From the NCBI RefSeq assembly GCF_003697815.1, contig NZ_RDQG01000023.1:1-59666 (forward strand): 59,666 nt of DNA, written 5' to 3'. How positions within the stretch are numbered: the first letter of the stretch is position 1; each line of letters begins with the position of its first letter. A program made the translations under genes and the position numbers. This DNA is from Halalkalicoccus subterraneus (GTDB taxonomy: Archaea; Halobacteriota; Halobacteria; Halobacteriales; Halalkalicoccaceae). Shown piece after piece: positions 1 to 59,666 of the stretch. The notes beneath the pieces are model-generated. The model was not told where the DNA came from. It ran no database searches and was given only the letters and a program-made list of their open reading frames with translations.

Positions 1-269
1 CGGAGATCCTCGACGCTCTCGGCGAGCGAAACGTCATCGTCGTCTCGCCGATCGGCGGCCAGGGGTTCGTCTTCGGGCGGGGCAACCAGCAGCTCTCACC
101 CGCCGTAATCCGGCGGTGTGAAATCGTGATCGTCGCCTCACGCTCGAAGCTCGACGAAACCGGGGTGCTCCGCGTCGATACTGGGGATCCCGACCTCGAC
201 GAGGAGCTTCGCGGTTGGACGCGGGTCCGGGTTGGGCGGGTCGAACGCCGGATGCTCCGAATCGTCTGA
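1..269 (+). CDS. ATP-NAD kinase-like protein, C-terminal fragment
   Basis: This is the end of a gene that starts before the window. It reads in frame from base 3 (GAG) to a TGA at 267-269. The residues include VSPIGGQGFVFGRGNQQLSP, followed by a strand such as EIVIVASRSKLD, which I recognise as the C-terminal half of archaeal ATP-NAD kinase-like proteins of the COG3199 type. These are expected to bind ATP and NAD or a related nucleotide. The N-terminal nucleotide-binding motif lies outside the window, so activity cannot be judged. The next gene, a PhoU-type regulator on the same strand, has its own promoter, so the two are probably not one operon. Confidence 0.72.
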   Translation, partial: EILDALGERNVIVVSPIGGQGFVFGRGNQQLSPAVIRRCEIVIVASRSKLDETGVLRVDTGDPDLDEELRGWTRVRVGRVERRMLRIV

Positions 270-310
270 ACGTCGCCATTATTATTAGACATATAATGAG
301 CAGGTAGTGA

Positions 311-318
311 ATATTAAT
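311..318 (+). promoter_or_regulatory. TATA box of the PhoU-like gene
   Basis: The sequence ATATTAAT lies 24 to 31 bases before the ATG at 342, the usual archaeal TATA distance for a leaderless transcript. The flanking 270-320 stretch is clearly more AT-rich than its surroundings. This supports the ATG at 342 as the true start. Confidence 0.6.
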
Positions 319-341
319 ACCCCCCAAGGCATATCGCCGCC

Positions 342-1373
342 ATGGATACGCGAAAGGTCCAGCGGCTGGGACCATCGACGTTGGCGATGACGTTACCCGC
401 GGACTGGGCGAAAGAACACGGCGTCGAGAAGGGCGACGAGGTGACCTTGCGGCGAGGGAGCAAGGGCGCGCTGACGGTGATGCCCGAGTCTGCCGACCGG
501 GAGGAAAGCGAGGCGATCATCCACGCCGACGAGCTCGACGCCCGAGCGGTCGAGCGGGCTATCATCGCCCAGTACGTGCTCGGCCGTCGGATCATCCACG
601 TCGAACAGGAAGACGGAGCGCTCTCGTCTGACCACATCAACGCCATCTACGAGGCCGAGACCCAGCTCATGGGGCTGGGCGTGATCGAGGAGACCCCAGA
701 GAGCATCGCGATCCGGTGTTCGGTCGATCCCGAGGACTTCACCCTTGACAACCTCCTCCAGCGCCTCGAAAACACCGGCAGCACGATGCGTGGCGAGGCG
801 GTCAAGGCCCTCGCGATGGGCAATCCCGATCTCGCCCGCCGGGCACTCAACCGCGAACGACAGGCCAACAAGATCTTCGTCCTCCTGCTCAGACTGATCT
901 TCACTGCCTACCAGAACCCGACGCTTGCGCGGGCGGTCGGGCTGGACGACGGGTTCGCGCTGATCGGCTACCGATCGATCGCGAAGAACCTCGAGCTCAC
1001 CGCCGACAACGCCGAGGACATCGCCGAGATCGCCCTCGAATCCGAGGACCACTCGTTGAACGTCGACAGCGCGACGATGCGCCGCATCCGGGAGTTCACC
1101 GACCAGGTCGATGACATCACGGTACTGGCGGTCGAGGCGGCCGTCAAGCGCGATTACGACCTGACGATCGAGGTCCGCGAGCTGTTCAAGGAGATCTCCG
1201 ATCGCGAGGACGAGATCCTGAACGACCTCCCCGAGATGGACAACGAGGACCTCCTGAAGGTTCGGGAGGTCCTCGTCAGCCTCCAGCAGACCGCCCAGTT
1301 CGCCATGCGGAACGCCGAGATCGCGGCGAACCTCGCGTTGAACAAGGAGAGCGAGCACGTCACGATTCACTGA
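342..1373 (+). CDS. AbrB/SpoVT-PhoU domain phosphate-type regulator
   Basis: The 343-residue protein has an N-terminal AbrB/SpoVT-like DNA-binding domain (about residues 3-50; it begins MDTRKVQRLGPSTLAMTLP) followed by helical PhoU repeats (about 120-330). Haloarchaeal proteins of this architecture are annotated as phosphate uptake regulators. They probably join DNA binding with the PhoU role of damping phosphate transport, but that role is taken from the family and not shown here. The long C-terminal helices with D/E-rich turns match the metal-binding PhoU fold. The gene is monocistronic with its own TATA box and is about 32 kb from the pst genes of this window. Confidence 0.85.
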   Translation: MDTRKVQRLGPSTLAMTLPADWAKEHGVEKGDEVTLRRGSKGALTVMPESADREESEAIIHADELDARAVERAIIAQYVLGRRIIHVEQEDGALSSDHINAIYEAETQLMGLGVIEETPESIAIRCSVDPEDFTLDNLLQRLENTGSTMRGEAVKALAMGNPDLARRALNRERQANKIFVLLLRLIFTAYQNPTLARAVGLDDGFALIGYRSIAKNLELTADNAEDIAEIALESEDHSLNVDSATMRRIREFTDQVDDITVLAVEAAVKRDYDLTIEVRELFKEISDREDEILNDLPEMDNEDLLKVREVLVSLQQTAQFAMRNAEIAANLALNKESEHVTIH

Positions 1374-1426
1374 TCGGCTTTCGGGAACCACAACGCACTA
1401 ATCGCCCCGTCCGCGTATGGCGAGAC

Positions 1427-1612
1427 ATGGCACGAACGACGCAGGTGACCTCAGACAAGGGGATCGGGATAGGGCTACTCTTCGGACTGCTGGCCGCCGG
1501 CGGCGCGCTCGCGATGGTCGCCGTACCGGGCGGGCTGATCAGCGCGTGGGGCTTCGCGGCGGCAATGATCGCCGGGACGATCCTCGTGGTGGCAGTCCAC
1601 GCCTACACGTAG
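1427..1612 (+). CDS. Small two-helix membrane protein
   Basis: A 61-residue protein with a short polar N-terminus (MARTTQVTSDKG) and two hydrophobic helices at about residues 13-33 and 38-58, joined by a short PGG turn. It resembles tiny conserved membrane proteins found in many haloarchaea that have no assigned function. It stands alone between the PhoU-like gene and a small winged-helix gene on the same strand. A longer reading from 1417 in another frame is an Arg/Gly-rich shadow and is not used. Confidence 0.6.
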   Translation: MARTTQVTSDKGIGIGLLFGLLAAGGALAMVAVPGGLISAWGFAAAMIAGTILVVAVHAYT

Positions 1613-1653
1613 GCGGGAAATGTTAAAGTCCGTCTGTACCCTACATCGGACCA

Positions 1654-1878
1654 ATGAGCGATATCACGGACGACGACCAGCGCATTCTCACCTACCTCCG
1701 TGACAGCGTTTCAGCTGGCGAGAGCTACTTCCGATCGAAACACATCGCGAAGGCGCTTGGTCTCTCATCGAAACAGGTCGGCGCGCGACTCCCGTATCTC
1801 GATGAGAAGACCGACGAGGTCGAAATCGAGAAGTGGGGCCGATCGCGCTCGACGACGTGGAAGGTCACCCTGAGTTGA
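1654..1878 (+). CDS. Small winged-helix-like protein
   Basis: A 74-residue soluble protein starting MSDITDDDQRILTYLRDS. A helix-turn-helix-like segment follows (SKHIAKALGLSSKQVGARL, about residues 29-47), then a short beta wing rich in charged residues ending STTWKVTLS. This is the layout of a minimal winged-helix domain, of a type conserved in haloarchaea with no known target. A TATA-like TTAAAG at 1623-1628 lies about 28 bases before the ATG and supports this start. Function as a regulator is inference. Confidence 0.68.
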   Translation: MSDITDDDQRILTYLRDSVSAGESYFRSKHIAKALGLSSKQVGARLPYLDEKTDEVEIEKWGRSRSTTWKVTLS

Positions 1879-1917
1879 TCCGGCGTCTTTTTGGTCGCAG
1901 GCTTCCCGACTCGTAGT

Positions 1918-2352
1918 ATGACTGTTCGGGTCCAGCGACGTTTTACGCTACCGGCGACCTGCGAGGAGGTCTGGGAGTTCATTTCGGACCCCGAGCGGCG
2001 TGCGCAAGCGATCAGCGTCGTCTCGGAGTACGAAGTCGAGGACGGATCGGGCCGAAAAGCGACCTGGTATATCGACATTCCAATCCCCGTGATCCGGCGG
2101 GCCGCCCGCGTCGAAACCGAGGACGTCACCCGAGATCCGCCGAACTACGTCGAGTTCGTCGGCCGCTCGAAAGTGATGCAGGTCACCGGTACCCACCGGC
2201 TTGAAGCGCTAGAAGACGGATGTCGGCTCACCAACGAGTTCGTCGTCGACGGTAAGCTCCCCGGCGTCGAGCGGTTCTTCAAGAAAAACCTCGATTCGGA
2301 GCTCGAAAATCTAGAGAACGCGATCCGAGAGTACCTCGACGAACGGCAATGA
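1918..2352 (+). CDS. SRPBCC (CoxG/COQ10-like) protein
   Basis: A 144-residue protein that begins MTVRVQRRFTLPATCEEVW and continues with WEFISDPERRAQAI, the typical opening of START/SRPBCC-fold ligand-binding proteins in the CoxG or COQ10 style. The fold forms a deep hydrophobic cavity; the ligand is unknown. I chose the ATG at 1918 instead of an upstream start at 1891 because homologous folds begin right at this strand. The last codon overlaps the next gene (ATGA at 2349-2352), so the two are translationally coupled and probably co-transcribed. Confidence 0.75.
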   Translation: MTVRVQRRFTLPATCEEVWEFISDPERRAQAISVVSEYEVEDGSGRKATWYIDIPIPVIRRAARVETEDVTRDPPNYVEFVGRSKVMQVTGTHRLEALEDGCRLTNEFVVDGKLPGVERFFKKNLDSELENLENAIREYLDERQ

Positions 2353-3158
2353 AGCTCGCGCTCGCCCAACTGGACATCGAACACGGCGCAATCGAGACGA
2401 ACGTCGAGCGCGCGGTCGAAGCCATCGCCGAGGCTGCCGAGCGCGATGCGGATCTGGTCTGCCTGCCGGAGATCTTCAACGTCGGCTACTTCGCCTTCGA
2501 GGAGTACGAACGCGCGGCGGAGGGGTTGTCGGGGCCGACGTTATCGCAACTCTCCGAAGCTGCCGTCGAGTACGGGATCAACGTGCTCGCGGGAACGATC
2601 GTCGAGGACCTCGCGGCGACGACCGGGGCCGATACGCCCGCCGACGAAGGACTCGCCAACACCGCCGTTCTCTTCGGTCACTCGGGCGAGCGCCGGGCGA
2701 TCTACCGGAAACACCACCTCTTCGGATACGAATCGGCCGAATCCGAACTGTTGGTGCCGGGCGAGGACCCCCGCTCGGGGATCTGCGAGGTCGAGGGGTT
2801 CACCGTCGGAATCACGACGTGTTATGACCTTCGATTCCCCGAACTGTATCGCGACCTCGTCGATCAGGGTGTCGACCTCCTGCTCGTACCGAGCGCGTGG
2901 CCCTACCCGCGCGTCGAACACTGGATGACGCTCGCGCGGGCGCGCGCCATCGAGAACCAGTGTTACGTCGCGACCGTCAACGGGAGCGCCGAGTTCGAGG
3001 GCTCGACGCTCTTGGGTCGCTCGACCGTTTTCGACCCGTGGGGGACGACGCTCGCGAGCGCTGCGGACGAACCGGCACTGATCACGAGCGAAGTCGATCC
3101 CGAGCGCGTCGAGCGGGTCCGCGAGGAGTTCCCCGCCCTTCGGGACCGGAGATCATAA
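2349..3158 (+). CDS. Carbon-nitrogen hydrolase (nitrilase superfamily)
   Basis: A 269-residue amidohydrolase of the nitrilase superfamily. The catalytic Glu-Lys-Cys triad is visible: E41 in CLPEIFN, K121 in YRKHHLF and C158 in GITTCYDLRFPELYR. The length and the CYDLRFPELYR signature are close to omega-amidase and Nit1/Nit2-type enzymes, which cleave C-N bonds in small amides. The exact substrate cannot be read from sequence. It overlaps the upstream SRPBCC gene by four bases. Downstream is a non-coding stretch of about 300 bases that ends in a hairpin. Confidence 0.88.
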   Translation: MKLALAQLDIEHGAIETNVERAVEAIAEAAERDADLVCLPEIFNVGYFAFEEYERAAEGLSGPTLSQLSEAAVEYGINVLAGTIVEDLAATTGADTPADEGLANTAVLFGHSGERRAIYRKHHLFGYESAESELLVPGEDPRSGICEVEGFTVGITTCYDLRFPELYRDLVDQGVDLLLVPSAWPYPRVEHWMTLARARAIENQCYVATVNGSAEFEGSTLLGRSTVFDPWGTTLASAADEPALITSEVDPERVERVREEFPALRDRRS

Positions 3159-3199
3159 CGGTTCTACACCGGTAATCGGTCAGATCCGAGCAAACACGT

Positions 3200-3450
3200 T
3201 TATTAGGCTCGACCCCCGAGTAGGGGATGCCGAAGAGCGCTTTTCTCGCTTGACGGCACACACAACCCGCGTCGCGCTCCGCTGGACCGCACCCGGACGG
3301 TCCATCTCTCGCCTCGTTCCGTTCGTTCTAACAGCCGCCTAATACTGGTTAGCGTCTGTATACTGATAGTCAGTGGCGTGGTAGAACGGAGCGCTGGTGC
3401 AAGCCAGCACAGTGCCTATCGAACGGGGTCTAGCCCGGCCCCGTTTTCTG
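3200..3450 (+). ncRNA. Candidate non-coding RNA (unidentified)
   Basis: About 296 bases between the nitrilase and the aldehyde dehydrogenase have no convincing open frame but carry signs of a transcript. There is a TATA-like TTTATTA at 3200-3206. It is followed by potential hairpins: CCCC-GAGTA-GGGG near 3214, GCCG...CGGC enclosing about 3229-3257, and GCTGG-TGCAAG-CCAGC near 3392-3408. A terminator-like hairpin closes the region. I checked for tRNA, RNase P and SRP RNA signatures and did not find them. This is a structural guess only. Confidence 0.3.
3423..3447. terminator. Hairpin terminator between converging units
   Basis: ACGGGG (3423-3428) and CCCCGT (3439-3444) form a 6-bp GC stem with a 10-base loop, followed by TTT on the plus strand. 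It lies just after the 3' end of the minus-strand aldehyde dehydrogenase and downstream of the plus-strand region, so it could end transcription in either direction. Confidence 0.45.
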
Positions 3451-3454
3451 TTCC

Positions 3455-4987
3455 TCAGTCGTCGCCGGTCTTGATGTCCGCCGAGAGTCCCTGGGCCATC
3501 TCGATGTCCCGCGAGTTGTTCAGGGTGAAGGCGGTGCGCTCGGTGACGGCCTCGATGACCTCGCGCGCGCTCGGATACCCGTTGCCCGACTTCTTCACGC
3601 CGCCGAAGGGGAGGTGGACCTCCGCGCCGATACACGGCAGGTTCGCATAGCCGAGTCCGACCTCGCCGTAGTCCCGGAAGGCGTTGATCTGGCGGTAGTC
3701 CTCGCTTATGATCGCGCCCGCGAGCCCGTAGGGCGTGTCGTTGTGGATCTCGATGGCCTCTTCGACGTCACCCTCGTACTCCACCAGGGCGACGTGGGGA
3801 CCGAAGACCTCCTCCTGCAGGCAGCGAAGCTCCGGGTCGTAGTCGATCTCGTAGACGAAGGGGCCGACCCAGTGGCCGTCCTCCGAGCCCTCCGGAAGTT
3901 CTCCTGAATCGGGCTCCGCGCGGTCGACCAGTACGCGCCCGCCCTCCTGTCGCGCGAGGTCGTTGTATTTGTGGAACTTCTCGACCTGACTGTCGTCCAC
4001 GACGGGCCCCATGAAGGTGTCCTCGTCCATCGGGTCGCCGATCTTGACCGACTCGGCGAGTTCGACATAGCGCTCCTTGAACTCGTCATACAGGTCAGAG
4101 TGGACGATCAGGCGTTCGCTCGAAACGCAGCGCTGGCCGGTGGTCTTGAAGCTCGACATGATCGCGGAGTGAACTGCCGTGTCCATATCGGCCTGTTCGG
4201 TCACGACGATGCCGTTCTTCCCGCCCATCTCGCAGGCGGCCAGTTTGCCGGGTTCAGAACCCACTTTTCCCGCGATCTCGTGGCCGACCTCCGCGGAGCC
4301 GGTGAACAGCACGGTCGAAACGCGCTCGTCCTCGACGATGGCGTTACCGGCGTCGCCGAAGCCCTGGACCATGTTGAAGACTCCATCAGGGATGCCCGCG
4401 TCCTCGAACATTTCGGCGATGATCTGCCCGCAGCGAGGCGTCTGTTCGGCGGGCTTCCACACCACCGTGTTGCCCTCCACCAGCGAGACCGCCATGTGCC
4501 AGAACGGGATCGCGACGGGGAAGTTCCACGGGGTAATGCAGCCGACGACACCGCGTGGCTTGCGGCGCATGTAGGCGTCCTTTGCGGGGATCTCCGAGGG
4601 AACCACGTCACCGTGGGGATGGCGGGCGTTGCCCGCGGCCCACTCGACCATGTGCCAGGCCTCGGCGACGTCGGCCTTTCCCTCACTGATCTCCTTGCCA
4701 CACTCCTCGGTGACGACCCGACCCAACTCGTCGTGGCGCTCTTTCAGTTCGTGGTAGATGTCCCAGAGGTACTCCGCGCGGTCGATGTACGAGAGGGCGC
4801 ACCACTCCTCTGTGGCCCCCTCGGCGGCTGAAAGCGCGCGGTCGATGTCCTCTTCGGTGCCTCGGCGGAACTCGCCGAGCGTCTCGCCGGTCGCGGGGTT
4901 GACGCTCTTGAAGGTCTCGCTCCCCTTGCCGTCGGTCCATTCCCCGGCGATGTAGTGCTGCGAGGCGCTTGTGGCTTGTTGACTCAT
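3455..4987 (-). CDS. Aldehyde dehydrogenase family protein
   Basis: A 510-residue NAD(P)+-dependent aldehyde dehydrogenase. The family residues are all present: N155 in TPWNFPVAIP, K178 in VVWKPAEQTP, the FTGSAEVG cofactor turn near 228-235, general base E253 in EMGGKNG, and nucleophile C287 in TTGQRCVSS. It should oxidise an aldehyde or semialdehyde to the acid. The sequence looks closer to semialdehyde and amino-acid-pathway ALDHs than to methylmalonate-semialdehyde dehydrogenases, but the substrate is not certain. A TATA-like TTTTTACC (minus strand, 5010-5017) lies about 27 bases before the start. Confidence 0.88.
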   Translation of the reverse strand: MSQQATSASQHYIAGEWTDGKGSETFKSVNPATGETLGEFRRGTEEDIDRALSAAEGATEEWCALSYIDRAEYLWDIYHELKERHDELGRVVTEECGKEISEGKADVAEAWHMVEWAAGNARHPHGDVVPSEIPAKDAYMRRKPRGVVGCITPWNFPVAIPFWHMAVSLVEGNTVVWKPAEQTPRCGQIIAEMFEDAGIPDGVFNMVQGFGDAGNAIVEDERVSTVLFTGSAEVGHEIAGKVGSEPGKLAACEMGGKNGIVVTEQADMDTAVHSAIMSSFKTTGQRCVSSERLIVHSDLYDEFKERYVELAESVKIGDPMDEDTFMGPVVDDSQVEKFHKYNDLARQEGGRVLVDRAEPDSGELPEGSEDGHWVGPFVYEIDYDPELRCLQEEVFGPHVALVEYEGDVEEAIEIHNDTPYGLAGAIISEDYRQINAFRDYGEVGLGYANLPCIGAEVHLPFGGVKKSGNGYPSAREVIEAVTERTAFTLNNSRDIEMAQGLSADIKTGDD

Positions 4988-5076
4988 GATCGTCCGGGAG
5001 TTTGCGAGGCGAGGGTAAAAAGCTGCCCTCCAGTCGGATGTGGGGGCGGGATCGGAGCCGAAACCGAAGCGACGGA

Positions 5077-5874
5077 TCAGTCCGCTCGTCGTTCGATTTC
5101 ACCCTTCAATCGGGTGGCCTCGAACTCGTGGTCCGGGCGCAGGCGGACGAGATCGAGGAAGTCACGTGCGGCAAGCAGCGTCGCGGCGTCGTAGTGCTCG
5201 GCGGCGAGATCGACGGTACAGTTCGCTCCGAGCGCGGGTTCGAGCGTCGCGATCGCACAGGCGATGTCGTAGGCTCGCGCGGTCGAGAGCCCGTCCTTTC
5301 GGACGTTGGTCGCGTCGATGAAGTACAGTTCCCCGCCGTGGACGAGGACGTTCTCGCCCCGGAGGTCGCCGTGGGCGAGGTTGTTGGCGTGCATGAGCGT
5401 GAGCGCCGAGAACAGTTCGGACGCAAGCGCCTCGACCTCGGTGGATGGAAGTTCGTCGAGGGTACGAAACTCCGGGAGATATTCGAGGACGAGAACGCCG
5501 AACTCGTCGACGCCGAAGGCCTCGATCGGCTCGGGAGCGTTCAGCCCGATCTCGCGGACCCTCCGGGTGGCCTCCAGTTCGTGCTGGCTCATCGCCAGTG
5601 GGTCCTCGAAGCGCTCGAAGAACCCTTCCTCGCCCCGTGAGAAGACGCCGAGATTGCGCGCGCCAGTAAAGAGCGCCTGCACCAGCGCGTTCTGCGGGCT
5701 GATCACCTTTACGAACCATTCCTCGTCGACGACACACGGCGTCGAGAGCCAGTTGTCCGCCTCCAACACCGAGATGCGAACGCTCTCGCGGTCGTATCGC
5801 TTGGCGATCTCGCGACCGATTCGTTCGAGCTGTGGCTCGTCGACTCGCCCACGAATCAGCCGACGGAACTCCAT
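5077..5874 (-). CDS. RIO-type serine/threonine kinase or ATPase
   Basis: A 265-residue small protein kinase-like domain. It keeps a nucleotide-binding lysine (K56 in EWFVKVIS), the catalytic loop HGDLRGENVLV (D170, N175), and a metal-binding aspartate in FIDATNV (D187) where most kinases have DFG. This pattern, a compact lobe with IDA instead of DFG, fits the RIO family, whose members act as ATPases or kinases in ribosome maturation. There is no recognisable N-terminal winged helix of the Rio2 type. A CTATAC box on the minus strand at 5898-5903 supports the start. Targets are unknown. Confidence 0.75.
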   Translation of the reverse strand: MEFRRLIRGRVDEPQLERIGREIAKRYDRESVRISVLEADNWLSTPCVVDEEWFVKVISPQNALVQALFTGARNLGVFSRGEEGFFERFEDPLAMSQHELEATRRVREIGLNAPEPIEAFGVDEFGVLVLEYLPEFRTLDELPSTEVEALASELFSALTLMHANNLAHGDLRGENVLVHGGELYFIDATNVRKDGLSTARAYDIACAIATLEPALGANCTVDLAAEHYDAATLLAARDFLDLVRLRPDHEFEATRLKGEIERRAD

Positions 5875-5970
5875 TCACTGAACGAACGATCCCGAAGGGT
5901 ATAGGCGCTTCGCGACCGGTCTATCACGGTCGTTCGCTGTTTTTAAGCCGACACTCGCGCAAGACGGGGT

Positions 5971-7113
5971 ATGGATTTCAGGCTCCCCGACGAACACCGA
6001 ATGATCCGGGACACCGTCCGGGACTTCTGTGAGGAGGAGATCGCGCCCATCGCCCAGGCAATCGAGAGCGAACACCGCTATCCCGAGGAGGTCTTCGAGC
6101 AGCTCGCGCAGTTGGACATCATGGGTGTGCCCATCAGCGAGGAGGACGGTGGACTCGGCGGCGATCAGCTGATGTACGCGCTCGTCACCGAGGAGCTGGG
6201 TCGGGTTTCGGGCTCGATCGGACTCTCGTATGCCGCCCACGTCAGCCTCGCCTCGAAGCCGATCGAGCTGTTTGGAACCGACGAACAGAAGGAGAGATGG
6301 TTGAAACCGCTCGCGGAGGGCGAGTACGTCGGCGGGTGGGCGTTGACCGAGCCCGGAAGCGGGTCGGACGCCTCGGACATGGATACCCGCGCCGAAAAGG
6401 ACGGCGACGAGTACGTCATAAACGGCACCAAACAGTTCATCACCAACGCCTCGGAAGCCGGCTCGATACTGGTGAAGGCCGTCACCGACCCCGAGGCGGG
6501 CTACGACGGGATTTCGACGTTCATCGTCGACCCCCGCGAGGACGACGGCTTCGAGGTGACGACGATCTGGGACAAGATGGGACTGAACGCATCACCGACC
6601 TGTGAGATTCGATTCGACGACCTCCGTCTCCCCGAGGACCGCCTGCTCGGCGAGGAGGGCGACGGTTGGGACCAGACGAAGAAAACCCTCGACGGCGGGC
6701 GAATCAGCATCGCGGCCCTCTCCGTGGGGCTTGCGCAGGGCGCCTACGAGGCCGCTCGACAGTACAGCACCGAACGCGAGCAGTTCGGCCAGCCGATCTC
6801 GAAGTTCGACGCGGTTTGGAACACCGTCGTCGCGATGCACCGGAAGACCGAGCGCGCCCGTTTGCTCACCCACGACGCGGCCACGACCTACGACCGGGGC
6901 GAGGAGGTCACCAGAAAGAGCGCGCTCGCAAAACTCGACGCCAGCGAGGCCTGTCGTGAGGTCGCAGAGGACGCCGTGCAGGTCTTGGGAGGCTACGGCT
7001 ACACCGAGGACTTCGCGCCCCAGCGTTTTTATCGCGACGCGAAACTGATGGAGATCGGCGAGGGCACCAGCGAGATCCAACACCTCGTCATCGGTCGGGA
7101 GATCGGGCTGTAA
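5971..7113 (+). CDS. Acyl-CoA dehydrogenase
   Basis: A 380-residue FAD flavoenzyme that introduces an alpha-beta double bond into acyl-CoA. The family signatures are present: WALTEPGSGSDAS near residues 126-138 (FAD/substrate region), a central beta domain, and the C-terminal helical domain with YTEDFAPQRFYRDAKLMEIG followed by the segment GEGTSEIQ that carries the candidate catalytic glutamate. The length and the EGTSEIQ form match short or branched-chain acyl-CoA dehydrogenases. TTTTTAAG at 5939-5946 is a TATA box 25-32 bases upstream. It is one of three such genes in the window. Confidence 0.93.
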   Translation: MDFRLPDEHRMIRDTVRDFCEEEIAPIAQAIESEHRYPEEVFEQLAQLDIMGVPISEEDGGLGGDQLMYALVTEELGRVSGSIGLSYAAHVSLASKPIELFGTDEQKERWLKPLAEGEYVGGWALTEPGSGSDASDMDTRAEKDGDEYVINGTKQFITNASEAGSILVKAVTDPEAGYDGISTFIVDPREDDGFEVTTIWDKMGLNASPTCEIRFDDLRLPEDRLLGEEGDGWDQTKKTLDGGRISIAALSVGLAQGAYEAARQYSTEREQFGQPISKFDAVWNTVVAMHRKTERARLLTHDAATTYDRGEEVTRKSALAKLDASEACREVAEDAVQVLGGYGYTEDFAPQRFYRDAKLMEIGEGTSEIQHLVIGREIGL

Positions 7114-7140
7114 AACGGCCGTTCGGTGTAAACAGGTGTG

Positions 7141-7204
7141 GTGGCCGGTCCGAGCGTGGCTGCCAGTCCGGCAGCCACGTGAGGAGGGCGGGGAAAGGCT
7201 GGCG
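7141..7204 (+). repeat. Structured intergenic repeat, copy 1
   Basis: First of three copies of a 62-64-bp element. It opens GTGGCCGGTCCGAGC and contains a perfect 9-bp stem GTGGCTGCC / GGCAGCCAC with loop AGTCC (about 7156-7178), then a purine-rich GAGGAGGGCGGGGAAAGG tail. It lies 27 bases after the stop of the acyl-CoA dehydrogenase and just before the 3' end of the convergent YHS gene. Copies 2 and 3 are at 9457 and 11329, in the same orientation. Confidence 0.85.
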
Positions 7205-7209
7205 GTCGG

Positions 7210-7392
7210 TTACGAACCCGCGTACTCCTCGGGAGCCGCTTCGAACGATTCCTTGTGATCCGAACAGCAGAAGTAGTAGATCTCGTCGTCGAACTCCGTC
7301 TGGGCGGGCGCGTAGCTCTCCCCGCCGTAGCCCTCCTCGGAGCCGGGAGTGGTCTCTTCGATCTCGTTGTCACAGACCGGACAGTCGGTCAT
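7210..7392 (-). CDS. YHS-domain metal-binding small protein
   Basis: A 60-residue protein starting MTDCPVCDNEIEE and ending YYFCCSDHKESFEAAPEEYA, the pattern of the YHS/TRASH-like metal-binding domain: a CxxC pair near the N-terminus, a CC pair later, and a closing F...P..Y. Such domains bind zinc, iron or copper, often as sensors or chaperones. The start at 7392 is preferred over 7422 because the extra ten residues do not belong to the domain. It is convergent with the acyl-CoA dehydrogenase, and a repeat copy sits between them. Confidence 0.75.
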   Translation of the reverse strand: MTDCPVCDNEIEETTPGSEEGYGGESYAPAQTEFDDEIYYFCCSDHKESFEAAPEEYAGS

Positions 7393-7519
7393 GGTAGGTA
7401 TGCGTTGTGTCCCCGACGGCAAAAGTCACCGGTGTGCGACTGCCGGCCGCCGGGCGAAACCGGGTCTCGACGTGGAGTTTCGGCGGATACATACGCCCCC
7501 GATTCGTTCGTGACGGCAG

Positions 7520-9430
7520 ATGGGTGCGACCGAGGAGAACGTCTTCGACGTCTATCGTGACCGGGTCGAGCGCCCGCTCGTCCGGTTGTTCCGTGTCTAC
7601 GGGCGACCCGAGATCCGGTGGTTCGGACTCGGAATGGCCGCGAACGTCGTCGCCCGGCTCGCGAGCCTGCTTCCCCCGCTGGTGCTAGGGATCGCCCTCG
7701 ATGCGATCTTCGTCGAGACCGAGCCCTTCTCGCTTCCCGTGGTTCCCGACGCGTGGCTCCCCGCGACGCAGTCGGGCCAGTTCTGGTTCTCGGCGGCGCT
7801 GATCTTCGGCGCCTTCCTCACGACGGCCCTTTTCACGTGGGTCTACGGGATCGCCGCAAACGTCTTCGCACATCGCGTGATGCACGCGGTTCGCACCGAC
7901 AGCTTCGAGCGGATGCAACGCCTTGACATGCCGTTTTTCGACGACAAACAGACCGGCGAGGTGATGAGCGTGCTGAACAACGACGCCTCGAATCTAGAGG
8001 TCTTCCTCGACGACGCCCTGCAGAACTCCGCGCGGCTGGGCGTGATGCTGCTCGGGATCGCCGTTATCCTGTTCTATCTCAACGCCCAGCTCGCGTTCGT
8101 CACGCTGATCGCGGTGCCGGCGATGGTACTGTTTACCCTCTGGTTCATGCGGGTCGTCGAGCCGATCTACGTCGCCCAGCGCGCCAGCGTCGGCGACCTG
8201 AACACCCGCCTGGAGAACAGTTTAGGTGGGATCCAACTCGTCAAGACGGCCACGACCGAGGAGTACGAAACCGAGCGCGTTCGGCGCGCCTCCTACGAGT
8301 ACTTCGAGCAGACGATGCGGGTAATCAAATACAACTACGTCTACCGGCCGGGCATGGAGCTGCTGGCGGGGGTCGCTTTTGGGACCACGTTCGTCGTCGG
8401 CGGGATCTGGCTCTTCTCGGGCGCGCCGGGTCCCTTCACTGGCGAACTCACGGTGGGCACGTTCGTCACGTTCCTGTTGATGACCCAGCGGTTCGTCACA
8501 CCGCTCGCGGAGGTCTCGAACATCATCGACCAGTACGAGAACGCGAAGGCCTCCAGCGAGCGCGTCTTCGGGCTGATGGACATCCCCGTTCGGATCACCG
8601 ACGCCCCCGATGCGGTCTCGCTCGACGATCCAGAGGGATGCGTCGAGTACGACCACGTCGACTTCGCCTATCCCGAGAACGCGCTCAAGGCGGCCGAGCA
8701 GGAGGCCTCGGGCGAGCGCGTTCTCCACGACATCGATTTCGAGGTCGAACCCGGAAATACCGTCGCGCTCATCGGGCCGACCGGCGCGGGCAAATCGACC
8801 CTGCTGAAACTCCTGTTGCGGCTGTACGAAGTCGACCGCGGCGAGATCCGCGTCGACGGCCACGACGTTCGCGACCTGACGCTGTCGAGCCTGCGGGGTG
8901 CGATCGGCTACGTCGGCCAGGACGCCTACCTCTTCGACGGTACCGTCGCCGAGAACGTTCAGTACGGTGACTTCGATGCGGGCGAGGAGCGGATCCGGGA
9001 ATCCGCCCGCGCAGCCGAAGCCCACGAGTTCATCCTCGATCTGCCGAAGGGCTACGACACCCGGATCGGAGAACGCGGGGTCAAACTCTCGGGAGGCCAG
9101 CAACAACGGCTCTCGATCGCGCGGACGATCCTGCAGGACCCGGAGATCCTCATTCTCGACGAGGCGACCTCCGACGTCGATACCGAGACCGAGCGGCTGA
9201 TTCAGGAGAGCCTTGACCGACTCACCGCCGAGCGCACGACGTTCGCCATCGCCCACCGGCTCTCGACGGTGAAGGGCGCCGATACGATCCTCGTGATCGA
9301 GGGTGGCCGGATCACCGAGCGGGGGACCCACGAGGAGCTTCTGGAGACGGGCGGGACCTACGCGACCCTCTGGGGTGTGCAGGCCGGCGAGGTCGAAACG
9401 GGTTCCGATTCGGGAGCCTCCGAGGACTGA
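7520..9430 (+). CDS. ABC-type exporter, fused permease and ATPase
   Basis: A 636-residue half-transporter. The N-terminal part (to about residue 340) has six predicted membrane helices of the type 1 exporter fold, including a coupling segment RMQRLDMPFFDDKQTGEVMS. The nucleotide-binding domain has Walker A GPTGAGKST (about 419-427), a Q-loop, signature LSGGQQQRLSIA (about 524), Walker B ILILDEATSDVD (about 545) and H-loop FAIAHRLST. It should act as a homodimer exporting lipid, drug or peptide; the cargo is unknown. An ATACATA at 7488-7494 is its likely TATA box. A structured repeat follows 26 bases after its stop. Confidence 0.93.
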   Translation: MGATEENVFDVYRDRVERPLVRLFRVYGRPEIRWFGLGMAANVVARLASLLPPLVLGIALDAIFVETEPFSLPVVPDAWLPATQSGQFWFSAALIFGAFLTTALFTWVYGIAANVFAHRVMHAVRTDSFERMQRLDMPFFDDKQTGEVMSVLNNDASNLEVFLDDALQNSARLGVMLLGIAVILFYLNAQLAFVTLIAVPAMVLFTLWFMRVVEPIYVAQRASVGDLNTRLENSLGGIQLVKTATTEEYETERVRRASYEYFEQTMRVIKYNYVYRPGMELLAGVAFGTTFVVGGIWLFSGAPGPFTGELTVGTFVTFLLMTQRFVTPLAEVSNIIDQYENAKASSERVFGLMDIPVRITDAPDAVSLDDPEGCVEYDHVDFAYPENALKAAEQEASGERVLHDIDFEVEPGNTVALIGPTGAGKSTLLKLLLRLYEVDRGEIRVDGHDVRDLTLSSLRGAIGYVGQDAYLFDGTVAENVQYGDFDAGEERIRESARAAEAHEFILDLPKGYDTRIGERGVKLSGGQQQRLSIARTILQDPEILILDEATSDVDTETERLIQESLDRLTAERTTFAIAHRLSTVKGADTILVIEGGRITERGTHEELLETGGTYATLWGVQAGEVETGSDSGASED

Positions 9431-9456
9431 AAAGCCGAACGGAGCAGTACGGTACG

Positions 9457-9520
9457 GTGGCCGGTCCGAGCGTGGCTGCCAGTCCGGCAGCTACGCGAGG
9501 AGGACGGGGAAAGGCTGGCG
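9457..9520 (+). repeat. Structured intergenic repeat, copy 2
   Basis: Second copy of the 64-bp element. It differs from copy 1 in only a few bases (for example CAGCTACGCG in place of CAGCCACGTG), one of which keeps the stem as a G-T pair. It lies 26 bases after the ABC exporter stop and is followed immediately by a large perfect palindrome. Confidence 0.85.
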
Positions 9521-9526
9521 TCCTCA

Positions 9527-9554
9527 GCGAGCGGTTCGGATCCGAACCGCTCGC
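9527..9554. repeat. 28-bp perfect palindrome
   Basis: Left arm GCGAGCGGTTCGGA (9527-9540) and right arm TCCGAACCGCTCGC (9541-9554) are exact reverse complements with no spacer. It lies in the 217-base gap between the converging exporter and gamma-glutamyltransferase genes, right after repeat copy 2. It could serve as a bidirectional terminator, a protein site or a mobile palindromic unit. Further hairpins (GCGACC / GGTCGC near 9577-9592) fill the rest of the gap. Confidence 0.8.
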
Positions 9555-9647
9555 AAGTTGGCCTTTCTTAGGGACCTGAAACGGGCGACCAGCGCGAGGT
9601 CGCTTCGCGTCCCGTGAGCGAAGGCCGCTAGGCCGGGCGAGGGCTTT

Positions 9648-11261
9648 CTAGAACCCGACCGCCTGCCCGTCCTTCCGTGGATCCGACCCACCGATCAGGC
9701 TTCCCTCCTCGTCGCGGTAGACGACCTGGCCGCCACCCCAGTGACCACCCTCGCCGAAGAACTCACCTTCCTCGACGACCTCGTGGCCACGCTCTCGCAA
9801 TCCCTCGACGACGGTATCGGGGAGCCGCGAGGTTTCGAGCGCGACACGAGTCCCGTCGAGCCAGCGGAATCGGGGTGCGTCGAGTGCGGCCTGCGGGTTC
9901 AGCCCGTCGACCATGTTGGCGGCGACCTGCAGGTGGCCCTGTGGCTGCATCGACCCGCCCATCACGCCCCACGAGGCGCGAAACTCGCCGTCCTCGCGGA
10001 GCATTGCGGGGATGATGGTGTGGAACGGCCGCTTTTCGGGCGCCAGCCGATTGGGGTGATCGGGATCGAGGCTGAACGAGTGCCCGCGGTTCTGCAGCGC
10101 AAAGCCGCCCACCGTGAGCCCGCTGCCGAAGCTCATGTAGATGCTGTTGATAAACGAGACGGCGTTACCCTGTGGGTCGACGACGGTGAGATAGGCCGTG
10201 TTCGCGTGTTCACTCGCCTTCGCACCGTACGTCTTCGCTTCAGGTCCGATTTCGCTCGCGCGCTCGCGTGCGTAATCCTTCGAGCGCATCGTCTCCGTGG
10301 GAACCTCGACGTGCGCGGGGTCACTCACGTGGGCGTAGCCGTCCGCGAAGGCGAGTTTGGTCGCCTCGATCAGTCGGTGGAGGCGGTTTTCGTCGGTCGG
10401 CTTGTCCTCGATCCCGAGTTCCACAGCGAGGTTGAGCGCTTCGAGCGCGACGATCCCCTGGCCGTTGGGCGGATGTTCGAGCACCTCGATCCCGCCGTAC
10501 TCCGTGCTGATCGGCTCCTCCCAGGTGCTCTCGTGGGCCTCGAGGTCCGACAGTGAGAGCGTCCCGCCGTGGTCTCCGACGACATCGACGACCTCCTCGC
10601 CCAGTTCCCCGCCGTAGAGCGCCTCGGGGCCCTCGCGGGCGATCAGACCGAGCGACTCGGCGAACGTGGGGTTGGCGAAGTGCTCGCCGGGGTCGGGCGC
10701 TCGGCCGTCCCGCAGGAAGGTTTCGGCGCTCGTATCGAACCCGGCGATTCTGTCGGCGGCATTCTCCCACTGGCGGGCGACGTACTCGGTGACCGGGATT
10801 CCGGAGTCGGCGTACTCGATCGCGGGCTCTAAGAGATCGGCGAGGTCGACGGTACCGTAGGTATCAAGTAGCGTCGACCAGCCGTCGAGCGCGCCCGGTA
10901 CCGTGACGGGCAGCCCTCCCGCGGTGGGCATGGCCGGCTCGCCGTTTTCCTCGGTGTCGGTTCGCTCGCGGTAGTCCTCGAGATCGGCGTCGGCGGGCGC
11001 CCGACCGCTCCCGTTGAGCGCGCGGTATTCGCCGTCGAACTGAGTGAGCGCGAACATGTCGCCGCCGATCCCGGTCATGTGGGGTTCGACGACGTTCAGT
11101 ACGGCGGCGGTCGCGACCGCGGCGTCGGCGGCGTTTCCGCCCTCTTCGAGGGTTTTCACGCCCGTTCGTGCCGCCAGTGGATGGCTCGTCGCGACCATAC
11201 CGTTTGGGGCCATGACCGCCGAGCGCCGGCCGGCGAACTCCCAGGGATACTCGAACTCCAT
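9648..11261 (-). CDS. ggt: Gamma-glutamyltransferase family protein
   Basis: A 537-residue Ntn-hydrolase. The autoprocessing and nucleophile threonine lies in HANTAYLTVVDPQG (about residue 352), followed by the usual SFINSIYMSFGSG segment. The upstream large-subunit part carries MAPNGMVATSHPLA and GGNAADAAVATA. The family transfers or hydrolyses gamma-glutamyl groups of glutathione-like thiols; haloarchaea use gamma-glutamylcysteine, so that is a plausible substrate. I start at 11261 (MEFEYPWEF). The longer reading to 11366 translates part of repeat copy 3 and is unlikely. No clear signal peptide is seen from this start. Confidence 0.88.
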   Translation of the reverse strand: MEFEYPWEFAGRRSAVMAPNGMVATSHPLAARTGVKTLEEGGNAADAAVATAAVLNVVEPHMTGIGGDMFALTQFDGEYRALNGSGRAPADADLEDYRERTDTEENGEPAMPTAGGLPVTVPGALDGWSTLLDTYGTVDLADLLEPAIEYADSGIPVTEYVARQWENAADRIAGFDTSAETFLRDGRAPDPGEHFANPTFAESLGLIAREGPEALYGGELGEEVVDVVGDHGGTLSLSDLEAHESTWEEPISTEYGGIEVLEHPPNGQGIVALEALNLAVELGIEDKPTDENRLHRLIEATKLAFADGYAHVSDPAHVEVPTETMRSKDYARERASEIGPEAKTYGAKASEHANTAYLTVVDPQGNAVSFINSIYMSFGSGLTVGGFALQNRGHSFSLDPDHPNRLAPEKRPFHTIIPAMLREDGEFRASWGVMGGSMQPQGHLQVAANMVDGLNPQAALDAPRFRWLDGTRVALETSRLPDTVVEGLRERGHEVVEEGEFFGEGGHWGGGQVVYRDEEGSLIGGSDPRKDGQAVGF

Positions 11262-11328
11262 GCCGGGCGTCCGTACCGGGGGGTATTCAATGGTGAAGAA
11301 GGGGCAAAGGGAGGCTACGGGCGATGCG

Positions 11329-11390
11329 GTGGCCGATCCGAGCGTGGCTACCAGTCCGGCAGCCACGCGAAAAGGGCGGGAAGGGCAAGC
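11329..11390 (+). repeat. Structured intergenic repeat, copy 3
   Basis: Third, more diverged copy: GTGGCCGATCCGAGCGTGGC, then CAGTCCGGCAGCCACGCG and a purine-rich tail. One stem position is now A opposite C. It lies in the gap between the minus-strand ggt start and the glutamate dehydrogenase stop, so relative to these genes it is read from the opposite strand. Confidence 0.78.
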
Positions 11391-11429
11391 TCCCTAAGCG
11401 GTCCTGGCCGGAAACGAAAAGGGCGAAAT

Positions 11430-11445
11430 ACGCCTGTACAGGCGT
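11430..11445. terminator. 16-bp palindrome after glutamate dehydrogenase
   Basis: ACGCCTGTACAGGCGT is a perfect palindrome, 18 bases beyond the stop of the minus-strand glutamate dehydrogenase gene. It may act as terminator or transcript end for that gene. As at copy 2, a palindrome lies shortly after the repeat. Confidence 0.45.
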
Positions 11446-11462
11446 GCTAAGGACTTTCGCGT

Positions 11463-12719
11463 TTAGGGGAACGTGCCGCCTTCCTCGAACGCGTTCACGA
11501 CCCGCCCGATCGCGACGACGTAGGCCGCGGTCCGGAAGTTCGGCACGTCGTGTTCCTCGTACGCCTCGACGAGGTCCTCGAAGGCGGTGACGATCACGGC
11601 CTCCAGTTCGTCGTTCACCCGCTCTTCGTCCCAGTAGAAGCGCTGGCGGTTCTGGACCCACTCGAAGTAGCTCACGGTCACCCCGCCGGCGTTCGTGAGG
11701 ATGTCTGGAAAGACGGTCACCTCGCGGTCGGTCAGCACGTCGTCGGCGTCGGGCGTCAGGGGGCCGTTGGCGGCCTCGACGATCACGTCGGCCTCGACCT
11801 CGCGGGCGAGCTCCTCGTCGATGGCGTTCTCGAGGGCCGCGGGCACGAGCAGGTCGACGTCGAGCGTCAGCAGCTCCTCGCCGGAGAACTCCTCGTCGGC
11901 ACCCTCGTAATCGACGACGCTGCCGGTCTCGTCCTTGTGATCGCGCACGGCCTGCGTATCGAGGCCGGATTCGCCATAGATCGCCCCCGAGGAGTCCGAG
12001 ACCGCGACGACCGTCGCGCCCTGCTCCTCCAGCAGATTCGCGGCGATCCAGCCGGCGTTGCCGTAGCCCTGAACGGCGACGGTGGCGTCCGCGATATCGC
12101 GGCCGAGGTAGGAAAAGGCCTCCCGGGCGGTGAGCATGGTCGAGCGACCCGTCGCCTCGACGCGCCCCTCGCTGCCACCGCTCTCGATCGCCTTGCCGGT
12201 GACGACGCCCGGCGCGGTGGTGTTCTCCAACGTCTCGTAGGTGTCCTTGAGCCAGTTCATCTCGCGCTGGCCGGTGTTGACGTCAGGTGCGGGAATATCG
12301 CGGTCCTCTCCGATGAGCGGGCGGAGTTCGGTCGCAAAGGCCCGTGTAATCCGTTCGAGCTCGGCCTCGGAGTACTCCGTGGGATCGATGACGATCCCGC
12401 CCTTCCCGCCGCCGTAGGGAATACCGACGATCGCACACTTATACACCATCCAGCCCGACAGCGCCTTTACCTCGTCACGGGAGACGTTCGGATGATAGCG
12501 GATTCCTCCCTTGTACGGCCCGCGATCCCCGTTGAACTGCGATCGAAAACCCCGAAATCGCCCCAGTGAACCGTCGTCGAGTTCGACCGAGAGGTTCGTC
12601 TCGAGGACGCGTTGGGGGTGTTTCAACCGATCGAGGACACCCTTATCGACGTCGAGATACGCGGCGGCGTCGTCGACCTGCTCCTGTAAACTCTCGAAAG
12701 GGTTGACTTCCTCGGCCAT
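11463..12719 (-). CDS. gdhB: Glutamate dehydrogenase
   Basis: A 418-residue hexameric-type Glu/Leu/Phe/Val dehydrogenase that interconverts glutamate and 2-oxoglutarate plus ammonia. Substrate-binding and catalytic lysines are visible: K70 in [12 protein letters not shown]94 in MVYKCAIVG and K106 in PYGGGKGGI. The Rossmann turn [12 protein letters not shown] is in the second half and may prefer NAD, but cofactor choice is not certain. The protein is highly acidic. A minus-strand CTTAAC at 12743-12748 is its TATA box. Haloarchaea often carry several paralogs, so the gene symbol is tentative. Confidence 0.92.
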
Positions 12720-12782
12720 TGGTTACTTTCACACCGGGTGCGATGTTAAGCGTGCCGGAACACGGGGTTATATCGTGACGGA

Positions 12783-13625
12783 TCAGGTACCGTCGGAATC
12801 GGCGAGGGCGGCCCGCTCGCGGATCCGTTCGGCCCGCGCGATCAGCGGGGCATCGATCATCTCCCCGTCGACGCGAAAGACGCCACGAGCGTCCCGGTCG
12901 GCCTGTTGTCGGGCGTCAAGCACTCGGTCCGCCCACTCGATTTCGTCCTCGTCGGGCGTGAACGCGTCGTTGATCGGTCCCACCTGAGCGGGGTGGATCG
13001 CCATCTTGCCGTCGTAGCCCAACTGGATCGCGAACCGGGTCTCATCGGCGAGCCCCTCTGTGTCCTCGATGTCGGTGTAGACGGTGTCGATCGCCTCGCA
13101 ACCGGCGGCGCTGGCGGCGATCACGACCCGCTCGCGGGCGTAGAGGACCTCCGTTCCGTCCGAGGTGCGGGTCGCGCCGATATCCGCCGAGAGGTCCTCG
13201 GCACCGAAGACGAGCGCGTCGGTGGGGCCGTGTGAGGCGATTTCGGGTGCGGCAAGCACGCCCGCCGCGTTCTCGATCAGCGCGAGGACGGGAAGCGAGT
13301 CACCGTACTCACGGACGGCCTCGTCGAGCGCCGCCAGGTCGTTCGTCCCGGTTACTTTCGGTACCATCAGACAGTCAGGCCGGACGTGTTCGAACATCGC
13401 GAGGTCGTCCTCGAACTCGGGATTGACCCGGACGCAGACCTCGCAGTCGGGATCGAACGCCGACTCCGCGAGGATCTCGGCGACCGCCTCGCGGGCCTCG
13501 GTCTTTCGTTCGGGGGCGACGGCGTCCTCGAGGTCGAAGACGATCACGTCCGCGCCCGAACCGGGCGCTTTGCGGAGCATCTCGGGGCGATCGCCGGGTG
13601 TGAACATGACGCTTCGACGGACCAT
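12783..13625 (-). CDS. HpcH/HpaI-family CoA-ester lyase (CitE-like)
   Basis: A 280-residue TIM-barrel lyase of the CitE type. It keeps the substrate and metal residues: FDLEDAVAP (D31, E33, D34), R67 in CVRVNPEF, E118 in ALIENAAGV and the acid pair in GAEDLSADIG (E143, D144). Relatives cleave malyl-, methylmalyl-, citramalyl- or (R)-HMG-CoA. In haloarchaea one paralog works in the methylaspartate cycle. The neighbourhood with a MaoC hydratase and a carboxyltransferase also fits leucine or itaconate breakdown. The start at 13625 is backed by a minus-strand TACATA at 13648-13653. Confidence 0.85.
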   Translation of the reverse strand: MVRRSVMFTPGDRPEMLRKAPGSGADVIVFDLEDAVAPERKTEAREAVAEILAESAFDPDCEVCVRVNPEFEDDLAMFEHVRPDCLMVPKVTGTNDLAALDEAVREYGDSLPVLALIENAAGVLAAPEIASHGPTDALVFGAEDLSADIGATRTSDGTEVLYARERVVIAASAAGCEAIDTVYTDIEDTEGLADETRFAIQLGYDGKMAIHPAQVGPINDAFTPDEDEIEWADRVLDARQQADRDARGVFRVDGEMIDAPLIARAERIRERAALADSDGT

Positions 13626-13706
13626 GGGGGACGTTCGGTCGCCTTCCGTATGTACCCCGACGAAGGAGAAGGAGACGTTTATGTCGTTGGCGGGCCGACA
13701 TCTATC

Positions 13707-14261
13707 GTGGACAGTTCGACTATCGGCGTCGCGCTCCTTCAGGGGGGAGGGCTCGATTGGGTCCGGACCCTGGTCGAGACGGCGACCGGATGGCCCGGCG
13801 TCGGTATCGTGTTCGTTTACTCCTTTCTGATCGCGTTCGCGTTGCCGGGCCCGAGCGAGATCGTCCTGGCGGCGCCGCTCGATATCACCCCGTCGCGGGT
13901 GATGACGCTCGCCGTGATCATCCTAACCAGTGCGACCGGAAAGGCCATCGGGAGCGTGTTCGCGTTCCACATCGGACAGGAGGCCAAACAGGCGGGTCCG
14001 ATCGTCCGCTGGCTCGAACGCTCCCGGTTCGACATCGTCGCGTGGTCCGAGAAACAAACGGTCGAGATCGCCCAGAAGTACGGCTACGTGGGGTTGGCGC
14101 TCGCGCTGTGTGTCCCGTTTTTCCCCGATACGATCTCGCTGTACGCCTTCGCCGTTTTAGAGGGGAACTACTGGCGGTTCGCGGTGGCGACGTTCGTCGG
14201 AAGCCTCGGACGGCTGCTCGTGACGCTCGGCCTCGTCGGCGGGTTGACGAGCGTGATATAG
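13707..14261 (+). CDS. VTT/DedA-like (YqaA-type) membrane protein
   Basis: A 184-residue membrane protein with about four helices. It has the family features PGPSEIVLAAP near residue 48 (the re-entrant loop), a GKAIGSVFAFHIGQ helix, and FFPDTISLYAF. VTT/SNARE-associated proteins move or flip lipids or support envelope integrity; its exact job here is unknown. I take the GTG at 13707 as start: GTTTATG at 13677-13683 is a TATA box at the leaderless distance, and the upstream codons overlap the antisense CitE gene. It lies between the CitE-like and MaoC genes. Confidence 0.78.
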   Translation: MDSSTIGVALLQGGGLDWVRTLVETATGWPGVGIVFVYSFLIAFALPGPSEIVLAAPLDITPSRVMTLAVIILTSATGKAIGSVFAFHIGQEAKQAGPIVRWLERSRFDIVAWSEKQTVEIAQKYGYVGLALALCVPFFPDTISLYAFAVLEGNYWRFAVATFVGSLGRLLVTLGLVGGLTSVI

Positions 14262-14315
14262 TACGGACGAGCCGCGAACGCCAGCGTTTTCGGGGTTCGT
14301 ACCGATCCCGAACGC

Positions 14316-14765
14316 ATGTCCGGTCTGTACTACGAGGACGTTACGGTGGGCGAGACGATCGAACACGAGAAGCGTCGCACGGTGAGCGAGGCGGACAACC
14401 AGCGCTTCTGTGATATGACGATGAACCAGCAGCCCCTCCACCTCGATTCGGCGTTCGCCGCCGAGAGTCAGTTCGGCGAGCGCATCGTCAACGGGTTGTA
14501 TACGATGAGCCTCGCCGTCGGGCTCTCGATCCCCGAGACGACCGACGGAACGATCGTCGCGAACCTCTCATACGACGACGTTTCACACCCTGCACCGGTG
14601 TTTCACGGCGATACGATCCACGCGCGCTCGACCGTGACCGAGAAACGCGAAACCAGTGACGGGGAGCGTGGCGTTGTCACCATGCGCGTCGAGGCGTTCA
14701 ACCAGGACGACGACCTGGTCTGTGAGTTCGAGCGGACCGTCCTCTCGCTGAAGCGGGAGCACTAG
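14316..14765 (+). CDS. MaoC-family acyl-CoA hydratase
   Basis: A 149-residue single hotdog domain. The hydratase motif region reads MTMNQQPLHLDSAFA (about residues 34-48) where classical (R)-hydratases have GDxNPLH; the catalytic His remains but the Asp position is Asn. The wider hydratase/dehydratase fold (GLYTMSLAVGLSIPET, HGDTIHARSTV) is clear. CitE-linked MaoC proteins act on itaconyl-, mesaconyl- or similar branched CoA esters, which would fit the CitE-like lyase two genes away. The stop overlaps the stop of the convergent next gene by three to four bases. Confidence 0.82.
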   Translation: MSGLYYEDVTVGETIEHEKRRTVSEADNQRFCDMTMNQQPLHLDSAFAAESQFGERIVNGLYTMSLAVGLSIPETTDGTIVANLSYDDVSHPAPVFHGDTIHARSTVTEKRETSDGERGVVTMRVEAFNQDDDLVCEFERTVLSLKREH

Positions 14766-15094
14766 GTCGCAGCGAGAAGCAGCGCCGCGTTGATCAGCGA
14801 GGCGATGGTCCAGGGAATCGCCAGCCCGAGCGGAACGACCGCGGCGTAACTCGCCGGGAGGACGCTCCGACCGAGAAAGCCGACCCCGAGCGCGAACAGT
14901 TTGAGCGCGCCGAGCGCGACGTACCCGAACCGCTCCAATCCGAACCGAGCGATCGGGTTCCCCTCGATCAACCCCCGCTCGATCCCGTGATACGTGAGAA
15001 CGGTGTCCGCAAGCATCGACGCGAGGACGACCCCCCAGAGCGCCGTCTCGTGTTCGGCGAGCGCCTCCCAGATCCCCACCTCGTGTGTCGACAT
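14762..15094 (-). CDS. DUF5658-like small membrane protein
   Basis: A 110-residue protein with about three hydrophobic helices. The motif LADTVLTYHGIERGLIEGNP in the first part is typical of the DUF5658 type (a D..lT..g...G..EgNP pattern). Function is unknown. It ends inside the last codons of the MaoC gene, a tail-to-tail overlap (14762-14765). Confidence 0.7.
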   Translation of the reverse strand: MSTHEVGIWEALAEHETALWGVVLASMLADTVLTYHGIERGLIEGNPIARFGLERFGYVALGALKLFALGVGFLGRSVLPASYAAVVPLGLAIPWTIASLINAALLLAAT

Positions 15095-15190
15095 CCACTA
15101 CACGTGCGTGAACTGTCGGTATTGTTATCGATCGCCTAGGGACCGATGGGAGGGACCCTAAACGTCCCTTCCGATCCGGCTCGCGCCGAC

Positions 15191-15206
15191 GGGTGGTTCC
15201 CCACCC
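15191..15206. terminator. Hairpin after the carboxyltransferase gene
   Basis: GGGTGG-TTCC-CCACCC is a perfect 6-bp stem with a 4-base loop, about 29 bases past the stop of the minus-strand carboxyltransferase. The GC stem and position suit a transcript end. There is no strong T-tract. Confidence 0.4.
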
Positions 15207-15234
15207 TGGGTGACAGCGACAGATGATCGGTGGC

Positions 15235-16932
15235 TCAGAGAACCGTCCCGTGTTTCTTCTCGGGGAGGTCTTTTTCGAGCCCCTCGTAGAACGCAAAGCG
15301 GTTGACCAACTCCTCGCGCAGGTCGCTCGGCGGGACGATATCGTCGATCACGACCTCGCTGGCCATTCGGTGGACGTCGATGTCGTCTCTGTATTCCTCG
15401 CGCAGGTCGGCCTCGCGTTCGGCGCGCTCTTCGGGATCGTCGATGTCGTCCAGTTTGTTGCGATAGACGGCGTTGATCGCGGCCTCCGGTCCCATGATGG
15501 CGATCTCGCCGGAGGGAAGCGCGATCGTGCTCTCGGGGTCGTATGCGGGCCCGCTCATCGCATAGATGCCCGCACCGTAGGCTTTCCTGACCACCACGCA
15601 CTGTTTGGGCACCGTCGCCGAGGAGGTCGCGTAGATCATCTTCTTTCCCTTCTCGAGGATGGCGTCCTTTTCCACTCCGGAGCCGGCCATGAACCCCGGC
15701 GTGTCACAGAGATACAGCAGGGGAACCTCGTAGGCGTCGGACTTCCAGATGAACTCGGCGGCCTTCTCGGCGGCGTCGGGGAAGATCGCCCCCGCGCGGT
15801 GGTTCGGCTGGTTGGCGATAATTCCCACAGGACGGCCGTCGATCCGGGCGTAGGCGGTAATGATCTCCGCCCCGTAATCGGGTTTGAGCTCGAAATACGA
15901 ACCCCGGTCGACGACTCGCTCGATCAACTCACTCATGTCGTAGCCCCGATTAGGTTCTTCAGGCACGACCGAGTCGATCCCCTCTGGTGAGCGTTTCGGC
16001 GGCTTCGCTTCTCTTCGTGGGGGTTTCTCACCGGCCTTATCGGGCAGGTAGGTGATTAGCTGGGCGACGAGGTCTCTCGCATGCTCCTCGTCGCGCGCGA
16101 CGAGGTCGGCGCTGCCGGAGTGTTCGGCGTGGACCCGCGGCCCACCCAACTCCTGCATGTCGATCTCCTCGCCGGTGACCATTTGGACCATTCGTGGGCT
16201 CGCGATCGCCATCGCGCTCATCTCCTCGACCATCACGGTAAAGTCGGCAAAGACGGGGGTGTAGGCCGCACCCGCAATGCAGGGCCCGTACAGCACGCAG
16301 ATCTGGGGGACTCGCCCCGAAAGCATCGAGTGATTGTAGTAGTACTTCCCGATCCCCTCCCGGTTGGCGAAGAAGCCACGCTGTTGGTCGATTCGACCCC
16401 CTGAGGAGTCCATCAGATAGAGGACTGGCTTCCCGTTTTTCAGCGCGCGCTGTTGCATCCGGAGGAACTTCTCCACACCTTTGCCGGCCATGCTGCCGGC
16501 TTTCACGGTGAAGTCGTTGGCCATGAAGTGGACCTCTCGGTCCTCGAACTCGGCGGCTCCCGTGAGCAGGCCGTCGGCGGGCAGTCGATCCTCGGAATCG
16601 AACTCGGCGAACCTCCCGTCCTCGAACAGGGGTCCGTCGGGGAACCACAGGTCGAGCCGGTCCCGAACGAACAGTTTGCCCTGTTCGGAGAGGCGCTCCT
16701 TGTACTTCTCGGGGCCGCCGCGCTCGATATCGGCGATCTCCTCACAAAGGAGGCGTTCGCGTTCCGTGGGTCCGAGGTCGTCCTCGTATTCGACCGTTGC
16801 CTCCCGTATGGCGGTCGGTTCTTCGTCGTCGCCGACGTAGATCTCGACCTCGTGTTCGACGTGTGCTGCGAGCGCGGCGGCGATCGCGGAGGCCTCCTCC
16901 TCGCTCGCGCCCGCGCTGATCCGGACGTCCAT
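15235..16932 (-). CDS. Acyl-CoA carboxylase carboxyltransferase with N-terminal extra domain
   Basis: A 565-residue carboxyltransferase of the propionyl/methylcrotonyl-CoA carboxylase beta type. It has paired crotonase-fold halves with oxyanion-hole glycines (MDSSGGRIDQQRGFF, GPCIAGAAY, CDTPGFMAGSGVE, KAYGAGIYAMSG). It transfers CO2 from biotin to acyl-CoA and needs a biotin carboxylase/carrier subunit that is not in this window. The first 50 residues (DVRISAGASEEEASAIAAAL onward) look like the small epsilon-type subunit of actinobacterial carboxylases fused to the front. I start at 16932; the reading to 17280 crosses a divergent promoter and gene. Confidence 0.88.
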   Translation of the reverse strand: MDVRISAGASEEEASAIAAALAAHVEHEVEIYVGDDEEPTAIREATVEYEDDLGPTERERLLCEEIADIERGGPEKYKERLSEQGKLFVRDRLDLWFPDGPLFEDGRFAEFDSEDRLPADGLLTGAAEFEDREVHFMANDFTVKAGSMAGKGVEKFLRMQQRALKNGKPVLYLMDSSGGRIDQQRGFFANREGIGKYYYNHSMLSGRVPQICVLYGPCIAGAAYTPVFADFTVMVEEMSAMAIASPRMVQMVTGEEIDMQELGGPRVHAEHSGSADLVARDEEHARDLVAQLITYLPDKAGEKPPRREAKPPKRSPEGIDSVVPEEPNRGYDMSELIERVVDRGSYFELKPDYGAEIITAYARIDGRPVGIIANQPNHRAGAIFPDAAEKAAEFIWKSDAYEVPLLYLCDTPGFMAGSGVEKDAILEKGKKMIYATSSATVPKQCVVVRKAYGAGIYAMSGPAYDPESTIALPSGEIAIMGPEAAINAVYRNKLDDIDDPEERAEREADLREEYRDDIDVHRMASEVVIDDIVPPSDLREELVNRFAFYEGLEKDLPEKKHGTVL

Positions 16933-17030
16933 ACCCCGTTTGTGCGGGGTGATTTGAAACCGTTTTCCATTGAAGATTCGTCCTCGTGGGTTCCCACGCC
17001 GAGGATCGCCACCACCTTTTAGTGACTCAC

Positions 17031-17050
17031 TGTAATTAGATCTAATTACA
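17031..17050. promoter_or_regulatory. 20-bp perfect palindrome in a divergent promoter
   Basis: TGTAATTAGATCTAATTACA is an exact palindrome in otherwise GC-rich DNA. It ends directly before the ATG at 17051 and begins 98 bases upstream of the minus-strand carboxyltransferase start. For the plus-strand gene it covers -20 to -1, after a TATA-like TTTTAGTG at 17017-17024. It is an attractive operator for a dimeric regulator. A second inverted repeat (CGTGGG-TT-CCCACG, about 16985-16998) lies nearer the carboxyltransferase. Confidence 0.65.
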
Positions 17051-17251
17051 ATGGTGGGCGAGAACACAACAAGAACCGACGAGCGAGTCTCGCGCCATGA
17101 CCTGCTTCTCGGGCTGATTCCAAGCGCGTACGCCGTCGGCCTCGCCGCACAGGCGGTGCTTTCGGTCTCCCTTCCGGCGGTGTTGGTTCTCGCATCGCTC
17201 GTCGCTGCCACGGGCGTGCTCGATGCGGTCGTCGTCCACCCGCCCGCGTAG
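17051..17251 (+). CDS. Small two-helix membrane protein
   Basis: A 66-residue protein with a polar, charged head (MVGENTTRTDERVSRHDLL) and two hydrophobic segments (about residues 18-38 and 42-62) separated by LPAV. It resembles unnamed small haloarchaeal membrane proteins. Its ATG directly abuts the 20-bp palindrome, so its transcription is probably controlled together with the divergent carboxyltransferase. No function can be assigned. Confidence 0.55.
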   Translation: MVGENTTRTDERVSRHDLLLGLIPSAYAVGLAAQAVLSVSLPAVLVLASLVAATGVLDAVVVHPPA

Positions 17252-17317
17252 TGCCTCCCGAATAGCAGGTGCAAGAACAACGTTTAGGCGGTGTCGGCGT
17301 TCACAGTCGATCACAGG

Positions 17318-18409
17318 ATGAGCGCCACGACATACGATCTTCGCGAGCGGATGGCAACGGTAGAGGAGGCGTCGGCTGATCGAACGGCACTCGTCACGGT
17401 CGCGATCCCGCCCGAGGAGGACCTCGAAGCGGTTCGAAACCGGATCGAACGCGATCACGCCCAGTCCGAGTACGGCGATTCGGGGCCGACGAACAGCGAC
17501 GTCGAGGAGTCGCTCGAAGAGCTTCGACGGATCCTGCGCGAGTACGAAACCGTTCCCGAGAACGGACTCGTCGCCTACGTCGGCGTCGTCGACGAGGAAC
17601 GGGTGGAGTACGTCTTCGACGATCTGCCCGCCCCGATCGAGGCGTTCGTCTACGAGCAGTCGAACGAGTTCGACACCGAGCCCCTCGAAAGCATGACCGA
17701 GCCCTCGGCGACCTACGGCCTGCTCGTCGTCGAGCGCGGCAGCGCGGCCCTCGGACGACTGGAAGGCGAGGAGGTCGTCCCGATCGACACGCTGGAAAAC
17801 GAGGTCGCCGACGAAACCCCGACGGAGGACAACGCGCCCGAAGGCGTCGAGGGTGGGGACCTCGAGGGACGACAGACCGAGTGGAAGGAGGGCTTTTTCG
17901 ACGACGTGGCCGACGCGGCAGAACGGGCCTTCCTCGGTGAGGACCCCGTCGACGAACTCCTCGTTGGCGGGACCGAGATCACGGTCGAGGAGTTCACCGG
18001 CGACGACCGCCTCGACCACCGGCTTCGTGACCGACTCGCCGGCACCTACACCGTCGAGTACGCCTCCGAACAGGGACTCAGACAGCTCGTCGATCGCGCC
18101 GAGTCGGAGCTGACCGACGCCGAGGACCGACCCGCCCGCGAGGCGCTCGATCGCTTCTTCGACGCGGTCGACGACGGCGAGGAGGCCGTTTACGGACGCG
18201 AGGACGTCGACGAGGCACTCACATACGACGCCGTCGAGACGCTGCTGCTCTCGGAGTCGGTCCCCGTCGAGGAGGCGAGCGAACTCGCCGAACGCGCCGA
18301 GGAGATCGAGGCCGATCACGTGGTCATCCCCATGGAGATCGAGCGTGGAGAGCAGTTCGAGCAGGCGTTCGGCGGCTACGGCGCGCTGTTGCGTTTCGAG
18401 ATCGAATAG
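17318..18409 (+). CDS. eRF1-family paralog without NIKS and GGQ (baeRF/Vms1-like)
   Basis: A 363-residue protein with the three-domain layout of archaeal release factor aRF1: an N-domain (YDLRERMATVEEA...), a middle domain and a C-terminal L7Ae-like domain ending QFEQAFGGYGALLRFEIE. The stop-codon motif NIKS is replaced by SGPTNS (about 55-60), and the catalytic GGQ appears as GGD (179-181) in a shortened loop. It therefore should not be the normal release factor. Related baeRF or Vms1-like proteins act in ribosome rescue or tRNA cleavage. A TTTAGG at 17283-17288 supports the ATG at 17318. Confidence 0.75.
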   Translation: MSATTYDLRERMATVEEASADRTALVTVAIPPEEDLEAVRNRIERDHAQSEYGDSGPTNSDVEESLEELRRILREYETVPENGLVAYVGVVDEERVEYVFDDLPAPIEAFVYEQSNEFDTEPLESMTEPSATYGLLVVERGSAALGRLEGEEVVPIDTLENEVADETPTEDNAPEGVEGGDLEGRQTEWKEGFFDDVADAAERAFLGEDPVDELLVGGTEITVEEFTGDDRLDHRLRDRLAGTYTVEYASEQGLRQLVDRAESELTDAEDRPAREALDRFFDAVDDGEEAVYGREDVDEALTYDAVETLLLSESVPVEEASELAERAEEIEADHVVIPMEIERGEQFEQAFGGYGALLRFEIE

Positions 18410-18756
18410 GCCGCCTCCGTGTCCGGCGAATGACACCGAACCGGCGGTTCGATGGTGGGACTATCCGCCGTCGGATCGTCCGACGCAGCGGCCGTATAGC
18501 CACCACGGAGCATCGAGCACCATTAGCAGTACGAGAGTCACATCGAGTCCCAGTACGAACCCGTCAGTAACACGTAACGAGAGCTACACGGCGAGGGCAC
18601 TGATGGCGACCCTCCGTACTCGGCTCGGATTCCACTCGAAAAGGGCGGATCGAAGCGCGGACATCGCTCGAACAATAGATCCTCTCTGACCTGTTCGTTT
18701 CGGGCGCACTTACGGGACCGTTTTCGGCGGGCGCTGGGAGGTTCGTCGGTCGGGGA
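18410..18756. other. Gap without a recognisable gene
   Basis: About 347 bases between the convergent eRF1-like and FBPase genes. The readable frames are short and compositionally unlike the neighbouring genes. The only clear structure is a hairpin CGTCGGA-TCG-TCCGACG at 18469-18485, which may end the eRF1-like transcript. I see no promoter with a following start codon. Confidence 0.5.
18469..18485. terminator. Hairpin downstream of the eRF1-like gene
   Basis: A perfect 7-bp stem with a 3-base loop, CGTCGGA-TCG-TCCGACG, 59 bases after the stop. No T-run follows, so termination here is only a possibility. Confidence 0.35.
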
Positions 18757-19614
18757 TCAGTTCAGCGTGTCTTCCAGTCGGTCGATCAGTTCGGTCGAGC
18801 CGACGTAGACGGGTACGCGCCCGTGGAGTTCGTCGGGGTCGATATCGAGGATCGAGCGCTCGCCGTCCGAGGAACGTCCGCCGGCGGTCTCGACGATATA
18901 CCCCACTGGATTGCCCTCGAACTGGAGGCGGAGTTTTCCCTCGGGGGCTGACTCCAGAGCGGGATACGCGAAGATTCCGCCGTAGGTGAGTACCTGATTG
19001 ACGTCGCCGATCATCGAACCCCCGTAGCGAAGTCTGAGACTCTCGTCGCTCTCGATCCTCTCGACGAAGCTCGAAAAGTCGTCGGTCCAATCGGGAACTC
19101 GGCCACCAAACCCGTAGACGGCGGGATCGTCGGGCAGGGAGAGATCCGCACGGACGGATTCGCGCTCGCCGTCGGTCACGACGTACTCGGTGACCTCACC
19201 CTCGGCGGCGGCCGCCATCGTGGTGATCGGGCCATACAGGACATAGGTCGCCCCGACGAGGTCGCGCCCGGCGGCGGGAAGCGGGGCGTCGTAGACCCCG
19301 ACGATGGTCCCCATCGTGTTGTTCGGCTTGAGGTTCGAGGAGCCGTCGAGCGGGTCCACCGCGACCGAGAGACCGTCCCCCGTATCGACCGCCTCCGCGG
19401 TCTCCTCGCTCGCGTACTGTCCGACCCCGTCGATCGCGCCCAGACGCTCCTCAAGGAGATCGTCGGCGTAGTCGTCGGCGGCGAGTCTGAGCTCGCCGCT
19501 GGGGTTCTTTCCGGCGGTTTCGGCCCGCCGTCCGGGGAGGGCGGCGCGGATCTCGGGGGCGGTGCGTGCGACGGCCTCGAAGACAGCCTCAACGGTGTCC
19601 GAGTGATCCCCCAT
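18757..19614 (-). CDS. fbp: Class I fructose-1,6-bisphosphatase
   Basis: A 285-residue sugar phosphatase of the FBPase/inositol-monophosphatase superfamily. The metal-binding signature [17 protein letters not shown] (about residues 87-103) and an upstream acidic EE in ASEETAEAV are present; GSSN rather than the IMPase GTxN form points to FBPase I. It removes the 1-phosphate of fructose 1,6-bisphosphate in gluconeogenesis. Its ATG overlaps the stop of the aldolase gene (TGATG), so the two consecutive steps are translationally coupled. Confidence 0.92.
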
Positions 19615-20429
19615 CAGTCGTCGGAGGGGGCGGCCGTTTCGGTTGCCGCGAGCGCGTCGGCGGCGCTCGCCTCCTCAAATATCACCTGTTCGAGTCCATC
19701 GAGCAGTGCCGTTGGGTTCTCGCGCTGGAAGACGTTCCGACCGACGGCGAGCCCCGAGGCCCCGGCGGAGATCGCGCTCTCGACGGTCTCGAGAAACTCC
19801 CTGTCGCTCGCTTTCGACCCGCCGGACATCACGACCTTGCTCTTTCCTGCCATCGCACAGGCGTGTTCCATCGCCTCGGAGGAGCCGGGATATTTCACCT
19901 TCGTGATGTCCGCGCCGAGTTCCAGCCCCAGCCGGGTGGCATACGAGATCACGTCGGGCTTGGTGTCGTTTTTCAGCCCCTGCCCGCGCGGGTACGACCA
20001 CATGACGACGGCCATGCCCTCGTCGCGGGCGGTTTCTTGGACGTCGCGGAACTCCTCGGCCATCTCGACCTCGTGGTTCGAACCACCGTAGAGGGTGAAG
20101 CCGACCGCGTCCGCACCCAATTCGGCGGCGTATTCGGGCGTGCAGTTGACCGCCGAGTCGTACTCGCCCATCCAGAGGTTCGAGGTGCCGTTGACCTTCA
20201 AGAGGAGATTTACGTCGTCCTCGTAGGAGGGGTAGTACGTCTCGGCGATGCCTTTCTGGACCGCAACGGCGGTGACCGCGTCGTGGGTGGCAGCCTCGAA
20301 CACGCGCTCGGGGTCCATCGTTTCCGGAACCGGCTCGAAGTCCACGGGGCCGTGTTCGAGCCCGTGGTCGTACGCGAGGATCAGTGCCTTCCCGTCGCGG
20401 ACGATCGGGGAATCGGTTAGCGGGAGCAT
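19614..20429 (-). CDS. Class I fructose-bisphosphate aldolase (archaeal/FbaB type)
   Basis: A 271-residue TIM barrel of the DeoC/FbaB group. It opens with [12 protein letters not shown], has a Schiff-base lysine candidate in [10 protein letters not shown] (about residue 180) and a phosphate-binding end [11 protein letters not shown] and [10 protein letters not shown]. It condenses or cleaves triose phosphates and fructose 1,6-bisphosphate. A related branch makes aromatic precursors (ADH synthase), but the partner FBPase favours glycolysis/gluconeogenesis. The TATA box CTTATAG (minus strand, 20453-20459) sits 24-30 bases before the start. Confidence 0.9.
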
Positions 20430-20552
20430 CTGTTTCAGGGTTCAGTTACCTGCTATAAGAATCTACTGCCGTGCGTTCGTGGTATCAGTATCCTATCAGG
20501 CGAGTAGGAGGGCTGTAACCCGGACGACGACCAGATGAGGAAAATAACTAGC

Positions 20553-20565
20553 TACTAGAATAGTA
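20553..20565. promoter_or_regulatory. Short inverted repeat in the aldolase/hbd divergent promoter
   Basis: TACTA-GAA-TAGTA lies in a clearly AT-rich patch (20539-20570) between two divergent promoters, about 46 bases before the 3-hydroxyacyl-CoA dehydrogenase ATG and just upstream of its TATA box. This is a usual place for an activator or repressor site, but it is short. Confidence 0.35.
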
Positions 20566-20581
20566 AATTTCGTCCGGCACG

Positions 20582-20587
20582 TTTAGG
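20582..20587 (+). promoter_or_regulatory. TATA box of the 3-hydroxyacyl-CoA dehydrogenase gene
   Basis: TTTAGG lies 24-29 bases before the ATG at 20611, which predicts a leaderless transcript. Confidence 0.55.
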
Positions 20588-20610
20588 ACCGTTCCTGATG
20601 AACGTCGCGT

Positions 20611-21468
20611 ATGAACCTCGATTCGATCGGGAAGGTCGGCGTCGTCGGCGCGGGGACGATGGGAAACGGCATCGCCCAGGTCTGTGCGGCGAGCGGCTAC
20701 GACGTGGTGATGCGCGACATCGAAGAGGAGTTCGTTGAGAACGGGTTGGAAGCGATCGACGACAGCCTCTCCAGGTTCGTCTCGAAGGATCGACTGAGTG
20801 CTGAGGACGTAAAAGGGGTCAAAAACCGGATCACCGGAACGACCGATCTCACTGATCTCGCGGACTGCGATCTCGTGATCGAGGCCGCCGTCGAGAAAAT
20901 GGGGATCAAACGGGACATCTTCGCGGACTTGGAGGACGTCACCGACGAGAACGCCGTGCTCGCGACCAACACTAGCACACTCTCGATCACGACGATCGCG
21001 AACGCGACCGAGCGCGAGGACCGGGTGATCGGTCTTCACTTCATGAACCCCGTCCCGATCATGGAGGGTGTCGAAGTCGTCGTCGGCGAGAAGACCGGCG
21101 ATGAGACGGTCGAACTGGCCCACGCGTTCGCCGAAGACCTCGGGAAGACGACGTGGGAGTCGGACGACAAGCCCGGCTTCGTCACCAACCGGATCCTGAT
21201 GCCGTGGATCAACGAGGGAATCCGTGCGTTCGACGAGGGCGTCGCCTCGAAGGAGGACATCGACGCGGGGATGGAGCTGGGAACGAACGTCCCGATGGGC
21301 CCGCTGACGCTCGCGGACCACATCGGCCTCGACATCTGTCTCGATGCCAGCGAGACGCTCTCCGAGGAGCTCGGTGACCGGTACAAACCCGCCTACCTGC
21401 TGAAGCGAAAGGTCGAGGCGGGCGACCTGGGCAAGAAAACGGGGACGGGCTTTTACGAGTACAAGTGA
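20611..21468 (+). CDS. 3-hydroxyacyl-CoA dehydrogenase
   Basis: A 285-residue NAD+-dependent dehydrogenase. The Rossmann turn VVGAGTMGNGIAQVCA (about residues 11-26) and acidic D39 in MRDIEEEF indicate NAD. The catalytic segment GLHFMNPVPIMEGVEVV carries the family His-Asn region, and the C-terminal helical domain has PGFVTNRILMPWINEG. It oxidises 3-hydroxybutyryl-CoA or longer hydroxyacyl-CoAs in beta-oxidation. The stop overlaps the GTG start of the next small gene (GTGA at 21465-21468). Confidence 0.92.
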   Translation: MNLDSIGKVGVVGAGTMGNGIAQVCAASGYDVVMRDIEEEFVENGLEAIDDSLSRFVSKDRLSAEDVKGVKNRITGTTDLTDLADCDLVIEAAVEKMGIKRDIFADLEDVTDENAVLATNTSTLSITTIANATEREDRVIGLHFMNPVPIMEGVEVVVGEKTGDETVELAHAFAEDLGKTTWESDDKPGFVTNRILMPWINEGIRAFDEGVASKEDIDAGMELGTNVPMGPLTLADHIGLDICLDASETLSEELGDRYKPAYLLKRKVEAGDLGKKTGTGFYEYK

Positions 21469-21734
21469 GCGACGAGAGCGAGGAACTGGCCGAAGCGCTG
21501 TATCGCGAACTCGAAGCGACCGAGGACCTCCCGATCGATCGGAAGGCGAACCGGTGGCTCGGCGAGGCCCAGGCGGTCGCGGAGGCGATCCGCGACGTGT
21601 CCGGAGACGCGCGCCACAAGGGGGCGAGAGACGTCGTCCGCCTGCTCTCGGAGGTCGAAAGAACGAACAACGATCGGGCAGACGAACACGTCGAGCGGGC
21701 GAAAGGGTTGGCCGAGCGGCTGGCTCAGACCTGA
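21465..21734 (+). CDS. Small helical protein, function unknown
   Basis: An 89-residue, very acidic, all-helical protein beginning at a GTG that overlaps the hydroxyacyl-CoA dehydrogenase stop (GTGA). It has no cysteines and no membrane segment; its middle part reads RKANRWLGEAQAVAEAIRDV. I do not recognise a family. The tight coupling implies co-expression with the dehydrogenase. Its end overlaps the convergent squalene/phytoene synthase gene by ten bases. Confidence 0.6.
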   Translation: MSDESEELAEALYRELEATEDLPIDRKANRWLGEAQAVAEAIRDVSGDARHKGARDVVRLLSEVERTNNDRADEHVERAKGLAERLAQT

Positions 21735-22849
21735 TCGAACGGGCGTTCCGCGATCGTCGTCCGCAGGTCGCCGACGACGGCGGCGTCCGTCTCGTCGACC
21801 ATCCGCTCGACGATGGCGTAGACTTCTCCCCGGGCGATCTTCACGCCCACCTCCGAGAGAGCGTCCTCCGGACGGGCCGAAAGCTCCCGGAGGGTCGCGA
21901 CCGCGAGCAGGTAGGGGATCGCCCACGCCGCGAGCCGGTTGCCGTCGATTTCGGGGAGGGTTTCGAGATAGCGCTGGGCATCGTCGAGATACGTCCGTGC
22001 GTGGTCGGCGGTGCGCCGAACGACCGGCGCGGCCGCCGCGTCGGCGAGCAGTCGGTCCTCCGGAACGCCCTCGGAGTCGAGCCATACGGCGGGGAGATAG
22101 ACGTTGTCCTCCTCCCGGCGGTCCGTGTAGACGTCCTTCGAGATGTTCACCAGTTGGAGCAGGAGACCGAACTGCTCCGCGTTCTCGTAGAGAGTTCGCT
22201 CGACGGCCGGGTCGACTTGGTCAGCGCTCGAAACGCTTCCGTCGGCTCTGGCGGCGACCCCGGGGCTCGGCTCGCCGGTGCGATCCCGACAGATGAGGTT
22301 CGTGATGAGGATTCCCACGGTTCCGGCGGCGTAGTAACAGTACTCTTCGAGTTCCTCACGGGTCTGGAGTCGGAGCCCGCCCCGGTCGCTGTAGCGTTCG
22401 ACGAACAGCGCCATCCCGGAGATCAGTTCGAGAACGGGCGGACGAATGGCCTCCTTGACGCCCTCGGACTGGCGTTCGAACGTCTGGACGACGCGAGGGG
22501 CCTGCGAGACGACCTCCCAGTCAGCGGTTCGACCCCCATCCCCGTCCTCGGGGATCCACTCGGCGACGTCGTCGGAAAAGGCCTCGATCCCGGTCGGGTC
22601 CGTCGGGTCGAGGACCGCGTAGTAGGTCCGAAGCAGCGTCGATTGGGTCTCCGGCGGGATGTGGCGGGCGTCCTCAATGGTATCGGCGATTCGACAGAGC
22701 AAGTAGCCCACGCAGATGTACGACGACATGGGCTCCTCTAGGACGTCGATCGTCAGCGCGAACGTCCGTGAGACGCCATCGACCGCCTCGTGACACCATT
22801 CGAGGTCGGCAGTCGCTTCGGGCAACGAGTTCCGGGGAGATCCAGACAT
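21725..22849 (-). CDS. Squalene/phytoene synthase family protein
   Basis: A 374-residue trans-isoprenyl diphosphate synthase of the head-to-head type. It has two Asp-rich motifs: DTIED in YLLCRIADTIEDARHIP (about residues 51-67) and DVYTD in LVNISKDVYTDRREEDN. The opening SRTFALTIDVL is also typical. It should join two C15 or C20 prenyl diphosphates, giving squalene or phytoene, which feed haloarchaeal membrane lipids and carotenoids; I lean to squalene. The start at 22849 is supported by a T-rich TATA region on the minus strand near 22870-22880. The longer reading to 22990 covers the promoter. Confidence 0.85.
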   Translation of the reverse strand: MSGSPRNSLPEATADLEWCHEAVDGVSRTFALTIDVLEEPMSSYICVGYLLCRIADTIEDARHIPPETQSTLLRTYYAVLDPTDPTGIEAFSDDVAEWIPEDGDGGRTADWEVVSQAPRVVQTFERQSEGVKEAIRPPVLELISGMALFVERYSDRGGLRLQTREELEEYCYYAAGTVGILITNLICRDRTGEPSPGVAARADGSVSSADQVDPAVERTLYENAEQFGLLLQLVNISKDVYTDRREEDNVYLPAVWLDSEGVPEDRLLADAAAAPVVRRTADHARTYLDDAQRYLETLPEIDGNRLAAWAIPYLLAVATLRELSARPEDALSEVGVKIARGEVYAIVERMVDETDAAVVGDLRTTIAERPFDQV

Positions 22850-23077
22850 GACCGTTGGGGTTCCTATGGGTCGGAGGTAAAAAAACCCACAGGACCCGGC
22901 CTCGACCGTTAAAAGCGGTAGACTGTCGCTTTCACGAGGACAGGATAGGACAGTCGGCCGTCCGGAATCCGGTTCGATGTACCTTCGCACACTCGCCCTT
23001 CGGACGGAGACGCCCCACGACCGGCGTATCCGAAATCGAACCCGAAACCTAAAGCATCAACCGGGAAGATCGGTGGT

Positions 23078-24220
23078 ATGGATTTCAGTCTCTCCGCCGA
23101 ACAGAAACAGATCCACGGAATGGTCGCAGAGTTCGTCGACGAGGAGATCAAACCGCGCGCGAGCGAGATCGACGAGACCGACGAGTTCCCCCAAGATCTT
23201 GTCCGTGAGATGGGCGAGTTGGGGCTGATGGGGATGCCGTTTCCCGAGGAGTACGGCGGTGCGGGCCTCGATTATCACTCGTATGCGATCGGCCTCGCGG
23301 AGATCGCCCGGGGGTCGGGCGGGCTCGGCACCGTCGTCGCCGCCCACGTCTCGCTCGCGGGCAACATGCTCTACGAGTTCGGCAACGAGGACCAGAAGGG
23401 GACGTACCTGACGCCGCTCGCGGAGGGACGGGAGATAGGCGCGTTCGCGCTCTCGGAGGCCGGCGCGGGAAGCGACGTGCCCGCAATGGAGACGACTGCT
23501 CGAAAGGACGGCGAGGAGTACGTCATCGACGGCGGGAAGCTCTGGATCTCCAACGGGTCGGTCGCCGACACCGTCACCCTCTTCGCGAAGACCGACCCCG
23601 AGGCCGGCAACAAGGGGATCTCCTCGTTCATCGTCCGGCCCGAGGAGGACGAGGGCTTTGACGTCGAGGGCACGGAGCACAAACTCGGCGACAAGGGCTG
23701 TCCGACCGCGGAGCTCCGATTCGACGGGATGCGGCTCCCCGAGACCCGACGGATCGGCGAGGAGGGCGAGGGGTTCGTGCAGGCCCTAAAGACCTTGAAC
23801 GGCGGGCGGATCACCATCGCGGCCCGCGGGGTCGGTCTCGCACAGGCCGCGCTGGACGACGCCCGCGAGTACGCGAACGAGCGCGAGCAGTTCGGCCAAT
23901 CCATCGGCGAGTTCCAGACGATCAAACACAAGCTCGCGGACATGGACACCAAGCTCAGCGCCGCGCGCCTGCTCATGCACCGGGCGGCCGATAAGAAGAT
24001 CCGCGGCGAGGACTACATCAAGGAGGCCGCACAGGCGAAGCTCTATTCGAGCGAGATAAGCAGAGAGGTCGCAAACGAGGCGATCCAGATCCACGGCGGG
24101 TACGGCTACACCACGGATTTCGACGTCGAGCGCTACTACCGGGACGCCAAACTCAACGAGATCTACGAGGGCACAAGCGAGATCCTCCGGAACACGATCG
24201 GCGACAAGGTGTTAGACTGA
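23078..24220 (+). CDS. Acyl-CoA dehydrogenase
   Basis: A 380-residue paralog of the gene at 5971. It has FALSEAGAGSDVPAM at the FAD/substrate loop, LWISNGSVADTV in the beta domain and a C-terminal YTTDFDVERYYRDAKLNEIY followed by EGTSEILR, which carries the candidate catalytic Glu. This form is typical of short- and branched-chain enzymes. A TATA-like CCTAAAG lies at 23047-23053, 25-31 bases before the ATG. It stands alone between divergent and convergent neighbours, so the promoter should control it specifically. Confidence 0.93.
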   Translation: MDFSLSAEQKQIHGMVAEFVDEEIKPRASEIDETDEFPQDLVREMGELGLMGMPFPEEYGGAGLDYHSYAIGLAEIARGSGGLGTVVAAHVSLAGNMLYEFGNEDQKGTYLTPLAEGREIGAFALSEAGAGSDVPAMETTARKDGEEYVIDGGKLWISNGSVADTVTLFAKTDPEAGNKGISSFIVRPEEDEGFDVEGTEHKLGDKGCPTAELRFDGMRLPETRRIGEEGEGFVQALKTLNGGRITIAARGVGLAQAALDDAREYANEREQFGQSIGEFQTIKHKLADMDTKLSAARLLMHRAADKKIRGEDYIKEAAQAKLYSSEISREVANEAIQIHGGYGYTTDFDVERYYRDAKLNEIYEGTSEILRNTIGDKVLD

Positions 24221-24376
24221 CCTGACGACCTGATTCCGCTCAACGAATCCCGTGTCGTGCCGTTCCGACGTCCCGTCGGACTCGACTGCGTACTCAACGA
24301 ATTCGACCGGTATCCCCACATCAAATGAGAGTGATTCGTTCGTCGCGGCCCGCCCGATAGCGCTTTCGGCCGATAC

Positions 24377-25369
24377 TCAGTCCGTGTTCGTCGGCCGTCC
24401 CGACCCCGGCCACAGGCCCCGGTCACGGATCGCGAGCAGGAGCCGTGAGACGACGCTCAACAGGGGGAGTTCGAGCAGCGGGCCGATGACGAGCGCGAGC
24501 GGGATCAGCGGCTCGTGGGGAAAGGCGACCACCGCGATGGCGAGCGCCGTCGGGGAGTTGCGCGAGAGGATCGTACAGTCGAGACATGCGACCTCCTCAT
24601 AGGAGAACTCGAGGACGCGGCCGATCCCCAGCCCGAGCAGGAAGTTGACTGCATAGAAGACCAACACGGGGACGGCGATCAGCGCGAGCACGCCCGGCTC
24701 TTCGAGGACGATCCCTCCCTGTGAGGCGAACATGGCGGCGATCGCGAGACAGAGGAAGACGATCTGGACCGGGGCCAGCCGCGAGGCCACGGTCCGGTCG
24801 AACCACTCCTCCCCGCGAGTTCGGATCGCGCCGCGCCGAGCGAGCGTCGCGGCGGCCAGCGGCACGACGAGCACGAGCAGGACGCTTTCGACGAGGAGGT
24901 CGAGCGGGAGCGAGACGAGGGTGCCCGCGAAGACGTAGAGGTAGACGGGCAGAAGCAGGAGCTGGAGGACGAGGTTGTAGGGAAGCAGCGAGGTCGCGAG
25001 CGACACGTCCCCGCCAGCGATGTCGGTAAAGACGAGGTACCAGTCGGTACACGGCGTCACCATGAGCATGAGCAGCCCGACCCACAGCGCCGGCTGGTCC
25101 CGGAGGAAGAGCGCACCGAGGAGCACGGCGAAGATCGGGTTCCAGACGAAGTTGATCGCGAGGCTCGTGCCGACGACCCGCCGGTTGCGAAACGCGTCCG
25201 TAAGCCTCGACAACGGAACCCGTGCGAACGCACCGAAGAGCATCATCATCAAGAAGACGAGGATCAGCGACTCCGCCACCGACGACACGCCCGGAACCTG
25301 CCCGGCGGCGAGCCCGCCGAGGACGGCCAGGATCACGAGGACCGTCTGGTACTTCTCGAGGAGGTCCAC
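24377..25369 (-). CDS. ACR3/BASS-type transporter (arsenite-like)
   Basis: A 330-residue protein with about ten membrane helices from the bile acid:sodium symporter/arsenite ACR3 superfamily. It has the conserved polar helices TPCTDWYLVFTDIAGG (Cys near residue 116, as in ACR3) and CTILSRNSPTALAIAVV. ACR3 proteins export arsenite, but no arsR or arsC is nearby, so an anion or organic-acid substrate remains possible. I use the GTG at 25369, since a minus-strand GTTATC at 25394-25399 fits as its TATA box. Longer readings run into the divergent gene's promoter and body. Confidence 0.72.
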   Translation of the reverse strand: MDLLEKYQTVLVILAVLGGLAAGQVPGVSSVAESLILVFLMMMLFGAFARVPLSRLTDAFRNRRVVGTSLAINFVWNPIFAVLLGALFLRDQPALWVGLLMLMVTPCTDWYLVFTDIAGGDVSLATSLLPYNLVLQLLLLPVYLYVFAGTLVSLPLDLLVESVLLVLVVPLAAATLARRGAIRTRGEEWFDRTVASRLAPVQIVFLCLAIAAMFASQGGIVLEEPGVLALIAVPVLVFYAVNFLLGLGIGRVLEFSYEEVACLDCTILSRNSPTALAIAVVAFPHEPLIPLALVIGPLLELPLLSVVSRLLLAIRDRGLWPGSGRPTNTD

Positions 25370-25450
25370 TACCCCCGGTTCGTCCTTGACGCCGATAACG
25401 ACGCGGGTCACGACCGACAGGTTGGCCTTCCCGTCCCGCGAACGGAGGGT

Positions 25451-25714
25451 ATGACCGAGACGGACACTGACGAAATCACCGTCGACTACCGCGAGACCGA
25501 CACCGAGCGCGTCCTCGAGTTCGAGCGCGAGGGGCGAGTCATCGAGATCGCACAGAACCGCGAGGGCTACGCCATGCTGATGGTACGCGAGGGCGGCGAC
25601 GAACTGGAGCGCTACTACGGCTTCGACATGGCGCTGGATCACGCCGCCGAACGGCTCGGGGTGCGACCTGCTGCCCTCCCGGTGCCCGATCCGGCGTCGG
25701 ACATGGGACTGTGA
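25451..25714 (+). CDS. Small conserved haloarchaeal protein
   Basis: An 87-residue acidic, soluble protein starting MTETDTDEITVDYRETDTER and ending in VPDPASDMGL. It has alternating strand-like segments (RVLEFEREGRVIEIAQNREG) and a YYGFDMALDHAAERLG helix. I have the impression of a haloarchaeal family of unknown function but cannot name it with certainty. It is divergent from the transporter and lies 49 bases before the thiolase, possibly in one transcript with it, although the thiolase has its own TATA box. Confidence 0.65.
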   Translation: MTETDTDEITVDYRETDTERVLEFEREGRVIEIAQNREGYAMLMVREGGDELERYYGFDMALDHAAERLGVRPAALPVPDPASDMGL

Positions 25715-25734
25715 TTCGTCCACATTCGGCAGCC

Positions 25735-25740
25735 CTTTAT
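25735..25740 (+). promoter_or_regulatory. TATA box of the thiolase gene
   Basis: CTTTAT at 25735-25740 lies 24-29 bases before the ATG at 25764. This favours ATG 25764 over the in-frame GTG at 25758. Confidence 0.5.
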
Positions 25741-25763
25741 CCGCCTATCGTCTACGAGTGACC

Positions 25764-26930
25764 ATGACAGGTGTACGAATCGCTGGCACGGGACACACCC
25801 ACTTCGGGCAGTTCCCCGAGCGCACGGGGCGGGACCTCTTCGCGGAGGCCAGCGGCGAGGCCATCGAGCAGTCGGGTATCGACCGCGACTCGATCGAGGC
25901 GCTCTTCTACGGGAACTTCATGGGCGAACTGGCGGAGGACCAGGGCCATCAGGGCCCGCTAATGGCCGAGATGGCGGGGATCCGAGCGCCCGCAACGCGC
26001 TTCGAGAGCGCGTGTGCCTCGAGCGGCGTCGCGGTGCGCGAGGCCGTCAAGGACGTCCGTAACGGCGAGGCGGACGCCATCCTCGTCGGCGGGGCAGAAC
26101 GCATGACCAACCTCGGGACCGCGGGCGCGACCAAGGCGCTGTCGATCGCCGCCGACGAACTGTTCGAGATCCGTGCGGGAATGAACTTCCCCGGCGCGTA
26201 CGCGTTGATGGCCCAGGCCTACTTCGACGAGTACGGCGGCGACCGGGAGGACCTGGCCCACATCGCGGTGAAGAACCACGAGAACGCCCTCGAGAACGAA
26301 CACGCCCAGTACCAGCGTGCGATCACCGTCGAGGACGTTCTGGAGGCTCCACCCGTCGCTGAACCGCTCGGGCTCTACGACGCCTGCCCGATCACCGACG
26401 GCGCGAGCGCGATGGTGCTCGTCAGCGACGAGTACGCCGAACGCGAGGGGATCGACGCGCCCGTTTCGATCACGGGAACGGGCCAGGGCAGCGATCGGAT
26501 AGCGCTCGCGGACCGCGAGTACCTCGTGCGCACGCCCGCGGCCACCGCGGCCGCCGAGGAGGCGTATGCGGATGCCGGAATCGGCCCCGAGGAGGTCGAA
26601 GTCGCGGAGGTCCACGACTGCTTCACGATCGCCGAGGTGCTCGCGGTCGAGTCGCTCGGCTTCTTCGAACACGGAGAGGGGATCGGGGCGGCCCGCGCGG
26701 GCGAGACGACGAGAGAGGGGCGGATCCCGATCAACCTCTCCGGGGGCTTGAAGGCGAAGGGCCATCCCGTGGGGGCGACCGGGACGAGCCAGATCATCGA
26801 GCTCTCGAGGCTGCTGGCGGGTGAGCACGTCAACAGCGACGCCGTTCCCGACGCCCGCATCGGCCTCGCGCATAACGCCGGCGGCACCGTCGCGAGTACG
26901 ACGGTTCACGTCTTGGAGGTCGCGCCATGA
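25764..26930 (+). CDS. Thiolase-domain protein (SCPx/acetyl-CoA acetyltransferase-like)
   Basis: A 388-residue SCPx-type thiolase. The nucleophile cysteine is in ESACASSGVAVREAV (about residue 85). The catalytic His segments are EVHDCFTIAEVL and GGLKAKGHPVGATGTSQ. These thiolases work with a small zinc-ribbon/OB-fold partner, which is the next gene, to make or cleave 3-ketoacyl-CoA. Its last bases, ATGA at 26927-26930, open a short ORF inside a 173-bp insertion that separates it from that partner. Confidence 0.92.
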   Translation: MTGVRIAGTGHTHFGQFPERTGRDLFAEASGEAIEQSGIDRDSIEALFYGNFMGELAEDQGHQGPLMAEMAGIRAPATRFESACASSGVAVREAVKDVRNGEADAILVGGAERMTNLGTAGATKALSIAADELFEIRAGMNFPGAYALMAQAYFDEYGGDREDLAHIAVKNHENALENEHAQYQRAITVEDVLEAPPVAEPLGLYDACPITDGASAMVLVSDEYAEREGIDAPVSITGTGQGSDRIALADREYLVRTPAATAAAEEAYADAGIGPEEVEVAEVHDCFTIAEVLAVESLGFFEHGEGIGAARAGETTREGRIPINLSGGLKAKGHPVGATGTSQIIELSRLLAGEHVNSDAVPDARIGLAHNAGGTVASTTVHVLEVAP

Positions 26931-27103
26931 GCGAAGCGAGGCGCCACGCGCCTCGGGAACGCGATCGGACCACGTCCGCGAGCGAGTGTAACGGGCGACT
27001 GGCGCGATTACGCCAGAGCGGGGCTCTGGCGGTAGTCGCACGAGGGAGCGTGAGCGAGCGAGTGTGGGGACGACGGAACGGAGTTCTGGAGAGGGAGTCA
27101 TGA
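26927..27103 (+). CDS. 58-residue ORF inside the insertion
   Basis: An unbroken short frame starting at the ATG that overlaps the thiolase stop (ATGA) and ending at a TGA that overlaps the OB-fold gene's ATG (TCATGA). The product is Arg/Ser/Glu-rich, beginning MSEARRHAPRERDRTTSA, and unlike a normal haloarchaeal acidic protein. It probably exists to carry ribosomes across the insertion, keeping the two genes coupled, and need not make a functional peptide. Confidence 0.35.
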   Translation: MSEARRHAPRERDRTTSASECNGRLARLRQSGALAVVARGSVSERVWGRRNGVLERES

Positions 27104-27108
27104 GCGAA
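26936..27108. mobile_element. 173-bp structured insertion with 9-bp flanking direct repeat
   Basis: The 9-mer ATGAGCGAA occurs at 26927-26935 (thiolase stop region) and again at 27100-27108 (start of the OB-fold gene). Between them lie hairpins GAGGCGC-CAC-GCGCCTC (26938-26954), CTGGCG-CGATTA-CGCCAG (26999-27016) and CGCCAGAGC-GGG-GCTCTGGCG (27011-27031), an enclosing GCGACT...AGTCGC pair, and a 12-bp direct repeat GCGAGCGAGTGT (26978 and 27054). This looks like a MITE-like element with a target-site duplication. No transposase is present. Confidence 0.5.
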
Positions 27109-27477
27109 CAACGCGACGAGGGCTACGACGAGTGGATCGCGGCGATCGACCGGGGCGAGGGCTACGCGCTCGAATGCCCGAACGGACACGGATCGCTGCC
27201 GCCGCGCAGGCTCTGTCCGGAATGCGGTGATCCCGACCTCGAAGAACAGCCGCTACCCGACAGCGGGACGCTCGATACCTATACCCGAATTCATGTCGCG
27301 ACCCCCGAGTTCGTCGATGACGCCCCCTACACCGTCGCGATCGTCGACTTCGGAATCACCCGTCTGACCGGCCAGCTTCGCGGGGTTGAGGAACCCGAGG
27401 CCGGGATACGCGTGGACGTCGGGGTCGAGGAGCGAGAAACCGAGGACGAACCGTTACTGGTCTTCCGACCCGCGTAG
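27100..27477 (+). CDS. Zinc-ribbon OB-fold protein (thiolase partner)
   Basis: A 125-residue protein of the DUF35 type. A rubredoxin-like zinc ribbon (CPNGHGSLPPRRLCPECG, about residues 26-43) is followed by an OB fold that starts at GTLDTYTRIHV. Such proteins bind acyl-CoA and form a complex with SCPx thiolases or HMG-CoA synthase, probably channelling the substrate. The first cysteine pair is CPNGH instead of the usual CxxC, so one zinc ligand may be His. It overlaps the convergent alpha/beta hydrolase gene by 24 bases. Confidence 0.85.
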   Translation: MSEQRDEGYDEWIAAIDRGEGYALECPNGHGSLPPRRLCPECGDPDLEEQPLPDSGTLDTYTRIHVATPEFVDDAPYTVAIVDFGITRLTGQLRGVEEPEAGIRVDVGVEERETEDEPLLVFRPA

Positions 27478-28392
27478 CTCCTCTCGGATCACGCCGACGA
27501 ACTCGCGAGGGTGTTCGACGTGGGGCAGCAGGCGGGCGCGGTCGATCACGACGAGCTTCGCGTCGGCCGTCTCCGCGAGGGTGCGGCCCTGCCTGAGCGG
27601 CGTGATGTCCGCTTCCCGGCCCCAGACGAGCGTCGTCGGCACGTCGAGGTCCGAGAGTTCCTTCCCGAGATCGATCGGTCGGTCGAGAAAGCCGCTGATG
27701 AACGAGGCGGGCGCGTAGCGCGCGCCGGGCTGGTGGGCACTCACCCACTCGTAGTCGAGGGTCTCGTCGGTGAGGTTCGCCATGTCGTAGTAGCCGTGGT
27801 CCGCGTTGAAGTACCGGATCGAGGGCTTGCTCGCGATCAGGTTGTACAAACCAGTACCGACGACGGGGGCTCGGAGCAGCGAGCGCAGGCGCGGGCGCTT
27901 GGTCGGCATCGTCCGTGCGGTCGGGCAGACGAGAACGAGCCGCTCGAAATCGATATCGGCGGCGGCCTCGACGGCGTACGCGCCCGACAGCGAGGAGGCG
28001 ATGCAGGTGGCGTCCTCGACGGTATCGCGCGCGAAGTCGGCAAGAAACGCGGAGTAGAGCTCCCCCGAGTACGAAAGCGGCGGGCGCTCGGAGTTCCCGA
28101 AGCCCGGCAGGTCCGGGGCGATGACGTGAAACTCCTCGGCGAGGTCCTCGACGACCGCCGCGAACTCGTGGCTGGAGGCGGCGGCGTTAATCCCGTGGAC
28201 GAGCAGGAGGTCCGGGTCGGTCGGCTCGCCGGATTCGGTGTACGAGACGTCCATGCCGCGCCAGCGGTAGGTGTGCTGGCGGCCGGGGAGGGCCGACGAG
28301 AGCGATCCGGCACGACTGGCGAGCGTTCGGTTACCGGTTGCGGCGAGGCCGACGGCGGCCGCGCCGGCGCCGACGAGGCGTCGTAGCTTCAT
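27454..28392 (-). CDS. Alpha/beta-fold hydrolase
   Basis: A 312-residue alpha/beta hydrolase with an N-terminal hydrophobic, alanine-rich stretch (RRLVGAGAAAVGLAATGN) that may be a membrane anchor or signal sequence. The core has the oxyanion strand LLLVHGINAAASS, a nucleophile elbow CIASSLSGAYA (Ser at the centre, with Ala and Ser in the small-residue positions), acid D in GREADITPLR and His in LLPHVEHPREF. Substrate unknown. A minus-strand GTTAAG near 28413-28420 supports the start. Its 3' end overlaps the OB-fold gene. Confidence 0.8.
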   Translation of the reverse strand: MKLRRLVGAGAAAVGLAATGNRTLASRAGSLSSALPGRQHTYRWRGMDVSYTESGEPTDPDLLLVHGINAAASSHEFAAVVEDLAEEFHVIAPDLPGFGNSERPPLSYSGELYSAFLADFARDTVEDATCIASSLSGAYAVEAAADIDFERLVLVCPTARTMPTKRPRLRSLLRAPVVGTGLYNLIASKPSIRYFNADHGYYDMANLTDETLDYEWVSAHQPGARYAPASFISGFLDRPIDLGKELSDLDVPTTLVWGREADITPLRQGRTLAETADAKLVVIDRARLLPHVEHPREFVGVIREELRGSEDQ

Positions 28393-28714
28393 GCTCGGTC
28401 CATCGGACGGAGGGGTCTTAACCCTGATCGACCGCGCTGTTCGGCCAGTTCAATTCCTTCTGCAGATAACAGCCGTCTTCCAGACGGCGTTCGAACTCAC
28501 GGAGCCGGGACGCCCGCTGGTCGCCGTCGAGTTCGAGTCGGACGTGACACGCTTCGTCGTCGATCTCGGAACGTGGCCCGACCGGACCGACACGGGGGAC
28601 GATCCGAGATATCACGTTCGGATCCGACGATACTCGTGGCAGGATTCGGCGGCGCCGGCGACCGAGACCGCGATCGAGGTCCCCGGGTTCGGGAGTTTCG
28701 ATCACGTCGGCTGA
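28391..28714 (+). CDS. Uncertain hypothetical ORF
   Basis: An open frame of 107 codons whose ATG overlaps the divergent hydrolase start. The N-terminal third looks partly random, but the later part (PLVAVEFESDVTRFVVDLG, YHVRIRRYSWQDSAAP) is acidic and could fold. I recognise no family, no TATA box is well placed for it, and a minus-strand reading of the same DNA is no better. It may be a young or degraded gene, or non-coding. Confidence 0.25.
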   Translation: MLGPSDGGVLTLIDRAVRPVQFLLQITAVFQTAFELTEPGRPLVAVEFESDVTRFVVDLGTWPDRTDTGDDPRYHVRIRRYSWQDSAAPATETAIEVPGFGSFDHVG

Positions 28715-28715
28715 G

Positions 28716-29702
28716 CTATCGCGGCGATGGTTCCGCCTCCTCGCGTGCGAGACACTCCGCCAGTGGCTCGATGATTCCGTCGGCGACCGTGTAGGGATCG
28801 GTTTCGCGGGCGACGATCCGATCGACCAACTCCTCGATCCCGCCGCGGCGCTCGATCTCTCCCTCAAGCAGTCGGCCGGCGTCCTCGCGAAGCAGGGTGC
28901 GGACCTCTTCGGCGTAGCGGGTGCGCGCTTTCTCTTCGAGCGCGCCGGAGGTCTCAAGGAACTCGCGATGGGCCGAAAACGCATCGAGCAGGTCGGAAAG
29001 TCCCTCGCCGCTCGTGGCCACGGTCTCGACGATCTCGGGGGTCCACTCGCCGTTGTCGCGGCCTTCGAGCATCTCCGAGAGCTGTTTCACGGTTCGATCG
29101 GCGCCGGCCATGTCGGCCTTGTTCACGACGAACACGTCGCCGATCTCCAAAATGCCGGCCTTGAGCATCTGGATGTCGTCGCCGCTCTCGGGCTGGACGA
29201 GGACGGCGACCGTGTCTGCCGTGCGCACGATATCGACCTCGTTCTGGCCCGCCCCGACCGTCTCGACGATGACCCGGTCGATCCCGAAGGCGTCGAAGGC
29301 CGTGATCGCGTCGCCGGTCGCCGTCGAGAGTCCCCCTAACTGGCCGCGAGCGCTCATCGACCGGACGAACGTGTCCATGTCCCCCGTAGTGGAGGCCATC
29401 CGGATCCGGTCGCCAAGCACTGCGCCACCGGTGTACGGCGAGGAGGGGTCGACCGCGATCACTCCTACTGTAAGGCCCTCATCACGGTAGGATTTGGCGA
29501 GTTTGTCCACGAGCGTCGACTTTCCCGCGCCCGGACTCCCCGTGATTCCGATGACCTCGGCGTCGCCGGTGTGTTCGTGGAGCGCGGCCACCAGGTCGCG
29601 GTAGCCCGGCGAGCGGTTCTCGATCCGCGTGATCGCCCGCGCGAGCGCGCGGTACTGCCCGTCGAGGAGGTTCTCGACGAGATCGGCGTCGGGGCTGCTC
29701 AT
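28716..29702 (-). CDS. meaB: MeaB/ArgK-type GTPase (mutase chaperone)
   Basis: A 328-residue G3E GTPase with P-loop GITGSPGAGKSTLV (about residues 51-64), a DPSSPYTGGAVLGDRIRM switch region and NKAD (VVNKADMAG) for guanine. MeaB protects and reloads the B12 cofactor of methylmalonyl-CoA mutase. Its start overlaps the stop of the B12-binding subunit gene by four bases (ATGA at 29699-29702), so the chaperone and its client are made together. The larger mutase subunit is 18 kb away in this window. Confidence 0.92.
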   Translation of the reverse strand: MSSPDADLVENLLDGQYRALARAITRIENRSPGYRDLVAALHEHTGDAEVIGITGSPGAGKSTLVDKLAKSYRDEGLTVGVIAVDPSSPYTGGAVLGDRIRMASTTGDMDTFVRSMSARGQLGGLSTATGDAITAFDAFGIDRVIVETVGAGQNEVDIVRTADTVAVLVQPESGDDIQMLKAGILEIGDVFVVNKADMAGADRTVKQLSEMLEGRDNGEWTPEIVETVATSGEGLSDLLDAFSAHREFLETSGALEEKARTRYAEEVRTLLREDAGRLLEGEIERRGGIEELVDRIVARETDPYTVADGIIEPLAECLAREEAEPSPR

Positions 29703-30115
29703 CGCTCGGGGGCGTTCTCGCGAACGAACTCGATGGTTTCGCTCATGGGCGTCCCCGGTCCGAAGATGGCGTCGACGCCCGCCTCCTGAAGCGGCTCTTT
29801 GTCTTTGTCGGGGATCACGCCGCCGAGGATGATCAGCGTGTCCTCGAACGCGCCGTACTCCTCGAGTCCGGCGACGATCTTCGGGACCAGCGTGTTGTGA
29901 GCCCCCGAGAGGATCGAGATCCCGAGCACGTCAACGTCCTCCTGGACCGCCGCCTGGACGATCTCGTCGGGCGCGTTGTGCAGCCCCGAGTAGATGACCT
30001 CGAAGCCGGCGTCGCGGAACGCCCGCGAGATGACGTGAGCACCACGATCGTGGCCGTCGAGGCCGACCTTCGCGACCAGACACCGGATCGCCCGCTGGTC
30101 CTCCTCGACGCTCAT
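29699..30115 (-). CDS. mcmA2: Methylmalonyl-CoA mutase small (B12-binding) subunit
   Basis: A 138-residue stand-alone cobalamin-binding domain. It carries the base-off/His-on motif LDGHDRGAHV (about residues 18-27), SILSGAHN and the nucleotide-loop end LGGVIPDKD. It pairs with the large subunit encoded at 48051 to convert (R)-methylmalonyl-CoA to succinyl-CoA. I start at 30115 (MSVEEDQRAIRC) because the six extra residues of a longer start do not match the family opening. Operon with meaB. Confidence 0.88.
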   Translation of the reverse strand: MSVEEDQRAIRCLVAKVGLDGHDRGAHVISRAFRDAGFEVIYSGLHNAPDEIVQAAVQEDVDVLGISILSGAHNTLVPKIVAGLEEYGAFEDTLIILGGVIPDKDKEPLQEAGVDAIFGPGTPMSETIEFVRENAPER

Positions 30116-30172
30116 TTCGATCGCCTCCACACGGTGTTCATGGCCGTACTTTTCCGTCGAGGGGTTTCACTG

Positions 30173-30188
30173 TAACGGACGTCCATTA
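30173..30188. promoter_or_regulatory. Near-perfect palindrome between mcmA2 and the MOT1-like gene
   Basis: TAACGGAC-GTCCATTA is a 16-bp inverted repeat with one mismatch, 58 bases before the mcmA2 start and 109 before the transporter start. It is a possible operator in a divergent region of about 180 bases. The transporter also has GGTTATACC (30222) and GTATAGG (30282) as TATA candidates. Confidence 0.35.
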
Positions 30189-30296
30189 TGGAGATCGGAA
30201 ACGACTGATGAAACCCAATTCGGTTATACCATCGTATCGTGTCACCTCGTTCGGTTTCTGGGAAGGGTCATACAGTTCCGGCGTATAGGGTCCGTA

Positions 30297-31397
30297 GTGG
30301 CCGTTTCAGTCCGAATTACTGAATCCCGACGGATCGAGTTCTCCGCCAACGAGGTGACCGGTGCGGTCGGTGATTCGCTTACGGTGTTGCCGATCGTGGT
30401 CGCGCTGGCGCTGTTGACCGAGATCTCGCTTCCGCACGTACTGGTCGCCTTCGGCGTCTTCCAGATCGTGTGGGGGGTCTGGTACGGTCTGCCGATGTCG
30501 GTCGAACCGATGAAGGCGCTCGCCGCGCTCGCGATCGCAGGCGCGCTCTCGTATGCGGAGCTCGCGCTCGCCGGCCTCGTGTTGGGAGTCGTGTTTCTCG
30601 CGATCGGGACGACGGACACGCTGTCCGTCGTCGAGCGCTGGATCGGCGAGCCGGTGATCCGGGGGATCCAGTTCGCGGTGGGACTGATCCTGCTGGAGAC
30701 CGGCCTCTCACTCGCGGCGGGGGACGTGGCGCTTGCGGCCGTCGGACTGGCGGTCGCGCTTGCGGTCATCGCGTTCGGCTACGGGAACGCGAGCGCGCTC
30801 GTCGTACTGGCGATCGGCACGGGGATCACCCTCTGGACGGCCGGATTCCCCGCCATCCTGTTTCCCGGCGTTCCGCCGACACTCGCACTGGGCGAAGCGC
30901 TGACGTGGAGCGCGGCCGACGGGATCGTCGCGCAGTTCGCGATGACGATCGGCAACGCGGCGCTCGCGACGTCGCTGCTCTTTGCCGATCTGTTCGACGA
31001 GGACGTACCGGCCGACGACCTCGCGACGAGCATGGGCGTGATGAACCTGCTTACGGTCCCGCTGGGCGGGATCCCGATGTGCCACGGCTGTGGCGGCCTC
31101 GCAGGCAAGTACGAGTTCGGCGCGCGCACCGGCGGGGCGAACGTGATCCTCGGAACGGGTTACATCGCCCTCGCGTTCGTGACGACCGGCGCGCTCGTCG
31201 CCGCCTTTCCCCTGGCGATGCTCGGAGTGTTGCTCGCGATCGTCGCGGTCTCACTCGGCGCGAACGTCCGGGAGTCGTCGAACCTCCCGCTCTCGGTCGG
31301 TATCGGGCTGCTCGCGCTGGTCTGGAACATCGGGGTGGCGTTCGCGCTGGGGATCTGTGTGTATCTCCTGTTCGAACGCTACCGACGCGGGGCGTGA
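30297..31397 (+). CDS. MOT1-type molybdate/sulfate transporter
   Basis: A 366-residue protein with about ten membrane helices. The two signature regions of the MOT1 family are present: FSANEVTGAVGDSLTVLPIV near the N-terminus and PMCHGCGGLAGKYEFGARTG near residue 260. Known members import molybdate or, in some cases, sulfate. The start is a GTG at 30297; ATG alternatives upstream run out of frame. It is divergent from the mutase subunit and ends one base before the convergent small gene. Confidence 0.85.
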   Translation: MAVSVRITESRRIEFSANEVTGAVGDSLTVLPIVVALALLTEISLPHVLVAFGVFQIVWGVWYGLPMSVEPMKALAALAIAGALSYAELALAGLVLGVVFLAIGTTDTLSVVERWIGEPVIRGIQFAVGLILLETGLSLAAGDVALAAVGLAVALAVIAFGYGNASALVVLAIGTGITLWTAGFPAILFPGVPPTLALGEALTWSAADGIVAQFAMTIGNAALATSLLFADLFDEDVPADDLATSMGVMNLLTVPLGGIPMCHGCGGLAGKYEFGARTGGANVILGTGYIALAFVTTGALVAAFPLAMLGVLLAIVAVSLGANVRESSNLPLSVGIGLLALVWNIGVAFALGICVYLLFERYRRGA

Positions 31398-31398
31398 C

Positions 31399-31551
31399 TC
31401 AGGGATCGGTCGGGACGACGGCGGTCGACTGGATCCACGCCCGGTCGTTCTCGGCGTCCTGGATCACGGCGATCGTCCGCGACTCCTGGCGGTACTCGCT
31501 GTATCGATATCTGTCCCCCTCCCACGGGCGTTCGGTCAGTTCGTCGGCCAC
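31399..31551 (-). CDS. 50-residue conserved-looking small protein
   Basis: A small soluble protein rich in charged and aromatic residues: ERPWEGDRYRYSEYRQES, then IQDAENDRAWIQST. The pattern, a short beta-rich domain ending in AWIxS, resembles small haloarchaeal proteins of unknown function. I choose the GTG at 31551, since a minus-strand TTATCAT box at 31574-31580 lies 24-30 bases upstream; a longer start would need TTG at 31590 and includes the TATA box. It ends next to the MOT1-like stop. Confidence 0.6.
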   Translation of the reverse strand: MADELTERPWEGDRYRYSEYRQESRTIAVIQDAENDRAWIQSTAVVPTDP

Positions 31552-31591
31552 ACCGTCCCCTCGGCAGTGAGGTATGATAAGCCTTGACAAA

Positions 31592-32338
31592 TCAGTCCGT
31601 CTCCGGGAGTGCGTACGCGCCGGCGACGAGGAAGACGACCGCGAGCCCCGAGAGGATCGCGAGGTCGGTCACCCAGGGCCCACCCGACACCGTGACCTCC
31701 CGGACGCCCCGCGAGAAGTAGGTGAGAGGAAGGAGGTCGATCACCGGCCCCATCCACGACGGAAGGAGCGCGGGCGGAACGAACGTCTCGGCGAGAAACA
31801 GCATCGGCAGCGCGACGGAGTTGGCGGCGGCGATCACGCCGTCCTGGGAGTCCGCAATCCGGCCCAGAAGCGCGCCGATCCCACAGAAGACCGCCGAGCC
31901 GACCAGTACGAACGGGACCAAAAGCGGCGAGAGGGAGAAGGTGGCGTCGGTGAGCAGCCACAGCACGGCGATGAGGATCGCACTCGCGATCCCGACGAGT
32001 ACGGCGTTGACGAGGGTGTGTGCGAGCAGCCATTCGGTCCTCTTGAGCGGCGTCGTCGCCAGCTTCTCGAATCGGTTTCCCTCGCGGTGGCGCGCGACGG
32101 TGCTGCCGACCCGCGAGAGCGGCGTGAACAGGACGACGACCGCGAGGTAGCCCGCGAGATAGTACTCGGGCGGTTCGGTGAACAGTCCGCCGCCCGTGGG
32201 ATCGGTCGTCACGAGCGCGCCGAAGATGACGATCAGGATCACCGGGAAGAAGAAGGTGAAGAAGACCGCGGTTCGCCGGCGGACGAAGGAGTACCACGCC
32301 GCGACGAACTCCGCGCGGGTGCGCGAAAGCGAACTCAT
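31592..32338 (-). CDS. ABC-2 type exporter permease
   Basis: A 248-residue membrane protein with six predicted helices in the ABC-2 layout. It has an N-terminal SRTRAEFVAAWYSFVRRRTAV, a cytoplasmic loop GNRFEKLATTPLKRTEWLL and the terminal region PLTYFSRGVREVTVSGGPW. It forms the channel for the ATPase encoded just upstream; the ATG overlaps that gene's stop (ATGA at 32335-32338). Cargo is unknown; such pairs export drugs, lipids or peptides. The start at 32338 excludes a long Arg-rich false extension. Confidence 0.88.
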   Translation of the reverse strand: MSSLSRTRAEFVAAWYSFVRRRTAVFFTFFFPVILIVIFGALVTTDPTGGGLFTEPPEYYLAGYLAVVVLFTPLSRVGSTVARHREGNRFEKLATTPLKRTEWLLAHTLVNAVLVGIASAILIAVLWLLTDATFSLSPLLVPFVLVGSAVFCGIGALLGRIADSQDGVIAAANSVALPMLFLAETFVPPALLPSWMGPVIDLLPLTYFSRGVREVTVSGGPWVTDLAILSGLAVVFLVAGAYALPETD

Positions 32339-33252
32339 CGGGCCCCTCCGACCGGGGCGGGTTCCTCGGCGGCCCGCTCGCCCGCGAGTTCGAGATAGAC
32401 GTTTTCGAGGGAGGGCTGGGTCCACGAGAGCGACTCGTAGTCGATGTTCGCCCGTTCCAGTGTGGCGACCGCCTCCCCGATCTCCTCGGGACTGATACCG
32501 TGGATCGTGAGCGTTCGGTCGCTCGCGGAGACGCGATATCGACTTCCAGCGAGCGCGTCGGCTCCGGCGTCGGTCTCGACGACGAGTCTGCTCTCCCCGC
32601 CGTGGTCGGCGACCAGCGCCCCGGGAGAACCGACCTCGACCAGCCGGCCGTCGGCGAGCAGTCCGACCCGATCGGCGAGCTCCTCGGCCTCCTCCATGTT
32701 GTGCGTGGTGAGAAAGACGGTCGTACCGTCGGCGGCGAGGTCGGCGACGAGCCTCCAGAGGTCCCGGCGGCCGGCAGGGTCGATTCCAGTGGTCGGCTCG
32801 TCGAGGAAGAGCAGATCGGGGTCGTTGACGAGCGCCGTCCCCACGCAGATACGGCGTTGCTGCCCGCCCGATAGCGTCTCGTACCACGAATCGGCGTCGT
32901 CGGCCATCCCGACCTCCGCCAGAACGTCCACGACGGGGCGAGGCTCGTCGTACAGGCCGGCGTAGTACTCGAGCAGTTCGCGGCCGGTGAGGCGTTCGGG
33001 TGGCGAGAACGCCTGCGGAAGGAGCGAAATCCGGTTCTCATCGACGGATTCGGGGGAGGATCCGAATACGGAGACAGTCCCCTCGACGTCGGTAGTGCCG
33101 GTCAGCGCGCGCACGAGCGTCGTCTTGCCCGCGCCGTTCGGGCCGATGAGCGCGAACACCTCGCCACGCTCGACGGTCAGGGAAACGCCGTCGAGGGCGG
33201 TCGTGTCGCCGTAGCTCCGGGAGAGTCCCTCGGCGACGAGCGCGTCGTCCAT
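32335..33252 (-). CDS. ABC transporter ATP-binding protein
   Basis: A 305-residue ATPase with Walker A GPNGAGKTTLV (about residues 38-48), signature LSGGQQRRICVG (about 128), Walker B LLFLDEPTTGID and H-loop FLTTHNMEEAEEL. It drives the ABC-2 permease that follows with a four-base overlap. The C-terminal 80 residues form the regulatory extension often seen in drug/lipid exporters of the DrrA/NatA style. A minus-strand CCTTAGGA at 33275-33282 is the probable TATA box. Confidence 0.92.
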   Translation of the reverse strand: MDDALVAEGLSRSYGDTTALDGVSLTVERGEVFALIGPNGAGKTTLVRALTGTTDVEGTVSVFGSSPESVDENRISLLPQAFSPPERLTGRELLEYYAGLYDEPRPVVDVLAEVGMADDADSWYETLSGGQQRRICVGTALVNDPDLLFLDEPTTGIDPAGRRDLWRLVADLAADGTTVFLTTHNMEEAEELADRVGLLADGRLVEVGSPGALVADHGGESRLVVETDAGADALAGSRYRVSASDRTLTIHGISPEEIGEAVATLERANIDYESLSWTQPSLENVYLELAGERAAEEPAPVGGAR

Positions 33253-33379
33253 ATCGGGAGAAGTGGCGAGGCCGTCCTAAGGGGTTCGATCCGTTACCGG
33301 CGCCGGTAGCGGTTCCGGATCAGGATCACCCTGACGTATCGCGAGTCGAGGGACGGGATGGGTGATACCGTCTTCCGAA

Positions 33380-33470
33380 CTCTATATAGTACACGGTAGA
33401 GATCATATAGAAATGACGCGTATATATGGTTCGATGCTCATACATATAGATCATAGCAACTGACATACCC
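33380..33470 (+). promoter_or_regulatory. AT-rich pst promoter with repeated TATA-like motifs
   Basis: A sharply AT-rich island in GC-rich DNA ahead of pstS. It holds several TATA-like sites (CTATATAG at 33382, CATATAG at 33404, TATATAT at 33421, CATATAG at 33443). The octamer CATATAGA occurs at 33404-33411 and 33443-33450, 39 bases apart (about four helical turns), and GATCATA occurs at 33401 and 33449. This suits a phosphate-starvation promoter with one or more regulator sites and a short leader before the ATG at 33493. Confidence 0.6.
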
Positions 33471-33492
33471 GTACTGGCGTTTGATACACTCG

Positions 33493-34566
33493 ATGGCCCA
33501 CGACTCAGGGTATCAGGTCGATTCGGTATCGCGGCGAAAGTTCCTCCTCTCTTCGGGTGCCGTCGGGGCGACGGCGCTCGCGGGATGTAGTTCGGACGCG
33601 AACGACGGTGGCGGCGGTGGCGGTGGTGATGGCAACGGGAGCGGTAACGGAAACGGGAGCGGAGACGGGGGCGGAGACGGTTCCCAGAACCTCTCGGGGG
33701 ACATCCGGATCTCCGGGAGCAGCACGGTCTACCCGGTCGCCCAGGAGGTCACTCGGCTGTTTCAGGAGGAGAACTCCGACGTGAGCTTCAACCTCACCCG
33801 CGACGGCAGCGGCGGCGGGTTCGAGAACGTCTTCATCCCCGGCGACAGCGACCTCAACAACGCGAGCCGCCCGATCGAGGAGGGAGAGCTCCAGCGGTGT
33901 CGCGACAACGGGTTCGAGCCCGTCGAATTCTTCATCGCACAGGACGCGCTGACCGTGGTCGTGAACAACGAGGCCGACTTCATCGACTCGATTTCGCTGG
34001 AGGATCTCGAGACCATCTGGTCGGCCGAGAGCGCGCCGGAAAGCTGGTCCGACGTCAATTCCGACTGGCCCGACGAGCCCTTCGACCTCTACGGTCCCGC
34101 GAGCACGTCGGGGACCTACGACTACTTCATCGAGGCCGTTCTGGGCGAGGACGGGCAGATCCGCGACGACTTCGAGGGCACCGAGGAGGACAACCTCATC
34201 GCGCAGGGCGTTTCGGGCAACGAGTACGCGTTTGGCTACCTCCCCTTCGCCTACTACACGAACAACCCCGACAGCGTCAAGGCGCTGACTCTCAGCGAGG
34301 GTGGCGGCGATCCCGTCGAACCGAGCCTCGAGGGCGCCCAGAGCGGTGATTACCCGCTCGCGCGCCCGCTGTTCTTCTACGGGAACATGAACATGATTCA
34401 GGAGAAAGAGCACCTCCAGGCGTTCCTCGAGTTCTACATCAACGAGGGCGACGAGGACTACATCGCCGACGATATCGGCTACGTCCCGAGCAGCGACGAG
34501 ATGGTCCAGAACAACCTGGACGCCCTCGAACAGGCGACCGCCGGCGAGTACGAGTACAGCGCGTAG
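33493..34566 (+). CDS. pstS: Phosphate ABC transporter substrate-binding protein
   Basis: A 357-residue exported lipoprotein. The N-terminus has the twin-Arg and lipobox pattern SRRKFLLSSGAVGATALAGC, a Tat signal typical of haloarchaea, then a flexible Gly/Asn/Ser linker of about 30 residues. The binding domain has the phosphate-loop signatures ISGSSTVYPVAQEVT, RDGSGGGFENV and YGPASTSGTYDYF. The ATG at 33493 is preferred over a TTG at 33481. It heads the pstS-pstC-pstA unit. Confidence 0.92.
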   Translation: MAHDSGYQVDSVSRRKFLLSSGAVGATALAGCSSDANDGGGGGGGDGNGSGNGNGSGDGGGDGSQNLSGDIRISGSSTVYPVAQEVTRLFQEENSDVSFNLTRDGSGGGFENVFIPGDSDLNNASRPIEEGELQRCRDNGFEPVEFFIAQDALTVVVNNEADFIDSISLEDLETIWSAESAPESWSDVNSDWPDEPFDLYGPASTSGTYDYFIEAVLGEDGQIRDDFEGTEEDNLIAQGVSGNEYAFGYLPFAYYTNNPDSVKALTLSEGGGDPVEPSLEGAQSGDYPLARPLFFYGNMNMIQEKEHLQAFLEFYINEGDEDYIADDIGYVPSSDEMVQNNLDALEQATAGEYEYSA

Positions 34567-34614
34567 CGTGGGTCAGTTCCCCGCGACCGAGTCGCCCTCC
34601 TCCCCTCTTTGACA

Positions 34615-35616
34615 ATGAGCAATAGACAAGATCCGGAGGCGAATTCGCTCCAGCGGAGCGGGTTCGTCGTCCGGAAGGAACGGCTGTACGGCGGTCTGAT
34701 AGCCGCGTGTGCGGTACTGACGATCTTCGTGACGGTTGGAATAGTTCTCGCGCTGTCGGGCCAGGCGATCGCGTTCTGGTCGGAGATCTCCCCGATCAGG
34801 TTCTTCACCGGTACGCAGTGGAGCCCGATCATCAGCCAGAACTACGGCGTCCTGCCGCTGGTCAGCGGGACGCTCATCGTGACGATCTGTTCGGCGCTCA
34901 TCGCGCTCCCGATCGGGCTGGCGGCCGCGATCTACCTGAGCGAGTACGCGAGCGCGCGTGCCCGCTCGATCCTCAAGCCGGCACTGGAGGTACTGGCCGG
35001 CGTTCCGACGGTGATCTACGGGTACATGGCGCTCGTCTATATCACGCCGCTGTTCGGGAACGTCCTCCCGCTCTCGGTGGGACTGATCCCGCCCGGGGTC
35101 CCGGTCCTGCCGGAGTTCACGTTGGTCGTGCCCGCACTGCGGACGTTCAACGCGCTGTCGGCGAGCATCGTCGTCGGGATCATGATCATCCCGATGGTTT
35201 CCTCGATCAGCGAGGACGCGCTGAGCGCGGTGCCCGACTCGCTTCGGGAGGCGGCCTACGGCCTCGGCTCGCGGAAGTTCGACGTCTCGACGCGGGTCGT
35301 CGTGCCAGCCGCAACGTCGGGAATCGTCGCCTCGTACGTGCTCGCGATCTCGCGGGCCATCGGCGAGACGATGGCGGTGACGATGGCGATGGGGATGAGC
35401 CCACAGATGCCGTACTTCCCGAACGTCCTGCGGAACCTCGCCGAGTCAAGCCAGACGATGACCGCCGCGATGGTACAGATCGCGGGCGCGGATCAGACTC
35501 CCGGAGCCACCTACGAGGCGATGTTCGCCATCGGAATGACGTTGTTCGCCATCACGCTCACGATGAACGTGCTTGCGGAACTGGTCCGACGCCGCTTCAG
35601 GGAGGCCTACGAGTGA
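34615..35616 (+). CDS. pstC: Phosphate ABC transporter permease PstC
   Basis: A 333-residue inner-membrane permease with six core helices. The coupling loop is YGLGSRKFDVSTRVVVPAAT and the segment ISRAIGETMAVTMAMG matches PstC. It pairs with PstA to move phosphate delivered by PstS. The ATG at 34615 is chosen over TTG 34609. The stop TGA shares its last base with the ATG of pstA (TGATG at 35614-35618). Confidence 0.92.
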   Translation: MSNRQDPEANSLQRSGFVVRKERLYGGLIAACAVLTIFVTVGIVLALSGQAIAFWSEISPIRFFTGTQWSPIISQNYGVLPLVSGTLIVTICSALIALPIGLAAAIYLSEYASARARSILKPALEVLAGVPTVIYGYMALVYITPLFGNVLPLSVGLIPPGVPVLPEFTLVVPALRTFNALSASIVVGIMIIPMVSSISEDALSAVPDSLREAAYGLGSRKFDVSTRVVVPAATSGIVASYVLAISRAIGETMAVTMAMGMSPQMPYFPNVLRNLAESSQTMTAAMVQIAGADQTPGATYEAMFAIGMTLFAITLTMNVLAELVRRRFREAYE

Positions 35617-37235
35617 TGTCCACGGAAGATACCACCACCGATCGGCTGCAACGAACCACGAGGCATCGATTCGACCAGCTGAAGGGCCAACTCTTCGAGG
35701 CGCTTCTCGTCGTCGCGACGCTCGTCGGAATCGTTTCGTTGCTCGTGTTGTTCGGGTACATCGCCCTCGACGCGTTTCAACCGATGACGGCGTCGGCTCA
35801 ATGGTACCTCCTGTACTTCGGGACGCTCGTGGCGCCGAGCGCCGCCTTCACGCTGTACGCTCGCCGTCGCCCGGCGGTCAGGGCGGCCAACGCCAGGGCC
35901 TTTGCGGTCGTCTTCGGCAGCCTCGCGGTGAGCCTCGTTACCTACGTCGTCGTGGACTCCCTGAGCCCCTACGACGTCCTGATCTACGCCCTGTTCGGCG
36001 CGATCCCCCCGGTCCTGATCGGGCTCTACGGTCGCGAGCGCCACAGTCAGCTCACTGGTCCGGCGATCCCGGTGTCGATACTTCTCGGGCTCGCGCTCGC
36101 GGGCGGGCTCTACGGCGTGCTCCGCCCGATCGTCGGTTTGACCGCCCACTGGATCGCCTACGTCGGTATCGTGACGCTCCCGGTCGCGGCGATCCTGGGG
36201 GCGCTCGAGACGCACCGCCGGTCGCGTCGGGAGGGCGCGTTCGTCGCGACGGCGGTTTTCCTCGTAACACTCGCAGTCGCCGTCGGCGGGCTCGCGACGG
36301 GACGCGATCCGTCGCTCTGGGTCGTCCTCACCTCGGCGTTCGTCCTCCCGGTCGGCTACGTCGTCGGCGAGACGGTCCTGACGGATGAGGAGGGCCGGAT
36401 CGGCGTCCTCGGCCCGTTCATCGTCATCGGCGGCGTATTGCTGGGGGCGGCCCTCGAACGAGCACTCGGGATCCAGGGCTTGGAGGGATTTCTCACACCG
36501 TCACTACTGTTGAACTCCTGGGACGGCCTCAACGCGATCAACGCGGGCGTCTACCCGCAGATCGTCGGCTCGATCGTCATCGTCGGGTTCATGTCGATCA
36601 TGGCGTTCCCCGTCGGAATCGGCGCGGCGGTCTACCTCGAGGAGTACGCGCCCAAGACGGGTCCGTTCGGGCGGCTCGCGACGCTGCTCGAGGTGAACAT
36701 CTCGAATCTGGCCGGCGTTCCGTCGGTCGTCTACGGGCTGCTCGGGCTGGCGCTGTTTCGGAACACGCTCGGGTTCGGGTCCGGCGTCGTGATTGCCGCC
36801 GCGGGAACGCTCGGCTTCCTCATCCTGCCCATCGTCGTCGTCTCGACACAGGAGGCGATACGGGCGGTCCCGAACTCGTTGCGCGATGCGGCCTACGGAA
36901 TGGGCGCGAGCCGCTGGCAGGTGCTCCGTGGCGTCGTGCTTCCCCGTGCCGTTCCGGGGGTACTTACCGGTACGATCCTGTCGCTCGCTCGTGCGATCGG
37001 CGAGACGGCGCCGCTGGTCATCATCGCCGTCGCGACGACGACCTACACGCCACCGTCGGGTTTGTTCTCAAGTGCGACCGCGCTACCGCTGCAGATCTTC
37101 GCCGCCCGCAGCAACGTCGACGCCGCGTTCAGACACGGCGTCGTCCCGGCGGCCGCGATCGTGTTGCTGGCGCTGATGCTCGCGATGAACGCGAGCGCCG
37201 TCCTAATCCGCAACCGGTTCGATCGCGAACACTGA
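35616..37235 (+). CDS. pstA: Phosphate ABC transporter permease PstA with long N-terminal membrane extension
   Basis: A 539-residue protein. The last 250 residues are ordinary PstA (PSVVYGLLGLALFRNT, AAYGMGASRWQVLRGVV, SLARAIGETAPLVII). Before them are about 290 residues with seven or so extra hydrophobic helices of no obvious family; bacterial PstA is usually about 290 long in total. The extra part may anchor a regulator or stabilise the complex in high salt. No pstB or phoU follows: the next gene is an aldo/keto reductase with its own promoter. Confidence 0.9.
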   Translation: MSTEDTTTDRLQRTTRHRFDQLKGQLFEALLVVATLVGIVSLLVLFGYIALDAFQPMTASAQWYLLYFGTLVAPSAAFTLYARRRPAVRAANARAFAVVFGSLAVSLVTYVVVDSLSPYDVLIYALFGAIPPVLIGLYGRERHSQLTGPAIPVSILLGLALAGGLYGVLRPIVGLTAHWIAYVGIVTLPVAAILGALETHRRSRREGAFVATAVFLVTLAVAVGGLATGRDPSLWVVLTSAFVLPVGYVVGETVLTDEEGRIGVLGPFIVIGGVLLGAALERALGIQGLEGFLTPSLLLNSWDGLNAINAGVYPQIVGSIVIVGFMSIMAFPVGIGAAVYLEEYAPKTGPFGRLATLLEVNISNLAGVPSVVYGLLGLALFRNTLGFGSGVVIAAAGTLGFLILPIVVVSTQEAIRAVPNSLRDAAYGMGASRWQVLRGVVLPRAVPGVLTGTILSLARAIGETAPLVIIAVATTTYTPPSGLFSSATALPLQIFAARSNVDAAFRHGVVPAAAIVLLALMLAMNASAVLIRNRFDREH

Positions 37236-37290
37236 GCACCGGACGGTGCCATCGACGAATCGCCCGAAGCGTTCGCCGGGAGGGTGATGG

Positions 37291-37296
37291 TTTAGG
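37291..37296 (+). promoter_or_regulatory. TATA box of the aldo/keto reductase gene
   Basis: TTTAGG at 37291-37296 lies 23-28 bases before the ATG at 37319, indicating separate transcription from the pst genes. Confidence 0.5.
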
Positions 37297-37318
37297 TGAT
37301 CGAGCCTGCAGGGAGCGT

Positions 37319-38332
37319 ATGGAGTATCACAACCTCGGTTCAACCGGGACGACGGTTTCGGAACTCTGTTTCGGAACCTGGCGCTTCGGAAAGGAGAGCG
37401 GCGGCACCGTCGAGACCGACAGGGACACCGCCCGCGAGTTGCTCGATACGGCTTGGGAGCACGGTATCAACTTCATCGACACCGCGAACGTCTACGGCAC
37501 TCCCAACGGAACGAGCGAGGAGTACATCGGCGAGTGGCTGGAGGATCACGACCGCGAGGAGTTCGTGCTCGCCTCGAAGGTGTACTTCCCCTTCGACGGG
37601 TGGGGCGAGCCCGGCCCGAACGACTCGGGGCTGGGGCGCAAACACATCCGCGCGCAGATCGAGGGCACCCTCGATAGGCTGGGAACGGACTACCTCGATC
37701 TCTACTACATCCACCGCTTCGACGAGGACACCCCCATCGAGGAGACGCTCGATACGCTCGATACGCTGGTCGAGAAGGGCAAGGTGAACTACCTCGGCGC
37801 CTCGACGATGGCCGCCTGGCAGCTGACGAAGGCGCTGTGGAAATCGGAGGTGGAGGGGTTCGAGCGCTTCGAGGTGACCCAGCCGCTCTTTCACGCGGCG
37901 TATCGCGACGACGTCGCGGACTACCTCGACGTCTGTGCGGATCAGAACCTGGCTGTCTGTCCCTACTCGCCGCTGGCGGGCGGCTTCCTCACCGGCAAGT
38001 ACGAAAAGGAGGGTGAGGAAGTCGTCGGCCCCGAGGGCTCGCGCGCGGATCTGGACGACCGCTTCGAGGACTACTACGTCTCCGAACGCGGCTGGCAGGT
38101 CTTAGAGGAGATCCGCGCGGTCGCCGACGAGGCGGGCGCGACCCCCGCACAGGTCTCGCTGCGCTGGCTGATGGATCAGGAGGCGTTCTCGTGTACGCCG
38201 ATCGTCGGCGCGCGCACAACCGACCAATTGGAGGAGAACGTCGGCGCGGTCGAGGTGGACCTCTCACGTGAGCAGCGCGAGCGGATCGAGGACGCGCGCT
38301 ACGAGGAGGAAGGGCGACGCTTCGGTCACTAA
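37319..38332 (+). CDS. Aldo/keto reductase
   Basis: A 337-residue NADPH-type TIM-barrel oxidoreductase. The catalytic tetrad is visible: Asp in FIDTANVYG (about residue 54), Tyr in the same VYG, Lys in VLASKVYFPF and His in DLYYIHRFDE. The cofactor end SRADLDDRFEDYY and IVGARTTDQLEEN matches the potassium-channel-beta/AKR group. It reduces aldehydes or ketones; the substrate is unknown. It ends one base before the convergent membrane-protein gene. Confidence 0.9.
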   Translation: MEYHNLGSTGTTVSELCFGTWRFGKESGGTVETDRDTARELLDTAWEHGINFIDTANVYGTPNGTSEEYIGEWLEDHDREEFVLASKVYFPFDGWGEPGPNDSGLGRKHIRAQIEGTLDRLGTDYLDLYYIHRFDEDTPIEETLDTLDTLVEKGKVNYLGASTMAAWQLTKALWKSEVEGFERFEVTQPLFHAAYRDDVADYLDVCADQNLAVCPYSPLAGGFLTGKYEKEGEEVVGPEGSRADLDDRFEDYYVSERGWQVLEEIRAVADEAGATPAQVSLRWLMDQEAFSCTPIVGARTTDQLEENVGAVEVDLSREQRERIEDARYEEEGRRFGH

Positions 38333-38333
38333 G

Positions 38334-39092
38334 TCACTGACCGCGGCGCTGTTCGCGTTTCCGGCGCCAGCGCACCTCGCGGTCGCTCATCCCCTCGTTT
38401 TCACCTTCATCGTCGTTCGTCCGCTCGCGCTTGAACGGTCGCCAGTACAGCAGGGCAATAGTGGCGAGAAAGATCGCGGTACCGGCGACGTACGACTGGA
38501 GGCTCGTGGCCACCGCGGTTCCGGCGCTGCCGAACGCGCCGACGAAGATCGGCGCGATCAGCGGCCAGACACACGAGAAACACGAGAAGAGGCCGATGAC
38601 GCCCCCGAGCGCGGAGTCCGCGGCGTCGATGAGAGTCGCGTAGACGAGATACGAGAGGGCGACGTAGCCGACGACGAGGAACGGAACGAGCGTAAATCGG
38701 ACGAACTCGCCGTTGTACGAGATGATCGGGCCGATGCCCGGGGAGGGCATCGAGACGTCGAGCCCGGTCGGGAGCTGTGGGATCCCCGTCCAAGCCAGCC
38801 CTCCGAGGACGAACAGCGCCAGCAGGTAGCCGACCGCGACGGCGCCCGCGATATATCGGTGGCGCTTCGTTCGAGGATCGGGGTTCGTCCGCAGGATCGC
38901 CCAGAGACCGACGTTGATCCAGATAAACGGATAGACGACCGCGAAGACGCTCTCGACCCGTACGTCCGCGATGAGGTGATAGACCACCAGAACGGCGAGT
39001 TCGGTGTTGACGAGCAGCCCGCCGTACAGCAGCGTCGAGGTCCGCGGGCGGAAGCGGTCGGGGAGCGAATCGAAGTCGAGGGTGCGGGTCAT
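38334..39092 (-). CDS. Seven-helix membrane protein linked to ctaB
   Basis: A 252-residue protein with about seven membrane helices and a basic, polar C-terminus. One helix carries a CxxC pair in GLFSCFSCVWPLIAP, which could bind copper or heme, or form a disulfide. I do not recognise a characterised family. The ATG overlaps the stop of the heme-biosynthesis gene (ATGA at 39089-39092), so a role in oxidase assembly is a reasonable inference, no more. Confidence 0.65.
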   Translation of the reverse strand: MTRTLDFDSLPDRFRPRTSTLLYGGLLVNTELAVLVVYHLIADVRVESVFAVVYPFIWINVGLWAILRTNPDPRTKRHRYIAGAVAVGYLLALFVLGGLAWTGIPQLPTGLDVSMPSPGIGPIISYNGEFVRFTLVPFLVVGYVALSYLVYATLIDAADSALGGVIGLFSCFSCVWPLIAPIFVGAFGSAGTAVATSLQSYVAGTAIFLATIALLYWRPFKRERTNDDEGENEGMSDREVRWRRKREQRRGQ

Positions 39093-40492
39093 AGGGCGAG
39101 CGCATCGACGATGATCGCCAGCAGCAGCATCCCCAGATAGGCGTTCGAGGCGTGGAACGAGCGCATCGCGGCGCTTCGGGTCTGCTCGCGATGCAAGCGC
39201 ATCACCTCGCGCAGGAAGATCGCCCCGAAGACGACGCTAGTAGCGGCGAAGAGCCAGCCCAGCGTGTCGACGGCCGCCAGCAGGCTCGCGGCGACCAGCG
39301 TCGCGCCCAGGTAGTAGACGATGTGCTTTCGGGTGAGGCGCTCGCCCCGCACCACGGGCATCATCGGGAACCCGCCGCGTTCGTAGTCGTCCTTGTACGC
39401 GAGCGCGAGGTTGTAGAAGTGTGCGGGCGTCCAGCAGAAGATCACGCCCGCGAGCACCAACGCCGGCAGGCCGATCTCCCCCGTTGCGGCGGCCCAGCCG
39501 ATCAGCGCGGGCAGGGCCCCCGCGGCCCCGCCGATGACCGTGTTCTGGACCGTGTTCGGTTTCAAAACGAGCGTGTAGACCACGCTGTAGAAGACGATCG
39601 CGGTCAGACCCAACAGCGCCGCAAGCGCGTTGACGAAGACGTAAAACGTCGCGAGCGAGGCGAGTCCCAGCAGCACGCCGAACGCGAGCGCGTTCCTGAC
39701 GGAAACGATCTCGGTCGCCAGCGGGCGGTCGGCGGTGCGTTTCATGCGCTGGTCGACGTCGCGTTCGAGCACGTGGTTGAAGGTGCCGCTCGCGCCGATG
39801 GCGAGGGTACCACCCAAGAGGGTGGCGACGATCGTGTCGACGGTGAGTGCAGGGCCCACTGCGAGGGCCATCGCCGCGGCGGCGACGAGGCAGAGCAGCC
39901 ACATCAGCCGCGGCTTCATCAGGCTGAAGTACGCCCCGAGCGTCGCCCGCAGGCCGGTCGTCGATCGTGGCTCGGGAGTCGGGGCGTCCGGACGATCCCG
40001 GACCGGTTCGGGGTCCTTGGTGAGCGGTTCGTCGCGCTCGCGGGTGGGGAAACGGCGTTCGAGCGACCACGCGAGACCGACCAGTAGCCCGCCGAAGATG
40101 AGGGTCCCGACCAGCAGGTGAACCGCCGAGATCGTCGGTGGCGCACCCGTCGTGGCGACGACTGCACCGATTCCGACCTGAACGGGGTAGAGCCCCGCGG
40201 CGACGAGGAGCGCTCCGCGCACGCGCGGTGGCTCGCTTCGCCACCCCATGACGACGCTTGCGAGGGCGCCGACCCCGACGAGCGCCGCGAGCAGGCGGTG
40301 TGTCCACGCGATCGTGACGGCCGTCCCGGCAAAGGGGTAGGCGCCGCCGCAGGCAGGCCACGTCGAGCAGGCTGCGGTGGCGTCGGTGAGCGCGGTCGTC
40401 GCACCCGCAATGACCAGCAGATACGCACCCATCGTCGTCGCCGCGAGCACGGCGAGGAAACGCGACCGGTCGGCGATCGGTTCCGTAGACAC
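39089..40492 (-). CDS. ctaB: Fused CtaA-like and CtaB heme O synthase
   Basis: A 467-residue protein. The first 150 residues have four helices with the features of half a CtaA/Cox15 heme A synthase (WTHRLLAALVGVGAL and AVHLLVGTLIFGG, each with one heme-type His). After a charged linker (about 150-185) comes a full UbiA-type prenyltransferase: NHVLERDVDQRMKRTADRPL (first Asp motif) and YKDDYERGGFPMMPV (second). It farnesylates heme B to heme O for the oxidase and may also help the next step to heme A. The GTG at 40492 has a TATA-like CTAAGTAC at 40512-40519. Confidence 0.88.
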   Translation of the reverse strand: MSTEPIADRSRFLAVLAATTMGAYLLVIAGATTALTDATAACSTWPACGGAYPFAGTAVTIAWTHRLLAALVGVGALASVVMGWRSEPPRVRGALLVAAGLYPVQVGIGAVVATTGAPPTISAVHLLVGTLIFGGLLVGLAWSLERRFPTRERDEPLTKDPEPVRDRPDAPTPEPRSTTGLRATLGAYFSLMKPRLMWLLCLVAAAAMALAVGPALTVDTIVATLLGGTLAIGASGTFNHVLERDVDQRMKRTADRPLATEIVSVRNALAFGVLLGLASLATFYVFVNALAALLGLTAIVFYSVVYTLVLKPNTVQNTVIGGAAGALPALIGWAAATGEIGLPALVLAGVIFCWTPAHFYNLALAYKDDYERGGFPMMPVVRGERLTRKHIVYYLGATLVAASLLAAVDTLGWLFAATSVVFGAIFLREVMRLHREQTRSAAMRSFHASNAYLGMLLLAIIVDALAL

Positions 40493-40562
40493 GTCTACTT
40501 CGGACTTGGTGTGGGCGTACTTAGCCTCCGCGGTCGCGTCGTCCGACCCGAAAACGCACACA

Positions 40563-40568
40563 TTTATG
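40563..40568 (+). promoter_or_regulatory. TATA box of coxB
   Basis: TTTATG lies 24-29 bases before the coxB ATG at 40592. It decides this start over longer upstream readings, which belong to the antisense ctaB region. Confidence 0.6.
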
Positions 40569-40591
40569 CCCGTTCTCGCAAAGCAACGGGT

Positions 40592-41398
40592 ATGAAACGG
40601 ACCCGGAGCCTCCTCGTCCTCTGTGTGGGGCTTTTTCTGTTCGCCGTCGAGCCGGTCGCGGCACAGAACTCGATCAACGACCAGCTCATCGGCGAGTTGA
40701 ACAACGTCCTCCTGTACGCCGCGATCCCGATCACCCTGCTGGTACAGGCGGTCCTGATCTACGCGGTGTTCAAGTTCCGTAACAACGACGACCCGCGCCC
40801 GACCCAGGAGAACCGCCGACTCGAGATCACCTGGACGGTCGCGACCGCGATCGTCCTCCTGTTCGTCGGACTCGCGTCCTATCAGGTGATGGCGGATCCC
40901 TTCATCACCGCCCAGAACGACGACGTCCCCGGCGAGGACGCCGTCGAGATCGACGTCGTCGCGTACAACTACGGCTGGGACTTCATCTACCAAGATGAAG
41001 GAATCGAATCGACCAGCTCCGCGACGATCCCGACCGACACCGAGATCTACTTCAATGTCGGGGCCAGCGAAGAGCAAAACTCCTACATACACGGGTTTCA
41101 CGTCCCTGACCTCGGGTTGAAACAGGACGCCAACCCGGGCCAATCGAACACGGTGAAGACCGAGGTGTACGAGGAGGGCGAATACCAGGGCTACTGTTCG
41201 AAGTACTGTGGTGTGGGCCACTCGAGCATGTACTTCACCATCGACGCGGTGAGCGAGGACGAGTACCAGCAGTGGGTCCAGGAGCAGCAGTCCTCCGGCG
41301 GTAGCGGCAACGAGAGCGGTGGCAACGAAAGCAGTGGCAACGAGAGCGGCAATGCGAGCGGCGGTAACGAAAGCAGCAACGCTAGCGGCGGTTCATAA
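40592..41398 (+). CDS. coxB: Cytochrome c oxidase subunit II
   Basis: A 268-residue subunit with an N-terminal signal/anchor ending near VAAQN, two membrane helices (about 33-55 and 77-97), and the exported cupredoxin CuA domain. The CuA ligands are present: HGFHVPDLGL and CSKYCGVGHSSMYF (two Cys, His, Met). The electron-entry aromatic motif reads YNYGWDF. The last 35 residues are a Gly/Ser/Asn tail with six N-x-S sequons (four NES and two NAS). It accepts electrons from a blue copper donor such as halocyanin and passes them to CoxA. Confidence 0.92.
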   Translation: MKRTRSLLVLCVGLFLFAVEPVAAQNSINDQLIGELNNVLLYAAIPITLLVQAVLIYAVFKFRNNDDPRPTQENRRLEITWTVATAIVLLFVGLASYQVMADPFITAQNDDVPGEDAVEIDVVAYNYGWDFIYQDEGIESTSSATIPTDTEIYFNVGASEEQNSYIHGFHVPDLGLKQDANPGQSNTVKTEVYEEGEYQGYCSKYCGVGHSSMYFTIDAVSEDEYQQWVQEQQSSGGSGNESGGNESSGNESGNASGGNESSNASGGS

Positions 41399-41521
41399 CG
41401 TTCAAACGCATTTCCTTCTCCGGCCCGCCCGTCCGACGAACGCTCCATTTCTCCGAAACGTGTGTCCGACCCACATGCCGGCTGGGTTACCGTTATCACG
41501 GTTGCTGGCGTATCGACGACC

Positions 41522-41806
41522 ATGCCAGAAGAAGTACTCTTCAAGACCGAACAGTCCCGCTCGCGCGAGGAAATCGCCACCTACCTCCGAGCGGTCGCCG
41601 ACAAGCTCGATGGGAACGGCAGCCTCACTCTCAGCGCCGGCGACGAATCGGTGGATCTCGCGGTCCCCGACCGGCCCACCTTCGAGATCAAAGCCGAGCG
41701 CGAAAGCGAGGGAAACGACTCCGAACTCAGCGTCGAGTTCGAACTCGAATGGGACGAGGGCCAAGAGGGAGAAAGCGGGACGAGCGGCGATCTAACCATC
41801 GAGTGA
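41522..41806 (+). CDS. Amphi-Trp domain protein
   Basis: A 94-residue very acidic protein: MPEEVLFKTEQSRSREEIAT, then GSLTLSAGDESVDLAVPD and LSVEFELEWDEG. This is the amphi-Trp domain, an alternating-strand fold common in haloarchaea with a suspected role in stress or membrane association. A TATA-like GTTATC near 41492 is about 27 bases before the ATG, so the longer reading from 41462 is rejected. It follows coxB on the same strand. Confidence 0.75.
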   Translation: MPEEVLFKTEQSRSREEIATYLRAVADKLDGNGSLTLSAGDESVDLAVPDRPTFEIKAERESEGNDSELSVEFELEWDEGQEGESGTSGDLTIE

Positions 41807-42148
41807 CGTCAGTCGGGCTGCATCGATAGCCGCACGTTGAGCACCTCGCGAGTCCATCGATGGTCGAATATCTCCGGAAGCAACTGTGGGCGTCATCCGT
41901 TTTCATCCGTGAGGCCGTCCCATCTTCGGCATCGGTAAACGGGTGTGTACGCGGCAGGTTCGCTGTCGATCACGTTTCATCGCTGCGTTACGTCCCGTTT
42001 CATCGCTCAACAGCGCGCCTGCGTCGGCCCACGGGTCCCGATGAGGGTTAAGGACCAAGTTCAGTTGGTGTCGACACAAACGATAGCCCCAGCAGTGAGG
42101 GGTGGAATAGGGGACAGAGAAGATCGAGAAGGCGACCGCGCTACCGTC
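41807..42148. other. Gap without a recognisable gene
   Basis: About 342 bases between the amphi-Trp gene and the end of the convergent coxC gene. No frame looks like a gene. The DNA is less GC-biased than its neighbours and has a 12-bp direct repeat CGTTTCATCGCT at 41973-41984 and 41996-42007. It may hold a terminator region or a decayed gene. Confidence 0.5.
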
Positions 42149-43054
42149 TCAGATGACCGCGCCGAGGTAGAGGACGACGACGAGGAAGATCCAGACGACG
42201 TCGACGAAGTGCCAGTACATCGAAACCGTCGAGACGGAGGTGTGACGTTCGGACGAGTACTGCCCGTAAAGCGCCCGAAGGAGGAGGATGCCGATGAGAA
42301 CGGCCCCCATCGAGACGTGCAGCCCGTGCAAACCAGTCAGCCCGTAGAAGGCACTGGCGTACAGCGCCTCTTGGGCTGCGGCCAGCGTGAAGCCCTCGTG
42401 GACGATGAACTCGTAATACTCGTAGCTCTGTCCGATGAGGAAGACCACGCCGAGCATGAAGGTCGCGGCGAGACCGAGGGTGAAGTTGCGGTGGTTGTCC
42501 TTGAGCAACTGGGAGTGCGCCCAGTGGATCGTCCCGCTGCTCAGAACCAGAATCAGCGTGTTCGCGAGGACGATCTCGCTGATGATGGGGATCTCGACCG
42601 AGCCGAGCGTGACGGTGCCGGCGACGAGCGGCCCCGAGATCACCTCGAAGTCCGCGGGGGGCCACGAGACGATACGGATGTGGAAGTAGTAGACGAAGAC
42701 GGCGCCGAAGGTCGCGACCTCCGTACACAAAAAGAGCACCATCCCCCAGCGGAGGCTCGCGTTGCCGTGGTCTTCGGCGTCCCAGAACGCCTTGACGAAC
42801 GCGTGGTACGTCCAACCGTACAGTCCTGCGAGGAACGTGGCGACGCTCACGGCGAAGACGCCGCCGCCGACGATCGGTGCGAGCGCGAGCCCGCCGAGCG
42901 AGAGGATTGTCAGGGCCGCGCCGACGTAGATTCCGGAGGCGCCGATGGCAGTGATGAAGGGCCACCAGCTGGCCTCACCAAAGCCCTTCGGCCAGTCTTC
43001 GACGGCCGGGAGGTGGTGGCCGTGGTCGTCGCCTGAGTCTTCGGAGACGGTCAT
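42149..43054 (-). CDS. coxC: Cytochrome c oxidase subunit III
   Basis: A 301-residue membrane protein with seven predicted helices. The N-terminal head is rich in Asp and His (MTVSEDSGDDHGHHLP). The family features are GMVLFLCTEVATFGAVF (conserved Glu in a helix), the HWAHSQL region, FYGLTGLHGLHV and a final YWHFVDVVWIFLVV. CoxIII stabilises the core and shapes oxygen or proton entry. The start at 43054 excludes an Arg-rich false extension to 43183. It is divergent from a small zinc-finger gene. Confidence 0.92.
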   Translation of the reverse strand: MTVSEDSGDDHGHHLPAVEDWPKGFGEASWWPFITAIGASGIYVGAALTILSLGGLALAPIVGGGVFAVSVATFLAGLYGWTYHAFVKAFWDAEDHGNASLRWGMVLFLCTEVATFGAVFVYYFHIRIVSWPPADFEVISGPLVAGTVTLGSVEIPIISEIVLANTLILVLSSGTIHWAHSQLLKDNHRNFTLGLAATFMLGVVFLIGQSYEYYEFIVHEGFTLAAAQEALYASAFYGLTGLHGLHVSMGAVLIGILLLRALYGQYSSERHTSVSTVSMYWHFVDVVWIFLVVVLYLGAVI

Positions 43055-43142
43055 GGAATCGCCTTTCGCGTCGATTACCAAAAAGCCTCCCAACCGCCGC
43101 CGCCTCCGGAAGCTACAACAGACCGTCCTCCCTATCGGCGGT

Positions 43143-43400
43143 ATGGTCGAGTACGCCCTCGACGGCGACGAGACGGTCCACACCTGTCCGCACTGCGAGC
43201 GCCCGTTCGCACGCGCGGAGTACGTGACGCTCCACGCCGGTCTCGACCACCCCGGAACGCTCTCGGAGGAGGATCGCGAGCGATTCGCAGCGGCCTACCG
43301 CAGCGAAACCGCCGGAATCAGACGATTTCGATTAAAGGCGATCGGGACCCTGATCGGTCTGTATTTCACCTTCCTGTTCGTCTACCTCGTGGTCGCCTAG
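43143..43400 (+). CDS. Small zinc-finger membrane protein
   Basis: An 85-residue protein with an N-terminal C2H2-like finger (HTCPHCERPFARAEYVTLHA, with a second His in LDHPG) and a C-terminal hydrophobic helix (about residues 65-85). The combination of a metal site and an anchor beside the oxidase genes suggests a role in assembly or copper handling, but this is inference. It starts a plus-strand series of three small genes before coxA. Confidence 0.7.
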   Translation: MVEYALDGDETVHTCPHCERPFARAEYVTLHAGLDHPGTLSEEDRERFAAAYRSETAGIRRFRLKAIGTLIGLYFTFLFVYLVVA

Positions 43401-43438
43401 TTCGATGGGTTTTCGGTTGGTTGTTCCCTATGGTGGGT

Positions 43439-43822
43439 ATGGAAGAACAGACGGGGCTGAGTGATCAGTACCGAAAGGCCAGCCCGTGGCCGCTGTTTAT
43501 CGCACTGGGGCTCGCGGTCGCGGAGGTGGGCGTCATCTTCGATCTCGTTCCGATCGCGGTCGGCGGGATCCTGTTGCTCGTCGGCAGCCTCGGCGGGGTC
43601 ATGAGCGAATCCGGTTACACGGCGACGCCGTGGCGATTCATCGGCGCTCTGGGTGGCGTCTTCGTGATCGTCGGAATCGCCCTGACCGTGCTGTACCCGC
43701 TGGGTGGCGGCGGCGCCCTGAACATCGGCTTCCGTGGCGTGGCATTCGGCGTCGCAGGCTTCCTGTGTATTGTCGGGGCCCTTGGCGGCCGCTTTGTCGT
43801 CGAAGATCGATCCTCGGTGTGA
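43439..43822 (+). CDS. Small four-helix membrane protein of the cox cluster
   Basis: A 127-residue protein with about four hydrophobic helices and a short acidic start (MEEQTGLSDQYRKASPWPL). It includes Gly-rich helix packing such as GGILLLVGSLGGVMS. I know it only as a conserved neighbour of haloarchaeal cox genes with no established function. ATG 43430 in the same frame is a possible earlier start. It lies 38 bases after the zinc-finger gene. Confidence 0.62.
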   Translation: MEEQTGLSDQYRKASPWPLFIALGLAVAEVGVIFDLVPIAVGGILLLVGSLGGVMSESGYTATPWRFIGALGGVFVIVGIALTVLYPLGGGGALNIGFRGVAFGVAGFLCIVGALGGRFVVEDRSSV

Positions 43823-43867
43823 GGACGGAACCACTAGCTATTTGATTGCCGACCGGGTACGTCGGGT

Positions 43868-44095
43868 ATGAGCAGACTGCTCGACGACCGCGTCTTCAAC
43901 AAGGAGACGCTGCTCGATTCGACGGTGAACCTGGTCCCGTTCGGTATCCTGGCGTTCTTTCTCGTCCTGTTCATCGTCGCAACGCCCGACGGCTGGAAGG
44001 ACGGGTCGCTGATGAGCATCTACATGCTGACGCTGGTTATCAGCATGAGCTGGGGGCTGCTTCACCTGACGTACGCGACCGCAAAACGGATCTGA
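43868..44095 (+). CDS. DUF6684-type small membrane protein
   Basis: A 75-residue protein with two helices (about residues 21-41 and 48-70). It starts MSRLLDDRVFNKETLLDSTV and has the PFGILAFFLVLF core that I associate with DUF6684, seen next to haloarchaeal oxidase genes. It may act as a small oxidase subunit. CTATTTGA at 43837-43844 is a fitting TATA box. CoxA follows 73 bases later. Confidence 0.72.
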   Translation: MSRLLDDRVFNKETLLDSTVNLVPFGILAFFLVLFIVATPDGWKDGSLMSIYMLTLVISMSWGLLHLTYATAKRI

Positions 44096-44168
44096 CAGGT
44101 CACCGGCGGACGGTTTTCACGCCGGCGGAACCTAACGTTTCATTACGCTCCGATACTGAGGACCGACC

Positions 44169-45932
44169 ATGCAGATAGACGGACAGATAGCTTTGACCGT
44201 CCTGATGGGGTTCCTTCTGCTGATCGTCGCAGGGTGGATCGCCCGCATCGAGGACTGGCGTTCATACACGCCGCTCGCCAGTGGGGGTGGGCGCGCGGTC
44301 GACGATACCGCATACGAAACACAGGAGAAACCGGGGGGAATCGTCCGTTGGCTGACGACGGTCGACCACAAGGACATCGGCATCCTCTACGGTGCGTTCG
44401 GGCTCTTCGCGCTCGCGTGGGGCGGCGTCTCGGTGACGCTGATGCGGACCGAGCTGTTCACGCCCAACTCGACGTTCCTCGACCCGACGACGTACAACGC
44501 GTTGATGACGAGCCACGGCATCACCATGCTGTTCCTGTTCGGGACGCCGATGATCGCCGCCTTCGCGAACTACTTCATCCCGCTTCTGATCGGGGCCGAC
44601 GACATGGCGTTTCCGCGAATCAACGCGATCGCCTTCTGGTTGCTGCCGATCGCGGGGAGCCTGATCTGGATTCCTTTCCTCTTGATGGCGTTCGGCGTCG
44701 AGCCGGCACAGACGGGCTGGACCATGTACCCGCCGCTCTCGGTCGACCAGAGTGCCCTTGGAGTTGATTTCCTGTTGCTCGGGCTGCACCTCTCGGGGAT
44801 CAGCGCCACTCTCGGTGCGATCAACTTCATCGCGACGATCTTCACCGAGCGCGGACCCGACGTCGGCTGGGAACGGCTCGACATCTTCTCGTGGACGATG
44901 CTCACCCAGTCGGGGCTGATCCTGTTTGCGTTCCCGCTTCTGGGGAGCGTCCTGATCATGCTGCTGCTGGATCGGAACCTCGGGACGACGTTCTTCACCA
45001 CCGATGGCGGGGGGTTCATCCTCTATCAGCACTTGTTTTGGTTCTTCGGTCATCCCGAGGTCTACATCCTCGTGTTGCCGCCGATGGGACTCGTGAGTCT
45101 GATCCTGCCGCGATTCGCCGGGCGTAAACTGTTCGGCTTCAAGTTCGTCGTCTACTCGACGCTCGCGATCGGGGTCCTCTCCTTCGGCGTCTGGGCCCAC
45201 CACATGTTCACGACGGGTATCGATCCGCGGATCCGCGCGGCGTTCATGGCGGTGTCGCTCGCGATCGCGGTACCAAGCGCGGTGAAGGTCTTTAACTGGG
45301 TCACGACGCTGTGGGCCGGACGCATCCGACTGACGGTGCCGATGCTGTTCTGTATCGGCTTCGTCTCGAACTTCATCATCGGCGGCGTAACGGGCGTGTT
45401 TCTCGCCTCGATTCCCGTCGATCAGGTGCTCCACGCGACGTACTACGTCGTCGGGCACTTCCATTACATCGTGATGGGCGCGATCGGGTTCGCGCTCCTG
45501 GGTTCGGTCTACTACTGGTTCCCGCTCGTCACCGGGCGGATGTACCAGCGCAAACTCGGTCTGGTCCACTTCTGGCTCAGCTTCATCGGGACGAACGTGA
45601 CGTTCTTCGCGATGATCCTGCTCGGGTACGGCGGCATGCCACGCCGATACGCCGAGTACCTGCCCACCTACATGACGCTCCATCAGGTGACGACCATCGG
45701 GGCGTTCCTCATCTTCCTCGGTGGACTGGTGTTCGTCTGGAACGTCGTCCAGTCGTGGCTCGAAGGACCGCGCGTCGAGGACGGCGATCCGTGGAACCTC
45801 AAGGAGGACGGACTCACGACAAACGAGTGGACGTGGTTCGAGGACAAGATCGAGACGCGGCTCGCGACCGACGGTAGCGGCGAGACGGACGACCAGACGA
45901 TGGCCGACGGCGGCGAGCAGATGGAAGACTGA
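44169..45932 (+). CDS. coxA: Cytochrome c oxidase subunit I
   Basis: A 587-residue heme-copper oxidase catalytic subunit. Metal and heme ligands are present: His in SHGITMLFLF (low-spin heme), HPEVYILVLPP (CuB His, cross-linked Tyr and the D-channel Glu, so A1-type), HHMF (CuB His pair) and VVGHFHYIV (both hemes). It has about 12 core helices plus an extra N-terminal helix and a soluble acidic tail of about 60 residues. It reduces oxygen to water and pumps protons. Confidence 0.95.
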   Translation: MQIDGQIALTVLMGFLLLIVAGWIARIEDWRSYTPLASGGGRAVDDTAYETQEKPGGIVRWLTTVDHKDIGILYGAFGLFALAWGGVSVTLMRTELFTPNSTFLDPTTYNALMTSHGITMLFLFGTPMIAAFANYFIPLLIGADDMAFPRINAIAFWLLPIAGSLIWIPFLLMAFGVEPAQTGWTMYPPLSVDQSALGVDFLLLGLHLSGISATLGAINFIATIFTERGPDVGWERLDIFSWTMLTQSGLILFAFPLLGSVLIMLLLDRNLGTTFFTTDGGGFILYQHLFWFFGHPEVYILVLPPMGLVSLILPRFAGRKLFGFKFVVYSTLAIGVLSFGVWAHHMFTTGIDPRIRAAFMAVSLAIAVPSAVKVFNWVTTLWAGRIRLTVPMLFCIGFVSNFIIGGVTGVFLASIPVDQVLHATYYVVGHFHYIVMGAIGFALLGSVYYWFPLVTGRMYQRKLGLVHFWLSFIGTNVTFFAMILLGYGGMPRRYAEYLPTYMTLHQVTTIGAFLIFLGGLVFVWNVVQSWLEGPRVEDGDPWNLKEDGLTTNEWTWFEDKIETRLATDGSGETDDQTMADGGEQMED

Positions 45933-45944
45933 GAAAGCGAGTGT

Positions 45945-46049
45945 CTAGCCCGTCGCGACGATAAAGAACGCGGTCACCGCCATCAGAACCGCAATACCAC
46001 CGAGAACGAGCGCAAGCAGTTCCTTTTCGGTCAGCTCTCTGTCGAGCAT
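45945..46049 (-). CDS. 34-residue single-helix membrane microprotein
   Basis: A complete tiny reading frame on the minus strand from ATG (46047-46049) to TAG (45945-45947). It has a charged head (MLDRELTEKELLALVLGG) and one strongly hydrophobic helix ending in FFIVATG. Its layout, an acidic/basic head followed by one helix, is that of small oxidase accessory subunits, and it sits 12 bases past the coxA stop, convergent with it. The clean hydrophobic pattern in one frame is the reason I call it a gene. Confidence 0.5.
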   Translation of the reverse strand: MLDRELTEKELLALVLGGIAVLMAVTAFFIVATG

Positions 46050-46107
46050 ATTCGAGGTCGGGCCGCCGGAGGGAAAGCCTCATCGTTTCGCCGGACGAAC
46101 CGCCCGT

Positions 46108-46371
46108 GTGAACGAATCTGCCGCCACCACGACGCGGAGCGTGTCGGGTCAACAGCTCGTCATCGGGCTCTACGTCGGACTGGTCGCCTTCGCCGGATGC
46201 ATGGGATTCATCCTCGGCGCAATAGTCGAAGACCTGCGATCAGTCGCGATCCTCGGCCTGATTTCGGTGCCGCCGACGCCGGCGGGAATGGCCCTCTACG
46301 GTTCGGTGACGATCGCCGCCCTTCTCGGCGTGTTGCTGCTCGCGGTCCGATATGTCGCACCCGAGCGCTAA
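46108..46371 (+). CDS. Small two-helix membrane protein
   Basis: An 87-residue protein starting at a GTG, with a polar head (NESAATTTRSVSGQQ) and two helices: about 17-40 (LVIGLYVGLVAFAGCMGFIL) and 60-83. A PPTPAGMALYGS turn lies between them. It resembles a small haloarchaeal family found beside terminal oxidase genes and of unknown function. It is divergent from the microprotein gene and convergent with the acyl-CoA synthetase gene. Confidence 0.62.
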   Translation: MNESAATTTRSVSGQQLVIGLYVGLVAFAGCMGFILGAIVEDLRSVAILGLISVPPTPAGMALYGSVTIAALLGVLLLAVRYVAPER

Positions 46372-46383
46372 TCTCGACGACGA

Positions 46384-47991
46384 TCACCCCTCGCCGACCA
46401 TCCGCTCTTCCTCGTCCCACTCGCGCTGGCGGAGCTCGAACTTCTGGATCTTGCCGGTCGCCGTCGTCGGAAGCTCGGAGACGAACTCGATCTCGTGGAT
46501 GACCTTGTAGCCGGCGAGGCGCTCGTGGGTGAACTCGGTGATCGCCTCGGCACTCACGCCGGGTTCGTCGGGATCGCCGTTGGCGGGCACGACGAACGCC
46601 TTCGGGGTTTCGCCCCACTTCTCACTGGGTGCGGGGATCACCGCGGCGTCGGCCACGGCGGGATGCTCAAACAGGGTGTCCTCGAGTTCGATGCTCGAGA
46701 TGTTCTCGCCGCCCGAGATGATGATGTCCTTCTTTCGATCCTGGATCGAGATCATGCCGTGTTCGTCGATCACGGCCAGATCGCCGGTGTGGTAGTAGCC
46801 CTCGATCCGGTCGGAGAAGGCCTCCTCGGTAGCCTCGGGCTTCTCCCAGTAGCCGTCCATCACCTGGTTGCCGCGGACGACGATCTCGCCGATGGTGGCG
46901 TCGTCGCGGGGCACGTCCTCGCCGTCCTCGTCGACGATCCGCACGTCCGTACCGAGGTAACCGAGCCCCTGGCGCTTCTTGATCGCGAACCGGTCGGCCC
47001 CCTCCGGCAGGAGCCGTCTCGCGTCTGAGGTCGTGATCAGCGGGCCGGTCTCGGTCGCACCGTAGACGTGCTTGAGATACCAGCCGAACTCGTCCTCGAT
47101 CGCCCTGATAGTCGCTTCCGGTGGCGCGGCACCGGCGGTCGCCGCCCGCACGGGGTTCGCTCCCTGAGTCCCCTCGCCGGTCTCCTCGTAGCGCTCGATC
47201 AGCATGTTCAACACGGTCGGCGCAGCGCAGAGATAGGAGACGTCCTCGCTTCTGATGGTTTCGAGGATCCACTCGGCGTCGACTCCACGGGTACAGACGT
47301 GCGTCGCGCCCATGCCGGTGATCGCGTAGATGTGGCCCCAGCCGTTGACGTGGAACATCGGTAACGTCCAGAGGTAGACGTCGTCGTCGCGGATCTCCTG
47401 GTGGACGCTGATGAGATAGGCGTGGAGCGTCTCGGTCCTGTGGGTGCGACAGACCCCCTTCGGGTCGCCCGTCGTCCCCGAGGTGTAGTTGATGGTGATG
47501 ACCTCGTCCTCGCTCATCTCGGGGCGGTCGTACTCGCCGTCCCGATCGATCAGTTCCTCGAAGTCCTCCCATTCCCCGTCGGTGGCGCCCGCATCGTTCG
47601 AGATGTAGAGTTCCGTGGGGACCGATCCTCGAACCGGTTCGATCTTTTCGGCGTGTTCGTGGTCCGCGATGATCGCCGTCACGCCCGCGTCGTTGAGGAT
47701 GTACTCGAAGTCGTCCGGGACGAGCCGGTAGTTCAGCGGCGTGTGGATCGCGCCCAGTTGCATGATCGCGTAGGCGGCTTCGAGATGGTAGTGGGTGTTC
47801 GGATCCAACACCGCCACCCGATCCCCCTTTTCGATCCCCCGCTCCTGCAACGCCGCCGAGAGTCGGTCCACGCGCTCGCCGAGTTCGTCGTACGTAAAGC
47901 GCTCGCCCGTCGTCGCCACCACGGCCTCCTGATCACCGTAGTGGGTGCGCGCGCGGTCGAGAAAGTCAGTCGTCAGCAGTGGCTTGTGCAT
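46384..47991 (-). CDS. Acyl-CoA synthetase (AMP-forming)
   Basis: A 535-residue ANL-family ligase. The ATP/AMP motif INYTSGTTGDPKGVCRTH (about 174-191), the YGATETGP motif, GYYHTGDLAVIDEHG and the C-terminal lysine segment TATGKIQKFELR are all present. It activates a fatty or branched acid to its CoA ester via an acyl-adenylate. It lies 59 bases after the methylmalonyl-CoA mutase gene on the same strand. A small inverted repeat ATCAC/GTGAT lies in that spacer near the likely promoter. I start at 47991. Confidence 0.92.
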   Translation of the reverse strand: MHKPLLTTDFLDRARTHYGDQEAVVATTGERFTYDELGERVDRLSAALQERGIEKGDRVAVLDPNTHYHLEAAYAIMQLGAIHTPLNYRLVPDDFEYILNDAGVTAIIADHEHAEKIEPVRGSVPTELYISNDAGATDGEWEDFEELIDRDGEYDRPEMSEDEVITINYTSGTTGDPKGVCRTHRTETLHAYLISVHQEIRDDDVYLWTLPMFHVNGWGHIYAITGMGATHVCTRGVDAEWILETIRSEDVSYLCAAPTVLNMLIERYEETGEGTQGANPVRAATAGAAPPEATIRAIEDEFGWYLKHVYGATETGPLITTSDARRLLPEGADRFAIKKRQGLGYLGTDVRIVDEDGEDVPRDDATIGEIVVRGNQVMDGYWEKPEATEEAFSDRIEGYYHTGDLAVIDEHGMISIQDRKKDIIISGGENISSIELEDTLFEHPAVADAAVIPAPSEKWGETPKAFVVPANGDPDEPGVSAEAITEFTHERLAGYKVIHEIEFVSELPTTATGKIQKFELRQREWDEEERMVGEG

Positions 47992-48007
47992 ACCTCGCCT
48001 AACGATT

Positions 48008-48022
48008 ATCACAAATAGTGAT
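48008..48022. promoter_or_regulatory. Inverted repeat before the acyl-CoA synthetase gene
   Basis: ATCAC-AAATA-GTGAT, in an AT-rich spacer between the mutase stop and the synthetase start, 17 to 31 bases upstream of the ATG. It overlaps the position expected for the TATA box and could be an operator. Confidence 0.4.
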
Positions 48023-48050
48023 ATACGTTTTCGTCGGCGTTCGAGAGCAG

Positions 48051-49784
48051 TTACCGCGCCAGTCCGGCAGTTTCCTGATAGGAACCGTGCTCGGCCTCGA
48101 AAACGGCCATGATCTCGCCCATCGTCGCATAGGCCTTGACGGCGTCGACGATGACCGGCATGACGTTCTCGCCCTCGCGGATCGCCTCGCGGAGCGAATC
48201 GAGATGGGACTCGACGGCCGCGGCGTCGCGTTCGGCCTTGACCTCCCGAAGGCGTTCGGTCTGGTGGTCGTAGGCGGCCTGCTCGTCGACGTGCAGCACG
48301 TCGGGGCTGGTGTCCTCTTCGAGAGTGTAGCGGTTGACACCGACGACGACCTCCTCGCCCTCTTCGACGCGCTCCTGATACTCGTAGGAGGCGTCCTGGA
48401 TCTCGCGGTGGAAGTACCCCTCCGAGATCCCGCGGAGGACGCCGTCACGCACCGATCCGTCGCCCATCTCGCGGATCTCCTCCAGGTATTCCATCGTCCG
48501 GCGCTCGGTCTCGTCGGTGAGCGCCTCGATGGCGAAGCTCCCCCCGAGGGGGTCGACGATGTCCGCGGCACCCGACTCCTCGGCGATGATTTGTTGGGTT
48601 CGCAGGGCGACCCGCACGGCCTCCTCGCTGGGGAGCGCGAGCGCCTCGTCGAAGGAGTTGGTATGGAGCGACTGCGTTCCCCCAAAAACGCCGGCAAGCG
48701 CCTGAATCGTTACGCGTACGATGTTGTTCAGTGGCTGTTGAGCAGTAAGGGACTGGCCCGCCGTCTGCGTGTGGAACTTCATCTGCTTCGAGCGGGGGTC
48801 CTCCGCACCGTACCACTCGTCCATGATTCTCGCATACACTCGCCGGCCCGCACGGTATTTGGCGACTTCCTCGAAGATCGAGTTGTGCGAGTTGAAGAAA
48901 AAGGAGAGTTGGGGCGCAAAGGCGTCGATCTCCAGTCCACGCTCGATCGCGTCCTCGACGTAGGCGAAACCGTCGGCGAGAGTGAAGGCGAGTTCCTGAA
49001 CCGCCGTCGAACCCGCCTCGCGGATGTGATAGCCCGAGATCGAGACGGGCTTGAACTTCGGCGTCTCCTCGATAGCGAACTCGATGGTGTCGGTCACGAC
49101 CTTGAGGGACGGCTCCGGGGGGACGACCCACTCCTTCTGGGCGATGAACTCCTTCATCATGTCATTCTGGAGGGTTCCACGCACCTCCTCTCGGGGCACG
49201 CCCTGTTGGTCGGCCAAGGCGACGTACATCGCGTAGATCACCGCAGCGCTGGGATTGATCGTAAAGCTCGTCGAGACCTCCCCGATGTCGATCCCGTCGA
49301 ACAGTACCTCCATGTCGCGCAACGTATCGACGGCGACGCCCTCCTTACCGACCTCGCCCTCCGAGAGGGGATCGTCCGAGTCCTTGCCCATCAGGCTGGG
49401 CATGTCGAACGCTACGGAAAGGCCGGTCTGACCCTCGTTGATCAGGTAGTGAAAGCGCTCGTTGGTCTCTTCGGCGGTGCCAAAGCCCGCGAACTGTCGC
49501 ATGGTCCACGTCCGGCCCCGGTACATCGTCGGATAGACACCACGAGTATAGGGCTCCTCGCCCGGAAATCCCAGATCCTCGTCGTAGTCGAGATCCGCCA
49601 CGTCAGCGGGCGTGTAGAGCCGATCGACGTCGAGGTTCGAGACGGTCGCAAAACGGTCTTTTCGCTCGCCGTGGCGCTCCACTACCGGCTCAAGGGTCGA
49701 ATCCTCCCAACGGGTCCGCTCGGCACGGATCTCGGAGAGCTCGTCGTCGTCGTACATACCTTCCAGTTTTGCCGGGACGTCCAT
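48051..49784 (-). CDS. mcmA1: Methylmalonyl-CoA mutase large subunit
   Basis: A 577-residue TIM-barrel subunit without the B12 domain. Family residues are visible: YPTMYRGRTWTMRQFAGFG (substrate-binding Tyr and Arg region near residues 84-102), GQTGLSVAFDMPSLMG, SISGYHIREAGS and FGGTQSLHTNSFDEAL. It forms the active enzyme with the cobalamin subunit encoded at 29699. The pair converts methylmalonyl-CoA to succinyl-CoA, the last step of propionate and branched-chain amino acid breakdown. Confidence 0.94.
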   Translation of the reverse strand: MDVPAKLEGMYDDDELSEIRAERTRWEDSTLEPVVERHGERKDRFATVSNLDVDRLYTPADVADLDYDEDLGFPGEEPYTRGVYPTMYRGRTWTMRQFAGFGTAEETNERFHYLINEGQTGLSVAFDMPSLMGKDSDDPLSEGEVGKEGVAVDTLRDMEVLFDGIDIGEVSTSFTINPSAAVIYAMYVALADQQGVPREEVRGTLQNDMMKEFIAQKEWVVPPEPSLKVVTDTIEFAIEETPKFKPVSISGYHIREAGSTAVQELAFTLADGFAYVEDAIERGLEIDAFAPQLSFFFNSHNSIFEEVAKYRAGRRVYARIMDEWYGAEDPRSKQMKFHTQTAGQSLTAQQPLNNIVRVTIQALAGVFGGTQSLHTNSFDEALALPSEEAVRVALRTQQIIAEESGAADIVDPLGGSFAIEALTDETERRTMEYLEEIREMGDGSVRDGVLRGISEGYFHREIQDASYEYQERVEEGEEVVVGVNRYTLEEDTSPDVLHVDEQAAYDHQTERLREVKAERDAAAVESHLDSLREAIREGENVMPVIVDAVKAYATMGEIMAVFEAEHGSYQETAGLAR

Positions 49785-49829
49785 TAAGGATTCCGGGCCG
49801 TGAGGAGACAGCGCGTCGAGAAGAGATGA

Positions 49830-51029
49830 TCAGTACGACCGCTCCAGTCCGAGGACGTTCTCGCCGAGGAAGTTGAGCGCGAGCTGTTGGGTGATCGGCA
49901 CCAGCCGCGTGAGCCGCGCTTCACGGAAGTAGCGCTCGACGTCGTACTCGCGGGCGATCCCGAACCCGCCGTGGGTCTGGACCGCCGCGTCGGCCGCCTC
50001 GAAGGCCGCCTCGCTCGCGAGGTATTTCGCGACGTTTGCGCGCGCCCCGAGGTCGGCTCCCGCCTCCGAACCGACGGCGTTCGCCCCGTTGTAGACCACG
50101 GCTTTCGCCGCCTGCACCCGCGCGTAGGCCGCCGCCAGCGGGTGCTGGATCGCCTGGTTCGTCCCGATCGATCGCCCGAACACCTCCCGTTGGTTGGCGT
50201 AGTCGACGCCCGCGTCGAGGGCTGCCTCCCCCAGCCCCACGCACTCGGCGGCGATCACGAGGCGTTCCTCGTTGAGCCCGTCGAGCATCTGGTAGAACCC
50301 GCGCCCCTCCTCGCCGATGAGCCGTTCTTCGGGGACGCAAAGCCCCTCGAACCAGCATTCGTAGGAGTGAACGGCGTTGCTCGCGGTCTTCTCGATGGCC
50401 TCGAGTTCGAGAGTACCCTCACTCAGTGCTTCGTCGATATCGACGAGGAACATCGAGATCCCTCGGGTTCGCTTTTCGACCTCCTCCTTCGGGGTAGTTC
50501 GAGCCATCAACACCAGATAGTCGCTCGCGTCGACCCGTGAGGTCCAGATCTTCTGGCCGTCGATCACGTACTCGTCGCCCTCCTTTCGGGCGCGTGTCTC
50601 GATGGCCGTCGAATCCGACCCCGCGTTCGGTTCGGTGAGCCCAAAGGCTTGAATCGAGACCTCGCCGCTTGCGACCTTCGGGAGGAGGGCGGCTTTCAGT
50701 TCCTCGCTCGCGTATTCGACGAGCGAGACGGAGTTGTAGATCCCGCCGTGGACCGACTGGGCGGCGCTGAATCCGCCACCGCTGGCGGCGATCTCCTCCA
50801 TCATCACGACCGTTTCTGGAGTGCCCATCCCCGCCCCGCCGTACTCCTCGGGAATCAGCGCACCGAACCAGCCGTGTTCGGCGAGCGCCTCGGCGAACTC
50901 GTGGGGGTACTCGCCCTCTCCGTCCTTCTCGCGCCAGTACGCCGCGTCGAAGTCCGCACAGATCTCGCGGATCGAATCGCGAACGAGGCGCTGCTGGTCC
51001 GAGAGCTCGACGGTGTCACGCTGGATCAT
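49830..51029 (-). CDS. Acyl-CoA dehydrogenase
   Basis: A 399-residue flavoenzyme, more distant from the other two paralogs. It has FGLTEPNAGSDSTAIE (substrate loop), KIWTSRVDASDYLVLM and a C-terminal THGGFGIAREYDVERYFREA. Where the others have EGTSEIQ, this one has LVPITQQLALNFLG, so the usual catalytic Glu in that loop is not visible; it may use another residue or act on an unusual substrate. TATA box GTATAG (minus strand) near 51052-51057 supports the start at 51029. Confidence 0.88.
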   Translation of the reverse strand: MIQRDTVELSDQQRLVRDSIREICADFDAAYWREKDGEGEYPHEFAEALAEHGWFGALIPEEYGGAGMGTPETVVMMEEIAASGGGFSAAQSVHGGIYNSVSLVEYASEELKAALLPKVASGEVSIQAFGLTEPNAGSDSTAIETRARKEGDEYVIDGQKIWTSRVDASDYLVLMARTTPKEEVEKRTRGISMFLVDIDEALSEGTLELEAIEKTASNAVHSYECWFEGLCVPEERLIGEEGRGFYQMLDGLNEERLVIAAECVGLGEAALDAGVDYANQREVFGRSIGTNQAIQHPLAAAYARVQAAKAVVYNGANAVGSEAGADLGARANVAKYLASEAAFEAADAAVQTHGGFGIAREYDVERYFREARLTRLVPITQQLALNFLGENVLGLERSY

Positions 51030-51100
51030 GGTCAGAGTAGCCGCCGCATCACTATACGCGTACGGGATGGCCGACCGTTCCGATCCTGCTCGACGAACGC

Positions 51101-52423
51101 TCAAAGCGCGTCCGAGACGTCGAGCAGCGAGGACAACGAGGGGACCGTAGCGAACTCCTCGAGGTTTTCGTACAGTCGCTCGGCATGCCCCTCACGAAGC
51201 GTCCGGGTCGCACAGTCGAGGAACTTCGCGCGGCGGCGATCCTTCGAGAGCGGATGTCCGTACGTGCCCGGCGGGTTCTCCTGTCGGCGCTCGACGGTCC
51301 CTCCCCCTTCGATCCGAACGATAGAGGTATGAGCGTCGTAGGCGAGGTCCGGATCGGTTCGAAAGGAGACCCGCTTTCGGAGGCGTTCGACGGTCGGATC
51401 GGACAGCGCCGGCTCCTCGAACGTCGCCAGATCCACCCGGTCGCGCGCGAGCGCGCTCGCGACGGCGTACTCCATCGAGAACTTCGCCTCCAGACCCGTC
51501 TCGGGATCCGAGTGGGAAAGCGCGTCGTCCGCACCAGCCGAGGCCTCGACGGTGATCGACTCGACGCCAGTAGGGTCGATGTCGTGTTCGTCCGCGAGCG
51601 ACTGGATCGCGGCGATGGCGGTATGGGTGAAGTAACAACACGGATAGGCCTTGGTGTGGATCCCCCGTTCGTCGATGTACCGTCCCGCAGGTGGTTCGAC
51701 CTCGCTCGGTTCACCGTAGAGGTCGAGAAAGCCGCCCGCACCCCCGATCGACTCGCTGTCGGCGGTGACGCCGTCTCGTGCGAGCAGCCCGGCGGTGAGT
51801 CCCGACCGGGACGCAAAGCCTGCGTGCAGCGGCTTCGTCATCGAGCCGAAATTGCGCTTCAGCCCCGCGGGCGTCGAGGCGGCGATACAGAGGGCGTTTC
51901 GCGTCTCCTCGGACTCGAGATCGAGCAGCCACGCCGCCGCCGCGGCCGCGCCGAAGGCCCCGAAGGTGGCCGTCGCGTGCCAACCGTCCTCGTAGTGGCT
52001 GGGGCTGATCGGTGCGGCAACTCTACTCATGACCTCGAATCCCGCGACGTAGGCGGCGACGGCCTCCCGGCCGCTCGCCGTCGTCTCGCCGGCCAGCGCG
52101 AGGATCGGCGGGACGAGCACCACGCTCGGGTGGCCGTCGATCGCCCACGAGAGGTCGTCGTAATCGAGCGCGTGCCCCGCCGCCCCCAGCGCGAGGGCGT
52201 ACTCCGGCTCGGCTCGCCCGGCGAGGTCCACCAGCCCCCCGTCGGGACGCCACCGCGAGACCGAACGCCCCACATCGGTCGACAGCCCCGCGAGCGTGAC
52301 GCCGACCGTATCGACGAACGCCCGTTCGACGAGCTCGGTCGTCGAGTCGCCTATCGAGTCGGGGTCCGTCTCGGCGACGGTCGCAGCCAGGCGCGATTCG
52401 ATGGGGTACCGTGTGCTAGCCAT
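51101..52423 (-). CDS. MmgE/PrpD family protein
   Basis: A 440-residue protein of the family that includes 2-methylcitrate dehydratase and cis-aconitate decarboxylase. It has HALDYDDLSWAIDGHPSVVL (about 83-102, the family D..D and H pattern), KAYPCCYFTHTAIAAI (Lys/Tyr lid region) and SMEYAVASALA. The reaction cannot be chosen from sequence. The neighbours (acyl-CoA dehydrogenase, mutase, acyl-CoA synthetase) suit propionate or dicarboxylate metabolism. A minus-strand TTTATG at 52447-52452 is the TATA box. Confidence 0.87.
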   Translation of the reverse strand: MASTRYPIESRLAATVAETDPDSIGDSTTELVERAFVDTVGVTLAGLSTDVGRSVSRWRPDGGLVDLAGRAEPEYALALGAAGHALDYDDLSWAIDGHPSVVLVPPILALAGETTASGREAVAAYVAGFEVMSRVAAPISPSHYEDGWHATATFGAFGAAAAAAWLLDLESEETRNALCIAASTPAGLKRNFGSMTKPLHAGFASRSGLTAGLLARDGVTADSESIGGAGGFLDLYGEPSEVEPPAGRYIDERGIHTKAYPCCYFTHTAIAAIQSLADEHDIDPTGVESITVEASAGADDALSHSDPETGLEAKFSMEYAVASALARDRVDLATFEEPALSDPTVERLRKRVSFRTDPDLAYDAHTSIVRIEGGGTVERRQENPPGTYGHPLSKDRRRAKFLDCATRTLREGHAERLYENLEEFATVPSLSSLLDVSDAL

Positions 52424-52458
52424 ACCCGTCCCTCGGGCGGTCCGGCCATAAAACGGGG

Positions 52459-53256
52459 TTACTGGAGGCGTTTGGTCGTCTTGATGAGCGGGTGGCGCGC
52501 GTAATCGACGACCGCGATGTCCCCGATCGACGTGAGTCCCTCCTGGCGGGCGGTTCGCTCCATCCCGAGCTCCAGTTCCTCGTCGATGACGATCACGTAG
52601 GCGTCCATCTCTTCGACGTCGAGTTCGTCGGCCGCCATGACGCGGTGGTGGCCGTCGGCGAGCAGGAGCCGCCCGTCGACGTCGATGACGACCAGCGGTT
52701 CTGCTAGCCCGTGTTCGAGCTCGTACTTGCGCCCTTCGAGTTCGTCCGCGTAGACCTTCCCCTGTGTGGGGACGAGTTCCGAAAGCGAGATCGTCCGGCG
52801 TTCCTCCGTGACGGCAATGTCGTGAATGCTTTCGAGGGTGCGGATCAGCTTGCCGACCTTTTCGGGGGTCGCACGCTCGATCTGGCTGCGGATCACGTCG
52901 GCGTTCGAGATGATCCCTACCAGATTGCCCGCGTCGTCGACGACCGGCAACTTCTGGATGCCCGATCGGAGGATGACGCGTGCGGCGTCGGTCACCTTCA
53001 TCCGGGGATGAGCGACGACCAGATCCGTGCTCATTACCTTGAAGATGGGTTCGTCATCCTCGGCGAGCAGGAGGTCACGGGCACTGATGAACCCCTCGAC
53101 GCGCCGGCCGTCACAGACGGGAAAGCCGCTGTGTTCGTCGCTTTCTGCGATCCGCGTGGCCACCTCGCCGACGTTCGCATCCGGGGAGACCGTCACTACG
53201 TCCCGAGTCATGTACTCGTTGACCCGGGGTTTGCCATCGGTGATGCCGCCGTTCAT
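52459..53256 (-). CDS. CBS-pair protein with ParB/SerK-like domain
   Basis: A 265-residue two-part protein. Two CBS motifs (about 14-135; MTRDVVTVSPDANVGEVA and VMSTDLVVAHPRMKVTDAA) form an adenosyl-ligand sensor. The C-terminal half is ParB-like, with the core LLLADGHHRVMAADEL. In archaea a ParB-like protein of this kind is a free-serine kinase (SerK), and the DGHHR core resembles it more than plasmid partition ParB. Nucleotide-regulated enzyme or DNA-binding protein are both possible. Confidence 0.72.
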   Translation of the reverse strand: MNGGITDGKPRVNEYMTRDVVTVSPDANVGEVATRIAESDEHSGFPVCDGRRVEGFISARDLLLAEDDEPIFKVMSTDLVVAHPRMKVTDAARVILRSGIQKLPVVDDAGNLVGIISNADVIRSQIERATPEKVGKLIRTLESIHDIAVTEERRTISLSELVPTQGKVYADELEGRKYELEHGLAEPLVVIDVDGRLLLADGHHRVMAADELDVEEMDAYVIVIDEELELGMERTARQEGLTSIGDIAVVDYARHPLIKTTKRLQ

Positions 53257-53298
53257 AGCGTCCAGACGGAGGCCGGTCGCAAAAGGCTCACGCTCACG

Positions 53299-54774
53299 CT
53301 ACCGCCGGCGGACCGCCGGCCATTCGTCGGGCGAGTCGGTCAGCCGAGTACTGCCCTCGGTGCGTGCCGAAAGCGTCTCGAAAAAACGTCCGTCGATCAC
53401 CTCGCCGACGATCTGGGTCAACAGCTCCTCGTTGTCCTCGCTCTCCTCGCCGAGGAATCCGAGCGGGATCTGTGCGCCCGCCATTCCCGCGTGCCCGCCC
53501 GCGCTACCGATCTGGTCGAATGCGTCCCGGAGCGTCTCGCCGATATCGAGCGTCGGCCCGTGTGCCCGCGCCGAGAGGTAGACCGTCCCGTCGACGAACC
53601 CGTAGACGAGCGTCGCGACGATGCCGTCCATGTTGAGGAGCCGATCGGCGGCCTGTGCGAGGGCGTCGCGGTCCCGGAGGGTTCCGATACAGGACGTACA
53701 GACACCGTCTTCGACCCGCCGATTTTCGATGGCCCGCGCCAGCGTTTCGAACGTCTCGGGGCTGATCGTCGGGCGTTCGACCTGGTCGAGCGTCCCCACG
53801 TCGACCGAGGGTAGGAGGGTGGCTGCCGCCTCGAAATCGAGCCGGCAGACCCCCCGCGAGAAGTCGTTGGTGTCGGTACGGATGCCAAATAACAGCGCCG
53901 TCGCGAGCCGCTCATCGATGGCGAGTTCGAGGGCGTCGAAGTACTCGACGAGCATCGTGCTCGTCGAACCGACCTCGCTTCTGACGTCGAGGTGGCGCGC
54001 CTCGACCGGTCCCGGCGATGGATGGTGGTCGATCACGACGTCGATCGGCGTCTCCTCGGGGAGCTGGTCGTTGACTCCCGGCAGCGAGTGGTCGACGAGC
54101 GCGATCGCGTCGAACGCCTCCGCCGCCGCGGGCTCGTCGAGTGCGGTCAGCTCGAGGTCCAGAACGTTGACCAGCGCGCGGTTCTCCTGGTGGGAGATCT
54201 TGCCGAAGTAATACACGCCCGCGTCCGTGCCAACCGAGCGGGCGAGGCGCGCGAGTGCGACCCCGCTCGCGATGGCGTCCGGGTCAGGGTTGTCGTGGAG
54301 GATCACGCCGAGGTCGCCCTCCATTTGTCCTACCAGCGCGCGCAGGTGGCGCGCACGTGCGGTGGATCCACTGGTGATGACGCTCGCGGTGTACTCCCGG
54401 AGGGTTTCCGATGGGTCGAGGACCGTCCCCACTAGCGCTTCGAGCGATTTGCGGTCGTCGGCAGTGGGCTCGTCGCCGGCGTACGCGACGATCGGGATCG
54501 ACTCGAAGACTTCGCTCGCCGCCCGCGCGATCTCGACGTTGCGCCGCGGCGAGTCGGTTCCGATGAAGACGCTCGTGACCGATCCCTCGATTCCCGAGAG
54601 TATCGACGGATCGGCCGGATCGGCGGCCGTGATCGTCACGTCGCGCTGGGGGAACTCGCGCTGTTCGGGATCCAGCGTGACCACGTGGACCGTCCCGCCC
54701 TGCTCCCGTGCGCGCTCGACCAGCGCGTGGCCGACGGTCCCGGCACCGCACCCGAGGAGCAGTCGAGAGACCAT
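53299..54774 (-). CDS. Rossmann-DHH/DHHA1 phosphoesterase
   Basis: A 491-residue fusion. Residues 1-130 are a TrkA-N-like Rossmann domain (LLLGCGAGTVGHALVERA). Then comes a DHH phosphoesterase with metal motifs HDNPDPDAIASG (about 158), a central DHS (VDHSLPG), DHHP (VIDHHPSPG) and GSTSTMLVEY, and a DHHA1 domain with GSAGGHAGMAG. DHH enzymes cut nanoRNA, c-di-AMP or pAp. Haloarchaea make c-di-AMP, so a nucleotide phosphodiesterase under nucleotide sensing is plausible. CTTTAG (minus strand) near 54797-54803 is the TATA box. Confidence 0.85.
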   Translation of the reverse strand: MVSRLLLGCGAGTVGHALVERAREQGGTVHVVTLDPEQREFPQRDVTITAADPADPSILSGIEGSVTSVFIGTDSPRRNVEIARAASEVFESIPIVAYAGDEPTADDRKSLEALVGTVLDPSETLREYTASVITSGSTARARHLRALVGQMEGDLGVILHDNPDPDAIASGVALARLARSVGTDAGVYYFGKISHQENRALVNVLDLELTALDEPAAAEAFDAIALVDHSLPGVNDQLPEETPIDVVIDHHPSPGPVEARHLDVRSEVGSTSTMLVEYFDALELAIDERLATALLFGIRTDTNDFSRGVCRLDFEAAATLLPSVDVGTLDQVERPTISPETFETLARAIENRRVEDGVCTSCIGTLRDRDALAQAADRLLNMDGIVATLVYGFVDGTVYLSARAHGPTLDIGETLRDAFDQIGSAGGHAGMAGAQIPLGFLGEESEDNEELLTQIVGEVIDGRFFETLSARTEGSTRLTDSPDEWPAVRRR

Positions 54775-54870
54775 AACAGTACGCCGTAACCCACCGACGC
54801 GCTAAAGCCTACCGTCTCCACGGTCGGTCCCGGAGGGACGGTCTTTTGGAGACATGGACCGTACGTATCG

Positions 54871-55269
54871 ATGATGGGAGCGAGTCAGACACGGGTCACA
54901 TCGGAGCGCAAGTCACTGGACAGTCAGTCGGTGTATGCCTACCTGATCGGTGCACACGTCGTTTCAACTCTGCTGTCGATCCCGGTCGTTCTCGGATCGG
55001 CCGCCCTCAGCGATCTACCACAAATCGTCTTCGTTCCGGTCATGACCGGGATCATGACGCTCGGTGCCGCGGTCATCGCGCTGTACGTCGCGTTTCCGGT
55101 ATTGCTCTATCTCGACTCGAAACGATGCGATCGGCGAACGGACGGCTGGGAACCGAACTCGAAGCTCTGGGCGATCGGAGGGATCATCGGCTACGTTCTT
55201 CTGCCGCTTCAGCCGGTGCTCGGCCTACTGTACCTGTACAAACGCCACCAGTACGTCCCACTCCTCTGA
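54871..55269 (+). CDS. Small membrane protein, function unknown
   Basis: A 132-residue protein with a polar N-terminus (about 20 residues, rich in Ser) and three or four hydrophobic helices: about 24-50, 58-80 and 96-118. It ends YLYKRHQYVPLL. No family is evident. It stands alone between the divergent DHH gene and the convergent nuoN gene. Confidence 0.6.
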   Translation: MMGASQTRVTSERKSLDSQSVYAYLIGAHVVSTLLSIPVVLGSAALSDLPQIVFVPVMTGIMTLGAAVIALYVAFPVLLYLDSKRCDRRTDGWEPNSKLWAIGGIIGYVLLPLQPVLGLLYLYKRHQYVPLL

Positions 55270-55341
55270 GGGCGACACTTTTCGATCCTGCGATTCGGTA
55301 GGTCGTATCAACGATCGATTTCGATCGACGAAAAGGGCCGT

Positions 55342-56847
55342 TCAGGCGAACAGTGCGGCCGCAGCGGCCTGCGCGAGGTCGACGACCGGGAACGCCGGCA
55401 GCAGCGCGATCGTCATGATCGCGGCGATCATGATCGCCGCGTACAGCCCCATCGGCTGGCGCGAAACGTCGAACTCGTGGATCGGGTCCTCGATCAGGAT
55501 CGCCTTCGCCAGCCGCGAGTAGTAAAACAGCGAGAGCGCACTGGCGAGCGCCCCGACCGCGGCGAGCCACCAGTAGCCCGCACCGATCGCCGCGGTGAAC
55601 AGGACGTACTTCGAGAGGAACCCGCCGCCGATGGGCAGGCCCGCGAGGCTGAACAGGAACACCGTCATCGCGGCGCTCGCGATCGGTGCCTGTCGCCACA
55701 TTCCGTTGTAGTCCTCGAAGGTCCGCCCGACGCCGCGGTACTCCGCGAGCGCGACGAAGAGGAACGCGCCGGTGTTCATGAAGCCATAGACCAGCAGGTG
55801 CATCATCGCCGCGCCCATCACTGCGACGTCGTTACCGCCGCCGAGCGCGGCGAGCCCGATCAGCACGTAGCCGGCGTGGCCCACCGACGAATAGGCGAGC
55901 ATCCGCTTGACGTTCTCCTGCATCGCGGCGGCGAAGTTGCCGACGAGCATCGTCACGACCGCGAGCACCTGGAAGATCAGCACCCAGTCGATGCCCAGTC
56001 CGGTGAGGACGTCGAGCGGGAACGCCTCGACGAACACGCGGAAGGCGACCACGAACCCGGCGGCCTTCGAGGCCGACGAGAGGAAGGCGCTAACGGGTGC
56101 GGGCGCGCCCTCGTAAGCCTCGGGCGCCCAGAAGTGGAACGGCACCGAGGCGGTCTTGTAAGCGACCCCACCGACGACCATCAGTACGCCGACACCGAGA
56201 ACGCCGACGTTGTCCGTTTCGGCGACGCCCGCAGCGACCGCATCGAGCTGGAGCGAGCCCGTCGTCGCGTAGACGAGACTGATCCCGTAGACGAGGATCG
56301 CGGAGGAGAGCGCGCCGATCAGGAAGTACTTCAGGCCGGCTTCGACGCTCCCGCGGTTGTGCTTGAGGAACGCGACCAGCGCGAACGACGAGAGGCTGGA
56401 AAGCTCGATCGCGATGAACGCGACGACGAGGCTGTTGGCGTTGGCCATCAACGCCATCCCGGTCGTAGCGAGCACGATTAGCGAGTAGAACTCGCCCTTG
56501 TGGGGCTGGTCGTGGAGGTAGTCGTAACTCCCGAGGACGACCAGCGCCGCAACGCTCGTGACGACGAACGTGAAGAACAGGCTCATCCCGTCGACGACGA
56601 CCTGATCGCCGAGCAACGAGACCCCCTCCCCGCCGACGCCGGCGAAGAAGTACCACACCGCCACGCCGAGCGCGCCGAGGATACCCACAAGCGAGAGGCC
56701 CGCCAGCAGCCCGTTGTTCGTCTCGCCGGGATCGATGCTGTCCGCGAGGAACAGCACGAACGACGCCATCGCGAGGATGACGACCGGCGCGAGTGCGATC
56801 CACGTCGAGGGCTGGGTGACCAGCGGCTGAGCCATCTGGGTCACCAT
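55342..56847 (-). CDS. nuoN: NADH-quinone oxidoreductase subunit N
   Basis: A 501-residue antiporter-like proton channel with about 14 membrane helices. It keeps the buried charges of the family, such as the Glu in VVAFIAIELSSLSSFALV, a Lys in LKYFLIGALSSA and the YKTASVPFHFWAPEAYEGAP helix break, plus KRMLAYSSVGHAGY. It is one of three antiporter-type subunits of complex I. Its ATG overlaps the nuoM stop (TGATG at 56845-56849), and it is the last gene seen of the nuo run. Confidence 0.93.
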   Translation of the reverse strand: MVTQMAQPLVTQPSTWIALAPVVILAMASFVLFLADSIDPGETNNGLLAGLSLVGILGALGVAVWYFFAGVGGEGVSLLGDQVVVDGMSLFFTFVVTSVAALVVLGSYDYLHDQPHKGEFYSLIVLATTGMALMANANSLVVAFIAIELSSLSSFALVAFLKHNRGSVEAGLKYFLIGALSSAILVYGISLVYATTGSLQLDAVAAGVAETDNVGVLGVGVLMVVGGVAYKTASVPFHFWAPEAYEGAPAPVSAFLSSASKAAGFVVAFRVFVEAFPLDVLTGLGIDWVLIFQVLAVVTMLVGNFAAAMQENVKRMLAYSSVGHAGYVLIGLAALGGGNDVAVMGAAMMHLLVYGFMNTGAFLFVALAEYRGVGRTFEDYNGMWRQAPIASAAMTVFLFSLAGLPIGGGFLSKYVLFTAAIGAGYWWLAAVGALASALSLFYYSRLAKAILIEDPIHEFDVSRQPMGLYAAIMIAAIMTIALLPAFPVVDLAQAAAAALFA

Positions 56848-58379
56848 CAGGCACCACCCCCGAGCTCGACGATCGGATCAACGGCGTCCTGGATCATGGT
56901 GAAGAAGATGTCGGGATCCACACCCAACAGGATGATCAGACCGATCAGCACGAACAGCGGCACGATGTCGTGCAGCGGCGCGCGCGTGACCTCGTAGTCC
57001 GTTTCGAGACGGAACTCCCCGAAGAGGGTACGCTGCATCGCAAACAGCAGGTAGCCCGCAACGATGACGATGCCGAACATCGCGATCGCGGTGAAGATCG
57101 GCGCGCTCGGGAGCACCGTCGACTGGAACGCCCCGAGGAAGATCATGAACTCCCCGGCGAAGCCGGCCATCAGCGGCAGGCCCATGTAGCCGAAGGCCGC
57201 GGCGATCAGGATTCCAACGGTGATCGGCATCCGGTCTGCGATTCCGGAAATGTCGCCGACCATGCGCGTGTGTGTGGCGTTGTAGATCACGCCGACGGCC
57301 ATGAACATCAGCCCCGAGATCAGCCCGTGGGCGACCATCTGGAAGGTCGCGCCGCCGATCCCATATACTGTGAAGGCCACCAACCCGAGGATGACGTATC
57401 CCATCGAGGAGATCGAGGAGTACGCGACGATCCGTTTCAGGTCCTGTTGGGCCAGCGCGAGCATCGCCCCGTAGATGACGCTGAAGACGCCGAGTGCGGC
57501 GATCGGTACCGCGAGCGTCGCCGCGACGTCGTACAGCATCGTGAAGTTGAAGCGCAACAGCGCGTAGGTCCCCATCTTCAGAAGCACGCCCGCAAGCAGC
57601 ACCGAGACGGGCGTCGGGGCCTCGACGTGGGCGTCGGGCAGCCACGTATGCACCGGGAAGATCGGCACCTTCACCGCGAAGCCGAAGAAGATCGCGATAA
57701 AGGCCGCGAGCGCGAGTGTGTCCCCGCTGAGCCCGGCAAATCCGCCGAGTTCGCCCGCGTGAATCGCCTGTGTGATCTCGGGCATCCCGAAGCTCGTCAC
57801 GGAGTCCCCGAGCCCGAACAGCAGCGCGATGAAGCCGATGAACATCACCAGCGAGGCGACGTTCGTATAGACGAAGAACTTGATCGCGGCGTACTTCCGT
57901 CGGGGACCGCCCCAGACCCCGATCAGCAGGTACATCGGTATCAGAACGGCCTCCCAGAAGACGAACCAGACGAAGAAGTCCAGTGCGGTGAAGACGCCGA
58001 TCAGGCTCGCCTCCATGAACAGTACAAGCCCGTAGAACTGGGAGATCCGTTCGGTGATCGGCGTCCACGCGCTCATGATCGCGAGCGGGACGAGGACGGT
58101 CGTGAGCACCAGCAACGGGAAGCTCACGCCGTCGAGACCGACGTACCAGTTGATCGCGTACGGATCAAGGGCGATCCACTGGGCCTGTGATTCGAACGCG
58201 ACGGTACTTCCTTCGAGCAGGGCGTTCCCGCTCGCGTCGAAGCCGGTCCACATGAAGAGGCTGCCCGCGAGCGGGAGCAGACTCAGTGCGAACGCGACCT
58301 GCGGCGCGTAGGCTTCCGGCGTGAGGAAGACCACCAGCGCCGCGACGAACGTGACTGCGATAAGTGTCTCGATCAACAT
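56847..58379 (-). CDS. nuoM: NADH-quinone oxidoreductase subunit M
   Basis: A 510-residue complex I proton channel with about 14 helices. Key parts are FVFWEAVLIPMYLLIG (conserved Glu), KVPIFPVHTWLPDAHVEAPT (conserved Lys and helix break), GVLLKMGTYALLRF (Lys) and KRIVAYSSISSMGY. Its ATG lies directly against the nuoL stop (58377-58382), so the three genes are translated in series. Confidence 0.94.
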   Translation of the reverse strand: MLIETLIAVTFVAALVVFLTPEAYAPQVAFALSLLPLAGSLFMWTGFDASGNALLEGSTVAFESQAQWIALDPYAINWYVGLDGVSFPLLVLTTVLVPLAIMSAWTPITERISQFYGLVLFMEASLIGVFTALDFFVWFVFWEAVLIPMYLLIGVWGGPRRKYAAIKFFVYTNVASLVMFIGFIALLFGLGDSVTSFGMPEITQAIHAGELGGFAGLSGDTLALAAFIAIFFGFAVKVPIFPVHTWLPDAHVEAPTPVSVLLAGVLLKMGTYALLRFNFTMLYDVAATLAVPIAALGVFSVIYGAMLALAQQDLKRIVAYSSISSMGYVILGLVAFTVYGIGGATFQMVAHGLISGLMFMAVGVIYNATHTRMVGDISGIADRMPITVGILIAAAFGYMGLPLMAGFAGEFMIFLGAFQSTVLPSAPIFTAIAMFGIVIVAGYLLFAMQRTLFGEFRLETDYEVTRAPLHDIVPLFVLIGLIILLGVDPDIFFTMIQDAVDPIVELGGGA

Positions 58380-59666
58380 TCAGAACCACCCTCCGTAGAT
58401 GCCGAAGGCCACAAGCAGGACGATCAGCGCGGTCGTGATCAACGCGGCGTAGTTGGTGACGACGCCGCTCTGGAGCCTGCGGACCCGTCCGCTTCCGAGC
58501 AGGCTCACGCTGCTGATACCGTTGACGACGCCGTCGACGACGCCCTGATCGAACGTGTCCGCACCGCGGGCGACACGCTGGGTCAGGCCTTCGGCGAGCC
58601 AGACCTGGTATTCGTCCTGGTAGTAGTTCGCGACCAACACGTCCTTCGCCCCGCCGAGCTTGTCGGTATGAGCGGTCGGGTTTGGCCCGCGATAGAGCGC
58701 AACGGCCGTCCCAGCCCCCGCGAGCGCGAGGACGAACGCGATCGCGCCGGGGATGAAGGGCGCCAGGTCGGCGTGGTGGATGCCGGCGAACTCCTCTGCG
58801 GTCGTCGTGTACGTCGAGTAGGCCAGTTCCTCCGGCCCGCTGTCGAGCCAGTTCGAGAGGTACGTGATGTCCGCACCCGTGAGCTCGGCGACCGGCACCA
58901 TGTTAACGAAACCGGCGACCGCCGCGAGGATCCCGAGAACCACGAGGGGGATCTTCGTGTTCCACCCGAGCGGGACGGGGTGTTCTGCGTGATCGCTCCG
59001 GGGCTCACCGTGGAAGGTGAGGATCACCATCCGGAAGGTGTAAAACCCGGTGAAGAACACCGCGAGCAGTCCCATCGCGTAGGCGGCGAGCAATACCGGA
59101 TCCTCGAGTCCGGCGATCAGCGCCTCGTAGAGGATCTCGTCCTTGCTCCAGAACCCTGAAAAGGGCAGGATGCCCGCGAGTGCGAGCGAGCCGGACAGGA
59201 ACGTGTAGTAGGTGACGGGCATCTCGTCTTTGAGCCCGCCCATGTTCCACATGTTCTGTTCGTGGTGCATCGCGATGATGACCGCGCCCGCTCCGAGGAA
59301 CAGCAGCGCCTTGAAGAAGGCGTGGGTCATCAGATGGAAGGTCGCCGCGACGTAGCCCGCAACGCCCAGCCCGAGCATCATATACCCGTACTGGGAGATC
59401 GTCGAATACGCGAGCACCTGCTTGATGTCGTCCTTGACGACGCCCATGGTCGCCGCGAACAGTGCGGTGAAGCCGCCGGTGAAGGCGATGATCCCCATCG
59501 CGGTCGGCGACAGCGCGTAGAAGCCAAACATCCGCGCGACCAGAAAGACCCCCGCGGCGACCATCGTCGCCGCGTGGATCAACGCCGAGACGGGCGTCGG
59601 GCCTTCCATCGCGTCGGGCAACCAGGTGTGAAGCGGGAACTGCGCGGACTTGCCGATGACTCCCCC
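58380..59666 (-). CDS. nuoL: NADH-quinone oxidoreductase subunit L, 3' part
   Basis: The C-terminal 428 residues of NuoL; the frame stays open to the window edge. It includes SAQFPLHTWLPDAMEGPTPV and SALIHAATMVAAGVFLVAR, followed by KQVLAYSTISQYGYMMLG and the polar loop near LSGSLALAGILPFSGFWSKD. The far C-terminus should include the long lateral helix of NuoL and a final membrane helix (ALIVLLVAFGIYGG). An internal start at 59621 is not real; the gene begins beyond the window. Confidence 0.94.
   Translation of the reverse strand, partial: GGVIGKSAQFPLHTWLPDAMEGPTPVSALIHAATMVAAGVFLVARMFGFYALSPTAMGIIAFTGGFTALFAATMGVVKDDIKQVLAYSTISQYGYMMLGLGVAGYVAATFHLMTHAFFKALLFLGAGAVIIAMHHEQNMWNMGGLKDEMPVTYYTFLSGSLALAGILPFSGFWSKDEILYEALIAGLEDPVLLAAYAMGLLAVFFTGFYTFRMVILTFHGEPRSDHAEHPVPLGWNTKIPLVVLGILAAVAGFVNMVPVAELTGADITYLSNWLDSGPEELAYSTYTTTAEEFAGIHHADLAPFIPGAIAFVLALAGAGTAVALYRGPNPTAHTDKLGGAKDVLVANYYQDEYQVWLAEGLTQRVARGADTFDQGVVDGVVNGISSVSLLGSGRVRRLQSGVVTNYAALITTALIVLLVAFGIYGGWF

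Follow-up and report, generated by a model that had tools for sequence, protein, structure and literature searches.

The window analysed here is a stretch of 59,666 nucleotides from Halalkalicoccus subterraneus, with a GC content of 65%. It carries a thiolase gene followed on the same strand by an OB-fold gene, and the two are separated by an insert whose ends are marked by two copies of ATGAGCGAA (26927-26935 and 27100-27108), spaced 173 bp apart in the window sequence. A sequence-only reading of this DNA had pointed out this repeat; a third + strand copy lies at 43601. The features of the locus are listed below.

25758-26930, + strand: thiolase gene, the upstream partner (open reading frame; Pfam Thiolase_N, 3.7e-28, and Thiolase_C_1, 9.8e-39)
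26915-26930, + strand: upstream junction with SD-like GGAGGT, spacer TCGCGCC and ATGA overlap, first copy (sequence; complementary to the 5' arm)
26928-26930, + strand: TGA stop of the thiolase gene (open reading frame)
26927-27103, + strand: 58-codon micro-ORF from the thiolase ATGA to the OB-gene ATGA (open reading frame; no Pfam match)
26927-27039, + strand: unit 1, 113 bp, long form (homologous to a 113-bp insert in a genome of the same genus)
26937-26955, + strand: hairpin A of the 5' module, CGAGGCGC-CAC-GCGCCTCG (inverted-repeat search)
26966-26978, + strand: hairpin B of the 5' module, CGGAC-CAC-GTCCG (sequence inspection)
26978-26989, + strand: inner 12-bp repeat GCGAGCGAGTGT, copy 1 (direct-repeat search)
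27000-27012, + strand: 5' arm TGGCGCGATTACG, in which TGGCGCGA exactly complements TCGCGCCA at 26920-26927
27013-27029, + strand: core hairpin of unit 1, CCAGAGC-GGG-GCTCTGG (match of covariance model R1 at 26990-27045, E 3.1e-12)
27030-27043, + strand: decayed inner junction CGGTAGTCGC-ACGA (family alignment; consensus AGGTGGTCGC-ATGA)
27040-27099, + strand: unit 2, 60 bp, decayed (R1 at 27050-27105, E 0.026; covariance model R2 at 27046-27089, E 6.6e-4)
27054-27065, + strand: inner 12-bp repeat GCGAGCGAGTGT, copy 2 (direct-repeat search)
27074-27088, + strand: hairpin of unit 2, CGGAAC-GGA-GTTCTG (sequence)
27088-27103, + strand: downstream junction with SD-like GGAGAGGGAG, spacer and ATGA, second copy (sequence, direct repeat)
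27100-27477, + strand: OB-fold/DUF35 gene of the ChsH2 type, the downstream partner (Pfam OB_ChsH2_C, 5.7e-12)

The sequence-only reading had described a 58-residue frame running from the old ATGA to the new start, together with hairpins and an inner 12-bp direct repeat. We found the frame at 26927-27103, closing on a TGA shared in part with the ATG of the OB gene at 27100, and located the hairpins and the repeat within the insert, the latter embedded in a 17-nt repeat of 88% identity. An exact inverted pair of 8 nt (26920-26927 and 27000-27007) connects the upstream junction with the 5' arm of the unit 1 hairpin, which spans 27011-27031 when counted as 9-bp perfect arms with a 3-nt loop. At the boundary between the units, at 27040, ATGA has decayed to ACGA and the inner stop and start are lost. 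Taken together with the family described below, the 173-bp insert reads as two decayed, fused units (113 and 60 bp) of a dispersed hairpin element. In the window, Rfam gave no match at or above the gathering score, and RNA stability was not unusual for its composition (z = -1.29).

We next turn to relatives, where empty sites are common. The two genes meet in a direct ATGA overlap in four of the six same-genus relatives (L033, L034, L036 and L037), and among 80 named haloarchaeal loci, chosen by OB-protein similarity, overlapping little with the earlier genomes and with eight left unsorted by the script, 61 have the direct overlap and 11 a micro-ORF insert. The ATGA junction that had been proposed as the original state is thus borne out, and on this comparison the ancestral thiolase/OB junction is a direct overlap of stop and start. 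The two remaining Halalkalicoccus relatives carry inserts, of 50 bp in L035 and of 113 bp in L032, and the L032 insert shares homology with the first two thirds of that in the window. Since a homologous 113-bp insert exists in the same genus and four other relatives are empty, the window insert as a unit is more than chance. The OB protein of one same-genus genome (G004) is 84% identical to that of the window. Further inserts occur at thiolase/OB junctions in other families, one of them with two copies, and clean empty sites within the same genus are also present for leuC/leuD and L18e/L13. A genus tree from four proteins gave support too weak for ordering gains and losses.

Unit number varies at single junctions. 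The EIIA/HPr junction of three species of the window's genus (L226, L227 and L228) has one long, two or three units, and in three Natribaculum species (L347, L348 and L072) a shared thiolase/OB junction on a large replicon holds one or two units. In the Natribaculum luteum annotated record, the sole one examined, the unit is an unannotated spacer.

To survey the element more widely we used a covariance model, R1, built from ten junction hairpins, all thiolase/OB. Of 392 genomes of the order, 162 gave a match, often several of them, and these often as tandem copies with a period of 59 or 50 bp. We examined 91 sites (60 additionally fetched, 30 earlier loci and the window), and at 83 of them the element lies between two co-directed genes, with one or more micro-ORFs overlapping both by [AG]TGA and a 4-nt stop/start overlap at each step; R1 encodes neither the left side nor the frame of this layout. 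Among the eight exceptions, L073 is at a contig end, L114 is continuous in frame with the downstream gene, and the remainder, matched more weakly, lie in other settings.

The flanking genes of the 83 sites form about 20 gene-pair clusters, whose names, except for the window's own pair, come from reading the sequences and not from a family search. The largest are thiolase/OB (41 of the 83 sites, which are therefore not independent), leuC/leuD (9), L18e/L13 (5) and EIIA/HPr (3), and single or double cases include etfBA, gcvPA/PB, an RPA pair, an ATP synthase subunit pair and ABC transporters. Because R1 includes the SD and start-codon columns it is biased towards junctions, and we also searched 40 genomes with a context-neutral model, R2, which lacks these columns and was trained on R1's elements. 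At E <= 1e-8, among the 23 matches listed, 22 were at such junctions and on the sense strand, and one was at a contig end; weaker R2 matches include other intergenic hairpins of similar plan. A strict hairpin pattern had found four matches, all thiolase/OB; the junction-specificity it suggested was overturned by the dispersal seen with the covariance model. The pattern had no match in viral contigs, and no relevant phage match was seen.

Copies tandem to one another are 0.967 identical, same-genome copies at other sites 0.664 and other-genome copies 0.600-0.615. Since same-genome copies are only slightly more alike than those of other genomes, recent within-genome bursts are not seen. The copies elsewhere that the sequence-only reading had proposed to search for do exist, mostly in other genomes: the window's own genome holds a single strong site, the second half of which R1 and R2 both recognise weakly, and the 173-bp unit searched against that genome returned short weak matches only.

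The same reading had taken the insert for a MITE-type element with target duplication, and here the evidence went the other way. A classic MITE, with terminal inverted repeats, a DDE transposase and target duplication, would fit a dispersed sequence that has no transposase gene and is flanked by a repeated ATGAGCGAA. However, the insert shows internal hairpins only, with no terminal inverted repeats seen, and within its own genome it has short, weak matches. The family's units, moreover, each have a single hairpin and can stand in tandem. The 9-bp repeat is itself start-codon context: ATGAGCGAA is among the commonest start contexts of the 83 sites, and at positions +4 to +15 the left and right flanks of a site match each other no better than those of other sites (p = 0.39, 83 sites), which argues that ATGAGCGAA is an ordinary start context and not a MITE-type duplication. 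Own flanks do resemble each other more than other sites' in the spacer that precedes the start codon (p = 5e-4). The ATGAGCGAA repeat alone is weak evidence of insertion, and we consider the MITE explanation very improbable.

Single units come in a 20-codon form of 59 bp or a 17-codon form of 50 bp, and more rarely measure 53, 56, 65 or 71 bp. Arrays are either relays of up to five micro-ORFs (118 bp, 20+20 codons; 100 bp, 17+17; 150 bp; 295 bp, five times 20) or fused into one ORF (119 bp, 40 codons; 110 bp, 37; 170 bp; 173 bp, 58), fusion occurring where the inner ATGA has gone or lies in another frame, as in the window. This frame design supports the earlier suggestion that coupling would survive the insertion. 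An open frame at nearly every site could also mean a conserved small protein gene, here between the thiolase and OB-fold genes. Against this, two reading frames (RVRRSxAPEVVA and ANASTPxxALEVVA) run through the same hairpin at different sites, the loop codon varies freely and the micro-ORF peptide has no Pfam match. Since the frames differ between sites, what is conserved is not the peptide but the nucleic acid and the coupling, and a small protein gene is hardly credible.

The hairpin covaries. Its core stem is 97.0% paired, with 42 double-change cells versus 10.9 in shuffles. For the arm, in statistics that ignore shared ancestry among sites, pairing with the upstream junction reaches 90.1% (19 double changes versus 5.8; permutation p = 2e-4 for complementarity), pairing with the downstream junction is weaker (83.0%; 10 versus 5.0), and the arm is nearer the left (upstream) copy in 25 of 30 informative units. 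This pairing could also possibly reflect quasi-palindrome correction or selection on RNA pairing. Two further explanations were considered.

According to the first, the element is a functional RNA switch in which the arm pairs either the upstream junction or the downstream SD/AUG, so that the hairpin tunes the downstream subunit per upstream translation event. Compensatory changes in both alternative pairings speak for it, as do the placing of the hairpin, right next to the downstream gene's SD, and the many sites at pairs of complex subunits, a class enriched among overlaps (PMC10666635). This last enrichment, however, already follows from residence at overlaps. The distribution is also patchy, with most relatives lacking the element at the same pair, and copy number at one junction ranges from one to three within a genus, a combination that suggests dispensability. 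We regard a switch as doubtful.

The second explanation dispenses with mobility: units would have formed locally, when template switching at the junction produced an inverted and a direct copy, and multiplied by slippage, while quasi-palindrome correction kept the arms complementary. It would account for an arm that tracks the local upstream spacer and for tandem copies that are nearly identical. Its extreme case is L149, whose two-unit array, with an exact 17-bp repeat (GGAGGTGTTCGACGATG), carries a 13-nt perfect inverted copy of the local target; this array departs from the ATGA relay. What in-place origin does not predict is the inner sequence, GAGCGAA..GTACGCC, which is common, together with conserved arm mismatches, to unrelated junctions in different families, and we think this origin unlikely.

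A link to a Y1 (HUH) transposase was unsupported, PF01797 being absent from six of the 14 carrier genomes (G001, G002, G006, G007, G008 and G042), some of which are drafts and one of which, G007, is near-complete; past supply of a transposase in trans is possible. PATEs (palindrome-associated transposable elements) and IS605-type ends are known in Haloquadratum and Natronomonas (PMC3119063), and the layout of the element is similar to that of the single-palindrome PATE form. Like the element, PATEs are haloarchaeal, lack a transposase gene and target duplication, and have a near-terminal palindrome that lies further from the 5' than from the 3' end; a 52-bp terminal-only form is known (PMC3119063). 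They differ, as far as the description goes, in that residence at stop/start overlaps with a coupling-keeping frame does not appear in that paper. The ends of IS200/IS605 elements and of REP/TnpA-REP systems share with the element a guide 5' of a hairpin, complementary to a flanking cleavage site (PMC8266576, PMC5934647), the element's own order being arm, hairpin, 10 nt and junction. Here a hairpin with a 5' guide-like arm complementary to the flank is present, and the junction would be the cleavage site. REPs, in contrast, are extragenic with a GTAG-type tag, and the element occurs in carriers that lack PF01797.

Palindromic repeats that stay in frame within coding DNA, and extend proteins, are represented by the Rickettsia palindromic elements. 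The haloarchaeal element is likewise palindromic and in frame, but sits between genes as ATGA-linked micro-ORFs. PMC10969869 and PMC1950309 both name the Rickettsia elements. Of 14 overlapping gene pairs tested in Haloferax volcanii and E. coli, 13 were strictly coupled (PMC6728339), and the termination-reinitiation described for H. volcanii (PMC6728339, PMC10666635) is the coupling route that an insert would have to preserve. These two papers describe overlaps and no hairpin micro-ORF inserts, the word 'hairpin' being absent from both texts, and a literature search, most subscription papers lying outside its coverage, found such inserts nowhere described.

The explanation we favour, and hold to be probable, is that the insert represents one copy of a hairpin element dispersed among haloarchaea and residing at overlapping stop/start codons in a form compatible with coupling; from its sequence we call it a putative non-autonomous palindromic repeat compatible with translational coupling. 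Each unit starts at the upstream gene's [AG]TGA, continues with the arm complementary to the upstream junction, a 7-bp hairpin and its own GGAGGTG-like sequence, and ends by providing a new [AG]TGA for the downstream gene. Since the unit is open in a frame ending on the TGA that overlaps the downstream gene, a ribosome leaving the upstream gene could traverse a micro-ORF of 17-58 codons, or a relay of several, and would reach the downstream start by termination-reinitiation. We infer that ribosomes do use this path, and that the element is a non-autonomous mobile repeat, tolerated because coupling is kept. By analogy with IS200/IS605 or REP ends, it may move with the arm as guide pairing the junction as cleavage site. 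More tentatively, it may be specialised for overlapping stop/start codons, with the arm pairing the SD-to-AUG region as target and a built-in minicistron, and so spread through operons of essential complexes with stoichiometric coupling unbroken.

The usual view is that overlapping stop and start codons are retained for the sake of subunit stoichiometry. A family of repeats inside such overlaps, with up to five units in a row and present even between ribosomal protein genes, would offer natural experiments on archaeal termination-reinitiation, and an example of a repeat that seems to survive according to the reading frame between genes.

Several further sequences were met outside this layout. 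Intergenic hairpins of the same plan (target, spacer, inverted target, hairpin, target-like end) with a different core occur at L198, L205, L207, L208 and L211, and L194, L204 and L206 hold another intergenic repeat (GAGGTCGCCGGCGC..GCGCCGGCTGCCAGAG) common to two genomes of one genus. The frame of a Nif3-like gene at L135 contains a related hairpin unit, placed after NGLQVG. In the window's own genome, a sequence at L002 1501-1534 (C68:7766-7799) repeats the 5' hairpin module of the window unit with 85% identity over 33 nt, where it reads as an in-frame insertion within a FAD-linked oxidase-like gene.
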